From Lachnospiraceae bacterium (GTDB lineage: Bacteria; Bacillota; Clostridia; Lachnospirales; Lachnospiraceae): a stretch of DNA of 64,000 nt. The stretch's first letter is position 1; each line of letters opens with the position of its first letter. A program made the translations under genes and the position numbers. This document shows positions 1 through 64,000 of the stretch, piece by piece. Where the stretch lies: positions 1 through 64,000 of the forward strand of contig JAGBCB010000012.1 in NCBI GenBank assembly GCA_017938145.1, written 5' to 3'. Below the pieces are notes generated by a model. It was not told the DNA's origin and made no database searches. It saw only the letters and a list, made by a program, of their open reading frames with translations.

Positions 1-359
1 CTAAGCCCGTGTGTGAAGTTTGTTATTGGTCGCACTTTAACAATACTATCTTGGGACAATCCTGTCACTGCCTATTTTTGAAGAAGTAGAAAAACTACGC
101 CACAGCCTTGGCAGGCCATCGCGCAGCGATTTTGTTCACTTCCAATATGACGAATAGTTAAACAAATTTGAAGTTGTCGGGCAGTCGCTCTGCCTGGAGG
201 GATTGAAAAGACAAGTTTTTTGACTGTTGCCCCGCCCGTGGGATTGGAATCGCAAGTTTTTTTGCCATTGCCCCGGTGAACCGAGGATGAAGACAGTAGC
301 TCCAAAAATTCCAATTTGTCTGCCTTCCGGATACAAAAATCAGTGCAGAAACCATTAAA
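1..359. other. Intergenic stretch without a recognisable gene
   Basis: No frame here gives a convincing protein. The open frames overlap each other, lack good ribosome binding sites and have no family I recognise. Visible structure is a tandem pair of about 41 bp (199-280) and a few small hairpins. It lies downstream, on the minus strand, of the terminator that follows the 6S RNA. It might be the end of a decayed gene whose remainder is outside the window. Confidence 0.5.
199..280. repeat. Two tandem copies of a ~41-bp unit
   Basis: The units start at 199 and 240. Both begin GGGATTG, continue with CAAGTTTTTT and end TTGCCCCG, with scattered differences between. The period of 41 is not a multiple of three, which argues against a repeated protein motif. 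The region just before 199 shows only weak resemblance and may be a third, decayed copy. Confidence 0.6.
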
Positions 360-396
360 ATAAAAAATAAAAGGGCGCCGCAGTAACGACGCCCTT
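360..396 (-). terminator. Rho-independent terminator
   Basis: Read on the minus strand, the stem AAGGGCGTCG / CGGCGCCCTT (one wobble pair) closes a 6-nt loop and is followed by a run rich in T. It is the first strong terminator after the 6S RNA and the repeat array at 406-541. It could end a longer transcript that includes that array. Confidence 0.75.
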
Positions 397-405
397 GGTA
401 TTATA

Positions 406-541
406 TCTTTTGTACTTTCGTATTCTTTTGTAACAGCCATCCTTTGTAAACATCATCTTTAGTAAAAGTCATCTTTGGTAGGAGCTGTCTTTTGTAATGT
501 TCCTCTTTGGTAAGTCATCTTTGGTAAAACCCTCTTTTGTT
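406..541 (-). repeat. Nine-copy 16-nt-spaced short repeat array
   Basis: On the plus strand the motif TCTTTNGTA (minus strand TACNAAAGA), with small variations, starts at 406, 424, 440, 456, 472, 488, 504, 518 and 533. The spacing is 18, 16, 16, 16, 16, 16, 14 and 15 nt. The array lies between the 3' end of the 6S RNA and the terminator at 360-396, so it would be transcribed if 6S transcription reads through. The period does not fit codons and no open frame spans it cleanly. Function unknown; repeated protein-binding sites in DNA or RNA are possible. Confidence 0.75.
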
Positions 542-576
542 TTCCCCTTCTTATGTACCTTGAGGTTTTATCTCTT

Positions 577-764
577 GTTCTTATCCCGGAATGCCGGTTC
601 CCGTATTTTGACTCCTAGCGATGCTAGGTGGGTAACCTCAAATAAGCTTCTGCCTTCCACTAGCGCATTCGGAGGCATGACATCCACTTAAAGATATTGG
701 AATCCCGTTTAAAGTAATGTAGGTTCAAAATAACAGGGAGTGTCGCACATTCTAGGACAAGAAC
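577..764 (-). ncRNA. ssrS: 6S RNA (RNA polymerase regulator)
   Basis: 6S RNA binds the sigma-A holoenzyme by mimicking an open promoter. On the minus strand the ends pair as GTTCTTGTCC with GGATAAGAAC to close a long rod. Inside are the GAACCTACATT and GGGATTCC blocks and a GCCTCC...GGAAGGCAGAAG arm that I associate with Firmicute 6S RNAs. Length, about 188 nt, suits the family. A sigma-A promoter sits correctly upstream (777-805). The true 5' end is probably near 770 and the mature 3' end is uncertain. The assignment is by recognition of pattern and fold, not a covariance-model search. Confidence 0.85.
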
Positions 765-776
765 CTTTGTAAGTCT

Positions 777-805
777 ATTGTACTACATCTTGTGTTATTT
801 ATCAA
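777..805 (-). promoter_or_regulatory. Sigma-A promoter of the 6S RNA
   Basis: TTGATA (800-805) and TACAAT (777-782) are separated by 17 nt on the minus strand, placing the start near 770. The -35 hexamer overlaps the stop codon of the upstream histidine kinase gene, so the promoter is embedded in the end of that coding region. Confidence 0.8.
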
Positions 806-2271
806 GCAATTATTTCTTCCATCTTAGGAAAAGTAAACGTAAAGGTAGTGCCTTCGCCTACCTTGCTTTCCACCTGAATGGTACCGTCATGTTTTAAGCA
901 GATTTGACGGGCAATGGCAAGGCCGAGGCCGGAACCTTTGGCATTCTGGCGAAGCTTGGATTTATAGAACTTTTCAAAAATATACGGAAGTTCTTCTTCA
1001 GTAATGCCGACGCCTTCGTCCCGGATGGACACCCGGATGTTTTCATTTTCTTCAATGTTAATGTATATACTCGCTCCGTCTTTGGAAAACTTGATGGCAT
1101 TGTCAACGATGACCACAAACATCTGACGCAGACGCACATAGTCCGCCATCATAATGCATGGCTCTTCCGGCTGGTTAACCACAATTGCAATATTTCTTTC
1201 ATCTGCAATGGCCCAGGCGGTACGCTTAATATCGTAAAATACCTGCTGCAGGGTAACCGGTTCCTTTTCAATCTGGAAATCCGGGTTCTGCATTTTGGAA
1301 AGCAGGAGCAAATCGCCAACCAGGCGCTCCATACTCTGGCACTCGGACAGCATTCGGTTGTAATACTGCTGACGGCGTTCTTCGTCGGAAACTACGCCGT
1401 CCACCAGGGATTCCGTGTAGCCTCGTACTACCGTAATTGGGGTACGGAGTTCATGGGATACGTTGGCAAAGAAATCCATACGCATCTGTTCCATGTTCTT
1501 ACGCTCTACCTCATTTTCTGCCAGCTTATCTGCCAGGAAGTCAATAGTTGTGGCAAGCTCACCGATTTCATCAAAACGGGCAATACCGGTTTCTGCCTCA
1601 TAATTTCCGGCAGCCAGTTCTAATGCGGTGGAACGCATACTGGTAATCGGCTGGGTCAGATTTCTCGCAAACGGAATGGCAATAACGAAAGAAATCATCA
1701 GAGCCACCATGCCACTCATGAAAATCATGTACCAGCTGCTGTTGACGACTTCTTTCTGGGTTTCTACTGGAGAAACCAATAAAACAGCACCTGCCACTTC
1801 ACCATTAATACCCTGAACCGGAACACCAACCATTACAACGTCGCATTCGTGGTAGGAACTGAACTGGGTACGGATTTCCACATTGCCGGAAAAAGCAACC
1901 TGTGCAATCTCTACATAGGATTTGGTTAAGGTTTCTACATCCAGATTGGTAGCCATATCCCAGCTTAACGGATAGGCCGCATTTGGATTGGAAATCGGCC
2001 AGATTTCCGTACCTTCCAATTCGGAAAGCTGAGTCAGATAGTTCTTCCAGCTCTCCGGCTGGTTATCCAGGAAATAGGTATTGCATCGCTTAGCAATTGC
2101 CTGGGCTTTTCTGGTCTGCTGCTGCTCGAAATTTTCTACGGCCGCCTCTTCGTACATACGCATGTAAAGCACGCCCAAAAGCAGCGCAAACACCGTAATT
2201 ACCGCAGCAAAACTGGTATATGTTTTGATAAATAACCGGTTATATTTTGGTTTTAACTCTTGATCCTTCAT
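802..2271 (-). CDS. Membrane sensor histidine kinase
   Basis: A 489-residue kinase of the HisKA class that autophosphorylates on His and passes the phosphate to the adjacent regulator. Segments in order: N-terminal membrane helix (~15-37), extracytoplasmic sensor region (~40-175), second helix (~180-203), HAMP linker (~203-255), HisKA dimerisation helix with the H-box around His273 (SHELRTP), and an ATPase domain with N-box (VDNAIK), G1 (DEGVGI) and G2 (GSGLGLA). The start codon overlaps the regulator's stop codon (TAATG), so the two are translationally coupled. The signal sensed cannot be told; the sensor region is not a family I recognise. Confidence 0.93.
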   Translation of the reverse strand: MKDQELKPKYNRLFIKTYTSFAAVITVFALLLGVLYMRMYEEAAVENFEQQQTRKAQAIAKRCNTYFLDNQPESWKNYLTQLSELEGTEIWPISNPNAAYPLSWDMATNLDVETLTKSYVEIAQVAFSGNVEIRTQFSSYHECDVVMVGVPVQGINGEVAGAVLLVSPVETQKEVVNSSWYMIFMSGMVALMISFVIAIPFARNLTQPITSMRSTALELAAGNYEAETGIARFDEIGELATTIDFLADKLAENEVERKNMEQMRMDFFANVSHELRTPITVVRGYTESLVDGVVSDEERRQQYYNRMLSECQSMERLVGDLLLLSKMQNPDFQIEKEPVTLQQVFYDIKRTAWAIADERNIAIVVNQPEEPCIMMADYVRLRQMFVVIVDNAIKFSKDGASIYINIEENENIRVSIRDEGVGITEEELPYIFEKFYKSKLRQNAKGSGLGLAIARQICLKHDGTIQVESKVGEGTTFTFTFPKMEEIIA

Positions 2272-2963
2272 TATTGACCTTCAATCTCAAATTTGTAACC
2301 CACACCCCAAATGGTTTTAATACTCCATTGCGGATGTTCCACCACGTCAAGCTTGGCGCGGAGACGCTTAATGTGGGAATCTACAGTACGCGGGTCTCCG
2401 TAGTAGTCAAAGCCCCACAGACTGTCAAGCAGGTTATCTCTGGTAAATACCTTGTTTGGATTACTTGCTAACGTCCACATGGTTTCAATTTCTTTTTTGG
2501 TTAATGCCATTTTAGTTTCGCCGATGGAAAGGGTATATTCCTCCAGATTGATTTCCAGATTGCCCACGCGTAAAATATTGGCATTGGATTCTTTTTCATT
2601 TTTGGTCATACGGCGAAGAACCGCACGGACTCTTGCCATAACCTCACTCGGACTGAAAGGCTTTACGATATAATCGTCGGCACCGATGTCCAGACCCATG
2701 ATTTTTTCAAAATCCTCGCCACGGGCTGTGACCAGGATTACCGGCACATCGGATTTTGCACGGATTTTACGGCAAACCTCGTAACCGTCCTCCTTTGGCA
2801 TCATTACATCTAATAAAACAACCACCGGGTTGTACTGATTAAACAAACGTACCGCTTCCTCACCATCGGATGCCACAACAGGCTGGAAGCCTTCCTTTTC
2901 TGCATACAGTGATAAAATACTGGTAATATCCGGATTGTCATCCGCAATCAGTATGTAGGACAT
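2271..2963 (-). CDS. OmpR-family response regulator
   Basis: A 230-residue DNA-binding response regulator. The receiver domain (~1-120) keeps the acidic pair Asp8/Asp9, phospho-acceptor Asp52, Thr79 and Lys101. A winged-helix output domain occupies ~135-228. It is the first gene of the pair with the histidine kinase. An AGGAGG-type site precedes the ATG and a promoter-like pair lies at 2996-3024. The divergent BIG2 surface-protein gene at 3178 is a plausible target by position only. Confidence 0.94.
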   Translation of the reverse strand: MSYILIADDNPDITSILSLYAEKEGFQPVVASDGEEAVRLFNQYNPVVVLLDVMMPKEDGYEVCRKIRAKSDVPVILVTARGEDFEKIMGLDIGADDYIVKPFSPSEVMARVRAVLRRMTKNEKESNANILRVGNLEINLEEYTLSIGETKMALTKKEIETMWTLASNPNKVFTRDNLLDSLWGFDYYGDPRTVDSHIKRLRAKLDVVEHPQWSIKTIWGVGYKFEIEGQ

Positions 2964-2995
2964 CGCATCAATCCTCCTTGTTTTCCTTTGTTTAC

Positions 2996-3024
2996 ATTAT
3001 AAGAAAAATCTTCTTATATTACAA
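2996..3024 (-). promoter_or_regulatory. Probable sigma-A promoter of the two-component operon
   Basis: TTGTAA (3019-3024) and TATAAT (2996-3001) with a 17-nt spacer, just upstream of the response regulator. The spacer contains a small hairpin (AAGA/TCTT). Confidence 0.6.
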
Positions 3025-3177
3025 GCCTATTCTAATTTCCAATTGTGTCAAAAATAAGATGGAAAATGTTACAAAATATCTTGAATATGTCATGTTTTTG
3101 CCATTGTTCTGACAAAAACAGCTGATAAACTGGTGTCAGGATGTGACGCAAGGATTTCAAAGTTAGGAGGAAAAGCC

Positions 3178-4005
3178 ATGAGGCTGAAAAGTTTGTTAAA
3201 AGGTTTATTTATCTTCGGCTTAGTTCTTTTCCTTGGAGTGTCTCTGCCATATAACAATATGCTTACCGCATATGCAGCAGATGAAACTCAAGATATCAAA
3301 TTGAATGTCAATTCGCAGACTATCGTAAAGGGCAAAAATTTTTCCCTTTATGTTTACAATCTGAACGAGGGTCAAACAGTTACATTTGTTTCTTCCGACC
3401 CTGCAATTGCTTCTGTTAATGAGTCTGGTATCGTTACCGGCAATATGGTTGGTACTGCTACTATTCTTGTTACCGTAACAGAAAACGAAAACACAGTAGA
3501 TCTTCTTTCCTGTGACATTAAGATAGGACCGCCTGCTATCAGCGTACAGTTCTCCAGGTTGGAACTTGAGTTAATAGTTGGCCAGAAAGTAACGCTCGAG
3601 CGCTTTGTCCTGCCTCTTACCGCAGTAGAGAATCCTAAGTTTTCTTCCTACGACAGAGCAATTGCTACTGTCAGTGCCGGTGGGCGCGTAACCGCAAAGG
3701 CCGAAGGTTCTACTTACATATTCGCTCAGCTTGATAATGGTCGTTTTGCTGTTTGCAAGGTCTACATTTTCCCGGAAGGCACTATTCTTGAAACCGAAGA
3801 GGTTGTAGAAGAAGTCATCGATGAAAAGAGTCTGTTAGAACCTCTCGCAATAGAGGCTCCTGCAGATGAAACCGAAACCCCGGAAATTACCGACCCGTTC
3901 CTTAAGCCAAACGCAGGCATGGATTTCGAAACATTCATTAAGAATTTGAACGCCGCGAATAAATCTGCCGAAAGCGCAGAATCCGCAACGGGTGATGCCA
4001 ACTAA
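3178..4005 (+). CDS. Secreted BIG2 (bacterial Ig-like) protein
   Basis: The start at 3178 is chosen because GGAGG lies about 8 nt upstream and a signal peptide follows directly (basic start, hydrophobic ~8-24, Ala-rich cleavage region near residue 35). The mature protein holds two BIG2-type modules. The first has the SSDPAIASV...GIVTG signature near residues 70-95 and the second a DRAIATVSAGGRVTA stretch. An acidic tail rich in Glu, Thr and Ser follows, with no sortase motif or obvious anchor. It is probably an exported surface or matrix protein. It is divergent from the two-component system, and a strong bidirectional terminator follows. No enzymatic role is visible. Confidence 0.85.
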   Translation: MRLKSLLKGLFIFGLVLFLGVSLPYNNMLTAYAADETQDIKLNVNSQTIVKGKNFSLYVYNLNEGQTVTFVSSDPAIASVNESGIVTGNMVGTATILVTVTENENTVDLLSCDIKIGPPAISVQFSRLELELIVGQKVTLERFVLPLTAVENPKFSSYDRAIATVSAGGRVTAKAEGSTYIFAQLDNGRFAVCKVYIFPEGTILETEEVVEEVIDEKSLLEPLAIEAPADETETPEITDPFLKPNAGMDFETFIKNLNAANKSAESAESATGDAN

Positions 4006-4018
4006 CTAATCAATGCGT

Positions 4019-4081
4019 AAAAAACCATATCTCTTACGAACCCGCTCAACGCTAACGGTTCGTGCAGAGATATGGTTTTTT
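4019..4081. terminator. Bidirectional terminator between convergent genes
   Basis: A 16-bp arm AAAAAACCATATCTCT (4019-4034) is matched by its complement at 4066-4081, with an inner ACGAACC/GGTTCGT stem. The A and T tracts on both sides let it work for the BIG2 gene (plus) and dapB (minus). Confidence 0.85.
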
Positions 4082-4118
4082 AAATTAATTAAAGCTTGTT
4101 GATTCAGTTTTTTCTACC

Positions 4119-4877
4119 TTATAAACCCACAGCATCTTTCATAGAATACATTCCCGCTTCCTTTCCTGCCAGGAACTTAGCTGCGGACACCGCACCCTTG
4201 CCAAAGATGGCCTTGGAGTAAGCGGTGTGCTTAAATTCGATAACTTCATCGGTGCCTGCGAAGATTACCTCGTGCTCACCTACAATGGTGCCGCCGCGGA
4301 CTGCACTGATGCCGATTTCTTTTTTATCACGCTTTACACGTTCTGCGGAGCGGTCGTACTTGTAATTGTACTCGTTGTTTAATGCTTCGTTGATGGCATC
4401 TGCCAGTGCAAGAGCGGTACCGGACGGAGCATCCACCTTCTGGTTATGATGCTTTTCTACCAGTTCGATGTCAAAATTGGCATCGGACAGTACCTTTGCT
4501 GCCGCCTGAACCAGACCGAGAAGCAGGTTAATACCCAGGGACATGTTGGCAGAACGTAAAATCGCCACCTTCTTAGAAGCCTCATTGATCTTTGCAATTT
4601 CTTCTTCGCTATAACCGGTGGTGCAAAGTACTAATGCCAGGTTCTTTGCAATACCAACGGATAAAATATCATCTAATGCAACCGGTGCGGAAAAGTCGAT
4701 AACCGCATCTGCTTCTACATTACACTCCGTAATTTTCTTAAATACAGGATATGTATCTAACTGTTCGCAGGAAATATCTACACCTGCTACAATTTCAGCA
4801 TTTTCATCTTCTTTTACCAACTGGCTGATCACACGGCCCATCTTGCCGTTGCAGCCGCACATGATAATTCTTGTCAT
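4119..4877 (-). CDS. dapB: 4-hydroxy-tetrahydrodipicolinate reductase
   Basis: Reduces the DapA product with NAD(P)H in the diaminopimelate/lysine pathway, supplying cell-wall precursor. The 252-residue protein has the N-terminal Rossmann glycine motif (GCNGKMGR, ~8-15), the catalytic HH pair at 143-144 with Lys147 (EKHHNQK) and the substrate loop PSGTA. Length is normal for the family. Its ATG overlaps the dapA stop codon (TAATG), so the two are co-translated. Confidence 0.97.
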   Translation of the reverse strand: MTRIIMCGCNGKMGRVISQLVKEDENAEIVAGVDISCEQLDTYPVFKKITECNVEADAVIDFSAPVALDDILSVGIAKNLALVLCTTGYSEEEIAKINEASKKVAILRSANMSLGINLLLGLVQAAAKVLSDANFDIELVEKHHNQKVDAPSGTALALADAINEALNNEYNYKYDRSAERVKRDKKEIGISAVRGGTIVGEHEVIFAGTDEVIEFKHTAYSKAIFGKGAVSAAKFLAGKEAGMYSMKDAVGL

Positions 4878-5764
4878 TATTTTACAATACCTACTTTCTT
4901 AAGCTCTGCGAGAAGAACCTTTGCATGGTCTTCTTCCATTTCGGTGAGCGGCATTCTCATTGGACCAACTTCGAAGCCCATAAGGTTTAATGCCTTCTTA
5001 ACCGGAATTGGGTTAACTTCACAGAACAGGGCACGGATGAGCGGTAAATACTTCATCTGAAGCTCTAAGCTGCCCTTTACGTCACCTGCTAAATACTTTG
5101 CGCAAATGTCGTGGGTATCACGAGGAGCCACGTTGGAAAGTACGGAGATTACACCCTTACCGCCGATGGACATCATTGGTGTGATGAGACCGTCTTCACC
5201 GGAATAAATATCGATGTCGCCCTGGCATGCTTCCAGAGTCTCTAAGGTCTGTGGAAGATTGCCGGTAGCATCCTTCATGGCAATGATGTTGTCGTATTCC
5301 TTAATCATGGTTGCTGCGGTTGCAGGTAAAATATTACAACCAGTTCTGCCCGGAATATTATATAAAATGAGAGGAATATCTACGGATTTTGCAATGGCAC
5401 CAAAGTGAGCGATAAGTCCCTTCTGGGTTGCCTTGTTATAGTATGGGGATACTACCAGAGCTCCGTCTGCTCCTGCCTTTTCAGCTTCTTTGGTTAAGTA
5501 AATTGCGGTTTCGGTACAGTTAGACCCGGTACCAGCCACAACAGGAATTCTTTTTGCGGTCTTCTGAACAGCATAACGGATACATTCCACATGCTCCTCA
5601 TGGGTCATGGTAGATGCTTCACCTGTGGTTCCTACAATAACAATACTGTCTGTTCCGTTTTCTACCTGAAAATCGATTAATTCTCCCAGTTTATCAAAAT
5701 TAATTTCTCCATTCTCCTTGAATGGTGTAACAATGGCTACACCTGCGCCTGTAAAAATTGCCAT
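4877..5764 (-). CDS. dapA: 4-hydroxy-tetrahydrodipicolinate synthase
   Basis: Condenses pyruvate with aspartate semialdehyde, the first committed step to diaminopimelate and lysine. The 295-residue TIM barrel shows the TTGE motif (47-50), Tyr135, Arg140 and the Schiff-base Lys164 (AMKDATGN). It is the first gene of dapA-dapB. A consensus-like promoter lies at 5799-5828 and the leader is short, so there is no room for a lysine riboswitch. Confidence 0.97.
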   Translation of the reverse strand: MAIFTGAGVAIVTPFKENGEINFDKLGELIDFQVENGTDSIVIVGTTGEASTMTHEEHVECIRYAVQKTAKRIPVVAGTGSNCTETAIYLTKEAEKAGADGALVVSPYYNKATQKGLIAHFGAIAKSVDIPLILYNIPGRTGCNILPATAATMIKEYDNIIAMKDATGNLPQTLETLEACQGDIDIYSGEDGLITPMMSIGGKGVISVLSNVAPRDTHDICAKYLAGDVKGSLELQMKYLPLIRALFCEVNPIPVKKALNLMGFEVGPMRMPLTEMEEDHAKVLLAELKKVGIVK

Positions 5765-5798
5765 TTTGATATCTCCCTCCTTGTTTACGATTGTCCGT

Positions 5799-5828
5799 AT
5801 TGTAACACTCTGCGCCCGCCTTTGTCAA
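5799..5828 (-). promoter_or_regulatory. Sigma-A promoter of dapAB
   Basis: TTGACA (5823-5828) and TACAAT (5799-5804) with an 18-nt spacer; the start codon is about 30 nt further on. Confidence 0.7.
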
Positions 5829-5889
5829 TAATCACAGGCTACTTTTGTGCGCCACAGCACTACTCTTTACTAAATTATATTCTTTTGCC

Positions 5890-7656
5890 CTAAGAATTAG
5901 CATTAGCCAGCTGAAGCTCATATAACTTTTTATAGATACCGTCCTGACTGAGCAATTCCTGATGGGTACCGGTTTCACGGATTCTTCCTTTATGCATAAC
6001 CATAATCTTGTCCGCATGCTGAATGGTGGACAGACGGTGTGCCACCATAATGGTGGTACGGTTCTGCATCAGTTTTTCCAGAGCCTCCTGGATTAAGCTT
6101 TCTGTTTCGGTATCGATGTTGGCAGTTGCCTCATCCATTACGAGAATGGAAGGGTCGTAAGCCAGTGTTCTTGCAAAGGAAATTAACTGCCGCTGTCCGG
6201 CAGACAGGGTGGCACCACGCTCCGTTACCGGCTCATCATAACCCTGTTCCAGCTGCTCAATAAAACCGTCCGCATTCACATAGCGGGCCGCTTCTTTTAT
6301 TTCTTCTTCCGTGATAGTTTCGTTCTTTAACCGGATGTTGCTCTTGATATCACCGGTGAACATAAATACATCCTGCTGTACCTGACCGATAGCACTGCGA
6401 AGTTCGTCGGTGCTCATCTCCTTGATATCCACACCGTCGATTGTAATACGGCCCTTCTGGATATCGTAATAACGGCCGATTAAGTTTAAAATGGAAGACT
6501 TTCCGGCACCGGTGGCACCCACAAAAGCAACTCTCTGTCCCGGTTCAATGGTAAAGCTCACATCCTTTAAAATCCAGTCTTCGCCCTGGTAAGCAAACCA
6601 TACATTTTCAAATTCGATACGGCCCTTTACCTTGCCAAGCTCTACCGGATTCTCCGGATTCTTTACCAAAGGTTCTTCGTCTAAAATAGTGAAGATTTTT
6701 TCAGCGGAAGCCATGGCAGACTGCAACGTGGAAAACTGCTCTGCCAGCTCCTGAATCGGGTCGAAGAAGGAACGGATGTAGTCAGAGAAAATGTATAAGG
6801 TTCCTGCAGTAATGGCACCTTCTAAAACGATGTTACTGCCAACACCGAGAATGATACAAAGTGCCACAATGGACAAGATGTACATCAGCGGACGGAAAAT
6901 TGCAAATACCAGCATTTCACGGTAGCTTGCATGAAACATATCCCTGGCACGTTCCTTAAATTCCATATCCTTTTCTTTGGCAAAAATCTGGATAACCTTC
7001 ATGCCGGATAAATGCTCGGAAAGATAGGTGTTCAGTGCGGTTAATTTTGTTCTTACAATACGGTAAGTGGTTTTGGAAATGCTCTTAAACACAATGGTTA
7101 ATACCACAATTAACGGCATCAGACACAGGGTCAGTGCTGCCAGCTTTGCATTTAATAAGAACATTACCACCATCAAACCGATGATTTTTGCGATGTTTTT
7201 AATCAGACGAACCAAAATCTGGGTATACATCTCATTTAAAGCTTCTACGTCGTTGGTGACACGGGTTACGATTTTACCCACCGAGGTAATATCAAAAAAC
7301 CGCATAGACAGCTTGTGAATGTGTTCAAACACTTCCTGACGGATATTGTAAATGATGGTCTGGCCGGTCAGCTGCAAAATCCAGGTGTTCAGGAAGTTAA
7401 ATAAAAATCCAAGCACCAATACAATAATGTACTGTACACTAAGAAGCGCTATTTCGGAAAAGTCCGCCGATACGGAAAACAGGTCGATGGCTTTACCGGT
7501 TAAAATCGGACGGTAAATTTCAATTACCGTAATGCCCAGTACCAGCAGCAGACAAATAACAAACTGCCACCAGTAAGGTGCCGCATACTTTAACAATCGA
7601 CGGAATACAGGTCCCTGTACGTTTTCTTCAATGGAGGATAACTTTCTGTTCTTCAT
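5890..7656 (-). CDS. ABC exporter half-transporter (consensus Walker B subunit)
   Basis: A 588-residue fused membrane-ATPase ABC protein of the multidrug/lipid exporter type. Six membrane helices fill ~20-320 and the nucleotide-binding domain ~345-585. Walker A is GATGAGKSS and Walker B ILVMDEA with the catalytic Glu. The signature is LSAGQ rather than the usual LSGGQ. The start at 7656 has GGGAGG upstream; an earlier in-frame ATG at 7788 would run into the neighbouring gene. It lies 16 nt after the second half-transporter (7673-9568). The two complement each other as a heterodimer with one degenerate ATP site. Substrate unknown. Confidence 0.92.
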   Translation of the reverse strand: MKNRKLSSIEENVQGPVFRRLLKYAAPYWWQFVICLLLVLGITVIEIYRPILTGKAIDLFSVSADFSEIALLSVQYIIVLVLGFLFNFLNTWILQLTGQTIIYNIRQEVFEHIHKLSMRFFDITSVGKIVTRVTNDVEALNEMYTQILVRLIKNIAKIIGLMVVMFLLNAKLAALTLCLMPLIVVLTIVFKSISKTTYRIVRTKLTALNTYLSEHLSGMKVIQIFAKEKDMEFKERARDMFHASYREMLVFAIFRPLMYILSIVALCIILGVGSNIVLEGAITAGTLYIFSDYIRSFFDPIQELAEQFSTLQSAMASAEKIFTILDEEPLVKNPENPVELGKVKGRIEFENVWFAYQGEDWILKDVSFTIEPGQRVAFVGATGAGKSSILNLIGRYYDIQKGRITIDGVDIKEMSTDELRSAIGQVQQDVFMFTGDIKSNIRLKNETITEEEIKEAARYVNADGFIEQLEQGYDEPVTERGATLSAGQRQLISFARTLAYDPSILVMDEATANIDTETESLIQEALEKLMQNRTTIMVAHRLSTIQHADKIMVMHKGRIRETGTHQELLSQDGIYKKLYELQLANANS

Positions 7657-7672
7657 GATGCTCTCCTCCCTT

Positions 7673-9568
7673 CTAGACCGCTTCCAGCTGTTTTTCCAGC
7701 TGTTGCTTTTCGTATAAGTTTGCATAAAGTCCGCCTGCAGCCAAAAGTTCTTCGTGAGTACCGTACTCGGCCATTTTACCCTCATCAAGCACTAAAATGT
7801 GGTCTGCGTTCTGAATGGTGGAAATACGATGGGCAATAATAATGGTAGTCTTGCCCTCCCGGTTTTCCTTTAAGTTCTTTAAAATCTGTTCTTCGGTATC
7901 GGTATCTACCGCAGACAGGGAATCGTCTAAAATTAAGATTGGTGCATCCTTCATCAAAGCTCTGGCAATGGAGCTGCGCTGCTTTTGTCCGCCGGATACG
8001 GTAACACCGCGCTCACCAACCATAGTGGAATACTTGCGTGGGAATTCCATGATATTGTCGTGGATGCAGGCCATTTTTGCTGCTTCCTGTACCGCTTCCA
8101 AATCGCCGTACTCTTTATCTGCCTGGCTTTCTCTGTTATAGAGTTCCTGCTCCAGGTATGCTTCTTCGCCCTCCTTACGGCTCAGGAACAGCTTATGCTT
8201 TACCTTTTCCGCCGGGCGCTCCTTAAAGTTTCTGACGCCAAAGGCAATATTGGTCTGCAACGTATCGGAGAATAAGAAGTTATCCTGAGGCACATAAGCA
8301 ATCTGCTCACGCAGGGTTTTTAGCGGAATTTCGTTAATGTCTCTACCGTCGAAGGAAATCATGCCGTCTTCTACGTTATACATGTGTAACAACAGGTTGG
8401 CAACCGTGGTTTTTCCGCTGCCGGTACGGCCAAGGATTGCCAGCGTGCTGCCCTTTGGCACATTGACCTTGATGTTTTGCAGCGCATCCGGCAAAGCCTC
8501 TCTGTAACGGAAGGATAAATTGTTCAACTGAATACCGCCCTGCAGGCTTGTGATATCGTTGTTGGTCTTTTCGGTGTCTTTGATTTCCGGCTGTTCATCG
8601 AAAATGCTCTGGATACGGCTCATGGAAGCCATACCCTGGGAAAACATGTTAATACTGTCCCCCACCGCAATCATCGGCCAAACCAGGCTTCCGATATACT
8701 GGTTAAAGGCTACGAACTCACCCGGTGTAATATCTCCTTTGGATACCAGATAACCTCCGTATAATAAAGTAATCACACTGGAAAGACCGATAAGCGCCTC
8801 CAACAAAGGCCATACCACTGCATTCAGCTTTACTACACGCATGTTTTTATCTTTATTGTTCTTATTTGCTTTTGCAAAGGATTTCAGTTCCTTTTGTTCC
8901 TGCACAAATGCCTTAATAACACGGATACCGGAAATGCTCTCCTGTACCTCGTCGGTTAAATCGGAAAAGGCCTGCTGTTTTTCGGAGAAACGTTTTTCAA
9001 TGGCTTTGCCGTAATATACACCACCAAATAAGATGACCAACAGCGGAAGAACAGCAATCAGTGTCAACTCCAAATTGACATGCTGAATCATTTTTACCAG
9101 CACCATAATGGTCATGATAACCGCATCAAAGGTGGAGATAACCGCCGGACCAACCGCCATGCGGACGGAGTTTAAGTCATTGGTAAAATGAGCCATTAAG
9201 TCTCCGGTTTTATTCCGGTTATAGTAGTTCATGGAAAGCCCCGTTAAATGGGAAAACATGTCCTCACGGATTTCCAATTCAATTTTACGGCAGCTACCGA
9301 AAATGAAATATCGCCAAAAGAAGCGGCCAATCATTAAAATCAGACCTACCACAAAAATCAGGAACACATAATAAAGTGCACCTTTTAAATCCATGTTGCC
9401 GATGGTAAGGCCGTCGATGATATCACCGGTGTATTCCGGAATATACAGATTGGCGAAGTCCACCACAAACAGGGTGACAATACCACCCAGATAAGCCCAC
9501 TTATGTCTGCCTACGTATTTTAAAATCATTTTAGGAAAGGGCTTCTTTTCCTTTTTCTCTCTCTGCAT
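7673..9568 (-). CDS. ABC exporter half-transporter (degenerate-site subunit)
   Basis: A 631-residue partner of the downstream half-transporter. Membrane helices lie at ~20-310 and the ATPase domain at ~340-625. Walker A is GRTGSGKTT. Walker B reads LILDDSLSAVD, with Asp in place of the catalytic Glu, which marks the non-hydrolysing site of heterodimeric exporters such as LmrCD and TM287/288. The signature is VSGGQ. Compared with typical members, a charged insert of about 40 residues sits between the Q-loop region and the signature (~460-500). It follows the peptide-importer ATPase gene by 48 nt, so co-transcription is possible. Confidence 0.92.
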   Translation of the reverse strand: MQREKKEKKPFPKMILKYVGRHKWAYLGGIVTLFVVDFANLYIPEYTGDIIDGLTIGNMDLKGALYYVFLIFVVGLILMIGRFFWRYFIFGSCRKIELEIREDMFSHLTGLSMNYYNRNKTGDLMAHFTNDLNSVRMAVGPAVISTFDAVIMTIMVLVKMIQHVNLELTLIAVLPLLVILFGGVYYGKAIEKRFSEKQQAFSDLTDEVQESISGIRVIKAFVQEQKELKSFAKANKNNKDKNMRVVKLNAVVWPLLEALIGLSSVITLLYGGYLVSKGDITPGEFVAFNQYIGSLVWPMIAVGDSINMFSQGMASMSRIQSIFDEQPEIKDTEKTNNDITSLQGGIQLNNLSFRYREALPDALQNIKVNVPKGSTLAILGRTGSGKTTVANLLLHMYNVEDGMISFDGRDINEIPLKTLREQIAYVPQDNFLFSDTLQTNIAFGVRNFKERPAEKVKHKLFLSRKEGEEAYLEQELYNRESQADKEYGDLEAVQEAAKMACIHDNIMEFPRKYSTMVGERGVTVSGGQKQRSSIARALMKDAPILILDDSLSAVDTDTEEQILKNLKENREGKTTIIIAHRISTIQNADHILVLDEGKMAEYGTHEELLAAGGLYANLYEKQQLEKQLEAV

Positions 9569-9616
9569 GTTATGCTCTCTCTTTCTGCCAGTAAAATATA
9601 TGCGTTTTATTGTCTG

Positions 9617-11206
9617 TTAATGCACGGCCATATTATTGCGGAGCAGTTCTTTGGTATACGGATGCTCCGGATGTTCGAACACATCTGTTGTTGTTCCCAT
9701 TTCCACAATTTCGCCCTGATATAACACAATCACACGGTCACATACCCGCCGGATTACATTCATGTCGTGGGATACAAACAAATAAGATATCCCGTGTTCT
9801 TCTTTTAAACGGTACAGCAGTTCCAAAATTTGTCCCTGCACCGTAACGTCTAAAGCGGAAACCGGTTCATCCAAAATTACAATTTCCGGCTTCTGAATCA
9901 GAGCCGCCGCAATGGCCACACGCTGCCGTTGGCCGCCGGACAATTCTCTTACATAACGCTTGGCATGGCCTTCTTCTAATTCTACCTCTTTTAAGGCCTC
10001 CATGACAAGTCTTTTTCTCTCTTCTTTTGTGTAACCGCCTTGAATTTTTAGCGGTTCTTCCAATATCCAGCCGATTTTCTTTGCAGGATTTAAACTGCCG
10101 TAAGGGTCCTGGAAAACCATGCGGGGTGTTCCGGTGCCTTCTGCACGGATTAACTCGCCTTTTGTTAGAGGAAGCAGTCCGGTTAACGCCTTGGAAATGG
10201 TGGATTTACCGGAACCGGATTCGCCCACCAGGCCAAGCACTTCGCCCTTATATAATTCAAAGGAAACATTCTTTACTGCTGTGTTTATTTTTTCTTTTCC
10301 GAAAAAAGTTTTTTCCCGGTATTCGATAGTGGCATTTTTTAGCTGAAGCAGAGGAACTGCATTTGTTACACTTACACCTGCCAGCTGCTTGCCTGTGGCC
10401 GCCGCCATCAGTTTTTTTGTGTACTCCTGTTTTGGCCGGTAGAAAATATCTTCTTTGGTACCGCGTTCCACCACCTTGCCGTTCTTTAACACCAGTACCC
10501 GGTCGCAAAGTCTTGCCACCAGGGAAAGGTCGTGGGAAATAAACAAAATGGAAGTTTTGTAGGTCTCACAATAATATTTGAGAAGGTCTAAAATAATCTC
10601 CTGGGTTGCCGCATCCAGCGCAGTGGTTGGCTCGTCGGCAATTAAAAGCTCCGGACGGTTAATCATGGCAATGGCAATCATCACACGCTGCCGCATGCCT
10701 CCGGATAACTGGTGCGGATATTTTTTCAATAGCTCCTCGGGATCAGATAAACCGGCTTCTTCTAAAACCGCCAGCACACGTTCCCTGCGAAGTTCTTTAT
10801 TGTCTTTATACTTTTCTTCTTCATGAAGAAGAAGTCCTTCCTCCACCTGCTTCTCAATAGTTAAAACAGGATTTAACGAAGTCATAGGTTCCTGAAACAC
10901 CATAGAAATACGGTCTCCCCGAAGGGCCTGCCACTGTGCTTCTGTTTGGGAAAGCAACTCAATATCGTCAAACTCCATTTTATCGGCGGTGATTTTTGCA
11001 TCCTCCGGAAGAAGCTTCAGGATGCTTAGGGAGGATACGCTTTTACCGGAACCGGACTCGCCTACCAGGCCAAGAATCTGTCCCTTTTCCACATATAGGT
11101 CAATACCGTGGACCACTTCCTGCTCGCCTATTGTGGTGAAGAAACCATCCGTATCCTTTTTCACTTGAAAGGAAATTTTTAAATTTTTAATATCAAGTAA
11201 CGGCAT
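9617..11206 (-). CDS. Fused oligopeptide-type ABC importer ATPase (OppD-OppF like)
   Basis: A 529-residue protein with two complete ABC ATPase domains. Domain 1 (~1-265) has [16 protein letters not shown] and [11 protein letters not shown]. Domain 2 (~285-525) has [16 protein letters not shown] and [11 protein letters not shown]. Most Opp/Dpp systems encode these as two proteins; the single-chain form is also known (GsiA/YejF type). It energises the permeases encoded directly upstream (11253-12992), with the binding protein at 13028-14575. The ATG has AAAGGAGGAG upstream. The substrate could be peptides or a metal complex. Confidence 0.93.
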
Positions 11207-11252
11207 AAAAGCTCCTCCTTTCTCCGTTATTTAAACTCTGCTTTTTGCAAGA

Positions 11253-12041
11253 TTATTCTTTTTCTGCTGTTACAAGGCCAAGGCCTAATGTTAAGGCCAA
11301 AATAGTAAGTCCCGGTGCCAACGCGTACCACGGGGCATTCCACAAAAAGCCCTGGGCCTCGGAAAGCATCCGGCCAAGGCTCGGGTCCGGCTGGGTGACG
11401 CCAAGACCTAAATAACTCATACCGGCTTCGGACAGCACCGCATTTTGGAAGCCCACCAGCAGGGATGTTTTTAACACCGGTTTGATATTCGGTAATATAT
11501 GAAAAACAAGAATGCGCATATCCTTTGCTCCCATGAGCTTTGCATTCCTGACATAGTCTAATTCTTTCTGTACCAAAACCTCACTCCGCACCACACGGGT
11601 AAAGCTTGGGATAAATACAATTCCAAGGGCAACAATTAAGTTATAGGTGCCCGGTCCGATAACTGCCACAAAGCAGATGGCAAGCAAAACACTCGGAAAC
11701 GCTGCCAGCACATCATTGACGCGCATCAGCACCGCATCCAGCCATCCGCCAAAATAAGCGGTAAGTGCTCCTGTGAATGTACCGATAACCGCTCCCACCA
11801 GCACCACACAAAGGGCAATAAAGAAACTGGTGGACGCACCTTCCATGACGCGGCTGAAAATATCCCTGCCGAACTGGTCCGTACCAAACAGATGGGCAAA
11901 GGACGGCGGCTGGTTCTTCTGCAGCACATTCATCTCATTGACCGGGTACGGAGTATAGAATAATCCCACCACTGCCATCAGAAGCACCAGTGCAATCATG
12001 GCATATCCAATTATTAAATTGTAATTTAACTTTTTCTTCAT
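11253..12041 (-). CDS. Peptide-type ABC transporter permease (OppC/DppC like)
   Basis: A 262-residue inner-membrane permease with about six helices. The N-terminal part carries the HLFGTDQFGRDIFSR region characteristic of OppC/DppC proteins. The ATPase-coupling loop (EALR-like, here LDYVRNAKLMGAKD) lies near residue 170. It is 15 nt downstream of the OppB-type permease gene. The C-terminus is slightly shorter than usual and lacks the common GDGLRD ending (here GLGLVTAEKE), which is probably tolerated. Confidence 0.92.
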   Translation of the reverse strand: MKKKLNYNLIIGYAMIALVLLMAVVGLFYTPYPVNEMNVLQKNQPPSFAHLFGTDQFGRDIFSRVMEGASTSFFIALCVVLVGAVIGTFTGALTAYFGGWLDAVLMRVNDVLAAFPSVLLAICFVAVIGPGTYNLIVALGIVFIPSFTRVVRSEVLVQKELDYVRNAKLMGAKDMRILVFHILPNIKPVLKTSLLVGFQNAVLSEAGMSYLGLGVTQPDPSLGRMLSEAQGFLWNAPWYALAPGLTILALTLGLGLVTAEKE

Positions 12042-12056
12042 GCTGCCAATTTCCTT

Positions 12057-12992
12057 TTATCGCACTCTCGGGTCTAATTTCTGATACATAATATCTGCCA
12101 AGGTATTCATAATAACTACAGTACTTGCAATGTAAATTACAATTGCCTGCACCACAGGGTAATCTCTGTTGGAAATAGAGGTGATAAGCAGACGGCCAAG
12201 TCCCGGAATATTAAACACCTGCTCCACCACAATACTACCGGCCAATACATCCGCTGCCATCATGGCAAGCATGGTAACCACCGGCATCATAACATTTATT
12301 AAAACATGATTTAATAATAATCTTTTTTCGGAATTTCCTTTTCCTCTTGCCGTACGCACATAGTCCATTTTCTTTTGTGCCACCACCGCATTACGGATAT
12401 ATCGGGTCATGGTAGCACACTTCGGCACCGCCACCGCTACCGCCGGCAGAAGAAGAAAACTAAGAAATCCGCCCAAGTCTTCCTGCGGATTCACATAACC
12501 GCCCACCGTAAACCAGTTAAGCAATATTCCAAAAAAGAAGGTAAGCAAAATACCAAGGAAAAACTGCGGCACCGCCATACCAATCTGGGACAGCACCGTT
12601 ACCGCCGTATCCATTGCTCCGTCCGGCTTCTTTGTTCCAAGCATACCAAGAGGAAAGGATACCAACGTAATAATTATCATAGAATAAATTGCCAGTGTAA
12701 TAGTGGCCGGCAGACGTTTTGCCACCAACTCACTCACCGGCAGATGGTACTGGGTAGACTCACCGAAGTCGCCCTGCAGGGCAGAAAACAGCCAGTCCCC
12801 ATACTGTACAATAACCGGGCGGTTTAAACCCAGTTCTTCCCGTAGTGCTTCCACGGCGGCCTCATCCGCATCCATGCCAAGATTTGCCACCGCAGCATCT
12901 CCGGGAATCAAAGAGAAAGCGAGGAAGCTTAAAAATGAAATGATGACAAGCGTAATAATGAGAGTTCCTATTTTTTTCAAAATAAATTTCAT
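12057..12992 (-). CDS. Peptide-type ABC transporter permease (OppB/DppB like)
   Basis: A 311-residue permease. It has the N-terminal helix (~8-30), the SLIPGDAA segment with the LREELGLNRP motif common to OppB proteins (~27-60), five further helices and a cytoplasmic coupling loop (~200-225, DYVRTARGKG). The C-terminal LADIMYQKLDPRVR is typical of the family. It follows the substrate-binding lipoprotein gene by 35 nt. An AGGAGG site precedes the ATG. Confidence 0.94.
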   Translation of the reverse strand: MKFILKKIGTLIITLVIISFLSFLAFSLIPGDAAVANLGMDADEAAVEALREELGLNRPVIVQYGDWLFSALQGDFGESTQYHLPVSELVAKRLPATITLAIYSMIIITLVSFPLGMLGTKKPDGAMDTAVTVLSQIGMAVPQFFLGILLTFFFGILLNWFTVGGYVNPQEDLGGFLSFLLLPAVAVAVPKCATMTRYIRNAVVAQKKMDYVRTARGKGNSEKRLLLNHVLINVMMPVVTMLAMMAADVLAGSIVVEQVFNIPGLGRLLITSISNRDYPVVQAIVIYIASTVVIMNTLADIMYQKLDPRVR

Positions 12993-13027
12993 TGTAAAAA
13001 CTTCCTCCTTTCTTTCAAAATATCAGT

Positions 13028-14575
13028 TTACTTTTCTTTGTAGTACACCAACGCCATATCCTGTACATACACCGGATAGAAGGTGTAACCGCCCAGTTCC
13101 TTGCTTACCGCGGTAAGCAGTGCCGGGTCCTGGATATAAACAGAAGCCGCATCCTCATATAAGAACTTCTGTAAATCCTTATATGCTGCAATTTTCTCCT
13201 GCTCCTCCACTGCTGCCAACGCCTTTGCAAAGGTAGCATCAAATTCTGCATTGTTGTAATTCATAAAGTTGTTGCTTGCGGTGGAATTGTATCTCTTTAC
13301 CACATCGCTCGGTGCCAGGTTGAAATCCAGTCCAACCACGGTAGCCTGATAATCTCTGCCCTTATACACGTCGGATAACCAGGTTGCCCATTCCACCGGA
13401 ACAATTTTAGCGGTAACTCCCACCTTCTTTAACTGCTCCACAATTACCTGGGCAGTGTCCATGTGGTACTGATAGTTGGACGGCACAGTCAAAGTAATTT
13501 CCAGACCGTTTGCATAACCGGCATCGGCCAGTAACTGCTTTGCCTTTTCCACACTGTACTCATAGCCGGCAATCGTATCATTATAGTAGCTTGCCAGGCC
13601 CGGTGTCATACCACTGTTGATTAAAGTGCCCCGGCCGCCGGATAACATATCCAGAATTTCCTGACGATTGACCGCATGGCAGAATGCCTGACGCACTCTT
13701 ACATCATCAAAAGGAGCCACTCCATTGTTTAAAAACATGGCCTGCACCAGATTCATGGTGCCCACTTCGATGGTATACTTCTGGGACAGCTGGGCTGCCT
13801 GCTCCTCGGTTAAATAAGGGAACACATGCACCTTGCCCGCCATCAGCTCCAAAAAGGCAGCATCGGAATTGGCATACACTTTAAAGGTAACCTTATCAAG
13901 ATATGCCGGTGTTCCGTAGTAATCCGGGTTCTTCTCCACCACGAAACTCTCAAGCGGTGCATAGGACACAAACTTAAACGGTCCTGTTCCCACCGGAGCG
14001 GTGGCCTGGTTCTCGTAATCACACGGAATAATCGCACAGGTAAGGAATGGCAAAAGCTCCGTATTGGCAGCCTTTAACTTAATAACCACCGTATGTGCAT
14101 CAGTTGCCACAACCTCGCTGATTGCACCAGAAAGCGCCGAATCCACTAAGACATTCGGGTCCTGAACGTCCAGCAAACCGGCGCAGCGTTTTACGGAATA
14201 TACGACATCTTCCACTGTAACAACCTTTCCATTGTGAAATTTAACATTCTCACGAAGGGTAAAGGTGTAAGTCATGGCATCCTCAGAGATGACATAGCTT
14301 TCTGCTACAGCTTCTACAAAATTTCCATCTTTATCAGGCTTAACAAGGCCTTCAAAAACATTAAACAGAACTTCGTCGGTTCCTGCCGCTACTGCAACGT
14401 GTGGGTCAAGACTGTCCAGATCCTGTGTGATTCCTACGACGATTTCGCCACCGACCGCAGGAGTTCCAGAAGAAATATCCCCGGGAGTGTCTCCCTTATC
14501 CGTACCGCCCTTGCAGGCACAAAGTGCAGTCGTCACGGAAAACATAAGTAATGCAAGAAGTAATTTTCTTTTCAT
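13028..14575 (-). CDS. Substrate-binding lipoprotein, SBP family 5
   Basis: A 515-residue extracytoplasmic binding protein of the oligopeptide/dipeptide/nickel class. The signal peptide ends in the lipobox LCAC (~18-21), predicting diacylglycerol attachment. The body shows the family stretch YTFTLRENVKFHNG near residue 110 and the usual two-lobed length. It is the first gene of a six-gene minus-strand run: binding protein, two permeases, fused ATPase, then the exporter pair. A good promoter lies at 14624-14652. The ligand cannot be told from sequence. Confidence 0.93.
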   Translation of the reverse strand: MKRKLLLALLMFSVTTALCACKGGTDKGDTPGDISSGTPAVGGEIVVGITQDLDSLDPHVAVAAGTDEVLFNVFEGLVKPDKDGNFVEAVAESYVISEDAMTYTFTLRENVKFHNGKVVTVEDVVYSVKRCAGLLDVQDPNVLVDSALSGAISEVVATDAHTVVIKLKAANTELLPFLTCAIIPCDYENQATAPVGTGPFKFVSYAPLESFVVEKNPDYYGTPAYLDKVTFKVYANSDAAFLELMAGKVHVFPYLTEEQAAQLSQKYTIEVGTMNLVQAMFLNNGVAPFDDVRVRQAFCHAVNRQEILDMLSGGRGTLINSGMTPGLASYYNDTIAGYEYSVEKAKQLLADAGYANGLEITLTVPSNYQYHMDTAQVIVEQLKKVGVTAKIVPVEWATWLSDVYKGRDYQATVVGLDFNLAPSDVVKRYNSTASNNFMNYNNAEFDATFAKALAAVEEQEKIAAYKDLQKFLYEDAASVYIQDPALLTAVSKELGGYTFYPVYVQDMALVYYKEK

Positions 14576-14623
14576 AACAATTCTCCTTTTCTATTTCCTC
14601 TCACTATTTAATTTGTCACGCTT

Positions 14624-14652
14624 ATCATACCGCAAATATACGCAAACTGCAA
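14624..14652 (-). promoter_or_regulatory. Sigma-A promoter of the peptide-importer operon
   Basis: TTGCAG (14647-14652) and TATGAT (14624-14629) with a 17-nt spacer. The binding-protein ATG is about 50 nt downstream. Confidence 0.7.
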
Positions 14653-14777
14653 GAGGAAAACTATACGAAAAGTCTTTGATTGAAAGGTAAATTTTATACA
14701 TATACTTCTACCGGACACCGGGGATTCATATAAATTATCAAACGAATAACGATTACTCTTCGGAGGTACCACCCAGA

Positions 14778-15134
14778 ATGAAACAAAACCTTATTTATCT
14801 TTTAAAAGGCCTTTTCTTTGCAGCCCTGATTCTTACACTTGCCACCCTGCTCCTTGCTTTTCTCATGATGAAAACCGGCTGGGGCGACGCTGTCATGTTC
14901 CCAATGCTGATTGTCTTTTTCTGCCTTTCTGCTTTCCTTGGGGGACGATACTTTGCAAAGCATGCGCAAAACCGACGCTTCCTGTGGGGAATCGGTTTCG
15001 GCGCTGCCTTTTTTGTCCTGTATGCCGTTGTAACTTATTTTCTTTCCCCGGACGGTGCCCTGCTTTCCGATAATGCTGTAACCTTCCTGATTTCTTCTCT
15101 GGCTGCCGGATGCGTAGGCGGGATGTTAAGCTAA
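14778..15134 (+). CDS. Small four-helix membrane protein (TIGR04086-like)
   Basis: A 118-residue protein with four hydrophobic segments (~8-30, 40-58, 68-88, 100-117) and little soluble sequence. It resembles the TIGR04086 family of uncharacterised Firmicute membrane proteins. CGGAGG lies about 11 nt before the ATG. It is divergent from the importer operon and convergent with the ABC-2 permease, sharing a terminator with it. Function unknown. Confidence 0.75.
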   Translation: MKQNLIYLLKGLFFAALILTLATLLLAFLMMKTGWGDAVMFPMLIVFFCLSAFLGGRYFAKHAQNRRFLWGIGFGAAFFVLYAVVTYFLSPDGALLSDNAVTFLISSLAAGCVGGMLS

Positions 15135-15155
15135 ACGCCCTACATACACAAACAA

Positions 15156-15184
15156 TGGCGCACCTGCATTCCGCGGGTGCGCCA
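15156..15184. terminator. Bidirectional terminator
   Basis: TGGCGCACC (15156-15164) pairs with GGGTGCGCCA (15175-15184). T-rich sequence follows on the plus strand. It serves the TIGR04086-like gene and the convergent ABC-2 permease. Confidence 0.75.
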
Positions 15185-15191
15185 CTTTCTT

Positions 15192-15851
15192 TTAAAACTC
15201 TTTCTTTTCCATAATTCGTAAAGAAACCAAAACAGAAACCAACATAAGCACTGCCCAAAGCGCCACGCCAATGGCAATGAACTGTCCTGCTGTCATGTTT
15301 TCCAACACACCCAACACCGGCATCAGTGCCTTCTGTACCGCTTCCACCTTAACAACTAAGTATGCCAAATATCCAATTGCCGCTATCGTACCAATCACAA
15401 TCAGGATGGCCACTCTGCTCTTTTCCGGACCGCATTTGATATACACCGGAATATAAAGAGCAATCATCAGCATTGCTGCCGCCAAAGTCATCACTGCGGT
15501 AATTGCAAACTCATTCCATGGTGCCAGCGCTCCAAAGAAACCGCCAATAAAATTAAGCAGACAGCCTATCAGCGCCACCGCAAGACCAATCAGCACCGAC
15601 ATCACATACTTTTCCACCACGTACATTTTCTTAGTGATTGGAAGGGTAAGCAAAAAGCTCATTCCCTTTTCAAAATAGTCATAAGAAATCGTTGTGATGG
15701 TCAATGTGGCCGAAACAAACATCATATAACCCATGGAAAAACTGATATTTCCACCATTGGTCCCCATAAATATACCTAACAGAACAATAATTAAAAATGT
15801 AGTTTTCTGATGCAGCAAAATGCGCAAATCTTTTACTAATAAACCTTTCAT
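15192..15851 (-). CDS. ABC-2 type transporter permease
   Basis: A 219-residue integral membrane protein with six predicted helices and the short N-terminal LVKDLRILLHQK segment typical of ABC-2 permeases. It begins 2 nt after the ATPase gene ends, in the same operon as a GntR/YtrA-type regulator. Such trios (regulator, ATPase, permease) commonly respond to cell-envelope antibiotics. Its actual substrate is unknown. Confidence 0.88.
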   Translation of the reverse strand: MKGLLVKDLRILLHQKTTFLIIVLLGIFMGTNGGNISFSMGYMMFVSATLTITTISYDYFEKGMSFLLTLPITKKMYVVEKYVMSVLIGLAVALIGCLLNFIGGFFGALAPWNEFAITAVMTLAAAMLMIALYIPVYIKCGPEKSRVAILIVIGTIAAIGYLAYLVVKVEAVQKALMPVLGVLENMTAGQFIAIGVALWAVLMLVSVLVSLRIMEKKEF

Positions 15852-15853
15852 GG

Positions 15854-16708
15854 TTATACCTCCCTTGTGCCGGAAATCAGCAGGGTAATAATCTGGTCAA
15901 TACCTGCCTTTTCGATTGCAATTTCCGGATAATTCTCCTGATAAAACTTCTTCTCCCTGGTAAGCAGTGCATATCCGAAGGCTTCCTTCTTCTTGCTCAT
16001 AATATACGCCTTATCAAGGGCCTCGTACTGCTCGCCTGTTACCTTTAACACACCAAATTCATCCAACAGTACATTGGTTTCTTCGTGAAGCACAATCTTA
16101 CCGTTATCAATCATGTAAACATCGTCACACAGTCCCTCTAAGTCACTGGAAATGTGGGAACTGATTAAAATACTGTTTTCACCGCTTTCCATATACTCAC
16201 GAAGCATATCCAAGATTTCATCTCTTGCCACCACATCAAGGCCGGATGTCGGCTCATCTAAGATGAGAAGCTTTGCCCCGTAAGACATGGCAACCAGCAC
16301 TTTCAGCTTTGCCTTCATACCGGTGGAAAACTCCTTAATCTGCTTATCCTGCGGCAAGCCAAACTGTTTACAACGCTCTAAAAACTCCTCTTTTTTGAAG
16401 TTCTTGTACATGCCCTTCATAATGCAGACAACATCTTTAACCGTCAGATAACCACTGAAACCGGAATCGGATAATACTACACCAATCTTTTCTTTTTCCC
16501 TTGCAGGAAGCTTAGCCACCTCCTTGCCATCCAAAGTAACACTGCCGCCGTCCAAACGGATAAGACCTAATGCTGCTTTAAACGCTGTACTCTTACCTGC
16601 ACCGTTTCTTCCGATTAAACCGGTAACGCAGCCTTCCTCTACCGTCATGGTGCAGTCAAGCTGAAACCCATCATACTTCTTAACTACCTGGTTAAACTCT
16701 AATTTCAT
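15854..16708 (-). CDS. ABC transporter ATPase partnering the ABC-2 permease
   Basis: A 284-residue ATPase with Walker A GRNGAGKST (~38-46), signature FSTGMKAKL, Walker B LLILDEPTSGLD and the H-loop SSHIS. The start at 16708 follows a perfect AGGAGG; an upstream in-frame ATG at 16735 is less well placed. It couples to the permease immediately downstream. The gap of 81 nt to the regulator gene contains two small hairpins, which may tune expression. Confidence 0.93.
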   Translation of the reverse strand: MKLEFNQVVKKYDGFQLDCTMTVEEGCVTGLIGRNGAGKSTAFKAALGLIRLDGGSVTLDGKEVAKLPAREKEKIGVVLSDSGFSGYLTVKDVVCIMKGMYKNFKKEEFLERCKQFGLPQDKQIKEFSTGMKAKLKVLVAMSYGAKLLILDEPTSGLDVVARDEILDMLREYMESGENSILISSHISSDLEGLCDDVYMIDNGKIVLHEETNVLLDEFGVLKVTGEQYEALDKAYIMSKKKEAFGYALLTREKKFYQENYPEIAIEKAGIDQIITLLISGTREV

Positions 16709-16789
16709 TTGAATCCTCCTTGTTTTGCGGAGCAAAATGCCCGCCCGCTAATTGCGGGCAGAGGATTTTTCCTCCTACTTCCCAACTGC

Positions 16790-17161
16790 TTATTCTTCCA
16801 TAAGCAAATCAAACAACTGACGAAGGTCTTCGTCATTCATACCACAGCTCTTACCCTTGCGGATCGCCGCATCCAAATCTCGCTCTACTTCCTTTTTCTG
16901 CTCCTCCAAAAGTAAATTCTGGTTGACTCCGGCCACAAAGCTGCCCTTACCGTGAACAGTTATAATGAAGCCCTCCTGTTCCAATGTGTCATAGGCTTTT
17001 TTTACTGTCAGGGCACTGATACGCAGGTCCTTAGATAATGTCCGCACGGAAGGAAGCATTTCCTCCTGCTGCAGTTCTCCCTGCATGATCATGCCTTTTA
17101 TCTGCTCCACAATCTGCTCGTAGATTGGCTGCATGGAAGTGTTATTTACTATTATGTTCAT
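16790..17161 (-). CDS. GntR-family regulator, YtrA subfamily
   Basis: A 123-residue repressor-type protein. The N-terminal winged helix (~10-78) shows the PIYEQIVEQIKGMI opening and PSVRTLSKDL...TVKKAYDTLE motif, and a short C-terminal helical tail is typical of YtrA regulators that sit next to ABC genes. The start at 17161 is chosen from the AGAGG site six nt upstream. Upstream lie a consensus promoter and a set of AACAGTT/AACTGTT inverted repeats (17206-17250), strongly suggesting autoregulation of the operon. The inducer is unknown. Confidence 0.9.
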   Translation of the reverse strand: MNIIVNNTSMQPIYEQIVEQIKGMIMQGELQQEEMLPSVRTLSKDLRISALTVKKAYDTLEQEGFIITVHGKGSFVAGVNQNLLLEEQKKEVERDLDAAIRKGKSCGMNDEDLRQLFDLLMEE

Positions 17162-17205
17162 ATGGTACCTCTTAAAAATTAAATGATATATCATTGTCGA
17201 CACAA

Positions 17206-17250
17206 ACAGTATATAACAGTTTGTAACTGTTGTCAACTGTTTTATACTGT
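17206..17250 (-). promoter_or_regulatory. GntR-ABC operon promoter with overlapping operator
   Basis: On the minus strand TTGACA (17231-17236) and TATACT (17208-17213) have a 17-nt spacer. The whole promoter lies inside a nested symmetry: ACAGTATA (17206-17213) mirrors TATACTGT (17243-17250), with three AACAGT/AACTGT blocks between. This is the layout expected for a YtrA-type repressor site blocking RNA polymerase. Confidence 0.8.
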
Positions 17251-17280
17251 TTATTTCATGTTACTGTCCACGCAACATAA

Positions 17281-17325
17281 AAAAGCCGATAAATTGTGTA
17301 CTTGTACGCAGATTTATCGGCTTTT
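17281..17325. terminator. Hairpin terminator with extended symmetric flanks
   Basis: AAAAGCCGATAAAT (17281-17294) pairs with its complement at 17312-17325, followed by T tracts both ways. Flanking sequence also pairs (TGTCCACGCAACAT with ATGTTGTGGACA), extending the imperfect stem outward to about 17257-17342. No gene ends here, so it may insulate the GntR operon promoter from the PHP gene. Confidence 0.7.
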
Positions 17326-17353
17326 TATATGTTGTGGACATAACTGTCGCCGT

Positions 17354-17415
17354 ATGAGCAAAACAGAAAGTTGCGTAGCAACGGCTGACGGCTTTGCTGG
17401 CAGGTTTTGCGAATG
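17354..17415. repeat. Dispersed ~60-nt repeat, copy 1
   Basis: Nearly the same sequence occurs at 39927-39987, with about seven differences or gaps. Both contain GCAACGGCTGACGGC and small internal hairpins (GTTGCG/CGCAAC, GCCGGC). Both copies are intergenic and lie next to hairpin-rich DNA. No coding potential is seen. Confidence 0.75.
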
Positions 17416-17489
17416 CGGTGGCAGGTGTGGACAGTAACACTGAAATAATGTTATAATTATCATAAATCCATGTAGAAAGAGGTATCCCC

Positions 17490-18344
17490 ATGAAATATAT
17501 CGATTTACACGTTCACTCCACCGTCTCCGACGGTACCCTGTCCCCAACCGAACTGGTAGACCACGCCGTAGAACTTGGGCTTTCCGCCTTTGCCCTTACC
17601 GACCACGATACCATCCGGGGTGTTGCCGAGGCAAAGGAACGTGCCGCCTGGCACAAATCCCAAGGTCGCCCGATAGAAGTTTATTCCGGCGTAGAAATTT
17701 CCGCCGCCTATAAAAACAGAGACATCCATATTTTAGGACTTCTGGTAAATGAAAATGACGAAATATTAGACCGCATTTTAACTAACTTTCTGGAAAACCG
17801 TAACCGCAGAAACGAAAAAATGTTAGAAAAATTTGCAGAATACGGCATTGAACTTACCATGGAAGATTTAACCGAAGATGCTCCAAGCGCAGTTATCACC
17901 CGCGCCCACTTCGCCACCGCCCTGATGAAAAAAGGGCTGGTTTCTTCCGTACAGGAAGCCTTCGAAAAATACGTAGGCGATAATGGCCCCTGCTACATTC
18001 CAAGGGAATACATGTCTCCCGAACAGGCCATTTCCAGCATAAAAAAAGCAGGCGGCGTACCGGTACTGGCACACCCTCTGCTCTATAATCTTCCCCACGA
18101 CGAACTCTACGCCCTGGTAGACCGCCTCAAAAAAGCCGGACTCAAAGGCATCGAGGTTTATTACTCCAATAACCGCGGCCAGGATGAAGTCAACGTCAAA
18201 GCCCTCGCCAACCACTTCGGCCTTATTGCCACCGGAGGCTCCGACTTCCACGGCGCCGTCAAACCACACATCGAACTGGGCACCGGCCGTGGCAATTTAA
18301 AAATCCCGTACTCCGTATTAGAGAACGTGATAGCAGCGAAGTAA
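17490..18344 (+). CDS. PHP-domain phosphoesterase (TrpH/YciV-like)
   Basis: A 284-residue metal-dependent phosphoesterase of the PHP class. The N-terminal DLHVHSTVSDG (5-15) and LTDHDT (~35-40) motifs bind metals. Further His/Asp ligands occur in VLAHP (~190) and GGSDFHG (~248). Members of this subgroup include RNase AM (YciV/TrpH), which acts on 5' ends of RNA or on 3',5'-bisphosphonucleotides; which activity applies here is not decided. AGAAAGAGG precedes the ATG. It is convergent with yajC across a large palindrome. Confidence 0.9.
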   Translation: MKYIDLHVHSTVSDGTLSPTELVDHAVELGLSAFALTDHDTIRGVAEAKERAAWHKSQGRPIEVYSGVEISAAYKNRDIHILGLLVNENDEILDRILTNFLENRNRRNEKMLEKFAEYGIELTMEDLTEDAPSAVITRAHFATALMKKGLVSSVQEAFEKYVGDNGPCYIPREYMSPEQAISSIKKAGGVPVLAHPLLYNLPHDELYALVDRLKKAGLKGIEVYYSNNRGQDEVNVKALANHFGLIATGGSDFHGAVKPHIELGTGRGNLKIPYSVLENVIAAK

Positions 18345-18378
18345 ACTCCGCGTTCACACCATATTCAGACAACACTTG

Positions 18379-18675
18379 TAAAAGTTGAACCCTTATGAGA
18401 AGGATTAATTTCTTTGGCTTATCTTCAACATAAAAAGGGGCTGGAGCAAGATTCGATTTTTCTTCCTTTGCATATCCCGGTGTCCGACCTCTCAGCGGAC
18501 TGATGTTTGAATCTGGCAGACATGCAAATCTATTTTGCAATGTTTGACAGAGGCAAACAGCGGTCCGAGGAGGCAGGCGAACACGGATATCAAAGGAAGA
18601 AAAATCCTCTTGCCCAGCCCCTTATACTGTTAAAATAAATCGAAGAAATTACTCCTTCTCAGGCTTTTCTACTTC
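18379..18675. repeat. ~300-bp quasi-palindrome containing the mirrored yajC 3' end
   Basis: The sequence from 18379 rightwards matches the complement of the sequence from 18675 leftwards. The clear outer pair is AAGGGGCTGG (from 18435) with CCAGCCCCTT (to 18622). GATTTTTCTTCCTTTG and CGGTGTCCG blocks pair further in. The match continues outward into yajC: its last codons (TGAGAAGGAGTAA) have the mirror copy TGAGAAGGATTAA at about 18396-18408. The inner part also pairs (TGTTTG/CAAACA, ACATGCAAA/TTTGCAATGT), so the region would fold into one long rod. It also serves as the only terminator between the convergent genes. Confidence 0.8.
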
Positions 18676-18975
18676 CACAATTGCTGTCTTCTTCATTGGA
18701 ATACGGCAATTCTTGTTGTTACCGAATTCAACGATAACTACGTTTTCGTCTACGTTATCGATTACTACGCCGTAGAAACCGCTGGTAGTAAGTACACTGT
18801 CACCGATTTCGATGGAGTTTACCAGTTCGTCCTGCTTCTTCTGCTGCTTCTTCTGCGGACGGTAAATCATGAAGTAAATAAGTAAACCGAAGAATACAAT
18901 GTAAATGAGCATGCCACCCCACATACCGCCGGTAGGTGCTGCCTCTGCTACTGTTAAAACTGCTGTAAAATTCAT
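18649..18975 (-). CDS. yajC: Preprotein translocase accessory subunit YajC
   Basis: A 108-residue single-pass membrane protein that associates with SecDF/YidC at the Sec translocon. The N-terminal helix (~20-40) is followed by the conserved MIYRPQKKQQKK stretch and a small beta-rich cytoplasmic domain (GDSVLTTSGFYG...). The acidic/basic tail ends PEKPEKE-like. It lies 20 nt downstream of tgt, a common clostridial arrangement. The last codons are duplicated in mirror image across the downstream palindrome. Confidence 0.93.
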   Translation of the reverse strand: MNFTAVLTVAEAAPTGGMWGGMLIYIVFFGLLIYFMIYRPQKKQQKKQDELVNSIEIGDSVLTTSGFYGVVIDNVDENVVIVEFGNNKNCRIPMKKTAIVEVEKPEKE

Positions 18976-18995
18976 TATTTTTTCCTCTTTTCTTT

Positions 18996-20199
<1,204 letters not shown>

Positions 20200-20249
20200 C
20201 TAATTTTTCTATAAACTTTGGGATTTTACCCGATTTTTCCTGCACAGAA

Positions 20250-20288
20250 AAAGAGACTGCGGCAAAGCTGCCCGTTTGCAGTCTCTTT
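20250..20288. terminator. Terminator of the HPr-like gene
   Basis: AAAGAGACTGC (20250-20260) pairs with GCAGTCTCTTT (20278-20288), with further A/T tracts either side. Confidence 0.78.
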
Positions 20289-20333
20289 CTCCTATGTTTG
20301 TCTTTTTTGATTGCAATTTGTTTTGCCGGACTC

Positions 20334-20561
20334 TTATACTACTGCATACTTTTCCAACATCTTTTCAAACTCACTGTTACTTCCCTGACTGAAAATCATT
20401 ACCGGGTGGGATAAGAGGCTTAACACTCCTAAAAAAGATTTTGCATCTACAATCACCTTGTTGAATCTCATGTCGATGTCGAAGTCACATTCGGATGCCG
20501 CAGTAACGAATTCCTGTGCTTCCTCCGGTGCAGTAAGCTTGATTAACTTTCTTGCTTCCAT
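20334..20561 (-). CDS. HPr-like protein lacking the phosphorylatable histidine
   Basis: A 75-residue protein with the HPr fold pattern. The regulatory Ser region is recognisable (AKSFLGVLSL, Ser42, matching HPr Ser46). The active-site segment normally GxHARPA reads KLTAPEEAQEF, with no His. It therefore cannot pass phosphate in the PTS by the usual chemistry. This resembles the logic of Crh in Bacillus, which keeps Ser46 only, and a regulatory role is inferred. A GAGGAG site precedes the ATG. It has its own promoter and terminator. Homology is recognised by pattern only. Confidence 0.75.
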   Translation of the reverse strand: MEARKLIKLTAPEEAQEFVTAASECDFDIDMRFNKVIVDAKSFLGVLSLLSHPVMIFSQGSNSEFEKMLEKYAVV

Positions 20562-20668
20562 AATTGACTCTCCTCATTATAAAATAATGACCCATCATTA
20601 TATAGTGTCCTGGTGACACCCAGCAGCTTTCAAATTTTCGTAAACTTTCGTTCTGCTGTCCATAGGAA

Positions 20669-20697
20669 GTTATACCACGAAGAAACAAATTCGTCAA
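20669..20697 (-). promoter_or_regulatory. Sigma-A promoter of the HPr-like gene
   Basis: TTGACG (20692-20697) and TATAAC (20669-20674) with a 17-nt spacer, followed by a leader of roughly 100 nt before the ATG. Confidence 0.75.
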
Positions 20698-20752
20698 CTA
20701 AAATTTGCTAATCATTCTATTAATTAAAAATAGTAGTTCGCTTTATGGGCAC

Positions 20753-20782
20753 AAAAAAAGCCTTGAACTTTCATTCAAGGCT
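20753..20782 (-). terminator. Probable original terminator of tRNA-Trp
   Basis: Read on the minus strand, AGCCTTGAA/TTCAAGGCT closes a 6-nt loop and is followed by seven T. It directly adjoins the tRNA-derived att repeat at 20783-20808. Before insertion of the element it would have stood just behind the tRNA-Trp gene. Confidence 0.8.
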
Positions 20783-20808
20783 AACAGGGGATGAGAGAAT
20801 CGAACTCC
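20783..20808. repeat. Left attachment site (tRNA-Trp 3' fragment)
   Basis: A 26-bp copy of the tRNA-Trp 3' end including AGGGGATGAGAG and the T-arm. It is identical to 29718-29743, and the sequences diverge immediately on both sides. Confidence 0.88.
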
Positions 20809-20883
20809 GATTCCCTTGTCCTCTATTTTCCCTTCAAGCCCTTTATTCGAGCCACTTTTTCGCATATTTATTATGCGATTTTT

Positions 20884-20910
20884 GTGTTAATTTGTGTTAA
20901 CACTTAACAC
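20884..20910. promoter_or_regulatory. Putative integrase arm-type sites, left end
   Basis: GTGTTAA occurs at 20884-20890 and 20894-20900, with inverted TTAACAC at 20904-20910. The same GTGTTAA pairs occur at the right end (29653-29671). Such short repeats near both ends are typical binding sites for the N-terminal domain of tyrosine integrases. The last one overlaps the integrase stop codon. Confidence 0.6.
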
Positions 20911-22142
20911 GACAGTGCTTTACTAATCTGCTCATATTTTGCACTGCTATCTTTGTTACAAAAATAGTAGCTCTTGCGTGTTGTGGCAATATCCTTATGA
21001 CCCATTTGTTCTGCAACAATACTATCATCCACATCATTATCAAGCAGAGTTGTACTATACGTTTTTCGGATTTTGTGCATTGACCTGCGTGGAATCCTCA
21101 AGTCATCACACACACGGTCTAAACGGCGGTTAAAAGCATTAGCACGGATACGCTTTCCTGATTCCATGAACATATACTCACCATGCGGATTTAATGCACG
21201 AATTGCTTCGATGATTTCTAAAGTCATTTCCGGGATAATCAGATAGCGGTCTCCGGCTTCCGTCTTAGGATATTCTCTCACTTCACAAATACGCTCATTC
21301 TTCTCCTCATCTTTGTAACTAATTTCTGTTCTCTGAACATGTAGCGTCCGTCCATTCTGCGCCACATCTTCAAACTTCAAAGCGCTCAATTCTCCTACAC
21401 GTACACCTGTTTGAAATACCAATAGCAAACCCAAATCTCGTATCTTTGCCCTGTTACTCAAATAAGAGGTAACTAATCGCTTTTCTGACTCGCTGAAAAC
21501 CTCTTTTTCCTTCACCACAACTTTTTTCCGAAAAGCCTTTCTGGAAAGGTTTAAATCTCCAAAGAAAGTCGTAATACTAATATCAGTATATTTCTTTTTC
21601 TTTGCGTATGTAAACACCCCTCGCAAAACAGTTCGCATATTTGCATATGTTTTTGCCGTCATACTGAAATTTTTGATTGTGGATTTAACGAAAATTTCCA
21701 AATCAGTTTCGGTAATAAGTCGCATCTTTTTCTGGCACAAAATACAGTCTTTCGTGAAATACTTTTTAAAGTCATTCAGATACTTCACATAAGACTGATT
21801 GGAAATCTCACCATATGTAAGACGTTCTTTGTTCCACTCCATAAAGACACTTTCCAGATAAGGCTCTTCTTCCTTATCCTTATAGAACTTTATTACGAGT
21901 TTTTCAATATCCTCCTGCGTAGTTCTAACTTTCAGAACATACCCCCGCGGAGAACTTTCATCGTCCAGATATGTGTTCCATTTACCATTTGCACCTTGCC
22001 AAATCCTGTGGTTATGCATTTCCAGATATTTTTGATTCTTCATTCTCTCAATCTGCATTTGCATATCTGCGAGGTCTATTTTATTACATTCCACTGCATA
22101 TTTCAAGACCTCGTTTGCATCAATCAACGTTAAATCTTCCAA
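20904..22142 (-). CDS. Tyrosine integrase of the tRNA-Trp element
   Basis: A 412-residue site-specific recombinase. The N-terminal arm-binding/SAM-like core-binding domains span ~70-200. The catalytic domain (~215-405) shows Arg in TGVRVGELSAL, HKIRKT (HxxR), GHKDIATT and the Tyr nucleophile in KSYYF. It starts with TTG at 22142 with GGGG a suitable distance upstream; the next in-frame ATG would remove about 26 residues. Its 3' end lies about 95 bp inside the left att site, the standard position. A perfect 17-bp palindrome lies just upstream (22160-22176). Confidence 0.92.
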   Translation of the reverse strand: MEDLTLIDANEVLKYAVECNKIDLADMQMQIERMKNQKYLEMHNHRIWQGANGKWNTYLDDESSPRGYVLKVRTTQEDIEKLVIKFYKDKEEEPYLESVFMEWNKERLTYGEISNQSYVKYLNDFKKYFTKDCILCQKKMRLITETDLEIFVKSTIKNFSMTAKTYANMRTVLRGVFTYAKKKKYTDISITTFFGDLNLSRKAFRKKVVVKEKEVFSESEKRLVTSYLSNRAKIRDLGLLLVFQTGVRVGELSALKFEDVAQNGRTLHVQRTEISYKDEEKNERICEVREYPKTEAGDRYLIIPEMTLEIIEAIRALNPHGEYMFMESGKRIRANAFNRRLDRVCDDLRIPRRSMHKIRKTYSTTLLDNDVDDSIVAEQMGHKDIATTRKSYYFCNKDSSAKYEQISKALSC

Positions 22143-22159
22143 ATACTAACCCCATTTCG

Positions 22160-22176
22160 TAGAAATTATTTCTACT
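22160..22176. promoter_or_regulatory. 17-bp perfect palindrome upstream of integrase
   Basis: GTAGAAATTATTTCTAC is symmetric around its central base and lies about 18 bp before the integrase start. It is a likely operator or an ancillary binding site; the factor is unknown. Confidence 0.5.
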
Positions 22177-22232
22177 ATTATGTGGATTAATAACACAACC
22201 ATCGTGTTTTTAAATTAGTCTCATAAAATGCA

Positions 22233-22261
22233 AAAGGCGCTTTATATTGCCAAGCGCCTTT
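22233..22261 (-). terminator. Terminator after the lipoprotein gene
   Basis: AAAGGCGCTT (22233-22242) pairs with AAGCGCCTTT (22252-22261) across a 9-nt loop. It lies between the lipoprotein stop and the integrase start. Confidence 0.75.
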
Positions 22262-22325
22262 GTTTCAGTTACTATTAAATTTTCAAAATATAACCTGCCT
22301 ATTTTATATTATATATTCTTTTTAC

Positions 22326-23039
22326 TTAATTCTCCTTTGCATTATGAAGTTCTATCTTCCAAATCTCACCAGTTTCAAGTTCGATTACCACCTCATAATG
22401 TGTGCTATACGAAAGCCATACATCTCCCTGCTCATCTATATAAGGTTCTACCATATAATATAAACTCAAATAATCAAATATGTTCTGACCATGGATACCA
22501 TCTTCTTCTTTATATGGCGTGCCCCATTTTTCTGTTAAAGCATCTAAGGTCATTCCCTTAGTTAAACCCTTTGCAAAAAATATCCCCTCATTCCTCGCTG
22601 CTCCTCCAGTAACTATACATTTGTTTAGCGTTATACGTTCAGTATCTGATTGGTTCTCACAATGAAATGTGCCTATGACATCATTTAACTTAAAGTCTAC
22701 ATACTCAAAGCTTTCTATCAAGCCGGTTTCTTTATAGTCATCATAAATCACAGCTCCTTTGTCTAATAAATCTTGTACTGTAAATGGAAACTCCAAAATT
22801 TCTCCACCAAACTGTATACGAGTGGAAGATAGCTCGTCAGAAAGAATTTCTTCTCTTGGCTCTGTCATATATTTTAGATTTTCATTTTCTTCTTGTACTG
22901 CTTCATTCTCCACTTCATTATTTGTTTCATGATTGATTGGTGTCTTTTTTTCCTGCTCTTGATTTTCTCCACTACATCCTACCAAACTATACATACCTAA
23001 GATGCATGCTCCTAACATCACTACTTTTTTAACTCGCAT
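22326..23039 (-). CDS. Element-borne lipoprotein of unknown function
   Basis: A 237-residue protein with a lipoprotein signal: basic start, hydrophobic core and Cys in LVGCSG (~22). An Asn/Glu-rich spacer (~25-65) is followed by a globular domain without a family I can name. GGAGGAAATT precedes the ATG. It lies 41 nt after the zinc-ribbon gene and probably shares its promoter. Cargo or surface-exclusion roles are possible but unsupported. Confidence 0.7.
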   Translation of the reverse strand: MRVKKVVMLGACILGMYSLVGCSGENQEQEKKTPINHETNNEVENEAVQEENENLKYMTEPREEILSDELSSTRIQFGGEILEFPFTVQDLLDKGAVIYDDYKETGLIESFEYVDFKLNDVIGTFHCENQSDTERITLNKCIVTGGAARNEGIFFAKGLTKGMTLDALTEKWGTPYKEEDGIHGQNIFDYLSLYYMVEPYIDEQGDVWLSYSTHYEVVIELETGEIWKIELHNAKEN

Positions 23040-23080
23040 TATAATTTCCTCCTATTTATAATCCTATTATCACTTCTACT

Positions 23081-23914
23081 CTAAATCTCCTCAATCGAAC
23101 CCAAAAACTCCGTAATCACATCAATCTGACTACTTAACAGTTTAAGCTTTTCTGCCACCTGCTTATCATGAGCGTAAGCATTGACTGCTTCTTTCAACGT
23201 ATCTACTCTGCTACTATTATAAAGGTCTACAAAATAACTGATTGCTCCCGAATAACGATACTTCTTTGGCACATACATCAACTTATCTTTTTCTGCAAAG
23301 CAGACCGCATCACGTTCTTTCAATAAATCATCACGCATATTCTCTAACGCATCTGCTTTCTTAAGATTCTCTTTATAGGTAATCCTTTTATAAATTTGTC
23401 CATATGTCAGTTTCCATATGATTCTAAAGACAAAAGTAAGTAAGACTGGAAATAAAAACATAAAAGAATATCCCAACAAAAAACTATAATCTAATATCTT
23501 CTCTTGAAATCCTACTATCGCACCAAGTGGAAAACCCACTACAGTAGCTACTACAATTGACAGACACCCATGTGCAATTTCTGCATTTTTTTCATCTCTC
23601 AAATAAGCTATCTGTTCATCGCACGATTTGATGCTTTCTGTCAATCCCTCTATTTTCTTTACAGGAGCAATCAACTCCGCATACACGGAAAATAATTTAT
23701 TTTGACTCCTTCTATCCGCAAAAAGTTCTGAATTAACACGCTCCGAAAATTGGTTCTGCACGGTGATATTTTCAAATTTTGCAGACACCGGAGCATTGTT
23801 TTCAAATTCCTCCTCTTTTACAACTACCAAATCACCATTTCTTATTCGTGTCCCACACTTACTACAAAACTGAACTCCATCGGGCAATTCATACCCACAA
23901 TTGGAACAAAACAC
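23081..23914 (-). CDS. Zinc-ribbon membrane protein
   Basis: A 277-residue protein beginning with a zinc ribbon (CSNCGYELPDGVQFCSKCG, residues 3-21). Then come a linker, a possible coiled segment (~85-110) and two hydrophobic helices (~118-136 and ~143-166), with a helical C-terminal half. The start is GTG at 23914 with AGGAGGAG upstream. It is transcribed from a consensus promoter overlapped by a candidate XRE operator, divergent from the XRE gene. The function is not recognised. Confidence 0.75.
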   Translation of the reverse strand: MFCSNCGYELPDGVQFCSKCGTRIRNGDLVVVKEEEFENNAPVSAKFENITVQNQFSERVNSELFADRRSQNKLFSVYAELIAPVKKIEGLTESIKSCDEQIAYLRDEKNAEIAHGCLSIVVATVVGFPLGAIVGFQEKILDYSFLLGYSFMFLFPVLLTFVFRIIWKLTYGQIYKRITYKENLKKADALENMRDDLLKERDAVCFAEKDKLMYVPKKYRYSGAISYFVDLYNSSRVDTLKEAVNAYAHDKQVAEKLKLLSSQIDVITEFLGSIEEI

Positions 23915-23948
23915 GCTCGTCTCCTCCTTTGTTTTTGTGAATAACTTT

Positions 23949-23995
23949 AGTTACTTTTCGTAGATAATTATAGTAACTTGTGAGGTTTTTGTCAA
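23949..23995 (-). promoter_or_regulatory. Divergent promoter region with candidate XRE operator
   Basis: On the minus strand TTGACA (23990-23995) and TATAAT (23967-23972) have a 17-nt spacer, a full consensus promoter for the zinc-ribbon gene. AGTTACT (23949-23955) and its complement AGTAACT (23972-23978) flank and overlap the -10 box. An inverted repeat at this place, beside a divergent XRE gene, suggests repressor binding. Confidence 0.72.
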
Positions 23996-24022
23996 TGTTA
24001 TATGATAACTATGGTGATGAAT

Positions 24023-24358
24023 ATGAATAGTAACTTTAATATCGGAAATCGTTTACAGACTTTACGGACAGGTTTAGGATTAAGTCAAGAACAAATTGCA
24101 CTACGTGCAGGAATTACCACCACTTACTATGGACAGGTTGAACGTAATCTCAAAAATCCAACCATTCAAGTAATTGAAAAAATTTGCGATGCCATGAATA
24201 TTTCATTAGAAGATTTTTTTCATTCAGAAGCAATCGGACACGACTACGACCAACTCACAGAAAAAATCCTTCTTTTGCTCCGTTCCTGTACCGATTTAGA
24301 AAAGACAACTATATATAATATTATTTTACAGATTCAACTGTTACAAAACAATAAATGA
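24023..24358 (+). CDS. XRE-family transcriptional regulator
   Basis: About 111 residues. The helix-turn-helix spans ~5-62 with LSQEQIALRAGITTTYYGQVER and NPTIQVIEKICDAM; the C-terminus is helical. Four in-frame ATGs occur at 24002, 24011, 24017 and 24023. The last is preferred because GGTG lies about 6 nt upstream; the others have no site. It is divergent from the zinc-ribbon gene and probably represses it and itself. Confidence 0.85.
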   Translation: MNSNFNIGNRLQTLRTGLGLSQEQIALRAGITTTYYGQVERNLKNPTIQVIEKICDAMNISLEDFFHSEAIGHDYDQLTEKILLLLRSCTDLEKTTIYNIILQIQLLQNNK

Positions 24359-24373
24359 TGTGTATAAAGACCA

Positions 24374-24415
24374 AAAGCGATATGCCCCGATTAACATTCC
24401 CTTGCATATCGCTTT
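24374..24415. terminator. Terminator between XRE gene and relaxase gene
   Basis: AAAGCGATATGC (24374-24385) pairs with GCATATCGCTTT (24404-24415). It serves both convergent genes. Confidence 0.75.
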
Positions 24416-24423
24416 CTTTGTAT

Positions 24424-25602
24424 TTACCTTCTTATTTTTATTCTTTGAGCATTGCTTTCATGTTCGCATTCTCGCTTCGTATATTCGTAAGCTCTGCTTG
24501 TAACTTCCAAAAATCCTGTTGCAAGCCCTCCCATTCGATTTCCATATTCTGATATTTTTGCTCCTGCAGTTCCAACGCCTGCAGATCTGCAAAAAGTTCC
24601 TGCGTCAACCGTTGATATTCTAACAACAGTTCGCACAATCCCTGCACCAAATCCTTCTTCACCAATGCTTCTTTTTTCGTCATGTAATGCCCTCCATTCT
24701 GCAATTTTTTCTTTGAAATCATCCAAAGCGTTCTTTGCCTTTTCAAAAAACTCTCTGGATTTTTCAAAGAAAGAATTTAGTTCCCTACGTTCTTCATTCT
24801 CCCTTTTCTGCCACGTCTGAATACCTCTTTTTTCTGCTTCCCTTGCTTTTGCTCCCTCATGTACCTCTGGTATACGGTCAATAATGCCACGTTCCGCATA
24901 CGAACGATAATCCATCCGGTTTTCCTGCGTAAGATACTGATTGCAAAATTCTGCCCATTCTTTTTTTAATTCCTGTAGCTTCTCTTTTGTGTTCCACGGA
25001 TTATTCTGCACAGTAATTCTTTGCCATAACAATTCCCTGCTTTCCCTGCCGTTTCGATTTCGCACACGAACCTTTTGCTCCCCTGTTACTTCGTCAATCT
25101 CTGGAATTTTATTCCCCTGTTCATCCAGTGCATACACTTTCTTTTCCATTGCCATCCACTGCCCATTTTCACCGATTGCACGAACCGGACATAGTACATG
25201 CAAATGATGATTTCCGCTTTTTTCATGGTAAGCAAAATCCACAATCAATCCTTTGTCTGCAAAAGTCTTTTGCAAATATTCTCTTGACCGTTCAATTACT
25301 TCCTCACGACTCCACTCATTTGGAACAGCAATTACAAATTGTCGGGCAAATCTGCTATTCGCTTTATTCTGTGAAGCTTCCACCGCATTCCATAACTTTT
25401 CCCTGTTTTGATAGTCCATTGGCGCATTTCTTGGCAAAAGAATTTCTGTATACACAACCTCTTCTTTCACCCTATACGAAAAAGTCATTCCCAAGCGTTC
25501 ATCATAAAGTTGCTCCGCTGCTTGATATGCCGCTGCTGCCACCGCACACTTGCCGGAACTTGCTTTCACTATACTTGTTCTTATTGTGAAATTCGTAGCC
25601 AT
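24424..25602 (-). CDS. MobA/MobL-family relaxase
   Basis: A 392-residue DNA-nicking protein for mobilization. The N-terminal domain (MATNFTIRTSIVKASSGKCA, AAAYQAA) and the HLHVLCPVR metal-binding His motif (~150) are those of MobQ/MobL relaxases. Start 25602 follows a perfect AGGAGGTGG; longer in-frame versions lack a site. The last ~85 residues have unusual composition and overlap a better-looking 81-codon gene in another frame (24438-24683). The end of this frame may therefore be an accidental extension or the product of a frameshift. A probable oriT lies directly upstream. Confidence 0.88.
   Translation of the reverse strand: MATNFTIRTSIVKASSGKCAVAAAAYQAAEQLYDERLGMTFSYRVKEEVVYTEILLPRNAPMDYQNREKLWNAVEASQNKANSRFARQFVIAVPNEWSREEVIERSREYLQKTFADKGLIVDFAYHEKSGNHHLHVLCPVRAIGENGQWMAMEKKVYALDEQGNKIPEIDEVTGEQKVRVRNRNGRESRELLWQRITVQNNPWNTKEKLQELKKEWAEFCNQYLTQENRMDYRSYAERGIIDRIPEVHEGAKAREAEKRGIQTWQKRENEERRELNSFFEKSREFFEKAKNALDDFKEKIAEWRALHDEKRSIGEEGFGAGIVRTVVRISTVDAGTFCRSAGVGTAGAKISEYGNRMGGLATGFLEVTSRAYEYTKRECEHESNAQRIKIRR
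24438..24683 (-). CDS. Small coiled-coil protein nested in the relaxase 3' end
   Basis: An 81-residue open frame (MTKKEALVKK...) entirely inside the relaxase frame but in a different frame. GGAGGG lies 6 nt before the ATG. The product has Leu/Glu/Gln heptads (~15-78) consistent with a coiled coil, and its codons look natural, unlike the overlapping relaxase tail. It may be a mobilization accessory factor. The family is not recognised. Confidence 0.6.
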   Translation of the reverse strand: MTKKEALVKKDLVQGLCELLLEYQRLTQELFADLQALELQEQKYQNMEIEWEGLQQDFWKLQAELTNIRSENANMKAMLKE

Positions 25603-25639
25603 ACAACCACCTCCTAAAAAACAATCCTTGCTGTCTGCA

Positions 25640-25735
25640 AACCGCCCTCTGCGTAAGAGCGCAATACAAGAGATGGGCTCTGCCCGTCTGTATTGCGCCC
25701 TCCCCTTTAGGAGAGGGACAGCATAAACCACCCCT
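25640..25735. other. Probable origin of transfer (oriT)
   Basis: It lies between the relaxase and its upstream accessory gene. GCGCAATACA (25659-25668) and TGTATTGCGC (25689-25698) form an inverted repeat around a GGGC/GCCC hairpin. The right arm is followed by CCTCCCC, so TTGCGCCCTCCC resembles the RSF1010/MobQ nic region (core TGCGCCCT). No open frame covers it. The nick position is inferred from the resemblance only. Confidence 0.6.
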
Positions 25736-25756
25736 CGCAGACTAATTTTTCTCTTG

Positions 25757-26092
25757 CTACAACTCCGGTACTGGAAGCTCCTCTGTAACGTTTGTCGTTT
25801 CTGGCTTTTCTTTTCCTAAAGCTCTTGAAAAATAGTGTCCTTTTTGTTCCTGCATCAGCAACCAATCCTGCAACAGCGGAAGCATTTCTTTTTCAATCGG
25901 GCTTCCTACTACCGCTTCACACACTGCCCCAATTTCAATCAAACGGTGCGTTCTTCTTTTTCTTTCCGCTTCGCTCTGTTTTGCCTGTAATGCCTTTAAT
26001 TGTGCTTCATACTGCTTTGCACGTTTTAACATTTCTTGAAGCTGTTTTTCTTTAGCTTCTACTCTCTGCTCCATTGTCTTTTTACTGCTCAT
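25757..26092 (-). CDS. Relaxosome accessory protein (MobC/DUF3847-like)
   Basis: A 111-residue basic, helical protein with KQYEAQLKALQAKQSEAERK and RRTHRLIEIGAV, the pattern of DUF3847-type proteins encoded beside MobA/MobL relaxases in clostridial elements. The N-terminal half is probably coiled coil. A GGAGG site precedes the ATG. It sits between the coupling protein gene and oriT, consistent with helping the relaxase bind oriT. Confidence 0.78.
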   Translation of the reverse strand: MSSKKTMEQRVEAKEKQLQEMLKRAKQYEAQLKALQAKQSEAERKRRTHRLIEIGAVCEAVVGSPIEKEMLPLLQDWLLMQEQKGHYFSRALGKEKPETTNVTEELPVPEL

Positions 26093-26113
26093 GTAATTTT
26101 ATCCTCCTGCATT

Positions 26114-27790
26114 TTATTTTTCTTTTTCCATGTTAGTGGCATTGAATGCTTCTATTTCTCGATACAACTTTCCTAATGTACCATCTTCGAAATACATAAA
26201 CTTTTTGAATCGAAGATACTTGCCGTAAATAAAAGCAATCGCTTCTTTCTTTTCTCGTAATTCCATCATACTTTCCGAATTTACAATATTTCTGTATTCA
26301 TCACTATATTTCACATCATTTGCCGAATTAGCAATTCCTTTTTTATCATAATTCTGTCTTGCTGTTTTATACTCCCCTGCCATTGTAGAAACATACTCTA
26401 TTGTTTGCTTGTCACCGTCACCCGAAAGAAAAAGTTTCAATTCACACAATGCTAAAATCGTATATGCCTTTTCCTGTTTATAAATATCCAAGAATTGATG
26501 CATACTTTGAAACAGCAACAAAATTCCTGTGTGCTTACTACGTAAAGTCGCCATACAACCATCCAAATCTTCCACCTTGCCTATTCGACTTGCCTCGTCA
26601 CAAATTATCAATGTATTTCTTTCGTCCGTTTCGTGAAAGTCCGCTTCTGCGTGCCGTAACACTTGCATTGTAATCAAGCGAAAAAGCGGTTGGTATGTTC
26701 TCAACATTCCCTGTTCGATTGCCAAATCTAAGTTCGTTTCCCCATCATCCAGTGCAGACGGAGAAGTACGGTTCGGGTTTAGTTGCAAAGCCCATACCAC
26801 ATCTGGATAACTGAATACATCTAAATAGGTGAGCAATGTGCTTTGTATGTCTTGCAAACTCTCATTGTCCTTTTTACCTACAAATCCTTTTAACTTATCC
26901 AGTGTAATTCCTTCTCCCTGCTCCTCTGCTTCCAAAACCACACGTTCAATCAATTCGTCCAGATTACTCCGAGTAATCATCTGAATAATCGTAATAAATT
27001 CATATCCCCGATTAATATAATGGTATAGTAGCCCAGTCAAAATTTTTTTAGCATTGTCATAAAAATATGAATTGTCTCCGCTTTCTTGGATTAATGCATC
27101 CGCAATGTCTGTCACTGCTTTTAATTTTTCCGTTTCTGTCACTCTTGGCTTATGTATTCTGTAAAGCACATCCCACCCCCAACTTGCACGATTGCATGGT
27201 TGTATCACCTGTATTTTTTGATTATCCTCTGCCCGATACTTCCCCTTGATTTTAAGAACTTTCTGGTAGATTTCTCCTTTAATATCAATTACAAAAAAGT
27301 TCCACTTTAAAGCATCTTTAGAATGTTGTGCCACATACAGCCTTGATAACAACCATCCAATCAACAGCGTTGTTTTTGCCGAACCCACATTTCCAAGAAT
27401 GAATCCATTCAGCCCATCTCGTATAATCGGTACACGGATATATTTTTTACCAATCTTTCCAAGAACCAAATCATACGGCACATCAGAAAGATACTTGCTT
27501 GGTATTTCGGGATATGCGGAATCCCTGTATTCTTTTGTTTCATGTTCGGTAACTTTACGCTTTCCAATCGCATCCATGAATCCGAAATCTCTATGTCCTG
27601 CCTTTTCACGTTTACGATTAGTCAACGTTATTTCCACTGGAAGCACCGACGGAATTATTACTGCAAAGAGATATGCTATTGGTGTATTGTTTAACGTAAC
27701 ATTTGCTTCTTGCAGAACGCAAAGCTCCACTACTACAATTATCAAATACAACCACAGCCCTGTGTAAAAAATAAAGTTCTTGAACTTCAT
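26114..27790 (-). CDS. VirD4/TraG-type coupling protein
   Basis: A 558-residue membrane ATPase that links the relaxase-DNA complex to a type IV secretion channel. Two N-terminal helices (~8-50) are followed by Walker A GNVGSAKTT (~138), Walker B LIICDEASRIG (~400) and a C-terminal TraM-recognition-like region (FQSMHQFLD). AAGGAGAG precedes the ATG. Its presence in an element lacking other secretion genes is typical of mobilizable elements that borrow a helper's channel. Confidence 0.88.
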   Translation of the reverse strand: MKFKNFIFYTGLWLYLIIVVVELCVLQEANVTLNNTPIAYLFAVIIPSVLPVEITLTNRKREKAGHRDFGFMDAIGKRKVTEHETKEYRDSAYPEIPSKYLSDVPYDLVLGKIGKKYIRVPIIRDGLNGFILGNVGSAKTTLLIGWLLSRLYVAQHSKDALKWNFFVIDIKGEIYQKVLKIKGKYRAEDNQKIQVIQPCNRASWGWDVLYRIHKPRVTETEKLKAVTDIADALIQESGDNSYFYDNAKKILTGLLYHYINRGYEFITIIQMITRSNLDELIERVVLEAEEQGEGITLDKLKGFVGKKDNESLQDIQSTLLTYLDVFSYPDVVWALQLNPNRTSPSALDDGETNLDLAIEQGMLRTYQPLFRLITMQVLRHAEADFHETDERNTLIICDEASRIGKVEDLDGCMATLRSKHTGILLLFQSMHQFLDIYKQEKAYTILALCELKLFLSGDGDKQTIEYVSTMAGEYKTARQNYDKKGIANSANDVKYSDEYRNIVNSESMMELREKKEAIAFIYGKYLRFKKFMYFEDGTLGKLYREIEAFNATNMEKEK

Positions 27791-27793
27791 AGA

Positions 27794-28009
27794 TTATCGC
27801 TCTCCTTGCTCTTCTTTGTGTACCCAAAATGTGAATGTCCCATCCGCACCATGCTCAAGCATATCAAAGGAATGCTCTGACATCCCACATAGGCCATTCT
27901 TTAAGAACAGCCCATACTGTCCGGCATACATAGCAGTTCCTGCACAAAAAACGCGTACTTCATCTTTTGTACTCAAATCTAAGTATGTAATAAAATTATC
28001 AAGTGTCAT
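27794..28009 (-). CDS. Small hypothetical protein
   Basis: A 71-residue protein ending 3 nt before the coupling-protein gene. AAGGGGTGA lies upstream of the ATG. It contains acidic stretches and a FAGT...FLKNGL segment but no family I recognise. The tight spacing supports translation with the coupling-protein gene. Confidence 0.65.
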   Translation of the reverse strand: MTLDNFITYLDLSTKDEVRVFCAGTAMYAGQYGLFLKNGLCGMSEHSFDMLEHGADGTFTFWVHKEEQGER

Positions 28010-28085
28010 TTCTAATCACCCCTTTCTTAAAATGGTCTATATTCTTATTATCCGTTTCTATTTTCTTTTTGCGTGTCAATAAAAA

Positions 28086-28131
28086 AAGAGTTGGAAAAGA
28101 ATGATTTCTCTTTCATCCTTTTCCAACTCTT
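28086..28131. terminator. Terminator after the replication-like gene
   Basis: AAGAGTTGGAAAAG (28086-28099) pairs perfectly with its complement (28118-28131). On the minus strand a run of T follows. Confidence 0.82.
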
Positions 28132-28212
28132 CTGTTCTTCTCAATGAGATGACTCATTTTCCCTATTTACTAAAGTTTCCCCCTCTTTATGTATGCATTT
28201 AATATGTTTATT

Positions 28213-29529
28213 TTATTCACACAACACATATATTTCCTGCTCTTCTTCTCCTTTTATACCGCAAAGCCATTCAAGAACCGCTTTATATTCTTTTTCTCCC
28301 TGTACCACCCGTATGCTCTTATTTCCCATATCCTTAAAAACACGAATCGTGAGATTTGCTGTACGTTTTGCATTTGAAGTAACTGTTTTTGCGGACATAT
28401 GAGATGTAGCAGAATATATGTCATCCTCTGTAACAATATAAATACCTGCTCCATAACTATTAACCTTTTCCACTATTCTGCTAAAAAACTTCTCTCTCCA
28501 TTTTCTATCTTTTGTTATATCCAAATTCTCAAGATATTTCGCAAAAGCATCATCAATTTCCCTGTAATAATCCTTTATCGGTATCGCCAATAATTCCTCT
28601 GAAAGTTTTCGGAATGCTCCCTCTATATCTTCCTGCGTCAATTCAAACAGGTTAGATTTTTTATTGCAATACTGTCCTATAATTTCCTTTCTTTTTACGG
28701 TATACTCAATTCTGCACATCTTAGAAAGCTCTTTAATTATTACATCGCTCTTTGGTTTTTTGTTATTAGAATATATCGTTTCCCGACTTTTATCATAGAT
28801 TTTAACTATCCTATTTGTTGAGGTCGAAACCAAGCCAGTTGGAAACACTCCGCTTAATATTGTTCTCCACAAGGTTTCTTTATTTGCTAAATAACTTTCG
28901 CCGCCATTTTCTTTGTATTCCGAATGAGTAAAACCATTCAGCTTTGCTTGATATGCGCCCAAAGTTTCTATTGCGCCCACAATACCACGCTTCATTTTAA
29001 AGTTTATATTAAGCTCCATCTGTCGCAAACCTGCATAATCTTTAATGAAATATATTCCGTAATTCTCACCAATTTTCTGTATTGATTCTCTTACATAACT
29101 CTGCTCTTCTTCACACGAATTATTAGAAAAGTTCCCAAGATATTCATAGCCTTTCAATGGAGAAATAAAAACCTCCAATGAACATATATCATGATTACTT
29201 CTTCCATTACCACGATTAATTGATAATGTAAAATTAGAAAAACGAATCATAACATCACTTACCCATGGTAACGGTTGTTTTCCATTACAAATCAACAATG
29301 CCTGCTCCGAATTAACCGTTTGCTTTACAGTAAGGGCATCCATATGTAATTCCTTTTCACGTTCCATGGCATTTGCAAGTTTATTCCAATCAATTTCCTT
29401 AATATCTAATACCACACGAATACGGTCAAACCCAACACGCATTGGAACAGTAAGAAACTTATAACCATTTGCTTCGTGTATTTTCCTCATTGACTTATCC
29501 AAAAACACTTCCTCTGCAAAGAAATCCAT
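28213..29529 (-). CDS. Putative replication initiation protein
   Basis: 438 residues, basic and mostly alpha/beta. The KIYDKSRE stretch (~235) and general make-up recall rolling-circle (Rep_trans-like) initiators found in clostridial integrative elements, but no HUH motif is clear to me. The start at 29529 follows GGGAGGG; the earlier in-frame start at 29631 has no site. It is the first gene inside the element after tRNA-Trp. A role in replicating the excised circle is inferred from position. Confidence 0.5.
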   Translation of the reverse strand: MDFFAEEVFLDKSMRKIHEANGYKFLTVPMRVGFDRIRVVLDIKEIDWNKLANAMEREKELHMDALTVKQTVNSEQALLICNGKQPLPWVSDVMIRFSNFTLSINRGNGRSNHDICSLEVFISPLKGYEYLGNFSNNSCEEEQSYVRESIQKIGENYGIYFIKDYAGLRQMELNINFKMKRGIVGAIETLGAYQAKLNGFTHSEYKENGGESYLANKETLWRTILSGVFPTGLVSTSTNRIVKIYDKSRETIYSNNKKPKSDVIIKELSKMCRIEYTVKRKEIIGQYCNKKSNLFELTQEDIEGAFRKLSEELLAIPIKDYYREIDDAFAKYLENLDITKDRKWREKFFSRIVEKVNSYGAGIYIVTEDDIYSATSHMSAKTVTSNAKRTANLTIRVFKDMGNKSIRVVQGEKEYKAVLEWLCGIKGEEEQEIYVLCE

Positions 29530-29652
29530 ATAACCCTCCCGAAATTTTACTTCATCCCTATTATACCAATTTTTTTCTAAAATACAAAATCCGAAAAACA
29601 AAAAAGCAACTATTTCAGTATTTTCTACCAAAATAATTGCTTTCGTCTTGTC

Positions 29653-29671
29653 GTGTTAATTTCCGTGTTAA
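29653..29671. promoter_or_regulatory. Putative integrase arm-type sites, right end
   Basis: GTGTTAA at 29653-29659 and 29665-29671, matching the sites near the left end (20884-20910). Confidence 0.6.
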
Positions 29672-29717
29672 CTTTGCAGATATACAAAGCTTTTCCTTTC
29701 TGTTTATCACGATTTCA

Positions 29718-29743
29718 AACAGGGGATGAGAGAATCGAACTCC
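29718..29743. repeat. Right attachment site, within tRNA-Trp
   Basis: The 26-bp repeat identical to 20783-20808. Here it forms the actual 3' part of the intact tRNA gene, so insertion left the tRNA functional. Confidence 0.88.
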
Positions 29744-29790
29744 CGCTAAAGGTTTTGGAGACCCTTGTCATACCATTTGACCAATCCCCT
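29720..29790 (-). tRNA. tRNA-Trp (anticodon CCA)
   Basis: The cloverleaf is clear on the minus strand. The acceptor AGGGGAT pairs with ATCCCCT. The D-arm stem is GTCA/TGAC, the anticodon stem AGGGT/ACCTT encloses CTCCAAA with CCA, and the T-arm is GGGAG-TTCGATT-CTCTC. The discriminator is G, as expected for bacterial tRNA-Trp. CCA is not encoded. Its 3' end is the integration site of the element. Confidence 0.95.
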
Positions 29791-29808
29791 TTGCAACACT
29801 GCCTTGCT

Positions 29809-29838
29809 ATTTTACACCAAGGCAGTGCACTTTGTCAA
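29809..29838 (-). promoter_or_regulatory. Promoter of tRNA-Trp
   Basis: TTGACA (29833-29838) and TAAAAT (29809-29814) with an 18-nt spacer. An inverted repeat ACTGCCTTG/CAAGGCAGT spans the -10 and spacer and may double as a terminator for radA. Confidence 0.65.
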
Positions 29839-29896
29839 GATATTTTCTTCTTTTTCTTGAAAACTTCTGCGATTCCGACAATTTTCATTTGCCGTT

Positions 29897-31258
29897 CTAT
29901 AGCAATGATGCCAGTTCCCGGATATTTCCCACTTCAATTAAGCGGATGTTAGCAGGCTTGCCGTCCACATTCCGGGCATTTTTTGCCTTTGGAACAATGC
30001 AGACCTCATAGCCCAGTTTTTCCGCTTCTTTAATGCGCTGCGAAAGCATACTTACGCTACGCACTTCACCGGTAAGACCGATTTCTCCGAAAGCAATGGT
30101 TTTGCTGTCTACCGCCCTGTTTTTATAACTGGAAAGTAACGCCAGCACAATAGCAAGGTCAATGCCCGGTTCGGTAATCTTCATGCCGCCGGCTACGTTT
30201 ACATAGGCATCGCAGCCCGCCAAGGAAATGCCAAGACGTTTTTCCATAACCGCCATCAGCAAATTAACCCTGTTATAATCAACGCCCGCTGCCGTACGTC
30301 GCGGCATATTAAAATTGGTCTGGCACACCAGTGCCTGCACCTCCACAAGGATAGGTCGGGTGCCTTCCATCACGGTAGTAATGACGGAGCCCGGTTCTTC
30401 CTCCGGCCTTCCCTCTAACATATACTCTGATGGATTTGTTACCTCATTAAGACCAACACCGGTCATTTCAAACACACCAATCTCGTTCGTAGAACCAAAA
30501 CGGTTCTTTACCGCCCGTAAAATACGGTATGCCGCAGAATTATCACCTTCAAAGTAAAGCACCGTATCCACCATATGCTCCAGCATACGGGGACCTGCCA
30601 CCGTACCTTCTTTAGTTACATGACCTACAATAAAAATAGAAATTTCTTTATCCTTTGCCAAACGCATAAGACTGGCCGTAGCCTCTCTTACCTGACTTAC
30701 AGAGCCCGGCGCAGAGCCCACTTCTTCCCGGTACATGGTCTGGATGGAGTCAATGACCACCACTTCCGGCTGCTCTTTTTCCAAAGCAGCTTCAATCAAA
30801 TCCAGATTGGTTTCGGAAAGCAGTAATACATCTCCCGAAAACTCACCCAGACGGTCCGCTCGCATTTTAATCTGCTGGGCAGATTCTTCACCGGAAATAT
30901 AAAGCACCTTGTGCCCCGCGGAAAGCTCCCGACACATCTGCAGAAGCAGTGTAGACTTACCAATGCCCGGATCACCGCCCACCAGCACCAGAGAGCCCTT
31001 AACAATACCGCCTCCCAGCACCCGGTCAAACTCCCGGATACCGATAAGCGTACGTTCTTCTTTATCGGAAGACACTTCCTTTAACGGTACCGGCTTTGCT
31101 GTGCTGCCCGTACCGTTTGTAATTCCCTTAACTTTTGTTTGTATGACCGGTTCTTCCGTGAAAGAATTCCATGCTTTACAGCCGGGACATTGTCCCAGCC
31201 ACTTTGCTGATTCAAACCCACATTCTTTACAGAAGAACACTGTTTTTGCTTTTGCCAT
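29897..31258 (-). CDS. radA: DNA repair protein RadA
   Basis: A RecA-related ATPase that processes recombination intermediates and promotes branch migration. The 453-residue protein has the N-terminal zinc finger (CKECG...CPGC, ~10-29), Walker A GGDPGIGKST (~93), the RadA-specific KNRFG motif (~250) and a Lon-like C-terminal domain with intact AGG-type loop. Length is normal. It is downstream of clpC and a small gene, in an order resembling the clpC-radA neighbourhood of other Firmicutes. Confidence 0.96.
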   Translation of the reverse strand: MAKAKTVFFCKECGFESAKWLGQCPGCKAWNSFTEEPVIQTKVKGITNGTGSTAKPVPLKEVSSDKEERTLIGIREFDRVLGGGIVKGSLVLVGGDPGIGKSTLLLQMCRELSAGHKVLYISGEESAQQIKMRADRLGEFSGDVLLLSETNLDLIEAALEKEQPEVVVIDSIQTMYREEVGSAPGSVSQVREATASLMRLAKDKEISIFIVGHVTKEGTVAGPRMLEHMVDTVLYFEGDNSAAYRILRAVKNRFGSTNEIGVFEMTGVGLNEVTNPSEYMLEGRPEEEPGSVITTVMEGTRPILVEVQALVCQTNFNMPRRTAAGVDYNRVNLLMAVMEKRLGISLAGCDAYVNVAGGMKITEPGIDLAIVLALLSSYKNRAVDSKTIAFGEIGLTGEVRSVSMLSQRIKEAEKLGYEVCIVPKAKNARNVDGKPANIRLIEVGNIRELASLL

Positions 31259-31274
31259 TCCCCGAAACTACCTC

Positions 31275-31679
31275 TTACATGCGTTCAATAACAACTTCCT
31301 GTGGCTGACCTGTGGTTAAATCCACACTGATTACCAGCTTGCCGCCGATATTGGTGGTCATGTTACCAAGGTTTGTTCCGTCAAGCAATACACGGTATTC
31401 CTTTTCTTCTTCCAAATCAAGGGTAATCTGGGTATGGTCGTTACCTTCTACGTTGAAGGAAACCCTTCTCTCCTCTGCCACAAAGCCTGTAACCTTGGTT
31501 CCCGGAACAGACTCATAAACAAAAGAACCGTTCTTTTCTAACTTTGTAATTTCCGCAAAGGTCTTTACCTTATATAAATCACCCAGGTGTGGGAAATCGG
31601 ATAACTTGGACTTTTCTGCCAAAGTATAATCGCCAAATCCTAAACCACCGTTTTCACATACATAAATTAAATCTGCCAT
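31275..31679 (-). CDS. Conserved small protein, unknown function
   Basis: A 134-residue, mostly beta-type protein without signal peptide or membrane segment. The name endosialidase appears in my memory for such clostridial proteins, but nothing in the sequence supports that activity. AGGAGAAA precedes the ATG. It lies between clpC (18 nt) and radA (16 nt), so it is surely co-transcribed with them. Confidence 0.75.
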   Translation of the reverse strand: MADLIYVCENGGLGFGDYTLAEKSKLSDFPHLGDLYKVKTFAEITKLEKNGSFVYESVPGTKVTGFVAEERRVSFNVEGNDHTQITLDLEEEKEYRVLLDGTNLGNMTTNIGGKLVISVDLTTGQPQEVVIERM

Positions 31680-31697
31680 GTTATTTCTCCTTTTTCT

Positions 31698-34157
31698 TTA
31701 TTTCTCTTTTGGACTTCTTACACGGAACACCGGTTTACCCTCTTTTACGGAAAGAGATACCGTATCTCCCTGTTTGATTGTTCCCTTAATAATTTCCTCC
31801 GCCAGCATATCCTCAATATGGGTCTGCACCGCACGGCGGATTGGTCTTGCACCGTATTTATCGTCAAAGCCTTTTTCTAAAATGAATTCGGTTACGGATT
31901 CCTGCAGGTTCAGTTTGATATTTAACTGTTCCCTGCAGCGTTTCACGATAATATCCAGCTGTATTTTAGCAATCTGACGAAGGGTATCCTTGGTCAGGGA
32001 GTGGAATACAATGGTCTCATCGATACGGTTTAAAAATTCCGGTTTAAATGCCCGCTTTACTTCTTCCATAACATTACCGCGCATTTTCTCGTAATCGGCC
32101 TTTTCATCAGTTTGCGTACTAAAACCTAAATGCTTTGGCTGCATGATGACACCTGCACCGGTATTGGAAGTCATAATAATGATTGTATTTTTAAAGCTTA
32201 CCTTGCGGCCCTGGGAATCGGTAATACGGCCGTCTTCCAGTACCTGCAGTAAAATGTTAAACACATCCGGGTGGGCCTTTTCCAGCTCATCAAATAAAAG
32301 CACCGAGTAAGGCTTCCGGCGAATCTGTTCGGATAACTGTCCGCCCTCCTCGTGACCCACATATCCCGGCGGAGAACCGATGATTTTGGACACACTATGC
32401 TTTTCCATGTATTCGGACATATCTACCCGGATCATGGCGTTTTCGTCGCCGAACATTGCCTCGGCAAGCGCCTTGGAAAGCTCGGTTTTACCAACACCGG
32501 TCGGACCAAGGAACAGGAAGGAACCGATTGGACGGTTTGGATCTTTTAATCCCACCCTTGCTCTGCGGATTGCCTTTACGATGGACATTACCGCATCATC
32601 CTGGCCTACTACACGTTTCTTTAATACTTCCGGAAGCTTTTGCAGACGTTCGCTTTCTGCCTCCTGCAGCCTGGAGAGCGGAATTCCGGTCCAGGAAGAA
32701 ACTACCTCAGCAATTTGTTCCTCTGTGAGCACCAGCTGTTCCTTACCCGCTGCTTCTGCCTGCTTTTTCTTGCGGCGGGCAATTTTCTTTTCCAGCTTTT
32801 TCTGTTCATTGGAGATTTGAACCGCATCCTCTAATCGGCCGTCTACCAGCGCATCTTCTTTTTCCTGCTCTAATGCTGTCAGCTCTTTTTCCAGTTCCTT
32901 ATCCTTGTCGGAAATAGTAAAGGACTTTAAATGAAGCCTGGATGCTGCCTCATCCATGGCATCAATGGCCTTATCCGGAAGGAAACGGTCGTTAACATAG
33001 CGGCTGGTTAAGGAAACCGCTGCCTTCACTGCCTCATCGGATATTTCAATCATATGATGACTTTCATAATTCGCACGAAGCCCGCGGAGAATATCCACTG
33101 CTTCTTCTTCCGTTGGTTCTTCTACCGCAACCGGCTGGAATCTGCGTTCTAACGCCGCATCCTTCTCCACATGCTTGCGGTACTCTTCTCTTGTAGTTGC
33201 ACCGATTACCTGCAGTTCCCCTCTTGCCAGGGCAGGTTTTAAAATATTGGAAGCATCCATGGCTCCCTCTGCACCGCCGGCACCGATTAAGGTATGCAGT
33301 TCATCAATAAACAAAATAACGTTACCCGCAGAAATCACCTCTGCAATAACCCGTTTGATTCTTTCTTCAAATTCACCACGGTATTTGGAGCCTGCCACCA
33401 TGGCAGATAAATCTAAGGATAAAATCTTTTTACCCTTCATAATCTCCGGCACATCGCCCTTTGCCAGCAGAGTTGCCAGGCCTTCTACCACTGCTGTTTT
33501 ACCTACGCCCGGTTCTCCGATTAAGCACGGGTTGTTCTTGGTTCTCCGGCATAAAATCTGAATCAGACGCTCCATTTCTTTGATACGTCCAACCACCGGG
33601 TCTAATTTATGTTCTTCTGCCTGAAGGGTTAAATCCCTGCTGTACTGTTCCAAAGTAGGGGTAGAGGAATGCTTTGTTCCCTTGCCGCGGCTAATGGCAA
33701 ATTCTGCCTTTGCAGCAGCCATATCACCACCCATCAGTAATACCGCATCGGTAAACACCTTCTGCACATTTACTTCTAACGTATTCAACAAACGCACTGC
33801 CAGGCACATCCGCTCTTTGAGAAGTGCCACCAGAATATGTTCCGTACCGGCGAGACGTTCGCCGTATGCATTTGCTTCCTGCTCGCTTTGCAGGAGTACC
33901 TTTCTTGCCATTGGAGAAAAACTGTCCTGTCCGTCCGGCTCTTCACCGCCACCCAGCACAATTAACTGCTTTGCCAGTTCCAGTAGTTTTTCCTCTTCCG
34001 TACCATTCTGCAATAAAATATCTTTTGCCACACCATCACACTGGGTCAGGGCAATCAGCAGATGCTCCGTGCCAATATAGCTTTGGCCCATCTGCTCCGA
34101 TAATTCGTATGCCACTGCCAGTACCCTTTGGGCATTCGGTGTAAACTTTTCCTTCAT
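31698..34157 (-). CDS. clpC: Clp protease ATPase subunit ClpC
   Basis: An 819-residue AAA+ unfoldase that feeds proteins to ClpP. It has the N-terminal Clp-N repeats (~1-145), a first AAA+ module (Walker A GEPGVGKT ~207, Walker B ILFIDELH), a middle coiled region (~410-475), a second AAA+ module (GPTGVGKT ~545, LLFDELEKAHP) and the LGF loop (~680) that docks to ClpP. The ctsR-mcsA-mcsB genes that often precede it in Firmicutes are absent here. The upstream neighbour is a surface protein gene. Confidence 0.95.
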   Translation of the reverse strand: MKEKFTPNAQRVLAVAYELSEQMGQSYIGTEHLLIALTQCDGVAKDILLQNGTEEEKLLELAKQLIVLGGGEEPDGQDSFSPMARKVLLQSEQEANAYGERLAGTEHILVALLKERMCLAVRLLNTLEVNVQKVFTDAVLLMGGDMAAAKAEFAISRGKGTKHSSTPTLEQYSRDLTLQAEEHKLDPVVGRIKEMERLIQILCRRTKNNPCLIGEPGVGKTAVVEGLATLLAKGDVPEIMKGKKILSLDLSAMVAGSKYRGEFEERIKRVIAEVISAGNVILFIDELHTLIGAGGAEGAMDASNILKPALARGELQVIGATTREEYRKHVEKDAALERRFQPVAVEEPTEEEAVDILRGLRANYESHHMIEISDEAVKAAVSLTSRYVNDRFLPDKAIDAMDEAASRLHLKSFTISDKDKELEKELTALEQEKEDALVDGRLEDAVQISNEQKKLEKKIARRKKKQAEAAGKEQLVLTEEQIAEVVSSWTGIPLSRLQEAESERLQKLPEVLKKRVVGQDDAVMSIVKAIRRARVGLKDPNRPIGSFLFLGPTGVGKTELSKALAEAMFGDENAMIRVDMSEYMEKHSVSKIIGSPPGYVGHEEGGQLSEQIRRKPYSVLLFDELEKAHPDVFNILLQVLEDGRITDSQGRKVSFKNTIIIMTSNTGAGVIMQPKHLGFSTQTDEKADYEKMRGNVMEEVKRAFKPEFLNRIDETIVFHSLTKDTLRQIAKIQLDIIVKRCREQLNIKLNLQESVTEFILEKGFDDKYGARPIRRAVQTHIEDMLAEEIIKGTIKQGDTVSLSVKEGKPVFRVRSPKEK

Positions 34158-34163
34158 TTTTGA

Positions 34164-35456
34164 CTATCCTCGATTCTTACGTCGTATACATAACCACAGA
34201 ATTACCAATAAAAGCACCAGACAAACGCCGGTTAAAAAAGCCACGGCAAAGGTCAGGATGGATTGATAAACCTGATACTCCGCAACTGCTTCCTTCAGGC
34301 CCTCATCATTGCTTTCAATCACCTGGGTTATTACATATTCTTCTTCCTTCACTCTCTGCAGTGTCTGCTCTACCCGGTCATACCGGTACAGGTTTACTTC
34401 CCCCGCATCATTTTTTAATACCAGAAGAAGAAATTCCTCCGGATTTTCTCCCTGTTTTGCATATGCTTCCACCTGACGTTCATTTATCATCAGGGTTGTT
34501 TGTACATATCCGTCCGGAAGTGTAATACTTTCCGGTTTTTCACAAGGAGTATAAGTGTGATACTCTGTTAAAAGCACCTGTTCTTCCTTTGTCCCAAACA
34601 AAATACCCGGTTTCAAGGTAAGCACCGGTTCCGATGGAGTTTCTGTCGGCACTGCCGGATTGTCCGGGATGTCCGGTGCTGCCGTAGGCTCTGCCACATA
34701 CTCCGCCCGGGTAATATGAACGGTGTACACTCTCTGGGAGCCGTTTTCCGCAGTTACCGTAATCAGGACCTCATTATTTCCGATTTCTAAATTTTTACCG
34801 CCTTCTACTTTTACACCCGCTAAGGTATCCTCCGCAATAGCGCTGACAATAACCATGCTTGCCTCAAAAGGCACCACGCCCTGATACGTCTGGATTTCCT
34901 GTGAAAAAGCAGGATTCAGTTCCACGGTTTTCGGCTGATTATCCACCAAATACAAGGCAGACAAATAGTTGTTATCCGAGGCAGAAAAAGAAGGCAGTAC
35001 CGTAAAAATTTTATTTACACCCGTCACCGACATTTCTGCACCGTCGGTATAACAATATACCACAGGGCGTTCATATAAGGCAACCTCACATTCGCCCTGG
35101 GTCAATGCCGTAAACCAGATGCGATAGGTTCTTTCCTGGGCAGACGGCGATGCACCGATGTCCGATACCTTTAAAAAGCCGGCGCCCCCTGTAATACAGG
35201 AAGCGGCCGAATAAAACTCAAATATGGTATCATCGTAGCTTAAAAACGCCTCAAAATCGCCGATTGTAGCGTCTGCACTGATTGTCAGTTTTACTTCCAC
35301 CGTATCGCCGGCATGAATTTCCTCCGTGTCGGTAGAAAGCGTAATGGTTGCGCTGGCAGCTTCCACATTTTTTGCAGGAACAACTGCCAGAAGCAACAGA
35401 AACATAATTACTCCTGCCATCCACTTATTCGGTTTTTGTCTGTTTTTCTTTTTCAT
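34164..35456 (-). CDS. Membrane-anchored cohesin / cadherin-like protein
   Basis: 430 residues. Signal peptide (~12-33), a cohesin-like domain (~35-150; DTVEVKLTISADATIGDFEAFLSYD), a cadherin-like beta-sandwich (~160-250; SALYL...VTAENGSQRVYTVHITR), a Thr/Pro/Ala linker, a further extracellular part and a C-terminal membrane helix (~405-423) followed by RRKNRG. The protein is therefore exposed on the outside and anchored. It lies 6 nt before clpC and 22 nt after the glucosaminidase gene. Cohesin may bind a dockerin partner; none is seen nearby. Confidence 0.82.
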   Translation of the reverse strand: MKKKNRQKPNKWMAGVIMFLLLLAVVPAKNVEAASATITLSTDTEEIHAGDTVEVKLTISADATIGDFEAFLSYDDTIFEFYSAASCITGGAGFLKVSDIGASPSAQERTYRIWFTALTQGECEVALYERPVVYCYTDGAEMSVTGVNKIFTVLPSFSASDNNYLSALYLVDNQPKTVELNPAFSQEIQTYQGVVPFEASMVIVSAIAEDTLAGVKVEGGKNLEIGNNEVLITVTAENGSQRVYTVHITRAEYVAEPTAAPDIPDNPAVPTETPSEPVLTLKPGILFGTKEEQVLLTEYHTYTPCEKPESITLPDGYVQTTLMINERQVEAYAKQGENPEEFLLLVLKNDAGEVNLYRYDRVEQTLQRVKEEEYVITQVIESNDEGLKEAVAEYQVYQSILTFAVAFLTGVCLVLLLVILWLCIRRKNRG

Positions 35457-35478
35457 AGCAGAAGTATCCTTCCAAAAT

Positions 35479-38400
35479 TTATTCCTGTCTTACCACAAAA
35501 ATGCTGTATTCCCGGATATCTCCGTTTTCAGCAACCGTAGTAATGGTAATGGTATTGGAACCATATGCGATGCCATGGAAACCGGTATTTAATACCGTTG
35601 TTTTACTGCTGACTGCAGTAGCTTCAATCTGAAGCACCTCGTCATCGCTGTCCACAACCAGATAATATACCTGGTCGGTTTTCATGTTAAAGGTCGGTGT
35701 TAACTGCAAGTCCTTACCATCCGCATCGGAAACCACCAGTGTCTTTAACCAGTTGTTCGGATTATATGCCTTTTCCGGCGCCGCTACAGGCTCTGCAGGC
35801 ATATTATAGAATACCGGAATAGAAAATACAATAGGCAGGTTTTCCTTATCATCGTATGCTCCGGCAGTCTTCTTTGACTCAGAATACGGAGCCTCCACAT
35901 TTGCCATGTATTGATGATAGTATGTGGAATTATCCGTTACATTAAACTTTTGAAGATAAATAGTGTCCTGTCCGCGGTTAATATACGTAGAACCTAAAAT
36001 ATAGGCGCCGCCTACAATAGCATTATACCGGTTGGTCCACGGAATCAGGGACGCATCATTTAATTCATCGTTGTTGCTGGCACCATTCTTTGCATACTTC
36101 AGACCGTTAGCAATGGCTCCGCCGGCTTTGGTAGAATGATAAGCTCCGATATTGTAGAAGTTATACAGGCCTTCCAGCCCCTTTACTGTACCGGAAACAC
36201 TGTTGCTGGCTGTAGTAGAGCTTGTTACAACCTCCTGCTTTACACGGGCAGCCAGATGATAAGGGCTGACTCCGGAATATTCCGCTGCCGCAATGAAGGT
36301 CTGACCATAACTTAAGGTATTACTGTTGCCGTATTCATCGGTATAAGTATAATACTGATACTGGAACGGTGTATTCTTTAAAATGTTTTCTACACCGGCT
36401 TCATCCTGGTAGCTTGGCGCATACCGGAGCACCTCAAACATAAACACATTGGTTTCATTTAAAAAGTTTCTTGGATCCATGTAATAGGCAAGAGCCTCTT
36501 TGGATGCCGTAACCCAGGTAGAACCGTCATATACCACAAATTTATCCTTGGTCCAGTCATAGGCTCCCGCTTCTAAGGATTTCCACTCAATGCCCTTGGT
36601 ATTCGGAATCAGATTCTTGCCTGCAATACTTTCTTCTTCAATTGTCGTATTCCAGTCAAGTCCTGTATGGTATGCCTCAAATACCCAGTTTGGATACATG
36701 GCATGTAATTCACGAAGAAACGGTTTGTAGCTTTCCGGGAATCCCTGCTGGTCTAAATAAGACTCAAAATCTACAGTCATTCCGCCAGACGGATTGCCGG
36801 ATGGGAAAATAACATCGGAAAAATCAGGAATTTCATATCCCGGTGCAAACGGCGTTACCCATTCATCATCAATATAGCCGTAATACATCTTTCCTTCGTA
36901 TTCAAAACCCACATGTCGGAACAGGTTATTTCTCTCATCCCGGTATTTTTCAAATAAAATTAATGGTTCATCTCCATAAAGAGCAATGAACAATCCTGAA
37001 TCATCACAAACAAATTCATAAGGCATTAACGGCACTACATAAGCCACCATAATTCTTCCGTACTCATTTTGTGTGGAACCGTACCCTGTTACAATACCGG
37101 GTTCATTTACCGGATAATTACCGTCTTCCAATTGATGCACAGCCGGTGTCGGCAGTGCGGACGGTGTTGGCGTTGCGGTTGGTTTCGGAGTTGCCGTTGG
37201 CTTAGGAGCTGCGGTTGGTGTGGCACTCGGTGCTACTGTCGGGTTCTCTACCGGCCTGGGTGTGGCAGTTGCCTCCGGGGTTGGTGTCGCCGTTGGTATC
37301 GGCGTAGCCGTCGGTGTTGGCGTTGGCAGCGGAGTAGGAGTAATCGGTGCCTCTTCCACTGCCTCCATCAGGTAAACAGGAGCTTCCTGTACAAATCCGC
37401 GGTAAACCGCACCATCTATTTCCACTGCAATTTCAAACCATTTTTCGGTTAAAGCTTCATTGGAAACTTCTGCGATAATCCATGCGGTATCGCCAATGGA
37501 AAGACTGATAATTTTATTCTCATTTGTTCTGATGTAACCACCTGTGGAGGAAGCATTATTTCTTAAACGGACTTTTTCTTCCACAATCTGTGCAGCCACA
37601 GGTTCTTCAATACTTGCTAAAAGCTTTACGTTATCACTGGTTACATAACCGTAAACCACCTCTCCGTTCTTCTTAACGGCGATACGGTACCAGACGCCAT
37701 CGTCACCGATGCTCTGATTGATTACCATAACCTGTGTGTTCTTTTCCATATTCATTACTGCCACAGCATCTGCCAGGGAATCTGCGCGTAATACCACATT
37801 ATCCTTTTGAATTTGTGCCGCATAGCAGAAGAAAGCAAAATCATCTACTACTTCATCCTTGGTAATGGACTCACCCGGAATGACAGGGGTTGTAGGCACA
37901 GGTGTTGCTGTTACCTCTGGTTCTTCTGTCGGTGCCGGTGTTGCAGATGCTTCCGGCATTTGCGACGGTACCGGTGTAGCTGTCGGTGTCGGCGTAGAGG
38001 TTGGAGCAAGCGCATCTACCTCTACATAATCACTATGCACATAGCCGGTCTGCTTTACACCGTCTCTAGTGAAAGAAATCTGGTACCAATATGCTCCGTT
38101 TGATGCTTTCTTTGCAGAAAGGATGGTAACCTTCGTTGTCTTAATTACAGATGCTATCGCATCATAAGAAGTTCCGGCTCCCTTTCTGACATTTAAGCTG
38201 CTGGCAGTGATTGTACCCACACGAGGAAAGCTTCCGTTTACTACATTTTCTGTAGAATCAATTGCCGGGGTCGGCGTTGCTGTCGGTGTCGGGGTTGCCG
38301 TTGGAGTTGGAGTTGCTGTCGGAGCAGCTACTGCAACGTGCTTGCTGCTGACCCAGCCGGCTTTTTCTGTACCGTTTTGATAGAAAGATACCTTATACCA

Positions 38401-39276
38401 ATAGGTGCCTTCGGAATCTTTTTTCGCATCTTTAATTACGACTGCGTCGCCGGACTTCACTGTGGTAATTACCGTATTTCCGGTTCCTGCATTGTCTCTG
38501 ACATTTAATCCGCTGGCTGTAATCGTACCGGTTCTTGGAAAGCCTTCGGTCAATACTTCACCGGAACCGGAAGAAGGTGCTGTGGTCGGAGCAGGTGTAG
38601 GAGTAGGCGTTGCGGTTGGAGCCGCTGCCGCCTTAATATACTGGCTGCTGACATAACCGGTTCTTGTTTCATTGTTCTGTGTATAAGAAATCTGATACCA
38701 GTAAGTACTTCCTACTTTCTTGGCACCCAGCAGTTCAACCTGTGCGTCCCTGGATAACTTGCCAATAATCGTGGTGCCTGTTGTTCCTGCATTATTTCTG
38801 ACATTTAATGTGCCTGCAGTTACGATGCCTTTACGTGGGAAACCACTGGTAACCACTGCATTGTCAGGTGCAGAAGTTGGCGCCGGTGTGTTTGTAGGCT
38901 TTTTTGTAGGCGACGGTGTTGGTGTTTTTGTTGGAGCCGCCGTCGGAACATTTCCTGTGGTTAATACATGGGCGGCACTGACATAGCCCTGTACCTTAGT
39001 TCCTTCGAAACTGGCAGTCACAAAATACCAACCGTTGCTTCCGTGGGAAATTGCCACGCTGTCACCTCTGGACAGAAAAACAGTTTTTCCGTTTACCTCT
39101 ACCTTAGGATATTCGGTGGACGGACCGGTTCTTACAAACAGTGTACTGGCTGTAACCGTACCGGAAACCGCTGCACTGGCATGTATACGAAAACCGAATC
39201 CAATTGCCAAGGCAATCAGTAACACTCCTGCAAAAATTGTTATGTATTTTTTTGAAACAGATTTCTTGTTCTCCAT
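35479..39276 (-). CDS. SH3-repeat cell-wall glucosaminidase
   Basis: 1265 residues. A signal or anchor helix (~10-35) leads to about six bacterial SH3 domains (~36-640), each with a TASTLFVRTGPS or TASGLNVR-type motif, separated by Thr-Pro-Ala linkers. A long low-complexity linker (~645-730) and a seventh SH3-like unit follow. A glucosaminidase domain comes next (~860-1150; DPRNFLNETNVFMFE, AARVKQEVV). The C-terminal unit is cadherin-like (~1170-1265). It should cleave peptidoglycan between GlcNAc and MurNAc for growth or division. GAGGAAC precedes the ATG. Confidence 0.88.
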   Translation of the reverse strand: MENKKSVSKKYITIFAGVLLIALAIGFGFRIHASAAVSGTVTASTLFVRTGPSTEYPKVEVNGKTVFLSRGDSVAISHGSNGWYFVTASFEGTKVQGYVSAAHVLTTGNVPTAAPTKTPTPSPTKKPTNTPAPTSAPDNAVVTSGFPRKGIVTAGTLNVRNNAGTTGTTIIGKLSRDAQVELLGAKKVGSTYWYQISYTQNNETRTGYVSSQYIKAAAAPTATPTPTPAPTTAPSSGSGEVLTEGFPRTGTITASGLNVRDNAGTGNTVITTVKSGDAVVIKDAKKDSEGTYWYKVSFYQNGTEKAGWVSSKHVAVAAPTATPTPTATPTPTATPTPAIDSTENVVNGSFPRVGTITASSLNVRKGAGTSYDAIASVIKTTKVTILSAKKASNGAYWYQISFTRDGVKQTGYVHSDYVEVDALAPTSTPTPTATPVPSQMPEASATPAPTEEPEVTATPVPTTPVIPGESITKDEVVDDFAFFCYAAQIQKDNVVLRADSLADAVAVMNMEKNTQVMVINQSIGDDGVWYRIAVKKNGEVVYGYVTSDNVKLLASIEEPVAAQIVEEKVRLRNNASSTGGYIRTNENKIISLSIGDTAWIIAEVSNEALTEKWFEIAVEIDGAVYRGFVQEAPVYLMEAVEEAPITPTPLPTPTPTATPIPTATPTPEATATPRPVENPTVAPSATPTAAPKPTATPKPTATPTPSALPTPAVHQLEDGNYPVNEPGIVTGYGSTQNEYGRIMVAYVVPLMPYEFVCDDSGLFIALYGDEPLILFEKYRDERNNLFRHVGFEYEGKMYYGYIDDEWVTPFAPGYEIPDFSDVIFPSGNPSGGMTVDFESYLDQQGFPESYKPFLRELHAMYPNWVFEAYHTGLDWNTTIEEESIAGKNLIPNTKGIEWKSLEAGAYDWTKDKFVVYDGSTWVTASKEALAYYMDPRNFLNETNVFMFEVLRYAPSYQDEAGVENILKNTPFQYQYYTYTDEYGNSNTLSYGQTFIAAAEYSGVSPYHLAARVKQEVVTSSTTASNSVSGTVKGLEGLYNFYNIGAYHSTKAGGAIANGLKYAKNGASNNDELNDASLIPWTNRYNAIVGGAYILGSTYINRGQDTIYLQKFNVTDNSTYYHQYMANVEAPYSESKKTAGAYDDKENLPIVFSIPVFYNMPAEPVAAPEKAYNPNNWLKTLVVSDADGKDLQLTPTFNMKTDQVYYLVVDSDDEVLQIEATAVSSKTTVLNTGFHGIAYGSNTITITTVAENGDIREYSIFVVRQE

Positions 39277-39439
39277 AGTTCCTCAATTCTCCCTTAGGGG
39301 CACTCTTTTTCTAATTGTTGGGTTTCAGGGCAAACTACACCCTTATATCTAGTATATCACACAAATCAAGAATAGAAAAGAGATATGGCAGAGATATGGC
39401 AAAAAAATGTTACTGTTTGCCCAAATTATACCAAAACAT

Positions 39440-39885
39440 GCCACGAAGTCATGTGGCATCTTCTTCCCCATGCATTTTTCCTCAGACTCTTAAGCTTTGC
39501 AGGAGGGTTAGCCAATCAATCTGTCACAAAGTTGATTAATGAATGCTGCCGGTGTTTTACTATAACTCCGTGGCGGGAAATAAAAGTTTGTACAAAGTTA
39601 GTTGCCAATTAAAGTGCGAAGCACTTTTAAAAAAGGGGAGTATGGGCGTCTCTGGAAAACAAGTTTTCCAAGAGCGCCTTCACTCCCCTTTTGTTAAAGC
39701 GTCCATAGGACGCTCTGGCAACTAACTTCAGTGAATACTTGTTCCATCCCGCCCCGTCAAACAAATAGATAAAACACCGGCAGCATCCATACCTATTGTG
39801 ACAAGTTTCTTGGAACCCTCCGCAAAGCTACGAATGTCTGAATCAAAATGCATGTTCCAAATAAAAAACCACATGACTTCTGACA
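39440..39885. repeat. ~445-bp imperfect palindrome
   Basis: The left arm from 39445 (GAAGTCATGTGG) matches the complement of the right arm ending at 39880. Further matched blocks are ATGCATTTT, AGCTTTGC-GGAGGGTT, TGTCACAA, ATGCTGCCGGTGTTTTA, GGCGGGA and GTTAGTTGCCA. The centre is a strong hairpin at about 39636-39695 (GGGGAGT...ACTCCCC around GGAAAAC/GTTTTCC). The arms are diverged, with insertions. It could be two inverted copies of one element or a long structured RNA. Confidence 0.8.
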
Positions 39886-39886
39886 T
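39728..39886 (-). pseudogene. Possible gene remnant in the right arm of the palindrome
   Basis: An open frame of 52 codons fills almost exactly the right arm (includes SFAEGSKKLVTIGMDAAGV). The composition looks protein-like, but there is no ribosome binding site. The mirrored left copy is broken by stops and frame changes. It may be a fragment of a mobile-element protein or a chance frame. Confidence 0.3.
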
Positions 39887-39926
39887 TTTTCTGGCGGTCC
39901 GTTAAGCAAACATCACTCCCTCCTCC

Positions 39927-39987
39927 ATGAGTAAAACAAAAGTTGCGAAGCAACGGCTGACGGCTTTGCCGGCAGGTTTTACGAATG
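39927..39987. repeat. Dispersed ~60-nt repeat, copy 2
   Basis: Closely matches 17354-17415 in the same orientation. Flanks are unrelated. Confidence 0.75.
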
Positions 39988-40032
39988 GCTAAATGCACTA
40001 ACTAAATATACTCGCCCTTTTTTTACAGCTTA

Positions 40033-40068
40033 AAAGGCTTTGCCAACACAATTGTCGGCAAAGCCTTT
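40033..40068 (-). terminator. purD terminator
   Basis: AAAGGCTTTGCC (40033-40044) pairs with GGCAAAGCCTTT (40057-40068), a 12-bp stem located 24 nt after the purD stop. Confidence 0.78.
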
Positions 40069-40091
40069 ATTGTTTTTCATTATTCTATTTT

Positions 40092-41363
40092 TTACGCTTC
40101 ATCAATTGCCTTACCAATATCGTTTCTCTTATACTTGTTGGCAAAGTCAATCCATTCCGTTGCTTTATAAGCATTTGCTCTTGCATCCTTTAAGTCGGAA
40201 CCTAAAGCAGTAACGCCAAGAACACGTCCGCCGTTGGTTACAATTTTGCCATCATTGAACTTGGTTCCGGCATGGAATACATAGTAGCCGTCCTTATCCT
40301 TGAAATTCTCGAAACCGGTAATTTCAAAGCCCTTGTCGTACTTCTCCGGATAACCGTCGGAAGCAAGAACCACGCAAACTGCTGCATTGTCTGCAAAGTC
40401 AAGTTCGATTTGGTCAAGTGTGCCGTCTACACAGGCTTCGAACACTTCCACAATATCGTTCTTCATACGAGGAAGCACTACCTGGGTTTCCGGGTCGCCG
40501 AAGCGGGCATTGTACTCTAATACACGAGGGCCGTTTGGTGTAAGCATAAGACCGAAGAAAATAATACCCTTGAACTCTCTGCCTTCTGCTGCCATAGCAT
40601 CCACAGTTGCCTGATAAATATACTTCTTACAGAACTCATCTACTTCTGCTGTATAGAATGGGCTTGGGGAGAAGGTTCCCATACCGCCGGTATTTAAGCC
40701 CTGGTCACCGTCTTTAGCGCGCTTGTGATCCTGGGCACTGGTCATGATGCGGATGGTCTTACCGTCTACAAAAGATAATACGGAAACTTCACGGCCGGTC
40801 ATAAATTCTTCGATAACAATGCGGTCACCTGCAGAGCCAAACTGCTTGTCGGTCATCAGGGACTTAACACCGTCTTTTGCTTCTTCTAAGGTGTTGCAGA
40901 TAAGAACACCCTTACCAAGTGCCAGACCGTCTGCCTTTAATACGATAGGAAGCTTTGCGGTTTCTAAATAAGCCAGTGCTGCTTCCGAAGAATTGAATAC
41001 TTCGTAAGCTGCAGTTGGAATGTTGTACTTCTTCATGAGGTCCTTGGAGAAAGCCTTAGAACCCTCTAAAATAGCGGCATTCTTTCTTGGTCCGAATACC
41101 TTTAAGCCTCTTGCTTCGAATACGTCAACCACACCTGCTACCAGTGGATCGTCCATACCGATAACGGTTAAGTCAATCTGCTTTTCCTGCGCAAAATCAG
41201 CCAGTTTTTCTAATTCCATAGCACCGATGTTGACGCACTCCGCATATTCTGCGATACCTGCGTTGCCCGGTGCACAATAAATCTTTTCTACCTTTTTGCT
41301 CTGTGCAATTTTCCAGCAGATGGCATGCTCTCTGCCGCCGCTGCCGACTACTAAGATTTTCAT
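40092..41363 (-). CDS. purD: Phosphoribosylamine-glycine ligase
   Basis: Joins phosphoribosylamine and glycine with ATP in purine synthesis. The 423-residue ATP-grasp enzyme starts MKILVVGSGGREHA and contains the GSAGDRIVIEEF and EYNARFGDPETQ segments that bind ATP and metal. The start at 41363 follows AGGAGG; a longer frame to 41390 would overlap purN. It is the last gene of purM-purN-purD. Confidence 0.97.
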   Translation of the reverse strand: MKILVVGSGGREHAICWKIAQSKKVEKIYCAPGNAGIAEYAECVNIGAMELEKLADFAQEKQIDLTVIGMDDPLVAGVVDVFEARGLKVFGPRKNAAILEGSKAFSKDLMKKYNIPTAAYEVFNSSEAALAYLETAKLPIVLKADGLALGKGVLICNTLEEAKDGVKSLMTDKQFGSAGDRIVIEEFMTGREVSVLSFVDGKTIRIMTSAQDHKRAKDGDQGLNTGGMGTFSPSPFYTAEVDEFCKKYIYQATVDAMAAEGREFKGIIFFGLMLTPNGPRVLEYNARFGDPETQVVLPRMKNDIVEVFEACVDGTLDQIELDFADNAAVCVVLASDGYPEKYDKGFEITGFENFKDKDGYYVFHAGTKFNDGKIVTNGGRVLGVTALGSDLKDARANAYKATEWIDFANKYKRNDIGKAIDEA

Positions 41364-41377
41364 CGTAATCCTCCTAT

Positions 41378-42001
41378 TTATTGAATCCAAGCTTTTCCGT
41401 CTTCCATTACAACTCTGCCGTTCGCAATGGCATCAATGGCCTGCGGAAGAATCTCCCACTCTGCCTCTACCATAACGCGCTTCTGCAGAACCTCAGCGGT
41501 ATCACCCTGCTGTACATAAACTGCTTTCTGCAGTAAAATCGGACCGGTATCAGTGCCTTCATCCACAAAATGTACGGTAGCTCCGGTCACCTTGTTGCCG
41601 CGGGCAAGCACTGCCTCATGAACCTTAAGTCCGTAATATCCGGTACCGCAGAAGGACGGAATTAAGGACGGATGAATATTAATTAAACGGTTTCTGTATT
41701 CTGTAATGAGTGCCGGAGGAATGATCACTAAAAATCCTGCCAGAACCACTAAATCCGGATTGTATTTTTTTACGCCGGCAAGGAGTGCCTCGTTAAAAAA
41801 TTGCCTGTTTTCAAACTGCTTTGGGGAAATGCACTCTGCAGGAATTCCTGCATTTTTGGCACGCTCCAGGGCATAGGCGTTTGCGTTGTTACTGATGACT
41901 GCCGCAATTTTTGTATTAGTGACAGTACCATCTGCTATTTTATCCATGATAGCCTGGAGGTTTGTTCCGCCACCGCTGACTAAAACAACAATATTTAGCA
42001 T
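41378..42001 (-). CDS. purN: Phosphoribosylglycinamide formyltransferase
   Basis: Transfers formyl from 10-formyl-THF to GAR. The 207-residue protein has the N-terminal [13 protein letters not shown] phosphate loop, the catalytic [10 protein letters not shown] (Asn/His) and the Asp-containing [11 protein letters not shown]. It overlaps purM by 7 nt and is followed by purD after 14 nt. Confidence 0.97.
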
Positions 42002-43020
42002 ACGGTTACACCCTTTTCGCCTTCCTTAACTTCACCGATAATGTATGCTGTTTCGCCTGCTGCCTTAAGAAGGTTTACTGCCTTGTCAGCATCTGCCTTA
42101 TCTACAGCAACAATCATACCAAGACCCATGTTGTAGGTGTTGTACATCATCTGCTCCTCAATGTTACCATCCTTAGCCAGCATCTTGAATAATGCAGGAA
42201 CTTCGTAGCTGTTCTTGTTAACCACAGCATGAACGCCATCCTTTAACATTCTTGGAATGTTCTCGTAGAAGCCGCCGCCGGTGATATGGCTGCACGCCTT
42301 AACAGTAACACCGCCTGTCTTTAAGGAAGACAGCGCCTTTACATAAATCTTAGTTGGTGTAAGAAGAGCTTCACCAAGGGACTTGCCAAGACATTCATGG
42401 TAAACTTCCAAAGCCTTTCTTTCCATTGGGAATACCTTACGAACTAAGGAATAACCATTACTATGTACACCGGAGGAAGCAATACCGACTAAAACATCTC
42501 CGGCCTTAAGGTCTGCACCGGTAATCATTTCGTCCTGGTCAACGATACCTACAGCAAAACCGGCAAGGTCGTATTCGTCTTCCGGATAGAAACCAGGCAT
42601 TTCTGCTGTTTCACCACCGATGAGAGCAGCGCCTGCCTGCTTACAGCCTTCTGCCACACCGCTAACGATGGTAGCAATCTTTTCAGGAATATTCTTACCA
42701 CAAGCAACATAGTCAAGGAAGAATAATGGTTCGCCACCGGCACAAGCCACATCGTTTACACACATAGCAACACAGTCAATACCGATAGTATCATGCTTGT
42801 CCATAATAAATGCCAGCTTTAACTTTGTACCAACACCGTCTGTTCCGGACAGTAAGGTTGGCTTTTTCATGTTCATGAAAGGGGTAAGGGAGAATGCTCC
42901 GGAGAAACCGCCGAGACCGTTTAAAACTTCACTTCTCATAGTTCCCTGTACGTGCTTCTTCATCAGCTCCACTGCCTTGTAACCTGCTTCAATATCAACT
43001 CCGGCTTTCTTGTAATCCAT
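41995..43020 (-). CDS. purM: Phosphoribosylformylglycinamidine cyclo-ligase
   Basis: Closes the imidazole ring to give AIR. The 341-residue protein shows [11 protein letters not shown] (~62-72), the GGETAEMPG motif (~155) and the C-terminal GLGMIVAV. The start at 43020 follows AGGAGG; the frame is open further upstream but without a site. It is the first gene of purMND. No purine riboswitch or clear promoter could be recognised in the AT-rich DNA upstream. Confidence 0.97.
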
Positions 43021-43220
43021 GATAATCCTCCTAATTTGTTTGTGAGATAATCTTTTTACTTCTGTTTTTCCTGTGCAAAATAGAAATCGCACATTCTGAC
43101 CTCATTCTATCATAAAACTTCCAGATTTCCTATCCCTAATTTGTTTAAAAATATTAAGTTGATTGATAAGGGTTGCTTATTACCTTATGAGAATATTTTA
43201 CAAATACAATTCATGTCTTC

Positions 43221-43391
43221 TTATACTTCCAATTCAAATAATGCGACAGAACGCCCATTGTCGTAATCAATGATATCCACTATTTTTAAACCGGCGTTTA
43301 AATATATTTTTCTTACCACCTTCTCATCCAGTCCTGTGTCAAGACGTACATATATATATCTTTCTCCGACATCATGACATATTTTTGCACA
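43221..43391 (-). pseudogene. C-terminal remnant of an acetyltransferase-like protein
   Basis: The open frame encodes RLDTGLDEKVVRKIYLNAG and a DYDNGRSVALFELEV ending, which looks like the tail of a GNAT-type protein. The apparent start (43424) lies inside a terminator hairpin, so no complete gene exists. The family assignment is tentative. Confidence 0.5.
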
Positions 43392-43437
43392 AAAGGAATG
43401 CCGTGAGTTTCCATAATATCTCATGGCATTCCTTTTA
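43391..43437 (-). terminator. Terminator of the antitoxin/JAMM operon
   Basis: AAAAGGAATGCCGTGAG (43391-43407) pairs with CTCATGGCATTCCTTTT (43420-43437), placed 1 nt after the 51-residue gene. Confidence 0.8.
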
Positions 43438-43438
43438 T

Positions 43439-43594
43439 TTACGCTTTCTCCAGCCTTTCCACTTGTTTTTTCTTCTTCTCTAATTCTTTCTGTCGCTCTT
43501 CCTTAATTTTTTCACGAATTTGCTCATGGGTCAGTTTAAGCAGTTCTTCCGGAATATCAAATCGGTCCTCTTGTACATATACAATTCTTTCCAT
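43439..43594 (-). CDS. Small charged protein, last gene of the antitoxin/JAMM operon
   Basis: 51 residues starting MERIVYVQEDRFDIPEELL and continuing as a highly charged Lys/Glu helix to the end. GGGAGGTGC lies upstream of the ATG, overlapping the end of the preceding frame. No family is recognised. Its good site and tight packing argue that it is real. It could be a partner of the JAMM protein. Confidence 0.65.
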   Translation of the reverse strand: MERIVYVQEDRFDIPEELLKLTHEQIREKIKEERQKELEKKKKQVERLEKA

Positions 43595-43595
43595 T

Positions 43596-44171
43596 CTACC
43601 GCACCTCCCAAAATTCAATACTATAAGCTTCTGACAGTTCCTTTATCGCTTCAAGCTGTGCTAAAAATTCATCTTGAAACTGCACATAATAATCTGCTAC
43701 ATATAGATTATACATCATTTTCGAAATAATTTCATCAGATTTATATCAAAAAATTTTGCCATCATGGCATAAAACCACACCCAGCATATAATTATGGTCT
43801 TTTGCAGAATTAAAATCTGCAATACTTGGCGGCATACTACAAGGATGTGTATGTACCGCAATAATTTTATTTCCACCTTTTATTGCTTTACTAATCGATT
43901 CAGAATAAAGAATTTGTTCTTCCTCTGACGAATCAATTTCCTTTGCTATTATTTTACCCGTATCAGCATCAAGCCAATACATATCTTCATACAAAGTTCC
44001 AGACCTATGTAATAACATTTCTTTTGCTTTGCTATAAATAATTCTGTTTACATCTTTATTATCGGTTATTTTATCAAATTTATTACGATATTCCCCACTC
44101 GAAATATATGTACCATTAACCAATGTAGATTTATTTCTTCCATATCTTTGAAGTTCAAGATTTTCACTCAT
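43596..44171 (-). pseudogene. JAMM/JAB-domain metalloprotease gene with in-frame UGA
   Basis: The first 141 codons encode a JAB-like protein with the JAMM zinc motif HTHP-x6-S-x-x-D (His107, His109, Ser116, Asp119). A TGA follows at 43746-43748. The same frame then stays open for another ~49 codons (YKSDEIISKMMYNLYVADYY...), reading like the natural end of the protein and finishing at 43596. The downstream part has no ribosome binding site. So the gene is either broken by a nonsense mutation, misread at one base, or read through. It follows the antitoxin gene by 10 nt. Substrates of such proteases include ubiquitin-like or C-terminal tails; none is evident here. Confidence 0.65.
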
Positions 44172-44181
44172 GCGTTACATA

Positions 44182-44427
44182 TCACCCCTTCTTTAATTCC
44201 GCATCTAAGTTTTCTTGATACTTTATCAATCTTTGCAAACAACGTAGCATTACCTCATCAGCCACAAAACCTTCCTCCTCGGCCTTACCAAATTCCAGAA
44301 CCAAATATTTTGGCATATTATTCTTCATAATCACAGCCGAACCCTTTTCATCCACCAATCTTGCCACCTTGGAAAAATTCTGATTTGCTTCTGTCATGGA
44401 AACCATTGTACTTGTGTCAATAATCAT
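44182..44427 (-). CDS. Phd/YefM-like antitoxin
   Basis: 81 residues. The N-terminal half (MVSMTEANQNFSKVARLVDEKG...AVIMKNNMPKYLVL) is the Phd/YefM fold that binds operator DNA; the C-terminal half should hold a toxin. Start 44427 follows TAGGAGGTG. The expected toxin (Doc, RelE/YoeB) is not next to it; instead come the JAMM-domain gene and a small charged protein. A consensus promoter (44452-44480) with ATGCAT palindrome suggests autoregulation. Confidence 0.8.
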   Translation of the reverse strand: MIIDTSTMVSMTEANQNFSKVARLVDEKGSAVIMKNNMPKYLVLEFGKAEEEGFVADEVMLRCLQRLIKYQENLDAELKKG

Positions 44428-44451
44428 AATGCACCTCCTAGTCATATATGC

Positions 44452-44480
44452 ATTATACATAGTTTCTAGGATAAATTCAA
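44452..44480 (-). promoter_or_regulatory. Sigma-A promoter of the antitoxin/JAMM operon
   Basis: TTGAAT (44475-44480) and TATAAT (44452-44457) with a 17-nt spacer. The self-complementary ATATATGCAT region just downstream is a candidate operator. Confidence 0.75.
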
Positions 44481-44493
44481 CCTATTTTTCATT

Positions 44494-44840
44494 CTTACGA
44501 AGTCAGTGTGAGCATATTCAAGTGGGCAAGCGAAGAACTCCACATCGCAGAACTGGTGCCTCACAATTTTAAAAAAGGCTTGTACAGGATATTTTAACTA
44601 TATAGTATCGGTGTCCGCCTGACTCCTACGACAATATCCGCTTCCGCCGGACAAAATGAAAAAGAAATTCATTTCGTTCGTCGAAAACGGACATTATCGT
44701 TTGAGATGTCGGACACGTCGATACAATATAGTTAAAACATTTTTTGTACAAGCCTTTTTTAACAACTCTCGCCGCACCAGTTCTGCGATAAAGTTATTCT
44801 TCGCCAACACATTCCAGCTTACTCACACTAACCTCGTAAG
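44494..44840. repeat. ~350-bp quasi-palindrome containing the mirrored ssb 3' end
   Basis: CTTACGAAGTCAGTGTGAG (44494-44512) mirrors CTTACGAGGTTAGTGTGAG of the ssb-like gene (complement of 44822-44840). Further mirrored blocks are GCGAAGAA, ATCGCAGAACTGGTGC, AAAAAAGGCTTGTACA, TTTTAACTATAT and GTGTCCG. The inner part pairs as AATGAA/TTCATT. The arms are about 170 nt each and diverged. The arms include the ssb stop codon and its last ~15 codons. A single rod-like RNA would form from transcription of either strand. Confidence 0.85.
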
Positions 44841-45426
44841 CCGTTCTCTTCTCAAATTCTGTCTCAGAAATCTTCTTCTGATATTCCCTGCTCTGGATTC
44901 TGCCCCAAATCTGGATGTGTTCACCCACCTGAAATCCCTCTGCAAAGCGGGCATTTCTACCCCAGCAGATGCATGGAATATAGTCGGATTTTCCGTACGG
45001 ACGGTTTACTGCTAAAAGCACGTCTGCAATTTCCCGGCCCAGCGGAGTTTTTCTATAAATAGGAGGCTTACAGACAAATCCGTCAAGGAAAATATAATTC
45101 GGACGCACCTCATCTGCGGATTCCTCCAAAATTTCAATTTCTCTTGCAAATACGGAAAGCACCAGACGGTTTCTGCTTTCCTCATGGCGATTATAAGAGC
45201 GGAACTGACCGCTAATCACCGCATGCATTCCGGTGTAGTCTCTCTTCACATCCACCAGACGCTCCGATACCATAATCGGAATAATGTCATTGGATTCACT
45301 TAAGCGTCCAACCGAAATATCCATTACGTAAAATCCCTCACCAAACACATCATGGCTGAAGGTAAATCCCCCCATAATTTCTCCGGCGATTGTCACCTGG
45401 TTATTATCAAATACCTTATCTGTCAT
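44794..45426 (-). CDS. Single-stranded DNA-binding protein-like, two OB folds
   Basis: 210 residues with two OB-fold-like halves (~5-100 and ~108-205). Each shows SSB-type strands (QVTIAGEIMGGFTFSHD; NYIFLDGFVCKPPIYRKTPLG...ADVLLAVNRPYGKSDYIPC). The second half is the closer match to SSB. The usual acidic DxxPF tail for partner binding is missing. It may act in DNA repair, natural competence or plasmid biology. GGGAGTA precedes the ATG. Its 3' end is mirrored downstream. Confidence 0.75.
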   Translation of the reverse strand: MTDKVFDNNQVTIAGEIMGGFTFSHDVFGEGFYVMDISVGRLSESNDIIPIMVSERLVDVKRDYTGMHAVISGQFRSYNRHEESRNRLVLSVFAREIEILEESADEVRPNYIFLDGFVCKPPIYRKTPLGREIADVLLAVNRPYGKSDYIPCICWGRNARFAEGFQVGEHIQIWGRIQSREYQKKISETEFEKRTAYEVSVSKLECVGEE

Positions 45427-45642
45427 GTCGTATTACTCCCTTCGTTTTATCCGGTATTTCATTTTTTTGCAGTTTCATTGTACACCAATCCAATTATTTC
45501 CAAAAGTTGTAAATTATGTTTTTACCAATTTTTGTAAAACATTTTTCACGGATTTTCGACACAAATTTCCTTCTGCAAAATCTTTCCACCACCCTATTCT
45601 ATGCAAAAACGCTGATTTTAAGCACGGAATCGCAAAAAAACC

Positions 45643-45670
45643 TTGAAAATCTTTTGAAATGTGCTATAGT
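45643..45670 (+). promoter_or_regulatory. Probable promoter of typA
   Basis: TTGAAA (45643-45648) and TATAGT (45665-45670) with a 16-nt spacer, 45 nt before the typA ATG. Confidence 0.6.
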
Positions 45671-45714
45671 TAATGAGTTGTAAACTGTAAAGCCTTGAAA
45701 CCGAGGAGTATTAT

Positions 45715-47544
45715 ATGAAAACCAAACGTGAAAATATCCGTAACATTGCCATTATCGCCCACGTCGATCATGGTAAAACAACCCTTGTAGATGAATTATT
45801 AAAGCAGAGCGGCACCTTCCGTCAGAACCAGGAGGTTGCGGAACGTGTCATGGACTCCGGCGATATTGAAAGAGAGCGCGGCATCACTATCCTCGCAAAA
45901 AACACCGCCGTATATTATAATGATGTAAAAATCAACATCATCGACACCCCGGGCCATGCAGACTTCGGCGGCGAAGTAGAACGTGTCCTGAAAATGGTAA
46001 ACGGTGTAATCCTGGTAGTAGACGCCTTTGAGGGCGCTATGCCGCAGACTAAATTTGTACTTAAGAAGGCTCTGGAATTAAACCTTCCGGTTATTGTCTG
46101 CATCAACAAGATTGACCGTCCGGAAGCACGTCCGACGGAAGTTATTGACGAAGTGCTGGAGCTCTTTATTGACTTAGATGCTTCCGATGAACAGTTAGAC
46201 TGTCCGTTCGTTTTTGCATCCGCAAAATCCGGCGTTGCCATCTTAGAGCTTGGCGATACACCGGAAAACATGAAGCCGTTATTTGAAACTATTTTAGAAT
46301 ACATTCCTGCTCCGGAAGGTGACGAAGAAGCAGGCACCCAGGTGCTCATCAGTACCATCGACTACAACGAATACGTTGGCCGTATCGGCGTAGGCAAGGT
46401 GGACAACGGTAAAATCCGCGTCAATCAGGAAGTGGTTATGGTAAATGCCCACGAACCGGAAAAGCAGCGCAAGGTAAAAGTCAGCAAATTATACGAGTTT
46501 GAAGGATTAAAGAAGGTAGAGGTTACAGAAGCCGGCGTCGGCTCTATCGTAGCAATCTCCGGTATTTCCGATATCCACATCGGTGACACCCTGTGTTCCC
46601 CGGAAAACCCGGAACCGATTCCGTTCCAGAAGATTTCCGAGCCGACCATCGCCATGAACTTTATTGTAAATGATTCCCCTCTGGCAGGTCAGGAAGGTAA
46701 ATTTGTTACCTCCCGTCACTTAAGAGAGCGCCTCTTCCGTGAATTAAATACTGATGTTAGTCTTCGTGTGGAAGAAACCGACACCACCGAAGCCTTCAAG
46801 GTTTCCGGCCGTGGTGAATTACATCTTTCCGTTTTAATTGAAAACATGCGCCGTGAAGGCTTTGAATTTGCCGTAAGTAAAGCGGAAGTGCTTTATAAGG
46901 AAGATGAAAACGGCAAAAAGCTGGAGCCAATGGAACTTGCTTATATTGATGTTCCTGAGGAATTTTCCGGCAGCGTTATCGAAAAGCTCAGCAACCGTAA
47001 GGGCGAGCTGATGAGTATGTCCACCGCAAGTAGCGGTTACACCCGCTTAGAGTTTTCCATTCCGGCAAGAGGTTTAATCGGCTACCGTGGTGAGTTCATG
47101 ACCGACACCAAAGGTAACGGTATTTTAAACACCATTTTTGACGGTTACGGTCCATACAAGGGTGACATCGCCTATCGTAAGCAGGGCTCCTTAATTGCTT
47201 TTGAAAGCGGTGAGGCCATCACTTACGGTTTGTTCAATGCCCAGGAACGCGGTACCTTATTTATCGGACCGGGCGAAAAGGTTTATTCCGGCATGGTCGT
47301 AGGCCAGAATGGCAAAACCGAGGACGTGGAAATCAACGTCTGCAAGAAAAAGCAGTTAACCAATACCCGTTCCTCCAGCGCCGACGAAGCACTGCGCTTA
47401 ACACCTCCAAGAATTTTAAGCCTGGAACAGGCCCTGGAATTTATCGAAACCGATGAACTCTTAGAAGTAACACCAAAGAGCCTTAGAATCCGTAAGAAAA
47501 TTTTAGACCCTCTCATGAGAAAACGCGCTAATAGAAACAACTAA
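45715..47544 (+). CDS. typA: Ribosome-associated GTPase TypA/BipA
   Basis: A translational GTPase that assists 50S assembly, especially at low temperature or stress. 609 residues with G1 AHVDHGKTT, RGITI, DTPGHADF and NKID in the GTPase domain (~1-200). Domain 2, two alpha/beta EF-G-like domains and the BipA-specific C-terminal domain follow. The length is standard. CCGAGGAG precedes the ATG. A strong terminator follows. Confidence 0.97.
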   Translation: MKTKRENIRNIAIIAHVDHGKTTLVDELLKQSGTFRQNQEVAERVMDSGDIERERGITILAKNTAVYYNDVKINIIDTPGHADFGGEVERVLKMVNGVILVVDAFEGAMPQTKFVLKKALELNLPVIVCINKIDRPEARPTEVIDEVLELFIDLDASDEQLDCPFVFASAKSGVAILELGDTPENMKPLFETILEYIPAPEGDEEAGTQVLISTIDYNEYVGRIGVGKVDNGKIRVNQEVVMVNAHEPEKQRKVKVSKLYEFEGLKKVEVTEAGVGSIVAISGISDIHIGDTLCSPENPEPIPFQKISEPTIAMNFIVNDSPLAGQEGKFVTSRHLRERLFRELNTDVSLRVEETDTTEAFKVSGRGELHLSVLIENMRREGFEFAVSKAEVLYKEDENGKKLEPMELAYIDVPEEFSGSVIEKLSNRKGELMSMSTASSGYTRLEFSIPARGLIGYRGEFMTDTKGNGILNTIFDGYGPYKGDIAYRKQGSLIAFESGEAITYGLFNAQERGTLFIGPGEKVYSGMVVGQNGKTEDVEINVCKKKQLTNTRSSSADEALRLTPPRILSLEQALEFIETDELLEVTPKSLRIRKKILDPLMRKRANRNN

Positions 47545-47599
47545 AAAAAGAAACGGGAAGTACCCATTTTGTGGTAAGGTACTTTCCCGTTTCTTTTTT
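47544..47599. terminator. Bidirectional terminator after typA
   Basis: AAAAAGAAACGGGAAGTACC pairs with GGTACTTTCCCGTTTCTTTT; A and T tracts on both ends. Shared with the convergent gene at 47613. Confidence 0.88.
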
Positions 47600-47612
47600 A
47601 TTTCAGCGCATA

Positions 47613-48365
47613 TTAGTTTTCACTTCGTTTTAAAGCATCTGAGATATATTTCTTTAAATCCTCCGGGCGTTCCACCCCGGATTTTTTGAAGCCTGCTTCA
47701 TACTGGCCTTTTAATACTTCTGCACTTAACCGGTCGGCCTCTGCTTTTAAATGACGGCGGATCCGGCGCTTTGCGCGGGCATACAACCCCTTTAATGCAT
47801 TGGGACTATAGCCGTTTAATACCAGATACACCTGTTTTAAACATTCCTGTTCTTCTAAAGACAAGGAGCCGGTTTCCGGCTTTACAGGCTTTAATCCATA
47901 CCGCATCATCTGCTGATAAAGCCTTGGGTAAACCAAATGCTGTCCCGGTGAAAAGTCTGCTTCTTCTTCGAACAAAGGAAGCCCTCTTAACACCATAGAG
48001 CATACCTGGGCATAATATAACACCGTCATCACACGGTACGGAGCAATATCCCCTTCCGCCAGTTCTACCACATACTGCATTGCCTCTGTGGAGCGGTCAC
48101 AGAATATTTCACGGTATACTGCTTTCTTGGTTTTGCGGTATGCAGTATCCGTTAGTTTCTCTTTGTTTCTTTCCAATACCTCCGCATACATCCAGGGATT
48201 CTCAGCAAGCTGTTCAATGCGGCCGGCAAACTCCCGGTTCGGTTCCACTCCGTCCAGATAGCGCAAAACCGTGGTATCGCCCCATCCGAGCAGCCGGGAT
48301 AGCGGTTTCTTTCCTATTTCGTACCGCTGCATCATAAAAAGCAGCAGTTCCTTTGTGTTTTTCAC
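47613..48365 (-). CDS. HTH protein with Panacea (DUF4065)-like domain
   Basis: 250 residues. The N-terminal helix-turn-helix (~15-45; KKPLSRLLGWGDTTVLRYL) resembles those of HigA/MqsA-type antitoxins. Residues ~110-150 (VLYYAQVCSMVLRGLPLFEEE) recall the Panacea domain, which makes broad-range antitoxins. The start is GTG at 48365 with AGGAGAAC upstream. No toxin gene is adjacent; the neighbour upstream (12 nt) is an AI-2E-type permease. It may be an orphan regulator. The Panacea match is by pattern only. Confidence 0.6.
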   Translation of the reverse strand: MKNTKELLLFMMQRYEIGKKPLSRLLGWGDTTVLRYLDGVEPNREFAGRIEQLAENPWMYAEVLERNKEKLTDTAYRKTKKAVYREIFCDRSTEAMQYVVELAEGDIAPYRVMTVLYYAQVCSMVLRGLPLFEEEADFSPGQHLVYPRLYQQMMRYGLKPVKPETGSLSLEEQECLKQVYLVLNGYSPNALKGLYARAKRRIRRHLKAEADRLSAEVLKGQYEAGFKKSGVERPEDLKKYISDALKRSEN

Positions 48366-48376
48366 AATATGTTCTC

Positions 48377-49498
48377 CTAATACTTTCGGAATTCATTAAT
48401 ATCGTGGACAAGAATCTTTACACCTTTAATCAGCTGGTCAAACAACCCTGCCTGATACAGGCTCACAATAATCATACCCACCGGAATACCGATAATCATA
48501 CCGATAACCCCGGCAAACTTATAACCGATAAACATATAAAAAAGTGCTGCCAGAGGATTAATTCCTACACTGTCACCTACCATCTTCGGCTGCAAAATCT
48601 GCTTTATCAGCTGGCACACCAGATACAGAATTCCAAGGAAAATGGCCTGTTTGTAATCGCCTACTACAATATCCACTACAATCCACGGCCAGAAAACCGC
48701 ACCGGTGCCAAACACCGGAAGAAAATCCAGAAAAGCAATTACAAAGGCTAACAGGAAGGAATAGCTGATATCCAGAATTTCAAACCCGATAAACATGATA
48801 ATCACAAGAATAATCATGATTTTAAATTGGGCCTTGAAATAGCCGCCTACCGCCTTTTTAAAGCTATCCATAATCATGTGATAATACCGCTTTACAGACT
48901 CCGGAAGCACGTTAGTAAGCCACTCTCCCATATTGTCTCTCTCTGCCGTCAAGAAATATGCGGCCAAAACGGTAATGATGGCAAAGAAAATAACTTCTAC
49001 CACGCTGCCTACATAGGAACCCAAAGTAGATATGGCCGGAAGTTCAATATCCGCCACAAAATTTCTGGCCCAGGTAGACAGACTTTCCTGTAAGTTTTCC
49101 AACGCCTCCCGTAAGCCGGCAGGAAGCTTAGCAAGCAATCCGCTCAGCTTATTTGCAAAGTTATCTAAAATACCTGCCACTTCATCATACAGGGCAAAAC
49201 GGTCTTCGTACAGATTCATGGTCTGCTTTACCAAAAAAGCAATCAGCAGATAAAGTATACCAACCACAGCCCCCAGAACCAGCACTATCATAACTACCGA
49301 CCCGTACTTTCGTGCAATTTTCACCTTTTTATCCAGAAAACGCACAATCGGATTGGCAATGGAGGAAATAATAAATGCAATCACAAAAGGCATAAAGAAA
49401 CGGAGCAGCTTCGGTCCAAGCAGTACCACCAGTAAAATACCGGCAATGGTCAATATAAAGTTCACAAGAATTCTTAAATAAATTTTGGAATCCTTCAT
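48377..49498 (-). CDS. AI-2E family transporter
   Basis: A 373-residue integral membrane protein with about eight helices (clusters ~10-50, 65-90, 160-185, 220-260, 270-300 and 310-345) and the family stretch GILYLVCQLIKQILQPKMVG near residue 300. Members transport autoinducer-like molecules or ions (Na+/H+); no specific substrate is supported. GGAG precedes the ATG. It lies 18 nt after the zinc permease gene. Confidence 0.9.
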   Translation of the reverse strand: MKDSKIYLRILVNFILTIAGILLVVLLGPKLLRFFMPFVIAFIISSIANPIVRFLDKKVKIARKYGSVVMIVLVLGAVVGILYLLIAFLVKQTMNLYEDRFALYDEVAGILDNFANKLSGLLAKLPAGLREALENLQESLSTWARNFVADIELPAISTLGSYVGSVVEVIFFAIITVLAAYFLTAERDNMGEWLTNVLPESVKRYYHMIMDSFKKAVGGYFKAQFKIMIILVIIMFIGFEILDISYSFLLAFVIAFLDFLPVFGTGAVFWPWIVVDIVVGDYKQAIFLGILYLVCQLIKQILQPKMVGDSVGINPLAALFYMFIGYKFAGVIGMIIGIPVGMIIVSLYQAGLFDQLIKGVKILVHDINEFRKY

Positions 49499-49516
49499 AT
49501 GCGCGGCTCCTTTCTC

Positions 49517-50329
49517 CTAAATATGAAATAATTTTCTTGCCAAAAAAGTTACAAAGAAAATTATCGAGGCAACCAGCACCAGCATCGGTCCTGCCGCCAC
49601 ATTTAAATAATACGATAAAACAAGTCCCAATACCCCGGAAAACACGGAAATCATCACAGAAAACAAATGGTATTCCCTGTTATCGGAAGCAATATTTCTG
49701 GCTGCTGCCGCCGGCAGGATAAGCAGTGCATTGATAATCAGAATACCTACCCAGCGGACAGAAAGCATAACAATCACCGCCACCAAAACTACAAAAGCAT
49801 TGTCAAGCAATGTTACGGGAATTCCCTTGCTTTTTGCCAAACTGCTATTAATCCCGATACTGTGCAGACCATTATAGGCTGCGTACCAGAACACTAAGGT
49901 TATAACGAGAATAACCAGCAGACTGATAATCTCTTTACGGGTAATGCTTAAAATATCACCGACCAAAAGTGCGGAATACTTGGAAAAATTACCGTTTCTT
50001 GATAAAATTGCCAAGCCAACCGCTACACTTAAGGAGGAAAATACCGAAATCACAGTATCGGAGGATACAACGTTTTTATGCCGGATGTAGTTCAGCAAAA
50101 GTGCAAATGCCACCGCAAACAATATCATGGAAAGGCTTGTGTTTCCGATACCAAACAGCACTCCGATAGCCATTCCCGTAAAAGCAGAGTGGCCCAGGGC
50201 ATCGGAAAAGAATGCCATCCGATGATTTACGATTAAGGTTCCCAGAATGCCAAACAGCGGCGTAATAATCAACACCGCCAGCAAGGCGTTTTTCATAAAA
50301 TCATACTGCAGTAACTCAAAAAGCTGCAT
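49517..50329 (-). CDS. znuB: Zinc/manganese ABC permease
   Basis: A 270-residue membrane protein of the ABC-3 family with about eight helices. The start at 50329 (MQLFELLQYDF) follows AGGAGG and overlaps the ATPase gene by 14 nt. It shows the conserved HSAFTGMAIG region (~45) and SVRWVGILIINALLILPAAAAR (written here in parts; ~190-210). The symbol is by analogy; zinc is favoured by the His-rich binding protein. Confidence 0.88.
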   Translation of the reverse strand: MQLFELLQYDFMKNALLAVLIITPLFGILGTLIVNHRMAFFSDALGHSAFTGMAIGVLFGIGNTSLSMILFAVAFALLLNYIRHKNVVSSDTVISVFSSLSVAVGLAILSRNGNFSKYSALLVGDILSITRKEIISLLVILVITLVFWYAAYNGLHSIGINSSLAKSKGIPVTLLDNAFVVLVAVIVMLSVRWVGILIINALLILPAAAARNIASDNREYHLFSVMISVFSGVLGLVLSYYLNVAAGPMLVLVASIIFFVTFLARKLFHI

Positions 50330-51164
50330 ATCCAAACACCTCCTTGAATTCCTTGCTGCCCATAACCTCACAGGCAGGACCTTCTTTCAGCACCGTGCGG
50401 TCCAGCAAAACTACATTGTCAGCGTATTCTGCCGTCAGTTCCAGGTCATGGGATACTAAAATAACAGATAAATCATACTGCTGCTTTAGGTCATTTAAAA
50501 TCTTGTAAAACAGCTTACGGCCGTTGCGGTCAATTCCGGACACCGGCTCATCTAAAATCAGCAAATTAGGCACCGGCGTGCAGGCTATGGTAAGCAACAC
50601 TCTTTGCAACTCACCGCCGGACAAATCCCCCACTTGCTTATCAATCAGCTCCCCGCCGTCAAATACCTGTAACCGCTCTTTGATTTCTGCATAGAGCTTT
50701 TTACTTTTATGCAGGAACACCGGTACATTGGTGGTATAGGCCGCCACCAGATCATATACGCTGACCGGGGCATTTTTCTCGATATTTAAATTCTGAGGCA
50801 CGTATCCGACCCGCAGATTTCCGATGGAATTATCTTTTAAATCACGGAACTCAATGAGACCTTCATACGGTACTTCTTTTAATATAGACTTAATCAGGGT
50901 TGACTTTCCTGCACCGTTTTTACCGATTATCACGGTCAGGGCGCCACAGGCAATACTTAAAGACACATTCTCCAAAATGGTGGTGGAACCTGCCTGCACC
51001 TTAAGATTTTCAATCGCCACCCGGTGAAAGCCGCATGGCTTTGTTTTTATCAGCTTTTTATATATGCTTTTCTTGTAAACGGCCTGCTTTTCTTCCTCTA
51101 CAAAGCGTCCTTTAATACGGATACCCTGCGAGCTCTTGCCGGCCGGTCCTGCTTTCTTTTCCAT
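50316..51164 (-). CDS. znuC: Zinc/manganese ABC ATPase
   Basis: 282 residues. An unusual basic N-terminal extension of about 45 residues precedes the ATPase core. Walker A is GKNGAGKST, the signature LSGGELQRV, Walker B LLILDEPVSGID, and the H-loop SHD. It powers the ZnuB-type permease encoded downstream with overlap. GACAGAGG precedes the ATG. Confidence 0.9.
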   Translation of the reverse strand: MEKKAGPAGKSSQGIRIKGRFVEEEKQAVYKKSIYKKLIKTKPCGFHRVAIENLKVQAGSTTILENVSLSIACGALTVIIGKNGAGKSTLIKSILKEVPYEGLIEFRDLKDNSIGNLRVGYVPQNLNIEKNAPVSVYDLVAAYTTNVPVFLHKSKKLYAEIKERLQVFDGGELIDKQVGDLSGGELQRVLLTIACTPVPNLLILDEPVSGIDRNGRKLFYKILNDLKQQYDLSVILVSHDLELTAEYADNVVLLDRTVLKEGPACEVMGSKEFKEVFGYAAF

Positions 51165-51190
51165 GACAACCTCTGTCTTTCACCCGTTTC

Positions 51191-52156
51191 TTACTCTACC
51201 ACCTGACGGATTGCATTTAAATTTTCCCACATGCCGGACAAATAACTGTCCGCTGCTCCGTCCCCTGTGGTAAGGGGATTAATATATACCACTTTTGCAT
51301 CCGCATCCGCTAAAATGCTATTTGCGTGGGATGCATATTCCTTTTCAATAAGAATCAATGCCGTACCGTGATAATTGATTTCCTCAATTGCCTCTGTGAT
51401 TTCACCGGGACTTGGCTCGCTATTCTCATCTAAAGAAAACGCCATTAACACGTCCATTCCAAGGCTCTCTGCCAAATAAGCAAATGCCTCATGGAAAATA
51501 ACCACGTAAATTCCTTCGGTATGTTCCTTTAAATCCTTCACGCCCTCCGCCAACACCTGCAGCTTATTATCATAGGCTGCTGCCGCCTGCGAAATTGCAT
51601 CCGCATGTTTTGGCATCAAGTCCCGAAGTTCCTTTGTTACCGCAGCAAGCTGGACACGATACCGTTCCACATCCATCCAGACATGTCCGTTTGCTGCGTG
51701 GGAATGTTCTTCATGACCATGTCCATCATGGCCGCTTTCCTGTTCCTCTTCTTCATGGTCATGTTCTTCACCTTCCAAAAGAGGAATCCCATGGGAGGCT
51801 TCGATGACCGGAAGTTTTGGAGAATTTTTCATTATTTTTTCCAAAAAAAGCTCCATGCCGGCACCATTAATTAGAAATGCATCTGCCTCATCCAAACGTC
51901 GCATATCCTGAGGGCTTACCACATAGTCGTGGAGACAACCGGTCTGGTTTTCGGTAAGGTTAGTCACCTCAATACCTTCCACCCCTGCTGTTACATTTTC
52001 TGCTAATACATACATAGGATAAAACGATGTTACCAGTAAAAAAGTTTCATCCTTATTCACTTTTTTTTCACTGCCCATAGTCAGACATACCAGATACCCT
52101 GCCAGGGACAGCAGCACCATAACTCCCAAAAGGAAGCCCAGCTTCTTTTTAAACAT
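51191..52156 (-). CDS. znuA: Zinc-binding protein of the ABC transporter (ZnuA/AdcA-like)
   Basis: 321 residues with an N-terminal hydrophobic signal (~5-27). Metal ligands are suggested by His in GCLHDYV (~75), His in NGHVWMD (~160), His in IFHEAFAYL and the C-terminal acidic region. A long His/Asp/Glu-rich loop (~130-155; HDGHGHEEHSH) is a hallmark of zinc-specific family members. It is the first transport gene of the cluster and follows the methyltransferase gene by 15 nt. No separate Zur-type operator was recognised. Confidence 0.9.
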   Translation of the reverse strand: MFKKKLGFLLGVMVLLSLAGYLVCLTMGSEKKVNKDETFLLVTSFYPMYVLAENVTAGVEGIEVTNLTENQTGCLHDYVVSPQDMRRLDEADAFLINGAGMELFLEKIMKNSPKLPVIEASHGIPLLEGEEHDHEEEEQESGHDGHGHEEHSHAANGHVWMDVERYRVQLAAVTKELRDLMPKHADAISQAAAAYDNKLQVLAEGVKDLKEHTEGIYVVIFHEAFAYLAESLGMDVLMAFSLDENSEPSPGEITEAIEEINYHGTALILIEKEYASHANSILADADAKVVYINPLTTGDGAADSYLSGMWENLNAIRQVVE

Positions 52157-52171
52157 ATAATCAACCTGTTC

Positions 52172-53053
52172 CTATTCGTCTCTCTGCCATCTTCCGGAAG
52201 CTCCGCAAGGCAATACCAATCCGTTGCACTTTACCGGAAGTCCGATTTCATCGGCAGCCACAACACCGCCGAATTTCTTTTGCAATTCTACCCCGAGCAG
52301 GTAGCTTAACACTGCCGGCTGTAATCCTGTAGTATAGGAGTTAATCAGGAAAAACAACGGTTCCGGCTTTAAGACTCCGGTACAAAGCTTTACAAAATCG
52401 TGAATGCTTTCTTCGATTTTCCAGATTTCTCCCTTAGGACCTCTGCCGTAAGAAGGAGGGTCCATAATTACCGCATCATAGAAGTTGCCACGGCGGATTT
52501 CCCTTTCTACAAATTTTACACAATCATCCACAATATAGCGGATTGGCGCCTCAGCAAGGCCTGAGGATGCTGCATTTTCCTTTGCCCAGGTTACCATACC
52601 CTTGGAAGCATCCACATGGGTTACCGCCGCACCTGCTTTGGCTGCTGCCACAGTGGCACCGCCGGTATAGGCAAATAAATTTAATACCTTGATTTCACGG
52701 TTCGGATTGGCCTTTTTTGCTGCCGCAATTTTAGCACCGAACCAGTCCCAGTTCACTGCCTGCTCCGGAAACAAACCGGTATGCTTAAAACTGAAGGGCT
52801 GCAGATGGAAGGTTAACTCCTTATAATGGATGTCCCACTGCTTTGGCAGGTCAAAAAATTCCCAGTCGCCGCCGCCCTTATTGCTTCTATGGTAATGTGC
52901 GTTTAATTTTCTCCACTCCGGAATCTTTTTTTCGGTATTCCAGATGACCTGTGGGTCCGGACGAAGCAGAACATAATCGCCCCACTTTTCCAGTTTTTCC
53001 CCGCCGGAGGCATCCAACACCTGATATTCTTTCCAACCGTCTGCAATCCACAT
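52172..53053 (-). CDS. SAM-dependent methyltransferase (RlmI/RlmK-like)
   Basis: 293 residues. A class-I methyltransferase core with NLFAYTGG (SAM-binding, ~128), the Asp of THVDAS and the catalytic-type DPPSYGRGPKGE (~200). It resembles rRNA m5C methyltransferases of the RlmI family but lacks their N-terminal PUA domain. The target base is not decidable. It begins 1 nt after the upstream gene ends. Confidence 0.85.
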   Translation of the reverse strand: MWIADGWKEYQVLDASGGEKLEKWGDYVLLRPDPQVIWNTEKKIPEWRKLNAHYHRSNKGGGDWEFFDLPKQWDIHYKELTFHLQPFSFKHTGLFPEQAVNWDWFGAKIAAAKKANPNREIKVLNLFAYTGGATVAAAKAGAAVTHVDASKGMVTWAKENAASSGLAEAPIRYIVDDCVKFVEREIRRGNFYDAVIMDPPSYGRGPKGEIWKIEESIHDFVKLCTGVLKPEPLFFLINSYTTGLQPAVLSYLLGVELQKKFGGVVAADEIGLPVKCNGLVLPCGASGRWQRDE

Positions 53054-53054
53054 A

Positions 53055-54926
53055 TTATTCTAATCCTTCCTCTTCGTTCTTCTCTTCCAACGCTTCTTCT
53101 ACCGGTTCTTCCGTCTGCTCTTCTTTGCGTTTTACCGGACAAAGCTTGTGATTGATTGCCATGCCCATACCGATTAATACATAAAAGATTGGGGTAACTA
53201 CAATCAAAGAGTCATTGGCAAAACCGGATGCCATAAAGCCAACGGTACTCAAAAAGACAGCGAAGCCCATCCATTCTTCCATACTCTCATATTTTTGGAA
53301 ACCGTACCGTCTGCAGCTTGCCACCACATATATCACATAAAAAACCAGGAAGGCAATCAAGGAAATGGTGCCTGTCTGCACGCCCATCTGCAGGTAGAAA
53401 TTATGCGGTCTTGTAAAAATAATATTGTCAAAGCCACTCTTATAGCGGGCTACGTAATCGTTTTGCGGGAACTCAATACCAAAGGTATCCGGGCCGGAAC
53501 CAACGATGAAATTGCTGAGTAAAAGCGGAATACTTCTGCCCCATACATAGCCTCGTCCGCTGGCTACCGCTTCGTAACCGTAAAACAGGTTATCGGCCAT
53601 AATACATTCGTCCAAACGGCCGTATTCACTGATATATTTATAATTTCCTGCCACAATCTGGTTTGTGAAATAAAAGTTACGTCCGTTAATTACAAGACCA
53701 AAGGCATAGCGGTCTTCATAGGCTGCGGTCTGAATGGCAACTACTTCTCCGTTGTTTAATGTAAAGTATCCATAGGTTGCGTTTTCATCGTAAGTAACCT
53801 CTTTCTGCTCATCCCCTTCGAAAGCAACATAGGCAAAGCCGCTGGAAGAAACCGGCATCATTACCGTGTACTCGGTATCTTCGCAAACTACCCGGACACC
53901 GTTTCCTGTTGTATCCACGCCAAGTACCGGGTCGGAAGATTTTTCGATAGCAAACATCTGCTTTAAACGATTGGTTAACAGGTTATCACGATACGTATCT
54001 AACAGGGAGAACGCCATAACTACAAAGGTCACTCCCGGAATAATCAAATACCAATACTTCCAGATTTTACGTCCTAAGAACAGTGCCATTACCACAGCAA
54101 CCGCCACCACTGCAATTAAACCGGTACGGGACTGGGAAGCAAACAGCATCACCAAAAGACCTACCAGGGTAAGTCCGCACACGATTTTTTTCCAAAGCTT
54201 TTTATTCATAACAAAACCGATAAGTACCAGCGGAACATACATAGCCACATAGGTACCCACATAGTTTGGATTAAACAATGTGCCGTAGGCCTGTCCTACC
54301 GGGAAGTTCAGCTGCAGCGGACCATAGGTATTGATAAACTTGCTGCCGGTAAACAAACGCTGAATACCTTCGTTTAACAGAGGGTCCTTACCGATGGTCT
54401 GAAGTACGCCAACCAAGGCCATTAACGTGCCTCCGATTACACCTGCTGTAGTAATCTGGTTTACATCATCCATGGAATCAATCGCTACAAAGGCATAAAA
54501 AGCCACGATGGCATATCCAAGTAAAACGCCCACCGGTTCCTTGGCATCCATAGAACCAAAAACAGAATATGTCAAATTCTCAGAGCAAATCGTTGATAAA
54601 ATCACGAAAAGCATATAAACAAACATCGGAAGGAAACAAATCAAACTGCTCCGTCTTTGCTCCCTATCCATTTTAATGATTTTGTAAATTGCCAGACCCA
54701 GTGCAACAGCTGCCGCAACCGTAAAGACAATCATCTTTCCGTGTAAAAATACATCGGAATAGTAATCATCCACCGAATGCCACGGATATACACCGTATCC
54801 CGAACTTGCCGTATATAAATATAATACCAGCGGAAGCAGGCATAATACAAACTGCAACGGCAACAGCTTCCAGTTCCAGCCCTTACTCTGCTTCACCTGA
54901 TTCTTTTGTTTCTTTTCCTGACTCAT
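53055..54926 (-). CDS. O-antigen ligase-like polytopic membrane protein
   Basis: 623 residues. About ten helices lie in two sets (~15-300 and ~520-600), with a large extracellular loop (~310-470) rich in beta-type sequence. The PHNFYLQ motif near residue 505 is typical of the O-antigen ligase/polymerase (WaaL/Wzy) family. In a Gram-positive this suggests glycan polymer assembly on the cell surface. The start at 54926 follows GGAGG at 10 nt. The acidic C-terminal tail is Glu-rich. Confidence 0.82.
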   Translation of the reverse strand: MSQEKKQKNQVKQSKGWNWKLLPLQFVLCLLPLVLYLYTASSGYGVYPWHSVDDYYSDVFLHGKMIVFTVAAAVALGLAIYKIIKMDREQRRSSLICFLPMFVYMLFVILSTICSENLTYSVFGSMDAKEPVGVLLGYAIVAFYAFVAIDSMDDVNQITTAGVIGGTLMALVGVLQTIGKDPLLNEGIQRLFTGSKFINTYGPLQLNFPVGQAYGTLFNPNYVGTYVAMYVPLVLIGFVMNKKLWKKIVCGLTLVGLLVMLFASQSRTGLIAVVAVAVVMALFLGRKIWKYWYLIIPGVTFVVMAFSLLDTYRDNLLTNRLKQMFAIEKSSDPVLGVDTTGNGVRVVCEDTEYTVMMPVSSSGFAYVAFEGDEQKEVTYDENATYGYFTLNNGEVVAIQTAAYEDRYAFGLVINGRNFYFTNQIVAGNYKYISEYGRLDECIMADNLFYGYEAVASGRGYVWGRSIPLLLSNFIVGSGPDTFGIEFPQNDYVARYKSGFDNIIFTRPHNFYLQMGVQTGTISLIAFLVFYVIYVVASCRRYGFQKYESMEEWMGFAVFLSTVGFMASGFANDSLIVVTPIFYVLIGMGMAINHKLCPVKRKEEQTEEPVEEALEEKNEEEGLE

Positions 54927-54995
54927 TTGATATATTTCCTCCATCTCTATAAAAACCATGTTGTATCAACAGGCATACTATCTCATAATATCTAT

Positions 54996-55024
54996 ATTAT
55001 AATGAAACTGATAAAAAAAGTAAA
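54996..55024 (-). promoter_or_regulatory. Probable promoter of the O-antigen ligase-like gene
   Basis: TTTACT (55019-55024) and TATAAT (54996-55001) with a 17-nt spacer. Confidence 0.55.
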
Positions 55025-55043
55025 TCACAAAGTAGAATTTTTC

Positions 55044-55119
55044 TTGACAAAATATTCCTAGTTTCGTAGTATAAAGATAGTCGTATTTTTCTATTGAAGC
55101 AGAGTGCAGCAGCTCTGCT
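55044..55119 (+). promoter_or_regulatory. Consensus -35 promoter ending in a hairpin
   Basis: TTGACA (55044-55049) and TAGTAT (55067-55072), 17-nt spacer, followed about 25 nt later by AGCAGAG/CTCTGCT (55098-55119) and TTTTATTATTT. A transcript of only about 40-50 nt, or an attenuated leader for the integrase, would result. Confidence 0.5.
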
Positions 55120-55180
55120 TTTATTATTTCCATTTTTTTCCGCACTTTATCCTGCAATTGTTTCCGAAAAAATATGCTTT

Positions 55181-55211
55181 GGTGTCAAAATTGGTGTCAG
55201 AACCGGTGTCA
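55181..55211. promoter_or_regulatory. Arm-type repeats upstream of the solitary integrase
   Basis: GGTGTCA occurs at 55181-55187, 55193-55199 and 55205-55211, 12 nt apart. Matching copies follow the integrase gene (56525, 56536). They stand just before the extended -10 promoter TGCTATAAT (55231-55239), so binding of the integrase could also repress its own gene. Confidence 0.65.
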
Positions 55212-55326
55212 ATTTGATGCCCATATTTCATGCTATAATCACCGCAGCAAAGCATGAAAAACAAAAAAACACAAATACTAATGACAAGCTTTGTGAAATA
55301 CGATTCGTGGAAAGGAGCATTTGTTT

Positions 55327-56520
55327 ATGGAAAATGCAACAAAAGAACAGCGTCTCCCAAAGGGAATTTCGAAGCGGGCAGACGGAAGATATCAGGGAAG
55401 ATTTACTTTTCAGGGAGAGAGGTTTACACTGTATGACCGGGATATCAAAGCTCTCCAGAAAAAAATGTCGGATGCCAAATATGAAATGGAACACGGCATT
55501 TATCTCAATTCCCGCACCATGACCCTCAATACATTTTTTGAAACCTGGCTCAGTGAAATTAAAGAACACACCGTAAAAGCCAATACCATCAGCGTTTACA
55601 TGGAAATCTACAAAATCCATATTGCACCGAATCTTGGCAGATTGCAGGTTTCCTCCATTAACAAGCTGATGATACAACGACTGTTAAATAACATGTCCAA
55701 AAACGGGCTCAGTCCAAATACCCTGGCTAAAACAAAGACTATCCTATACAGCATTTTCAAGGAAGCCATGGAAAACCGCATGATTTCTTACAACCCTTGT
55801 GAAAACATCACCATCCGGAGAGACCGAACCGAACGCCGGGTATTAAGTTATGAGGAACAAAAACAGTTTCTGGAAGCCATTCGCGGAAGCCGCTATGAAA
55901 TGCTTTGCATTCTCGGCCTTACTACCGGTTTGCGTATCGGCGAACTGTCCGGACTGCGGTGGTCGGATATTGATTTTACCGAAAAAACACTGACGGTAGA
56001 GCGTACCTACATTTATCTTCATGACGTAAAGAACCACCAAATGAAGGATGAATTCCACTCGCCAAAAACGAAGAACAGCTGCCGGACCATCCGGCTTTTA
56101 GACTCTACCTTGCAACTTTTGGAGCAGCATAAAGCCGCACAGGAAAAAGAAAAAACAGAAGCCGGACTCTCCTGGTGTCCGGTGGAAGGCGGCGAAAACC
56201 TGGTGTTTACCACAAAAACCGGAGGTCCGGTCCGCGGCTTGAACGTGGCAGAAACCCTGAATAACTACGTCAATAAAATCAACAAAAAAGAAGAACTGCA
56301 GGCAAGAAAGGAACAGCGGGAACCGGTATTTTTTGAAAGGATTACTCCCCATACCCTGCGGCACACCTTCGCCACCAGAGCATTTGAGAGTGGAATCCCG
56401 CCGAAAGTAGTGCAGCAAATTTTGGGCCACAGCAGTCTGGAAATGACCATGGACTTATACACCCATGTAACAGAAGATGTTCAGGCCAGGGAAATCGAAA
56501 AGCTTGCCGTGTTTTTCTGA
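55327..56520 (+). CDS. Solitary tyrosine integrase
   Basis: 397 residues, phage-type. An N-terminal AP2-like arm-binding domain (~10-55, [20 protein letters not shown]), a SAM-like core-binding domain (~60-165) and a catalytic domain (~170-395). Active-site elements are [11 protein letters not shown] (Arg), [10 protein letters not shown] (HxxR), GHSSLEMT and the Tyr in DLYTHV. ATG 55327 is chosen because AAGGAG lies 9 nt upstream; TTG at 55321 is the alternative. No other phage or conjugation genes surround it. It is flanked by GGTGTCA repeats on both sides. Confidence 0.92.
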
Positions 56521-56524
56521 TTTT

Positions 56525-56576
56525 GGTGTCAAAGTGGTGTCAGAGGCCTTTTTGCAAGGCCTTGGGAAGGCCTGAC
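56525..56576. promoter_or_regulatory. Arm-type repeats and hairpin after the solitary integrase
   Basis: GGTGTCA at 56525-56531 and 56536-56542, then a stem GTCAGAGGCCTT/AAGGCCTGAC (56539-56576) followed by TCTTTCC, which may be a weak terminator. Confidence 0.55.
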
Positions 56577-56648
56577 TCTTTCCTCGCAAACCTGCATTTT
56601 TATTCACTTTTTGCTTTTTTGCTCCTTGTTATTTAAGGAGGAAATATA

Positions 56649-59369
56649 ATGAAACCAACTCTCAGAAAAGGCGCCGTACTGTTGGCGTCTGCTATGGTGA
56701 TTTCTTCCGCTGCACCGGCCACCGGCTATGTTTATGCGGCAAAGAACTTCACCTATGCTTATCAGACCGGTGGTGAAGTAAGCAAGCTCTCCCTTGAGAA
56801 GGGGGATGTGGTTGACTTAAGATTCCTTGGTGTCAGCGACTACAGAAATTACTCTCTCACCTGGACAAGTTCCAATCCACAGGTTGCAACCGTTGATAAA
56901 AGCGGCGTGGTTACCGCAAAGGAAAACGGTACTGCTGTCATCACTCTTTTAGTAGGTGACGGTAATGCATACACCTCTGAAGGTGTTGTTGTAACCGTCG
57001 GCGAAATTCCAACCATGGAGGTAGCCCTTGGTACATCTAAGGACAATACCTTCAACAAGTACACACTGGAACTTGACAAAACCGTGGACTTAAACTTCTA
57101 CGGCGTTGTTAACTGGTCCACCTCCCTGTACTCCACCCGTTGGAGCACCTCTGATGCGAAGGTAGCTACCGTAAATAACTCCGGTGTGGTAACCCCTGTA
57201 GCACCGGGTACTGCCACTGTAACCATCGCAATCACAAACAGAACAACAGGCAAAGAGCTTAACGTTATCCCTGTGGAAATTACCGTTCCGGCTGCTGAGG
57301 TTTCCCAGGAATTTGTTGCACAGCAGATTAGTGACACCCAGGTTACCCTTACCTTTGCAAACAAGGACATCACTGCAGCGGAACTGGAAAAGGGTCTTTC
57401 CTTCCACTACTATGTGGGCGATGTAAAGATTGCATATCCAATCAAGGTTGCTTCCGTAAAGAACGGCGTGGCAACTCTGTCTGCTTACGTACCATTTACT
57501 GATGGCACCAGATACGGCTTTACTTACGGCGAATCTTCCGCAGAATTTGTGGCAAGCATCGGCGAAGTAGCAGGCATCCAGTACTCCTGGAGCTGTGACG
57601 GAGATGATTTCAAGGCCTATGCCGGCACTGACACTACCATCTCCTACAAGCTGTTAAATGCCCAGGGCGTAGATATTACCGCAAGTGCTATGGCACAGTC
57701 CGGCGCTTCCGTAATGTTCAGCCTTGTGAAGGATTCCGAAAACGGTGACTTCTGGATTTCCGACTCTACTGCAGGCAAGATTTTCTTTAACTCCGAAAAC
57801 GCAGTTGCCCAGGTAGAAATCGAATTCCTCACCGGAAAGTACGATCCGGAAACCTATGAACCGGTACCGGGTCCAAAGGCAGTTGCTACCATCATCAGCT
57901 CTAAGGCTCCTGCTTACGGCATTAACGTAGCAGAAGGCGGCGTAGCAACTATTGTTAAGGATTCCGCTGCTGCAGGCGCAGGCATCGACTGGAGCAAGGC
58001 TTCTTCCGTAATTGCCCTGGGCGATGACGAAAAGGCTTCCTTCCGTCTTGTAGCAAAGCTTACCGACACCAAGGGTGATTCCGTTTACACCGATACTATG
58101 GATGCAGAGAAGGGCTCTTTCTCCTTCGCTACTACCAATAACGCTATCCTGTATATCGCTGATGACGGAACTTTAATGACAAACAACACCGGTACTGTTA
58201 ACGTACTTGTATACTTTACTCCGGCAGGCTCTAACGCTTCTACTGTAGTTGCTGTACTTCCTGTAACCGTAAGAGCAGCAAGAGCAGTCAACAGCCTGAC
58301 CTTAGACAAGTCCTCCGATGTGATTTCCACAGAATCCGGCAACGGCTTCAACCAGACTACCTTCAAGGTAACCTTAAAGGACCAGTTAGGTGATTTAATC
58401 GCAGGCGACATTGAAATTACAAGTAACTTAAAGACCCTTCCAAACGGCGCAACCGCAGCTCCTGTAGTGAGTGCTGTAGAAGGTGCTGACGGCGAATATA
58501 CCTTCACCGTAACAGGCAGCGCAGAGAACCTTCCATCCGGTGCAACCGGCTACGCTTACACCTTTACCGTAAAGGCAGGTAATCTTACCAAGACCTTTAA
58601 CGTTACCGTAAAGAAGCCGGCAGTGGATAAGAGCGGCAACCTGGTAATCTCCGGCTACAAGATTGAGTTCTCCGGCGATGACGACTTAAAGACATCCGAT
58701 GCCAACGAAAAGATGGCAACAGCAACTCTTTACCTGTTAAGTAACGGCGTAAAGGCTCAGATTGCAGAGCTTTCTGTAAAGGATGCCTCCATCTCCAACA
58801 TGAAGGCTGGTAACTACTACTACACCGTAACCAAGGGCAGCACTGCAATTAACGCAGAAGCAGCAAGCGGTTCCGCAATTCAGATTCCGTTAACCGACAT
58901 TAAGGAAATCGAAGTTGGCGGCTCCACAATCAATGTGGTAGATAAGACAAAGAACGGTTCCGGCGTTTACACCGTAACCATCTATAAGGGTATCGGTACA
59001 ACAGCAGGTGCTACCGCATCCGCATTGACCCAGGTATCCAGAAGCACCTTAACCGTTAAGGACAGCCAGGCAGCCCTTTCCTACGCAGGCAAGAGCGCAA
59101 ATACCTTCGCTTCCGTAGACGGCGGTGTGGAAGAGCTTGTAAAGTCCAGCTTCAAGTTTAAGCTCGGTGACACTGTCTTAGATGACATTAGCGATTACAG
59201 CAACATCAAGTTAGTAGTAAATGCTAACAAGTTAGACGACAGCGGCATGTTAAAGCCGGGCAGCGTATGCTACGTGAAGTCCGTTGACTTCTATGTAGAA
59301 ACCGCAGAAGGCAGCAACACCTACGTGAAGTACACCGTAGCAGTTAATGATTACGTGGAAGTAAAGTAA
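56649..59369 (+). CDS. Large secreted BIG2 surface protein
   Basis: 906 residues with a signal peptide (~1-31; ends near VYAAK). Two BIG2 modules (~35-115 and ~120-215; SSNPQVATVDKSGVVTA, TSDAKVATVNNSGVVTP) precede a long beta-rich region shared with the genes at 59498 and 62755 (FHYYVGDVKIAYP, FTDGTRYGFTYGE, GPKAVATIISSKAPAYGI). There is no sortase signal, S-layer homology domain or membrane anchor. It is probably an S-layer-type or matrix protein. TAAGGAGG precedes the ATG. Its codons favour ACC/GCC/AAG, suggesting high expression. Confidence 0.85.
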   Translation: MKPTLRKGAVLLASAMVISSAAPATGYVYAAKNFTYAYQTGGEVSKLSLEKGDVVDLRFLGVSDYRNYSLTWTSSNPQVATVDKSGVVTAKENGTAVITLLVGDGNAYTSEGVVVTVGEIPTMEVALGTSKDNTFNKYTLELDKTVDLNFYGVVNWSTSLYSTRWSTSDAKVATVNNSGVVTPVAPGTATVTIAITNRTTGKELNVIPVEITVPAAEVSQEFVAQQISDTQVTLTFANKDITAAELEKGLSFHYYVGDVKIAYPIKVASVKNGVATLSAYVPFTDGTRYGFTYGESSAEFVASIGEVAGIQYSWSCDGDDFKAYAGTDTTISYKLLNAQGVDITASAMAQSGASVMFSLVKDSENGDFWISDSTAGKIFFNSENAVAQVEIEFLTGKYDPETYEPVPGPKAVATIISSKAPAYGINVAEGGVATIVKDSAAAGAGIDWSKASSVIALGDDEKASFRLVAKLTDTKGDSVYTDTMDAEKGSFSFATTNNAILYIADDGTLMTNNTGTVNVLVYFTPAGSNASTVVAVLPVTVRAARAVNSLTLDKSSDVISTESGNGFNQTTFKVTLKDQLGDLIAGDIEITSNLKTLPNGATAAPVVSAVEGADGEYTFTVTGSAENLPSGATGYAYTFTVKAGNLTKTFNVTVKKPAVDKSGNLVISGYKIEFSGDDDLKTSDANEKMATATLYLLSNGVKAQIAELSVKDASISNMKAGNYYYTVTKGSTAINAEAASGSAIQIPLTDIKEIEVGGSTINVVDKTKNGSGVYTVTIYKGIGTTAGATASALTQVSRSTLTVKDSQAALSYAGKSANTFASVDGGVEELVKSSFKFKLGDTVLDDISDYSNIKLVVNANKLDDSGMLKPGSVCYVKSVDFYVETAEGSNTYVKYTVAVNDYVEVK

Positions 59370-59435
59370 GGATAAAAGGATAAGAGAAAAAAGAAAGCAC
59401 AAAAGACAATAGAGAATACGATGAAATGATGAAAG

Positions 59436-59467
59436 AATCCCCGGGAGGTTTAAAACTCCCGGGGATT
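59436..59467. terminator. Bidirectional terminator between surface genes
   Basis: AATCCCCGGGAG (59436-59447) pairs with CTCCCGGGGATT (59456-59467), flanked by T-rich DNA on the plus strand. Confidence 0.85.
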
Positions 59468-59497
59468 TTACTTACTTTATAAATTTACTTTTTATGC

Positions 59498-62479
59498 TTA
59501 CTCAACTACACCTGTTTTGATTGCTTTGTTAACTTCACAGGTCTTGATATAAGACATACCGTAAGGGTTGGTTCCGTCAACAGGAACTGCAAATTCAACC
59601 TTGCGGATTACTACGGTGTTACCGTTCATAATGTATTCCACATTTGTAATCATATTAGATGTCAGAGTAGTCCATGCTTCGCCGTCAAGATTAAAGGTAA
59701 GGCAATTTGCAGCTACTTCCTTAACACCTGCCTGGTCGTTGCTGCCGGAAACAGTAAGAGGTGTGGATACGCTCTTAACTGCGCGGAAAGTAACATCCTT
59801 TGTATTATCAACTACAGTGAAAGAAGTATTTAAAACGTTCTTCTGTACTACTGTACCCACATTAACAATTCTTGTTGCAGTAACGGTGTAAGTACCTGCT
59901 GCCAAAGTATCCTGAACTAAGCTGCCGGAAGACTTCGGTGCTGCAACATTAACCTTTACGCAATTATTTGCAGAATCAACATATACACCAAGAGAATCAC
60001 TATTTGCTGCCATTGGTACAACCTTGTTGTCCGGTCCCTTAACCAGAACATATACCTGGCCGGCAGAACAATTGGAGGTTGTAAATGTATGGTTGCTTGT
60101 GGTCAGAATGTGTAAGTCATCATAAAGACCAACCTTAATACCGTTGCTGCTGGTCTTATATGCTTCTACAGCTGCATACTGTACCCATTCATTGTCTTCA
60201 GGCTCACCTAAACTGATGGTAGAGTTCTGAAGTCCTAAATTCCATCCGGTCACATTGATGGATCCGTTTGCTGTTGTCGGATTCTGAAGGGTTACGTTAA
60301 TTGTTACTCTCTTATTGGTAAGAGTATCTGTTACTGTTAACGGTACAGACATTACATTTGTAACGGAACGGATATTCTTTGCATCAATATGAAGTGTTGT
60401 TCCGTCTAAACGTGCAGGAGCGAGGCTGGAGCCATCTAATGCATTGTTTACAGCTGCCACTGTGGAGCTAACCTCAAGTGCAGTTGTGCCGGACCACTTG
60501 TTGCCATACTGATCCTTGAAGAGAATCTTTACATCTGCTTCACAGAATCTGTTTTCGTAGCCAGGCATAGCAGAAGTTGCTAAAGTAACTCTTGTAGTAT
60601 CTGCTGTCATGGAACTGAGCTTACTTTCATCTAAAACTCTTACCTGACACGCGCCGATGGTTCTGCTATAGTTGTTGGAGCCACTTAAGCCGTTGTTAGT
60701 TAAAGTAACAAGAATAACTGTACCGGATGTTGCCTTAAACGGATAGATAGAACCGTCCGGAGCTACAATAATCTGATTCTGGTCAGCTGCGCTAAATTCA
60801 ACGCCATAACCATATTTACTGAATAACTGCTCTACATCGTTGATGTAGTAAATGTTATTTGCCTTATCTACACCACGCTCATCGGTAACATAAAAATTGC
60901 CATATGTATCAGCGAGCATTGCAACCAGCTTTGCATTATCCTTATTTGCTACAATCTGGGATGTTGTATTGTTCCAGTCAATCTTACCGAAATTAGCAGC
61001 GCTTCCATCAATAATTGTGGAATTAACTACACCAATGATTCCGTAAGCAGGAAGCTTTGTGGAACGAATAGCAACTGTGCCTGTAAGATCCTTGGAAATA
61101 CCCTGGTCATTATAATAGGTATATGTACCGGTTAATGCTACAGATACGTTTGGTGCATAGAAATGAAGGGTATTGTCGCCAATAACAACATTATCATAAT
61201 ACTTATTTGCTGCGAAACCATAGCTCATATAACCTCTGTCTGCATAGGTTTCTGTAACGTCGATATTACCAAAATATAAGCGATAGGATAACTCTACAGG
61301 TACGTCAATAGTGGAAGCGTCGTCATATGCATATGCCACACCTTCTGTACCAAGACACTTATAGGTAATTTCAATACGGTTTGGCTCACCGATAATTACG
61401 TTAATAGCAGAACCATTAACATCTGCGGAACCGGCCTTTACCATGTACTTATCACCGTTAGAGAACGGAATAACAGGTACTACGCTGAGCTGTCTGCCTG
61501 TGCTGTCGGTTGTTACGTTGGCAACTTCCCACTTTACAGGGATAACAGTGCTGCCTGCAGTAATTAACTGATATAACTGAATATCTGTTGTTGTATAGTC
61601 TACCTTCTGGTCAAAGGTTAACAGTAATTCCTTATCAGACTTTAAGGTTACGCTGTATCCAACGTATTCATCGGATGGAACCGGAGTCACGGTTGGGATT
61701 GGTGTTGCTGTAGGAGTCGGGGTTGCTGTTGCATCCGGCTTCTTAGTAGGAGCCGGTGTTGCTGTTGCACTTGGCTTCTTGGTTGGTGCCGGTGTTGCTG
61801 TTGCAGCAGGTGCCTCGCCTTCTCCTTTTACTAAAAGTGCAATAGGAGTTGCCTCAAACTCTTCGCCGCTGAAAACCTTCTTAACGGTAAGCTGGATTAC
61901 GGAAAGACCAGGTGCAACCGGGGTGATGATACCCTTTTCGTTAATGGTAGCTACCGATGTGTCTGTGGAAGACCAGCTAAATTCATATCTGCCACCTACA
62001 TTATCTTTGATACCGTTTGCCTTTAAAGCAATTTTCTGGTTCATCTCCATAGTGTAGGACTTGATTTCGTCCTTGGAAGATGTACCGATGGTTACTTCCT
62101 GCTCAATGGAGTCAACATAAACTGTTACGCCGGTGGAGGTGTACTTTGTGCCGTCGCCACCGCTAACGGTTAACTTAATGGTTGCCACACCTTCACTGAG
62201 GGCGGTAATCATACCAGCAGAGTCAACCACTGCTACCTTTGTGTTGGAGCTAACCCACTTATACTTGTAGGTTTTCCAGTTGGAAACTCCGTTAAACTTT
62301 AAGTCTACTTTTTCTCCCTTGTTCATTACCAGGGTAGTGACTGTGTCCCCTGTCTTCTGCTCTGCATAGGTAAATGTTTTTGTTGTTGCCGCCTCAGCAA
62401 CCTGAGCTGCCGGAGTAATCAACGACACTGCCATTGCAAAAATTACAGCCAGGGAAAGCTTTTTTAAATTCTTTTTCAT
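59498..62479 (-). CDS. Large secreted BIG2 surface protein with Pro/Thr linker
   Basis: 993 residues with a signal peptide (~1-31). Two BIG2 modules (~35-120 and ~130-220; SSNTKVAVVDSAGMITA, STDTSVATINEKGIITP) are followed by a TATPAPTKKP-type linker (~228-272). The long beta-rich part is homologous to the neighbours (IPVKWEVANV, RSTKLPAYGI, DTYGNFYVTD). The linker distinguishes it from the other two genes. It is convergent with 56649 and divergent from 62755. Its promoter is clear (62535-62563). Confidence 0.85.
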   Translation of the reverse strand: MKKNLKKLSLAVIFAMAVSLITPAAQVAEAATTKTFTYAEQKTGDTVTTLVMNKGEKVDLKFNGVSNWKTYKYKWVSSNTKVAVVDSAGMITALSEGVATIKLTVSGGDGTKYTSTGVTVYVDSIEQEVTIGTSSKDEIKSYTMEMNQKIALKANGIKDNVGGRYEFSWSSTDTSVATINEKGIITPVAPGLSVIQLTVKKVFSGEEFEATPIALLVKGEGEAPAATATPAPTKKPSATATPAPTKKPDATATPTPTATPIPTVTPVPSDEYVGYSVTLKSDKELLLTFDQKVDYTTTDIQLYQLITAGSTVIPVKWEVANVTTDSTGRQLSVVPVIPFSNGDKYMVKAGSADVNGSAINVIIGEPNRIEITYKCLGTEGVAYAYDDASTIDVPVELSYRLYFGNIDVTETYADRGYMSYGFAANKYYDNVVIGDNTLHFYAPNVSVALTGTYTYYNDQGISKDLTGTVAIRSTKLPAYGIIGVVNSTIIDGSAANFGKIDWNNTTSQIVANKDNAKLVAMLADTYGNFYVTDERGVDKANNIYYINDVEQLFSKYGYGVEFSAADQNQIIVAPDGSIYPFKATSGTVILVTLTNNGLSGSNNYSRTIGACQVRVLDESKLSSMTADTTRVTLATSAMPGYENRFCEADVKILFKDQYGNKWSGTTALEVSSTVAAVNNALDGSSLAPARLDGTTLHIDAKNIRSVTNVMSVPLTVTDTLTNKRVTINVTLQNPTTANGSINVTGWNLGLQNSTISLGEPEDNEWVQYAAVEAYKTSSNGIKVGLYDDLHILTTSNHTFTTSNCSAGQVYVLVKGPDNKVVPMAANSDSLGVYVDSANNCVKVNVAAPKSSGSLVQDTLAAGTYTVTATRIVNVGTVVQKNVLNTSFTVVDNTKDVTFRAVKSVSTPLTVSGSNDQAGVKEVAANCLTFNLDGEAWTTLTSNMITNVEYIMNGNTVVIRKVEFAVPVDGTNPYGMSYIKTCEVNKAIKTGVVE

Positions 62480-62534
62480 ACTTCTTCTCCTTTCGGTTTT
62501 ATATATGGTCCTATTTTTCCCTTATACGTTTCTT

Positions 62535-62563
62535 ATTATAGCCTATTTTGGTAAATATTCCAA
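62535..62563 (-). promoter_or_regulatory. Sigma-A promoter of the 59498-62479 gene
   Basis: TTGGAA (62558-62563) and TATAAT (62535-62540) with a 17-nt spacer. A second TTGACA lies further upstream (minus strand, near 62597). Confidence 0.75.
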
Positions 62564-62754
62564 GGGTAGTTTTATGTTATTTATGTGTCCTTTTTGTGTC
62601 AAAGCAGGAAGAAAGTACCAGATGGAGTAGAATACCATATGTTTTACATTCTGTCCCTTGCATATTCTTTCATTCATACTAAATATTTATTCATCAGATA
62701 ATTATTGCCAAAAATGGTTAATAATGGCAGGGTATACTACTTAAGGAGGAAATT

Positions 62755-64000
62755 ATGATGAAGAGTTTCTTTAAGAAGCTTTCCCTCGTTATGGCTCTTG
62801 CTATGGTTGTATCCATGATGGCTCCAGCCGCTTCTGCTTTCGCAGCAGCATCCGGTATTGCTCTTCAGGGTACAAAGACCGTTGTTACAGAGTATGACGT
62901 GGAAATCGGAGAAGAAGTAGTAGATTTCTGCTTCCTTGGTGCTCCGGCAGATTGGAAGACAACATTTAAGTGGACTTCCGATAATGAAGAAGTTGCTACA
63001 GTTGATCAGACTGGTTTAGTAACTACACTCAAGGATGGTGTTGCAACCATCACAATCACAGCAGGCGCAGATGCTTCCTATAAGCAGTCTGTAAAGCTTA
63101 CCGTTGGTAAGGGTGAAGTTGACCTTACTGCTTTTGAAGCTGAACAGGTTTCTGATTCCAAGCTTACATTAACATTTGCTGACACAACAATTACAAAAGA
63201 TCAGTTAACTGCTGGTTTAACAACATACTTCTATGTTGGTGACGTAAAGGTTAACTATCCTGTATTTAAGGTTAACGATGTTAAGAATGGTGTTGCGGAA
63301 GTTGAATCCTACGTTCTCTTCACAGACGGCACAACTTACGGCTTCACATTCGGTGAAAAAGCCGCTGAATTTACTGCGGTTATCGGTGAAGTTGCTTATG
63401 TAACAGCTAAGTACGCTTGTGAAGGTACAGATTACAAGGCATACGTTGGTAAGAATACTAAGGTTACTGCTACTCTTTACAATGCACAGGGTTATGATAT
63501 CACTAAGTCTGCACAGGGTTATGTTACTTATGCTCTTGTAACAGAATCTACAAATGGTGATTATTGGCCAGCAGGTGCTACAGGTGAATTTTATTTCAAC
63601 ACTGCAGGTGTTGCTGCACAGGTAAAGGCAACTTACATGACAGGCAAGTACGATGAAATGTACAATCCAATCGCTGGTCCTGATACAACAGTTTCCTTGT
63701 ATTCCGAGAATATGCCTAAGTACGACATCGATCCGTCCCAGGCTCCTGTTGCTACAATCACAACAGGTACTCCTGATTGGAACAAGGCTTCCACAGTTAT
63801 CGCACTCAACGACGATCGTAACTCCAATGGTGTTGAAAAGCTCGTTGTTAAGTTAAAAGATAACAGAGGTAACAAGAATGTTGTTACAAATGTAGCTAAT
63901 GCCAATGGTACATTCACATTTAAGTCCACCAATGACTCCATTCTTTACGTAGCGGCTGATGGTACAATCATGACCAACAAAGCTGGCGATGTAAGCGTAT
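62755..64000 (+). CDS. Secreted BIG2 surface protein, cut by the window end
   Basis: The first 415 codons are present and open to the edge. A signal peptide (~1-30; ending AFAA) is followed by one BIG2 module (~40-115; TSDNEEVATVDQTGLVTT). The beta-rich region clearly parallels 56649 (TYFYVGDVKVNYP, LFTDGTTYGFTFGE, YMTGKYDEMYNPI). Relative to the paralogue, one BIG2 module is missing. Codons favour ACA/GCT and AAG. AAGGAGG precedes ATG 62755; ATG 62758 is equally possible. The 3' end is unseen. Confidence 0.85.
   Translation, partial: MMKSFFKKLSLVMALAMVVSMMAPAASAFAAASGIALQGTKTVVTEYDVEIGEEVVDFCFLGAPADWKTTFKWTSDNEEVATVDQTGLVTTLKDGVATITITAGADASYKQSVKLTVGKGEVDLTAFEAEQVSDSKLTLTFADTTITKDQLTAGLTTYFYVGDVKVNYPVFKVNDVKNGVAEVESYVLFTDGTTYGFTFGEKAAEFTAVIGEVAYVTAKYACEGTDYKAYVGKNTKVTATLYNAQGYDITKSAQGYVTYALVTESTNGDYWPAGATGEFYFNTAGVAAQVKATYMTGKYDEMYNPIAGPDTTVSLYSENMPKYDIDPSQAPVATITTGTPDWNKASTVIALNDDRNSNGVEKLVVKLKDNRGNKNVVTNVANANGTFTFKSTNDSILYVAADGTIMTNKAGDVSV

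What the first reader, a model, noticed from the sequence alone, without database searches (positions are those of the whole stretch)
44494..44840. Mirror-image copy of the ssb gene end forming a 350-bp quasi-palindrome
The last ~15 codons and the downstream DNA of the ssb-like gene are repeated in inverted orientation across a central hairpin. Blocks such as ATCGCAGAACTGGTGC are identical in both arms. In the mirrored coding part (YEVSVS) GAG/GAA and GTT/GTC differ silently and the amino acids persist. Ordinary terminators do not include coding sequence. It could be a replication template-switch product, a long structured 3' UTR, or a protein-coding end used from either strand.
Basis: seen in the sequence. 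Interest (0 to 1): 0.7.

Follow-up and report, generated by a model that had tools for sequence, protein, structure and literature searches.

The report
Giant mirrored terminator hairpin after ssb
Behind the ssb gene lies a giant hairpin whose base is a backwards copy of the gene's own end, one of dozens of such mirror hairpins in one genus of gut bacteria, probably built by copying errors during replication and kept because the hairpin is useful as RNA.

Summary
The quasi-palindrome is real: 44494-44840, arms 134/160 identical outside gaps, RNA fold z -19 on the ssb strand. It has three layers: a mirrored ssb end, a terminator-like stem (AAAAAAGGCTTGTACA/TGTACAAGCCTTTTTT), and a ~127-nt palindromic core that is a dispersed repeat. 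A covariance model finds 13 core copies in this genome and copies in all 4 genomes of the genus, but only two weak hits in 149 other genomes of the family. Of 26 single-gene hairpins, 22 have one orientation. Of 41 adjoining gene ends, 19 have a reverse-complement copy above the 99% null (0.4 expected). Orthologous stems change on both sides, the ssb core is inverted between two species, and one mirrored gene end is an indel between species. G-U pairs are enriched on the gene-sense strand (73:28), so RNA-level selection is likely. The mirror shows no codon-position bias, so it does not act as protein. Verdict: a terminator-type 3'-end hairpin grown and homogenised by fold-back template switching, carrying a new genus-restricted repeat. 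Mechanism inferred, not tested in vivo. A new variant of known processes.

The parts
44494..44840 (-). whole quasi-palindromic hairpin, read in ssb sense
   Evidence: arm alignment and folds
44794..45426 (-). ssb-like gene (210 aa, stop codon included); its last 47 nt lie in the hairpin
   Evidence: ORF; PF00436 E 6.4e-17 over residues 110-205; coding_in_arm 47
44822..44840 (-). coding source of the outermost mirrored block
   Evidence: 17 of 19 identical to the reverse-complement block at 44494-44512
44494..44512 (+). non-coding mirror of the ssb codons
44544..44559 (.). 16-nt perfect stem block, partner 44774-44789
   Evidence: the repeat finder I3, 100%
44745..44760 (-). 5' half of the terminator-like stem (A-tract, then GGCTTGTACA)
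   Evidence: sequence; A-tract/GC pattern in 27 and GC/T-tract pattern in 25 of 43 gene-linked hairpins
44571..44586 (-). 3' half of the terminator-like stem (TGTACAAGCC, then T-tract)
   Evidence: sequence
44600..44726 (-). dispersed palindromic core, family A (motif strand)
   Evidence: model R1, 131.4 bits, E 7.1e-30; this copy is in the training set
44695..44714 (-). conserved half-motif GTCCGACATCTCAAACGATA
   Evidence: alignments A1/A2, place checked
44612..44633 (-). conserved partner motif TGTCGTAGGAGTCAGGCGGACA
   Evidence: alignments A1/A2, place checked
44661..44667 (.). loop of 7 nt
   Evidence: arm alignment
44452..44480 (-). promoter-like site just beyond the hairpin, ahead of the next small ORF
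   Evidence: TTGAAT-17-TATAAT, 10 of 12; 8 sites found in the region against 5.1 expected, so weak
18367..18689 (-). second family-A hairpin of the window, behind yajC; core 18472-18595; 41 nt of coding sequence in its arm

Best explanation
It is a giant terminator-type 3'-end RNA hairpin of ssb. (1) Inferred: it began as an ordinary intrinsic terminator. (2) Shown as anatomy: its centre holds a palindromic core of a repeat family dispersed through this one genus, in a preferred orientation just behind genes. (3) Inferred from comparison: during replication the nascent strand folds back on the hairpin and copies itself; this extends the stem outward into the end of the gene (the mirror), re-matches the arms after mutations, and occasionally flips the core in place. 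(4) Supported but not proven: the stem is kept by selection on the transcribed gene-sense RNA, because it terminates transcription or protects the 3' end.
For: Arms 134/160 and fold z -19. Core family: 13 copies here, copies in 4 of 4 genomes of the genus; in 149 other family genomes 2 hits, both below 30 bits. On 32 aligned cores 31 of 43 pairs have changes on both sides and 93.6% of cells pair; 0 of 500 shuffles as high; six slid structures reach at most 43.8% (alignment fitted to the structure). Orientation 22 of 26 single-gene hairpins, p=0.0005. Gene-end mirrors in 19 of 41, 0.4 expected. Independent survey: 18 of 672 gene ends in 857 kb of two congeners score >=26 against 3.6 expected, 12 score >=30 against 0.8; E. 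coli 0 of 168. A mirrored coding block of a purC-like gene is present in G001 and absent in G000. In 8 orthologous pairs, positions that changed and stayed paired changed on both sides 30 times and on one side 19 times. The ssb core is 73% identical between G000 and G001 when one is flipped, 56% in gene orientation. G-U against A-C in outer stems 73:28, p=8.6e-6; without the two ssb hairpins 55:25, p=0.001; per hairpin 15 against 3 with 8 ties, p=0.008 (counted, tested). Template switching that creates and mends RNA stems, arm homogenisation and spacer inversion: PMC8794818 (abstract and Discussion read) and PMC8604942 (abstract read).
Against: No expression or termination data. The consensus terminator scan does not call this hairpin (it allows loops of 3-8 nt only). 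11 of 43 gene-linked hairpins lack both terminator patterns. The mirrored indel is not polarised; it could be a loss in G000. Inside cores the G-U count runs the other way, 26 sense to 42 antisense. The G-U excess could partly come from strand-biased C-to-T mutation. A-C mismatches are one-sided (25 against 3), which neither model predicts. In one search, 76 aligned pairs are non-standard in one or both species and 287 pairs of the first species find no match in the second. C45b and C32 cores are 98-99% identical between species, so re-writing is not constant. Orthologous hairpins in pooled counts are not independent, and a few assigned ORFs are doubtful. How the core spreads is unexplained.
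Confidence: 0.6

Rival explanations
1. Selection alone: an RNA with a long stem is favoured, and ordinary point mutations plus compensatory changes lengthened the stem into the gene end without any copying event.
For: G-U bias on the sense strand; covariation.
Against: Mirror blocks of 15-56 nt at about 76-96% identity to coding sequence that is itself constrained; a whole mirrored block present or absent between two species; 11 double against 2 single changes in the outer stem at C24; core inversion.
Confidence: 0.14
2. A mobile palindromic element whose insertion itself makes the mirror: it enters at gene ends, and self-primed synthesis by its own or a borrowed enzyme copies the flanking gene end.
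For: The core is dispersed, found only in this genus so far, and oriented relative to genes; the mirror lies outside a conserved core in many copies.
Against: Mirrors also occur at hairpins with other cores. No cognate enzyme found: Y1 transposase PF01797 is absent from G002, which has 11 core copies. No clean empty site with the same outer stem was found; the two candidates look like core deletions (L162, L166). 22 of 41 gene ends have no mirror above the 99% null.
Confidence: 0.15
3. A plain miniature inverted-repeat or REP-like repeat with no special relation to the gene end; the mirror is chance similarity.
For: Dispersed stem-loop repeat families are common in bacteria (PMC2267715, abstract read).
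Against: Outer stems are locus-specific and match the adjacent gene; permutation null; survey with controls.
Confidence: 0.05
4. Assembly or amplification artefact in a metagenome-assembled genome.
For: One contig of G001 appears to be a fold-back of itself at its ends, so inverted artefacts do occur in these assemblies.
Against: The arms differ at 26 of 160 columns plus indels; the same structure stands at the same place in a second assembly, with different arms and conserved flanks.
Confidence: 0.02

Closest known systems
Template-switch mutations at quasi-palindromes (PMC8794818 abstract and Discussion; PMC8604942 abstract; PMC7202029 search listing only)
   Same: Reverse-complement copying within a hairpin, arm homogenisation, spacer inversion, multi-base changes.
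   Different: Here the copied stretch is the coding end of a gene beside a terminator-like hairpin, with recurrent cases across one genus.
Intrinsic (Rho-independent) terminators (general knowledge)
   Same: Behind the stop codon, GC-containing stem with A- and T-tracts, gene-sense RNA favoured.
   Different: Span 180-350 nt in 47 of 51 core-bearing copies; conserved palindromic core; arms reaching into coding sequence.
Dispersed stem-loop repeat families such as REP/REPIN (PMC3116915, search listing only) and the families of PMC2267715 (abstract)
   Same: Palindromic, mostly intergenic, dispersed, with species-level subfamilies.
   Different: Outer stems are made of the neighbouring gene; no Y1 (RAYT-type) transposase common to all four genomes.
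Coding palindromes of Nematomorpha mitochondria (PMC6649704, abstract read)
   Same: Long inverted repeats overlapping coding sequence.
   Different: There both arms are conserved coding sequence; here the mirror is non-coding.

Membership tests
Template-switch (fold-back) mutation product | Reverse-complement copy of adjacent sequence | tested here: met
Template-switch (fold-back) mutation product | Clustered changes copied from one arm to the other between relatives | tested here: inconclusive
   30 double against 19 single changes among kept pairs and one mirrored indel, but direction and single-event origin are not shown
Template-switch (fold-back) mutation product | Spacer inversion | tested here: met
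   one case, the ssb core in G000 against G001; an independent insertion in the other direction is not excluded
Intrinsic terminator | GC-containing stem followed by a T-tract downstream of a gene | tested here: inconclusive
   seen at ssb and in 25 of 43 by pattern; the consensus scan does not call it
Intrinsic terminator | Stops transcription | not testable with these tools
   no RNA data
REP/REPIN with RAYT transposase | Cognate Y1 (IS200-like) transposase in the genome | tested here: not met
   PF01797 found in 3 of 4 genomes of the genus but absent from G002 (97% complete), which has 11 core copies
Known Rfam RNA family | Match at gathering score | tested here: not met
   only 6S RNA and one tRNA in the window
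Coding palindrome | Both arms conserved as protein | tested here: not met
   no codon-position bias over 19 loci, p=0.44

The most novel reading that the evidence does not exclude
A new kind of mobile hairpin: a palindromic element that settles into the terminators of genes and captures the host gene's end in mirror image by snap-back synthesis at each site, so that every copy wears a stem made from its neighbour. Its stems then evolve together as RNA, and it can even rewrite the C-terminus of a convergent gene.
Probability: 0.17. Interest if true: 0.85.

Novelty: new variant of a known kind. Interest (0 to 1): 0.6.

Why it matters
How long RNA stems arise and stay paired is an old question; template switching has been proposed as an answer from reconstructed histories of RNA genes (PMC8794818). 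Here one bacterial genus offers dozens of natural cases, eight of them at the same locus in two species, where the copied template, the coding end of a gene, is known. That makes the rate, direction and selection of fold-back copying measurable. It also suggests that gene ends and terminators can be re-written together, and adds a new family of dispersed palindromes.

Tried and rejected
Loss of the hairpin nuclease SbcCD as the reason for long palindromes: SbcD is above cut-off in all four genomes of the genus; SbcC was not searched. RAYT/IS200 transposase as mover: absent from G002. Known RNA family: none at gathering score. Phage origin: 0 exact matches to the core pattern in viral contigs. 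Wider spread: an exact pattern in the genome-contig collection gave 12 contigs: 10 of one Lachnospiraceae MAG (RGIG8677; contig lengths equal those of G001), 1 of RGIG8977 (length equals a G003 contig) and 1 Actinocorallia, taken as chance; records of the window's own genome may be left out there. Two weak model hits in other genera (G099 29.7 bits, G220 27.9 bits) and a 29-nt match in G043 are taken as chance. Clean pre-insertion sites: none among the 33 orthologous gene ends fetched; L162 and L166 look like deletions of the core that keep the outer stem. A base motif TTTTGCGT in 3' arms (7 of 43, 0.08 expected) was noted but not resolved. A first arm alignment with loose gap costs overextended many arms and was replaced by stricter scoring.

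Hairpins as such are not unique to the genus: the scan found 40 in 857 kb of G000 and G002 and 9 in 400 kb of three other genera; it is the mirrored gene ends that differ, and even there the other genera show 6 of 307 against 2.7 expected at the lower threshold.

Literature: the listings of searches showed no report of terminators carrying mirrored gene ends; only listed titles and abstract starts were seen, and subscription papers and preprints are not held, so this is no proof of absence.

Rows dropped: of 59 distinct model matches at E<=0.01 (my count, one fold-back duplicate on G001:C8 removed), 51 entered the arm analyses. Left out: G001 C68 (cut by a contig end), C72:4-126, C54:399-463, C90 and C40, and G003 C81, C44 and C129:35009. 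Eight of the 51 have no adjoining gene by my ORF rule; the 2 rnpB loci were also left out, which leaves 41. Of the 19 mirrors, G3C83b rests on a doubtful ORF; one search used 19 loci with G3C83b replaced by G1C17. Some single-gene assignments are doubtful (G3C43, G3C83b). Several ORFs lie in or across hairpins and are doubtful (G000_C64 56365, G002_C12 75370, G002_C13 14923), and the hairpins at G000_C55:33877 and G002_C13:15195 each account for two gene ends.

Full report
What was claimed and what is there. It is there at exactly 44494-44840. The arms are 44494-44660 and 44668-44840, 134 of 160 aligned columns identical plus 20 gap columns; outside the central ~100 nt 99 of 115 ungapped columns are identical. 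As RNA it folds to -189.9 kcal/mol on the ssb strand (z -19.1) and -147.0 on the other (z -15.2), with 0 of 100 shuffles as good in each case. The perfect 16-nt block ATCGCAGAACTGGTGC pairs with 44774-44789. The outermost 19 nt mirror ssb codons with two third-position differences.

Gene names. ssb, yajC and BipA rest on Pfam. All other gene names here (purM, purN, purD, purC-like, asnS, leuS, hisC, pyruvate:ferredoxin oxidoreductase, glf, rnpB) are recalled from the look of the sequence and come from no call.

Anatomy. Read in the ssb sense, the hairpin starts 47 nt before the end of the gene. It passes the perfect block, then a terminator-like stem (A-tract, GGCTTGTACA; on the far side TGTACAAGCC, T-tract), then a core of 127 nt, and returns through the same layers to a non-coding mirror of the gene end. 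Just beyond lies a weak promoter-like site ahead of the next small ORF. In congener G002, ssb is followed 125 bp on by purM, with no hairpin of this kind and no extra ORFs between.

The core is a dispersed repeat. A DNA search of 195 related genomes found its centre at other loci of the genus. A covariance model from six copies found 13 distinct copies in this genome, among them a second in the window behind yajC (core 18472-18595), and in the other 149 of 150 family genomes only two hits, both below 30 bits. All four genomes of the genus have copies. On 32 aligned copies 93.6% of pair cells are standard pairs and 31 of 43 pairs show changes on both sides; none of 500 shuffles is as high and six slid structures reach at most 43.8% (the alignment was fitted to this structure). 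The copies sit behind genes: among 51 analysed, 26 have a gene pointing at them on one side only, 17 on both sides or beside rnpB, 8 on neither. In 22 of the 26 the core has one orientation relative to the gene (p=0.0005). ssb in G000 is one of the four exceptions.

The outer stems are made of the neighbouring gene. For 41 hairpins I aligned the last 120 nt of the gene with the reverse complement of the region beyond the core, using the regions of the other loci as a null. 19 of 41 exceed the 99% point of the null, against 0.4 expected. Examples: asnS 44 nt, the pyruvate:ferredoxin-oxidoreductase-like gene 56 nt, the purC-like gene 42 nt. At the locus beside rnpB the mirrored end is that of the RNA gene (seen in the sequences, not scored). 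A survey that did not start from the repeat agrees: in 857 kb of G000 and G002, 18 of 672 gene ends reach a mirror score of 26 (3.6 expected; 6 in the direct-orientation control) and 12 reach 30 (0.8 expected). In 400 kb of three other genera it was 6 and 1 of 307 (2.7 and 0.9 expected), in 200 kb of E. coli 0 of 168 (1.0 and 0.5 expected). ORFs were called by length only and a few are doubtful.

How it changes between species. Eight hairpins exist at the same place in two species. Over these pairs 543 stem pairs are unchanged, 30 changed on both sides, 19 on one side, 76 are non-standard in one or both species, and 287 pairs of the first species find no match in the second, 103 of them at ssb. 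The purC-like locus shows the mirrored coding block as an indel: present in G001, absent in G000, not polarised. At ssb the core is inverted: 73% identical when one is flipped, 56% as they lie; 73% is also about the level between unrelated copies, but each other's core is the nearest only for the G000 copy, not for the G001 copy. Two loci (C45b, C32) have cores 98-99% identical between the species, which suggests that re-writing is episodic. At two loci G000 keeps the outer stem but has lost all or half of the core (L162, L166). Other orthologous genes carry ordinary short terminators or hairpins with unrelated cores. At one locus in G000 the C-terminal codons of two convergent genes mirror each other, and the C-terminus of the 372-aa gene differs from its G001 ortholog there (ACAEVELNL against ECVEKELNN).

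RNA or DNA? If only DNA copying mattered, leftover mismatches should not favour one strand. In the outer stems of the 26 single-gene hairpins G-U pairs on the gene-sense strand outnumber A-C mismatches 73 to 28 (p=8.6e-6); without the two ssb hairpins 55 to 25 (p=0.001), and per hairpin 15 against 3 with 8 ties (p=0.008). In G000 and G001 ssb the bias follows the gene (11:3 and 14:2) although the cores point in opposite directions. This fits selection on the transcript. A strand-biased C-to-T mutation process could contribute, and the lopsided A-C class (25 against 3) is unexplained. Inside the cores the counts go the other way (26 to 42). The mirrored coding stretches show equal mismatch rates at the three codon positions, so the mirror is not kept as protein; their mismatches are also G-U rather than A-C by 36 to 14.

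Mechanism. The best account joins known parts. PMC8794818 (abstract and Discussion read) argues that template switching creates and mends RNA stems and notes rare complete loop inversions; PMC8604942 (abstract read) reports arm homogenisation and spacer inversion in yeast. Applied to a terminator hairpin, fold-back synthesis continuing past the hairpin base would copy the gene end. Selection for the RNA hairpin would keep the products. Shown here: the anatomy, the recurrence, the covariation, one inversion and one indel. Inferred: the polymerase events, the terminator function and the order of steps. Not explained: how cores spread. SbcD is present in all four genomes, and a Y1 transposase is not shared by all carriers.

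Naming. It works like a terminator plus a quasi-palindrome mutation hotspot. The core belongs to a repeat family that I did not find described, and not to REP/REPIN by the test made. Other core families occur in the same genus, including a 464-nt hairpin at 39431-39894 of the window, and mirrored gene ends occur with those too. So mirroring seems to belong to the genus's 3'-end hairpins rather than to one element.

Noticed in passing
window 39431-39894: 464-nt hairpin of another core family (GCGTCC...GGACGC with AAAGTGC blocks) between the end of ORF 40092-41390 (purD-like, recalled) and a 1265-aa protein ORF; similar hairpins at G000:C64:56207-56689 and 56779-57187 and G002:C12:6929, C12:42274 and C13:74683.
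   Followed up: partly
L143, L144, L172; G000:C55:143905-144081, C64:99912-99992: Further recurrent hairpin cores (CCCGCTC...GCTGACGGT and CTCACTAAG types, grouped by eye) behind genes of the same genus, sometimes at orthologs of genes that carry family A elsewhere.
   Followed up: partly
L096 (G000:C55:33877-34150): Two convergent genes whose C-terminal codons are reverse complements of each other; one C-terminus differs from its G001 ortholog there, as if overwritten by the neighbour's mirror.
   Followed up: partly
G001:C8 (265,006 bases): Both ends of the contig appear to be reverse complements of each other (matching places 640/264367 and 4048/260959), probably a fold-back assembly error.
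   Followed up: no
window 44794-45426: The SSB-like protein is 210 aa and Pfam's SSB model covers only residues 110-205; the N-terminal half has no match.
   Followed up: no
window 43221-44460: Three small minus-strand ORFs without Pfam match lie between the hairpin and purM and are absent between ssb and purM in G002; the first two look like an antitoxin-like and a JAB-like protein by eye only.
   Followed up: no
outer stems of single-gene family-A hairpins (51-copy set, L086-L137): Mismatches with A on the 5' side and C on the 3' side number 25, the reverse only 3; no explanation.
   Followed up: no
window 17260-17344; 579-761; 29720-29790: An 85-nt near-perfect hairpin, a 6S RNA gene on the minus strand and a tRNA gene.
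   Followed up: no
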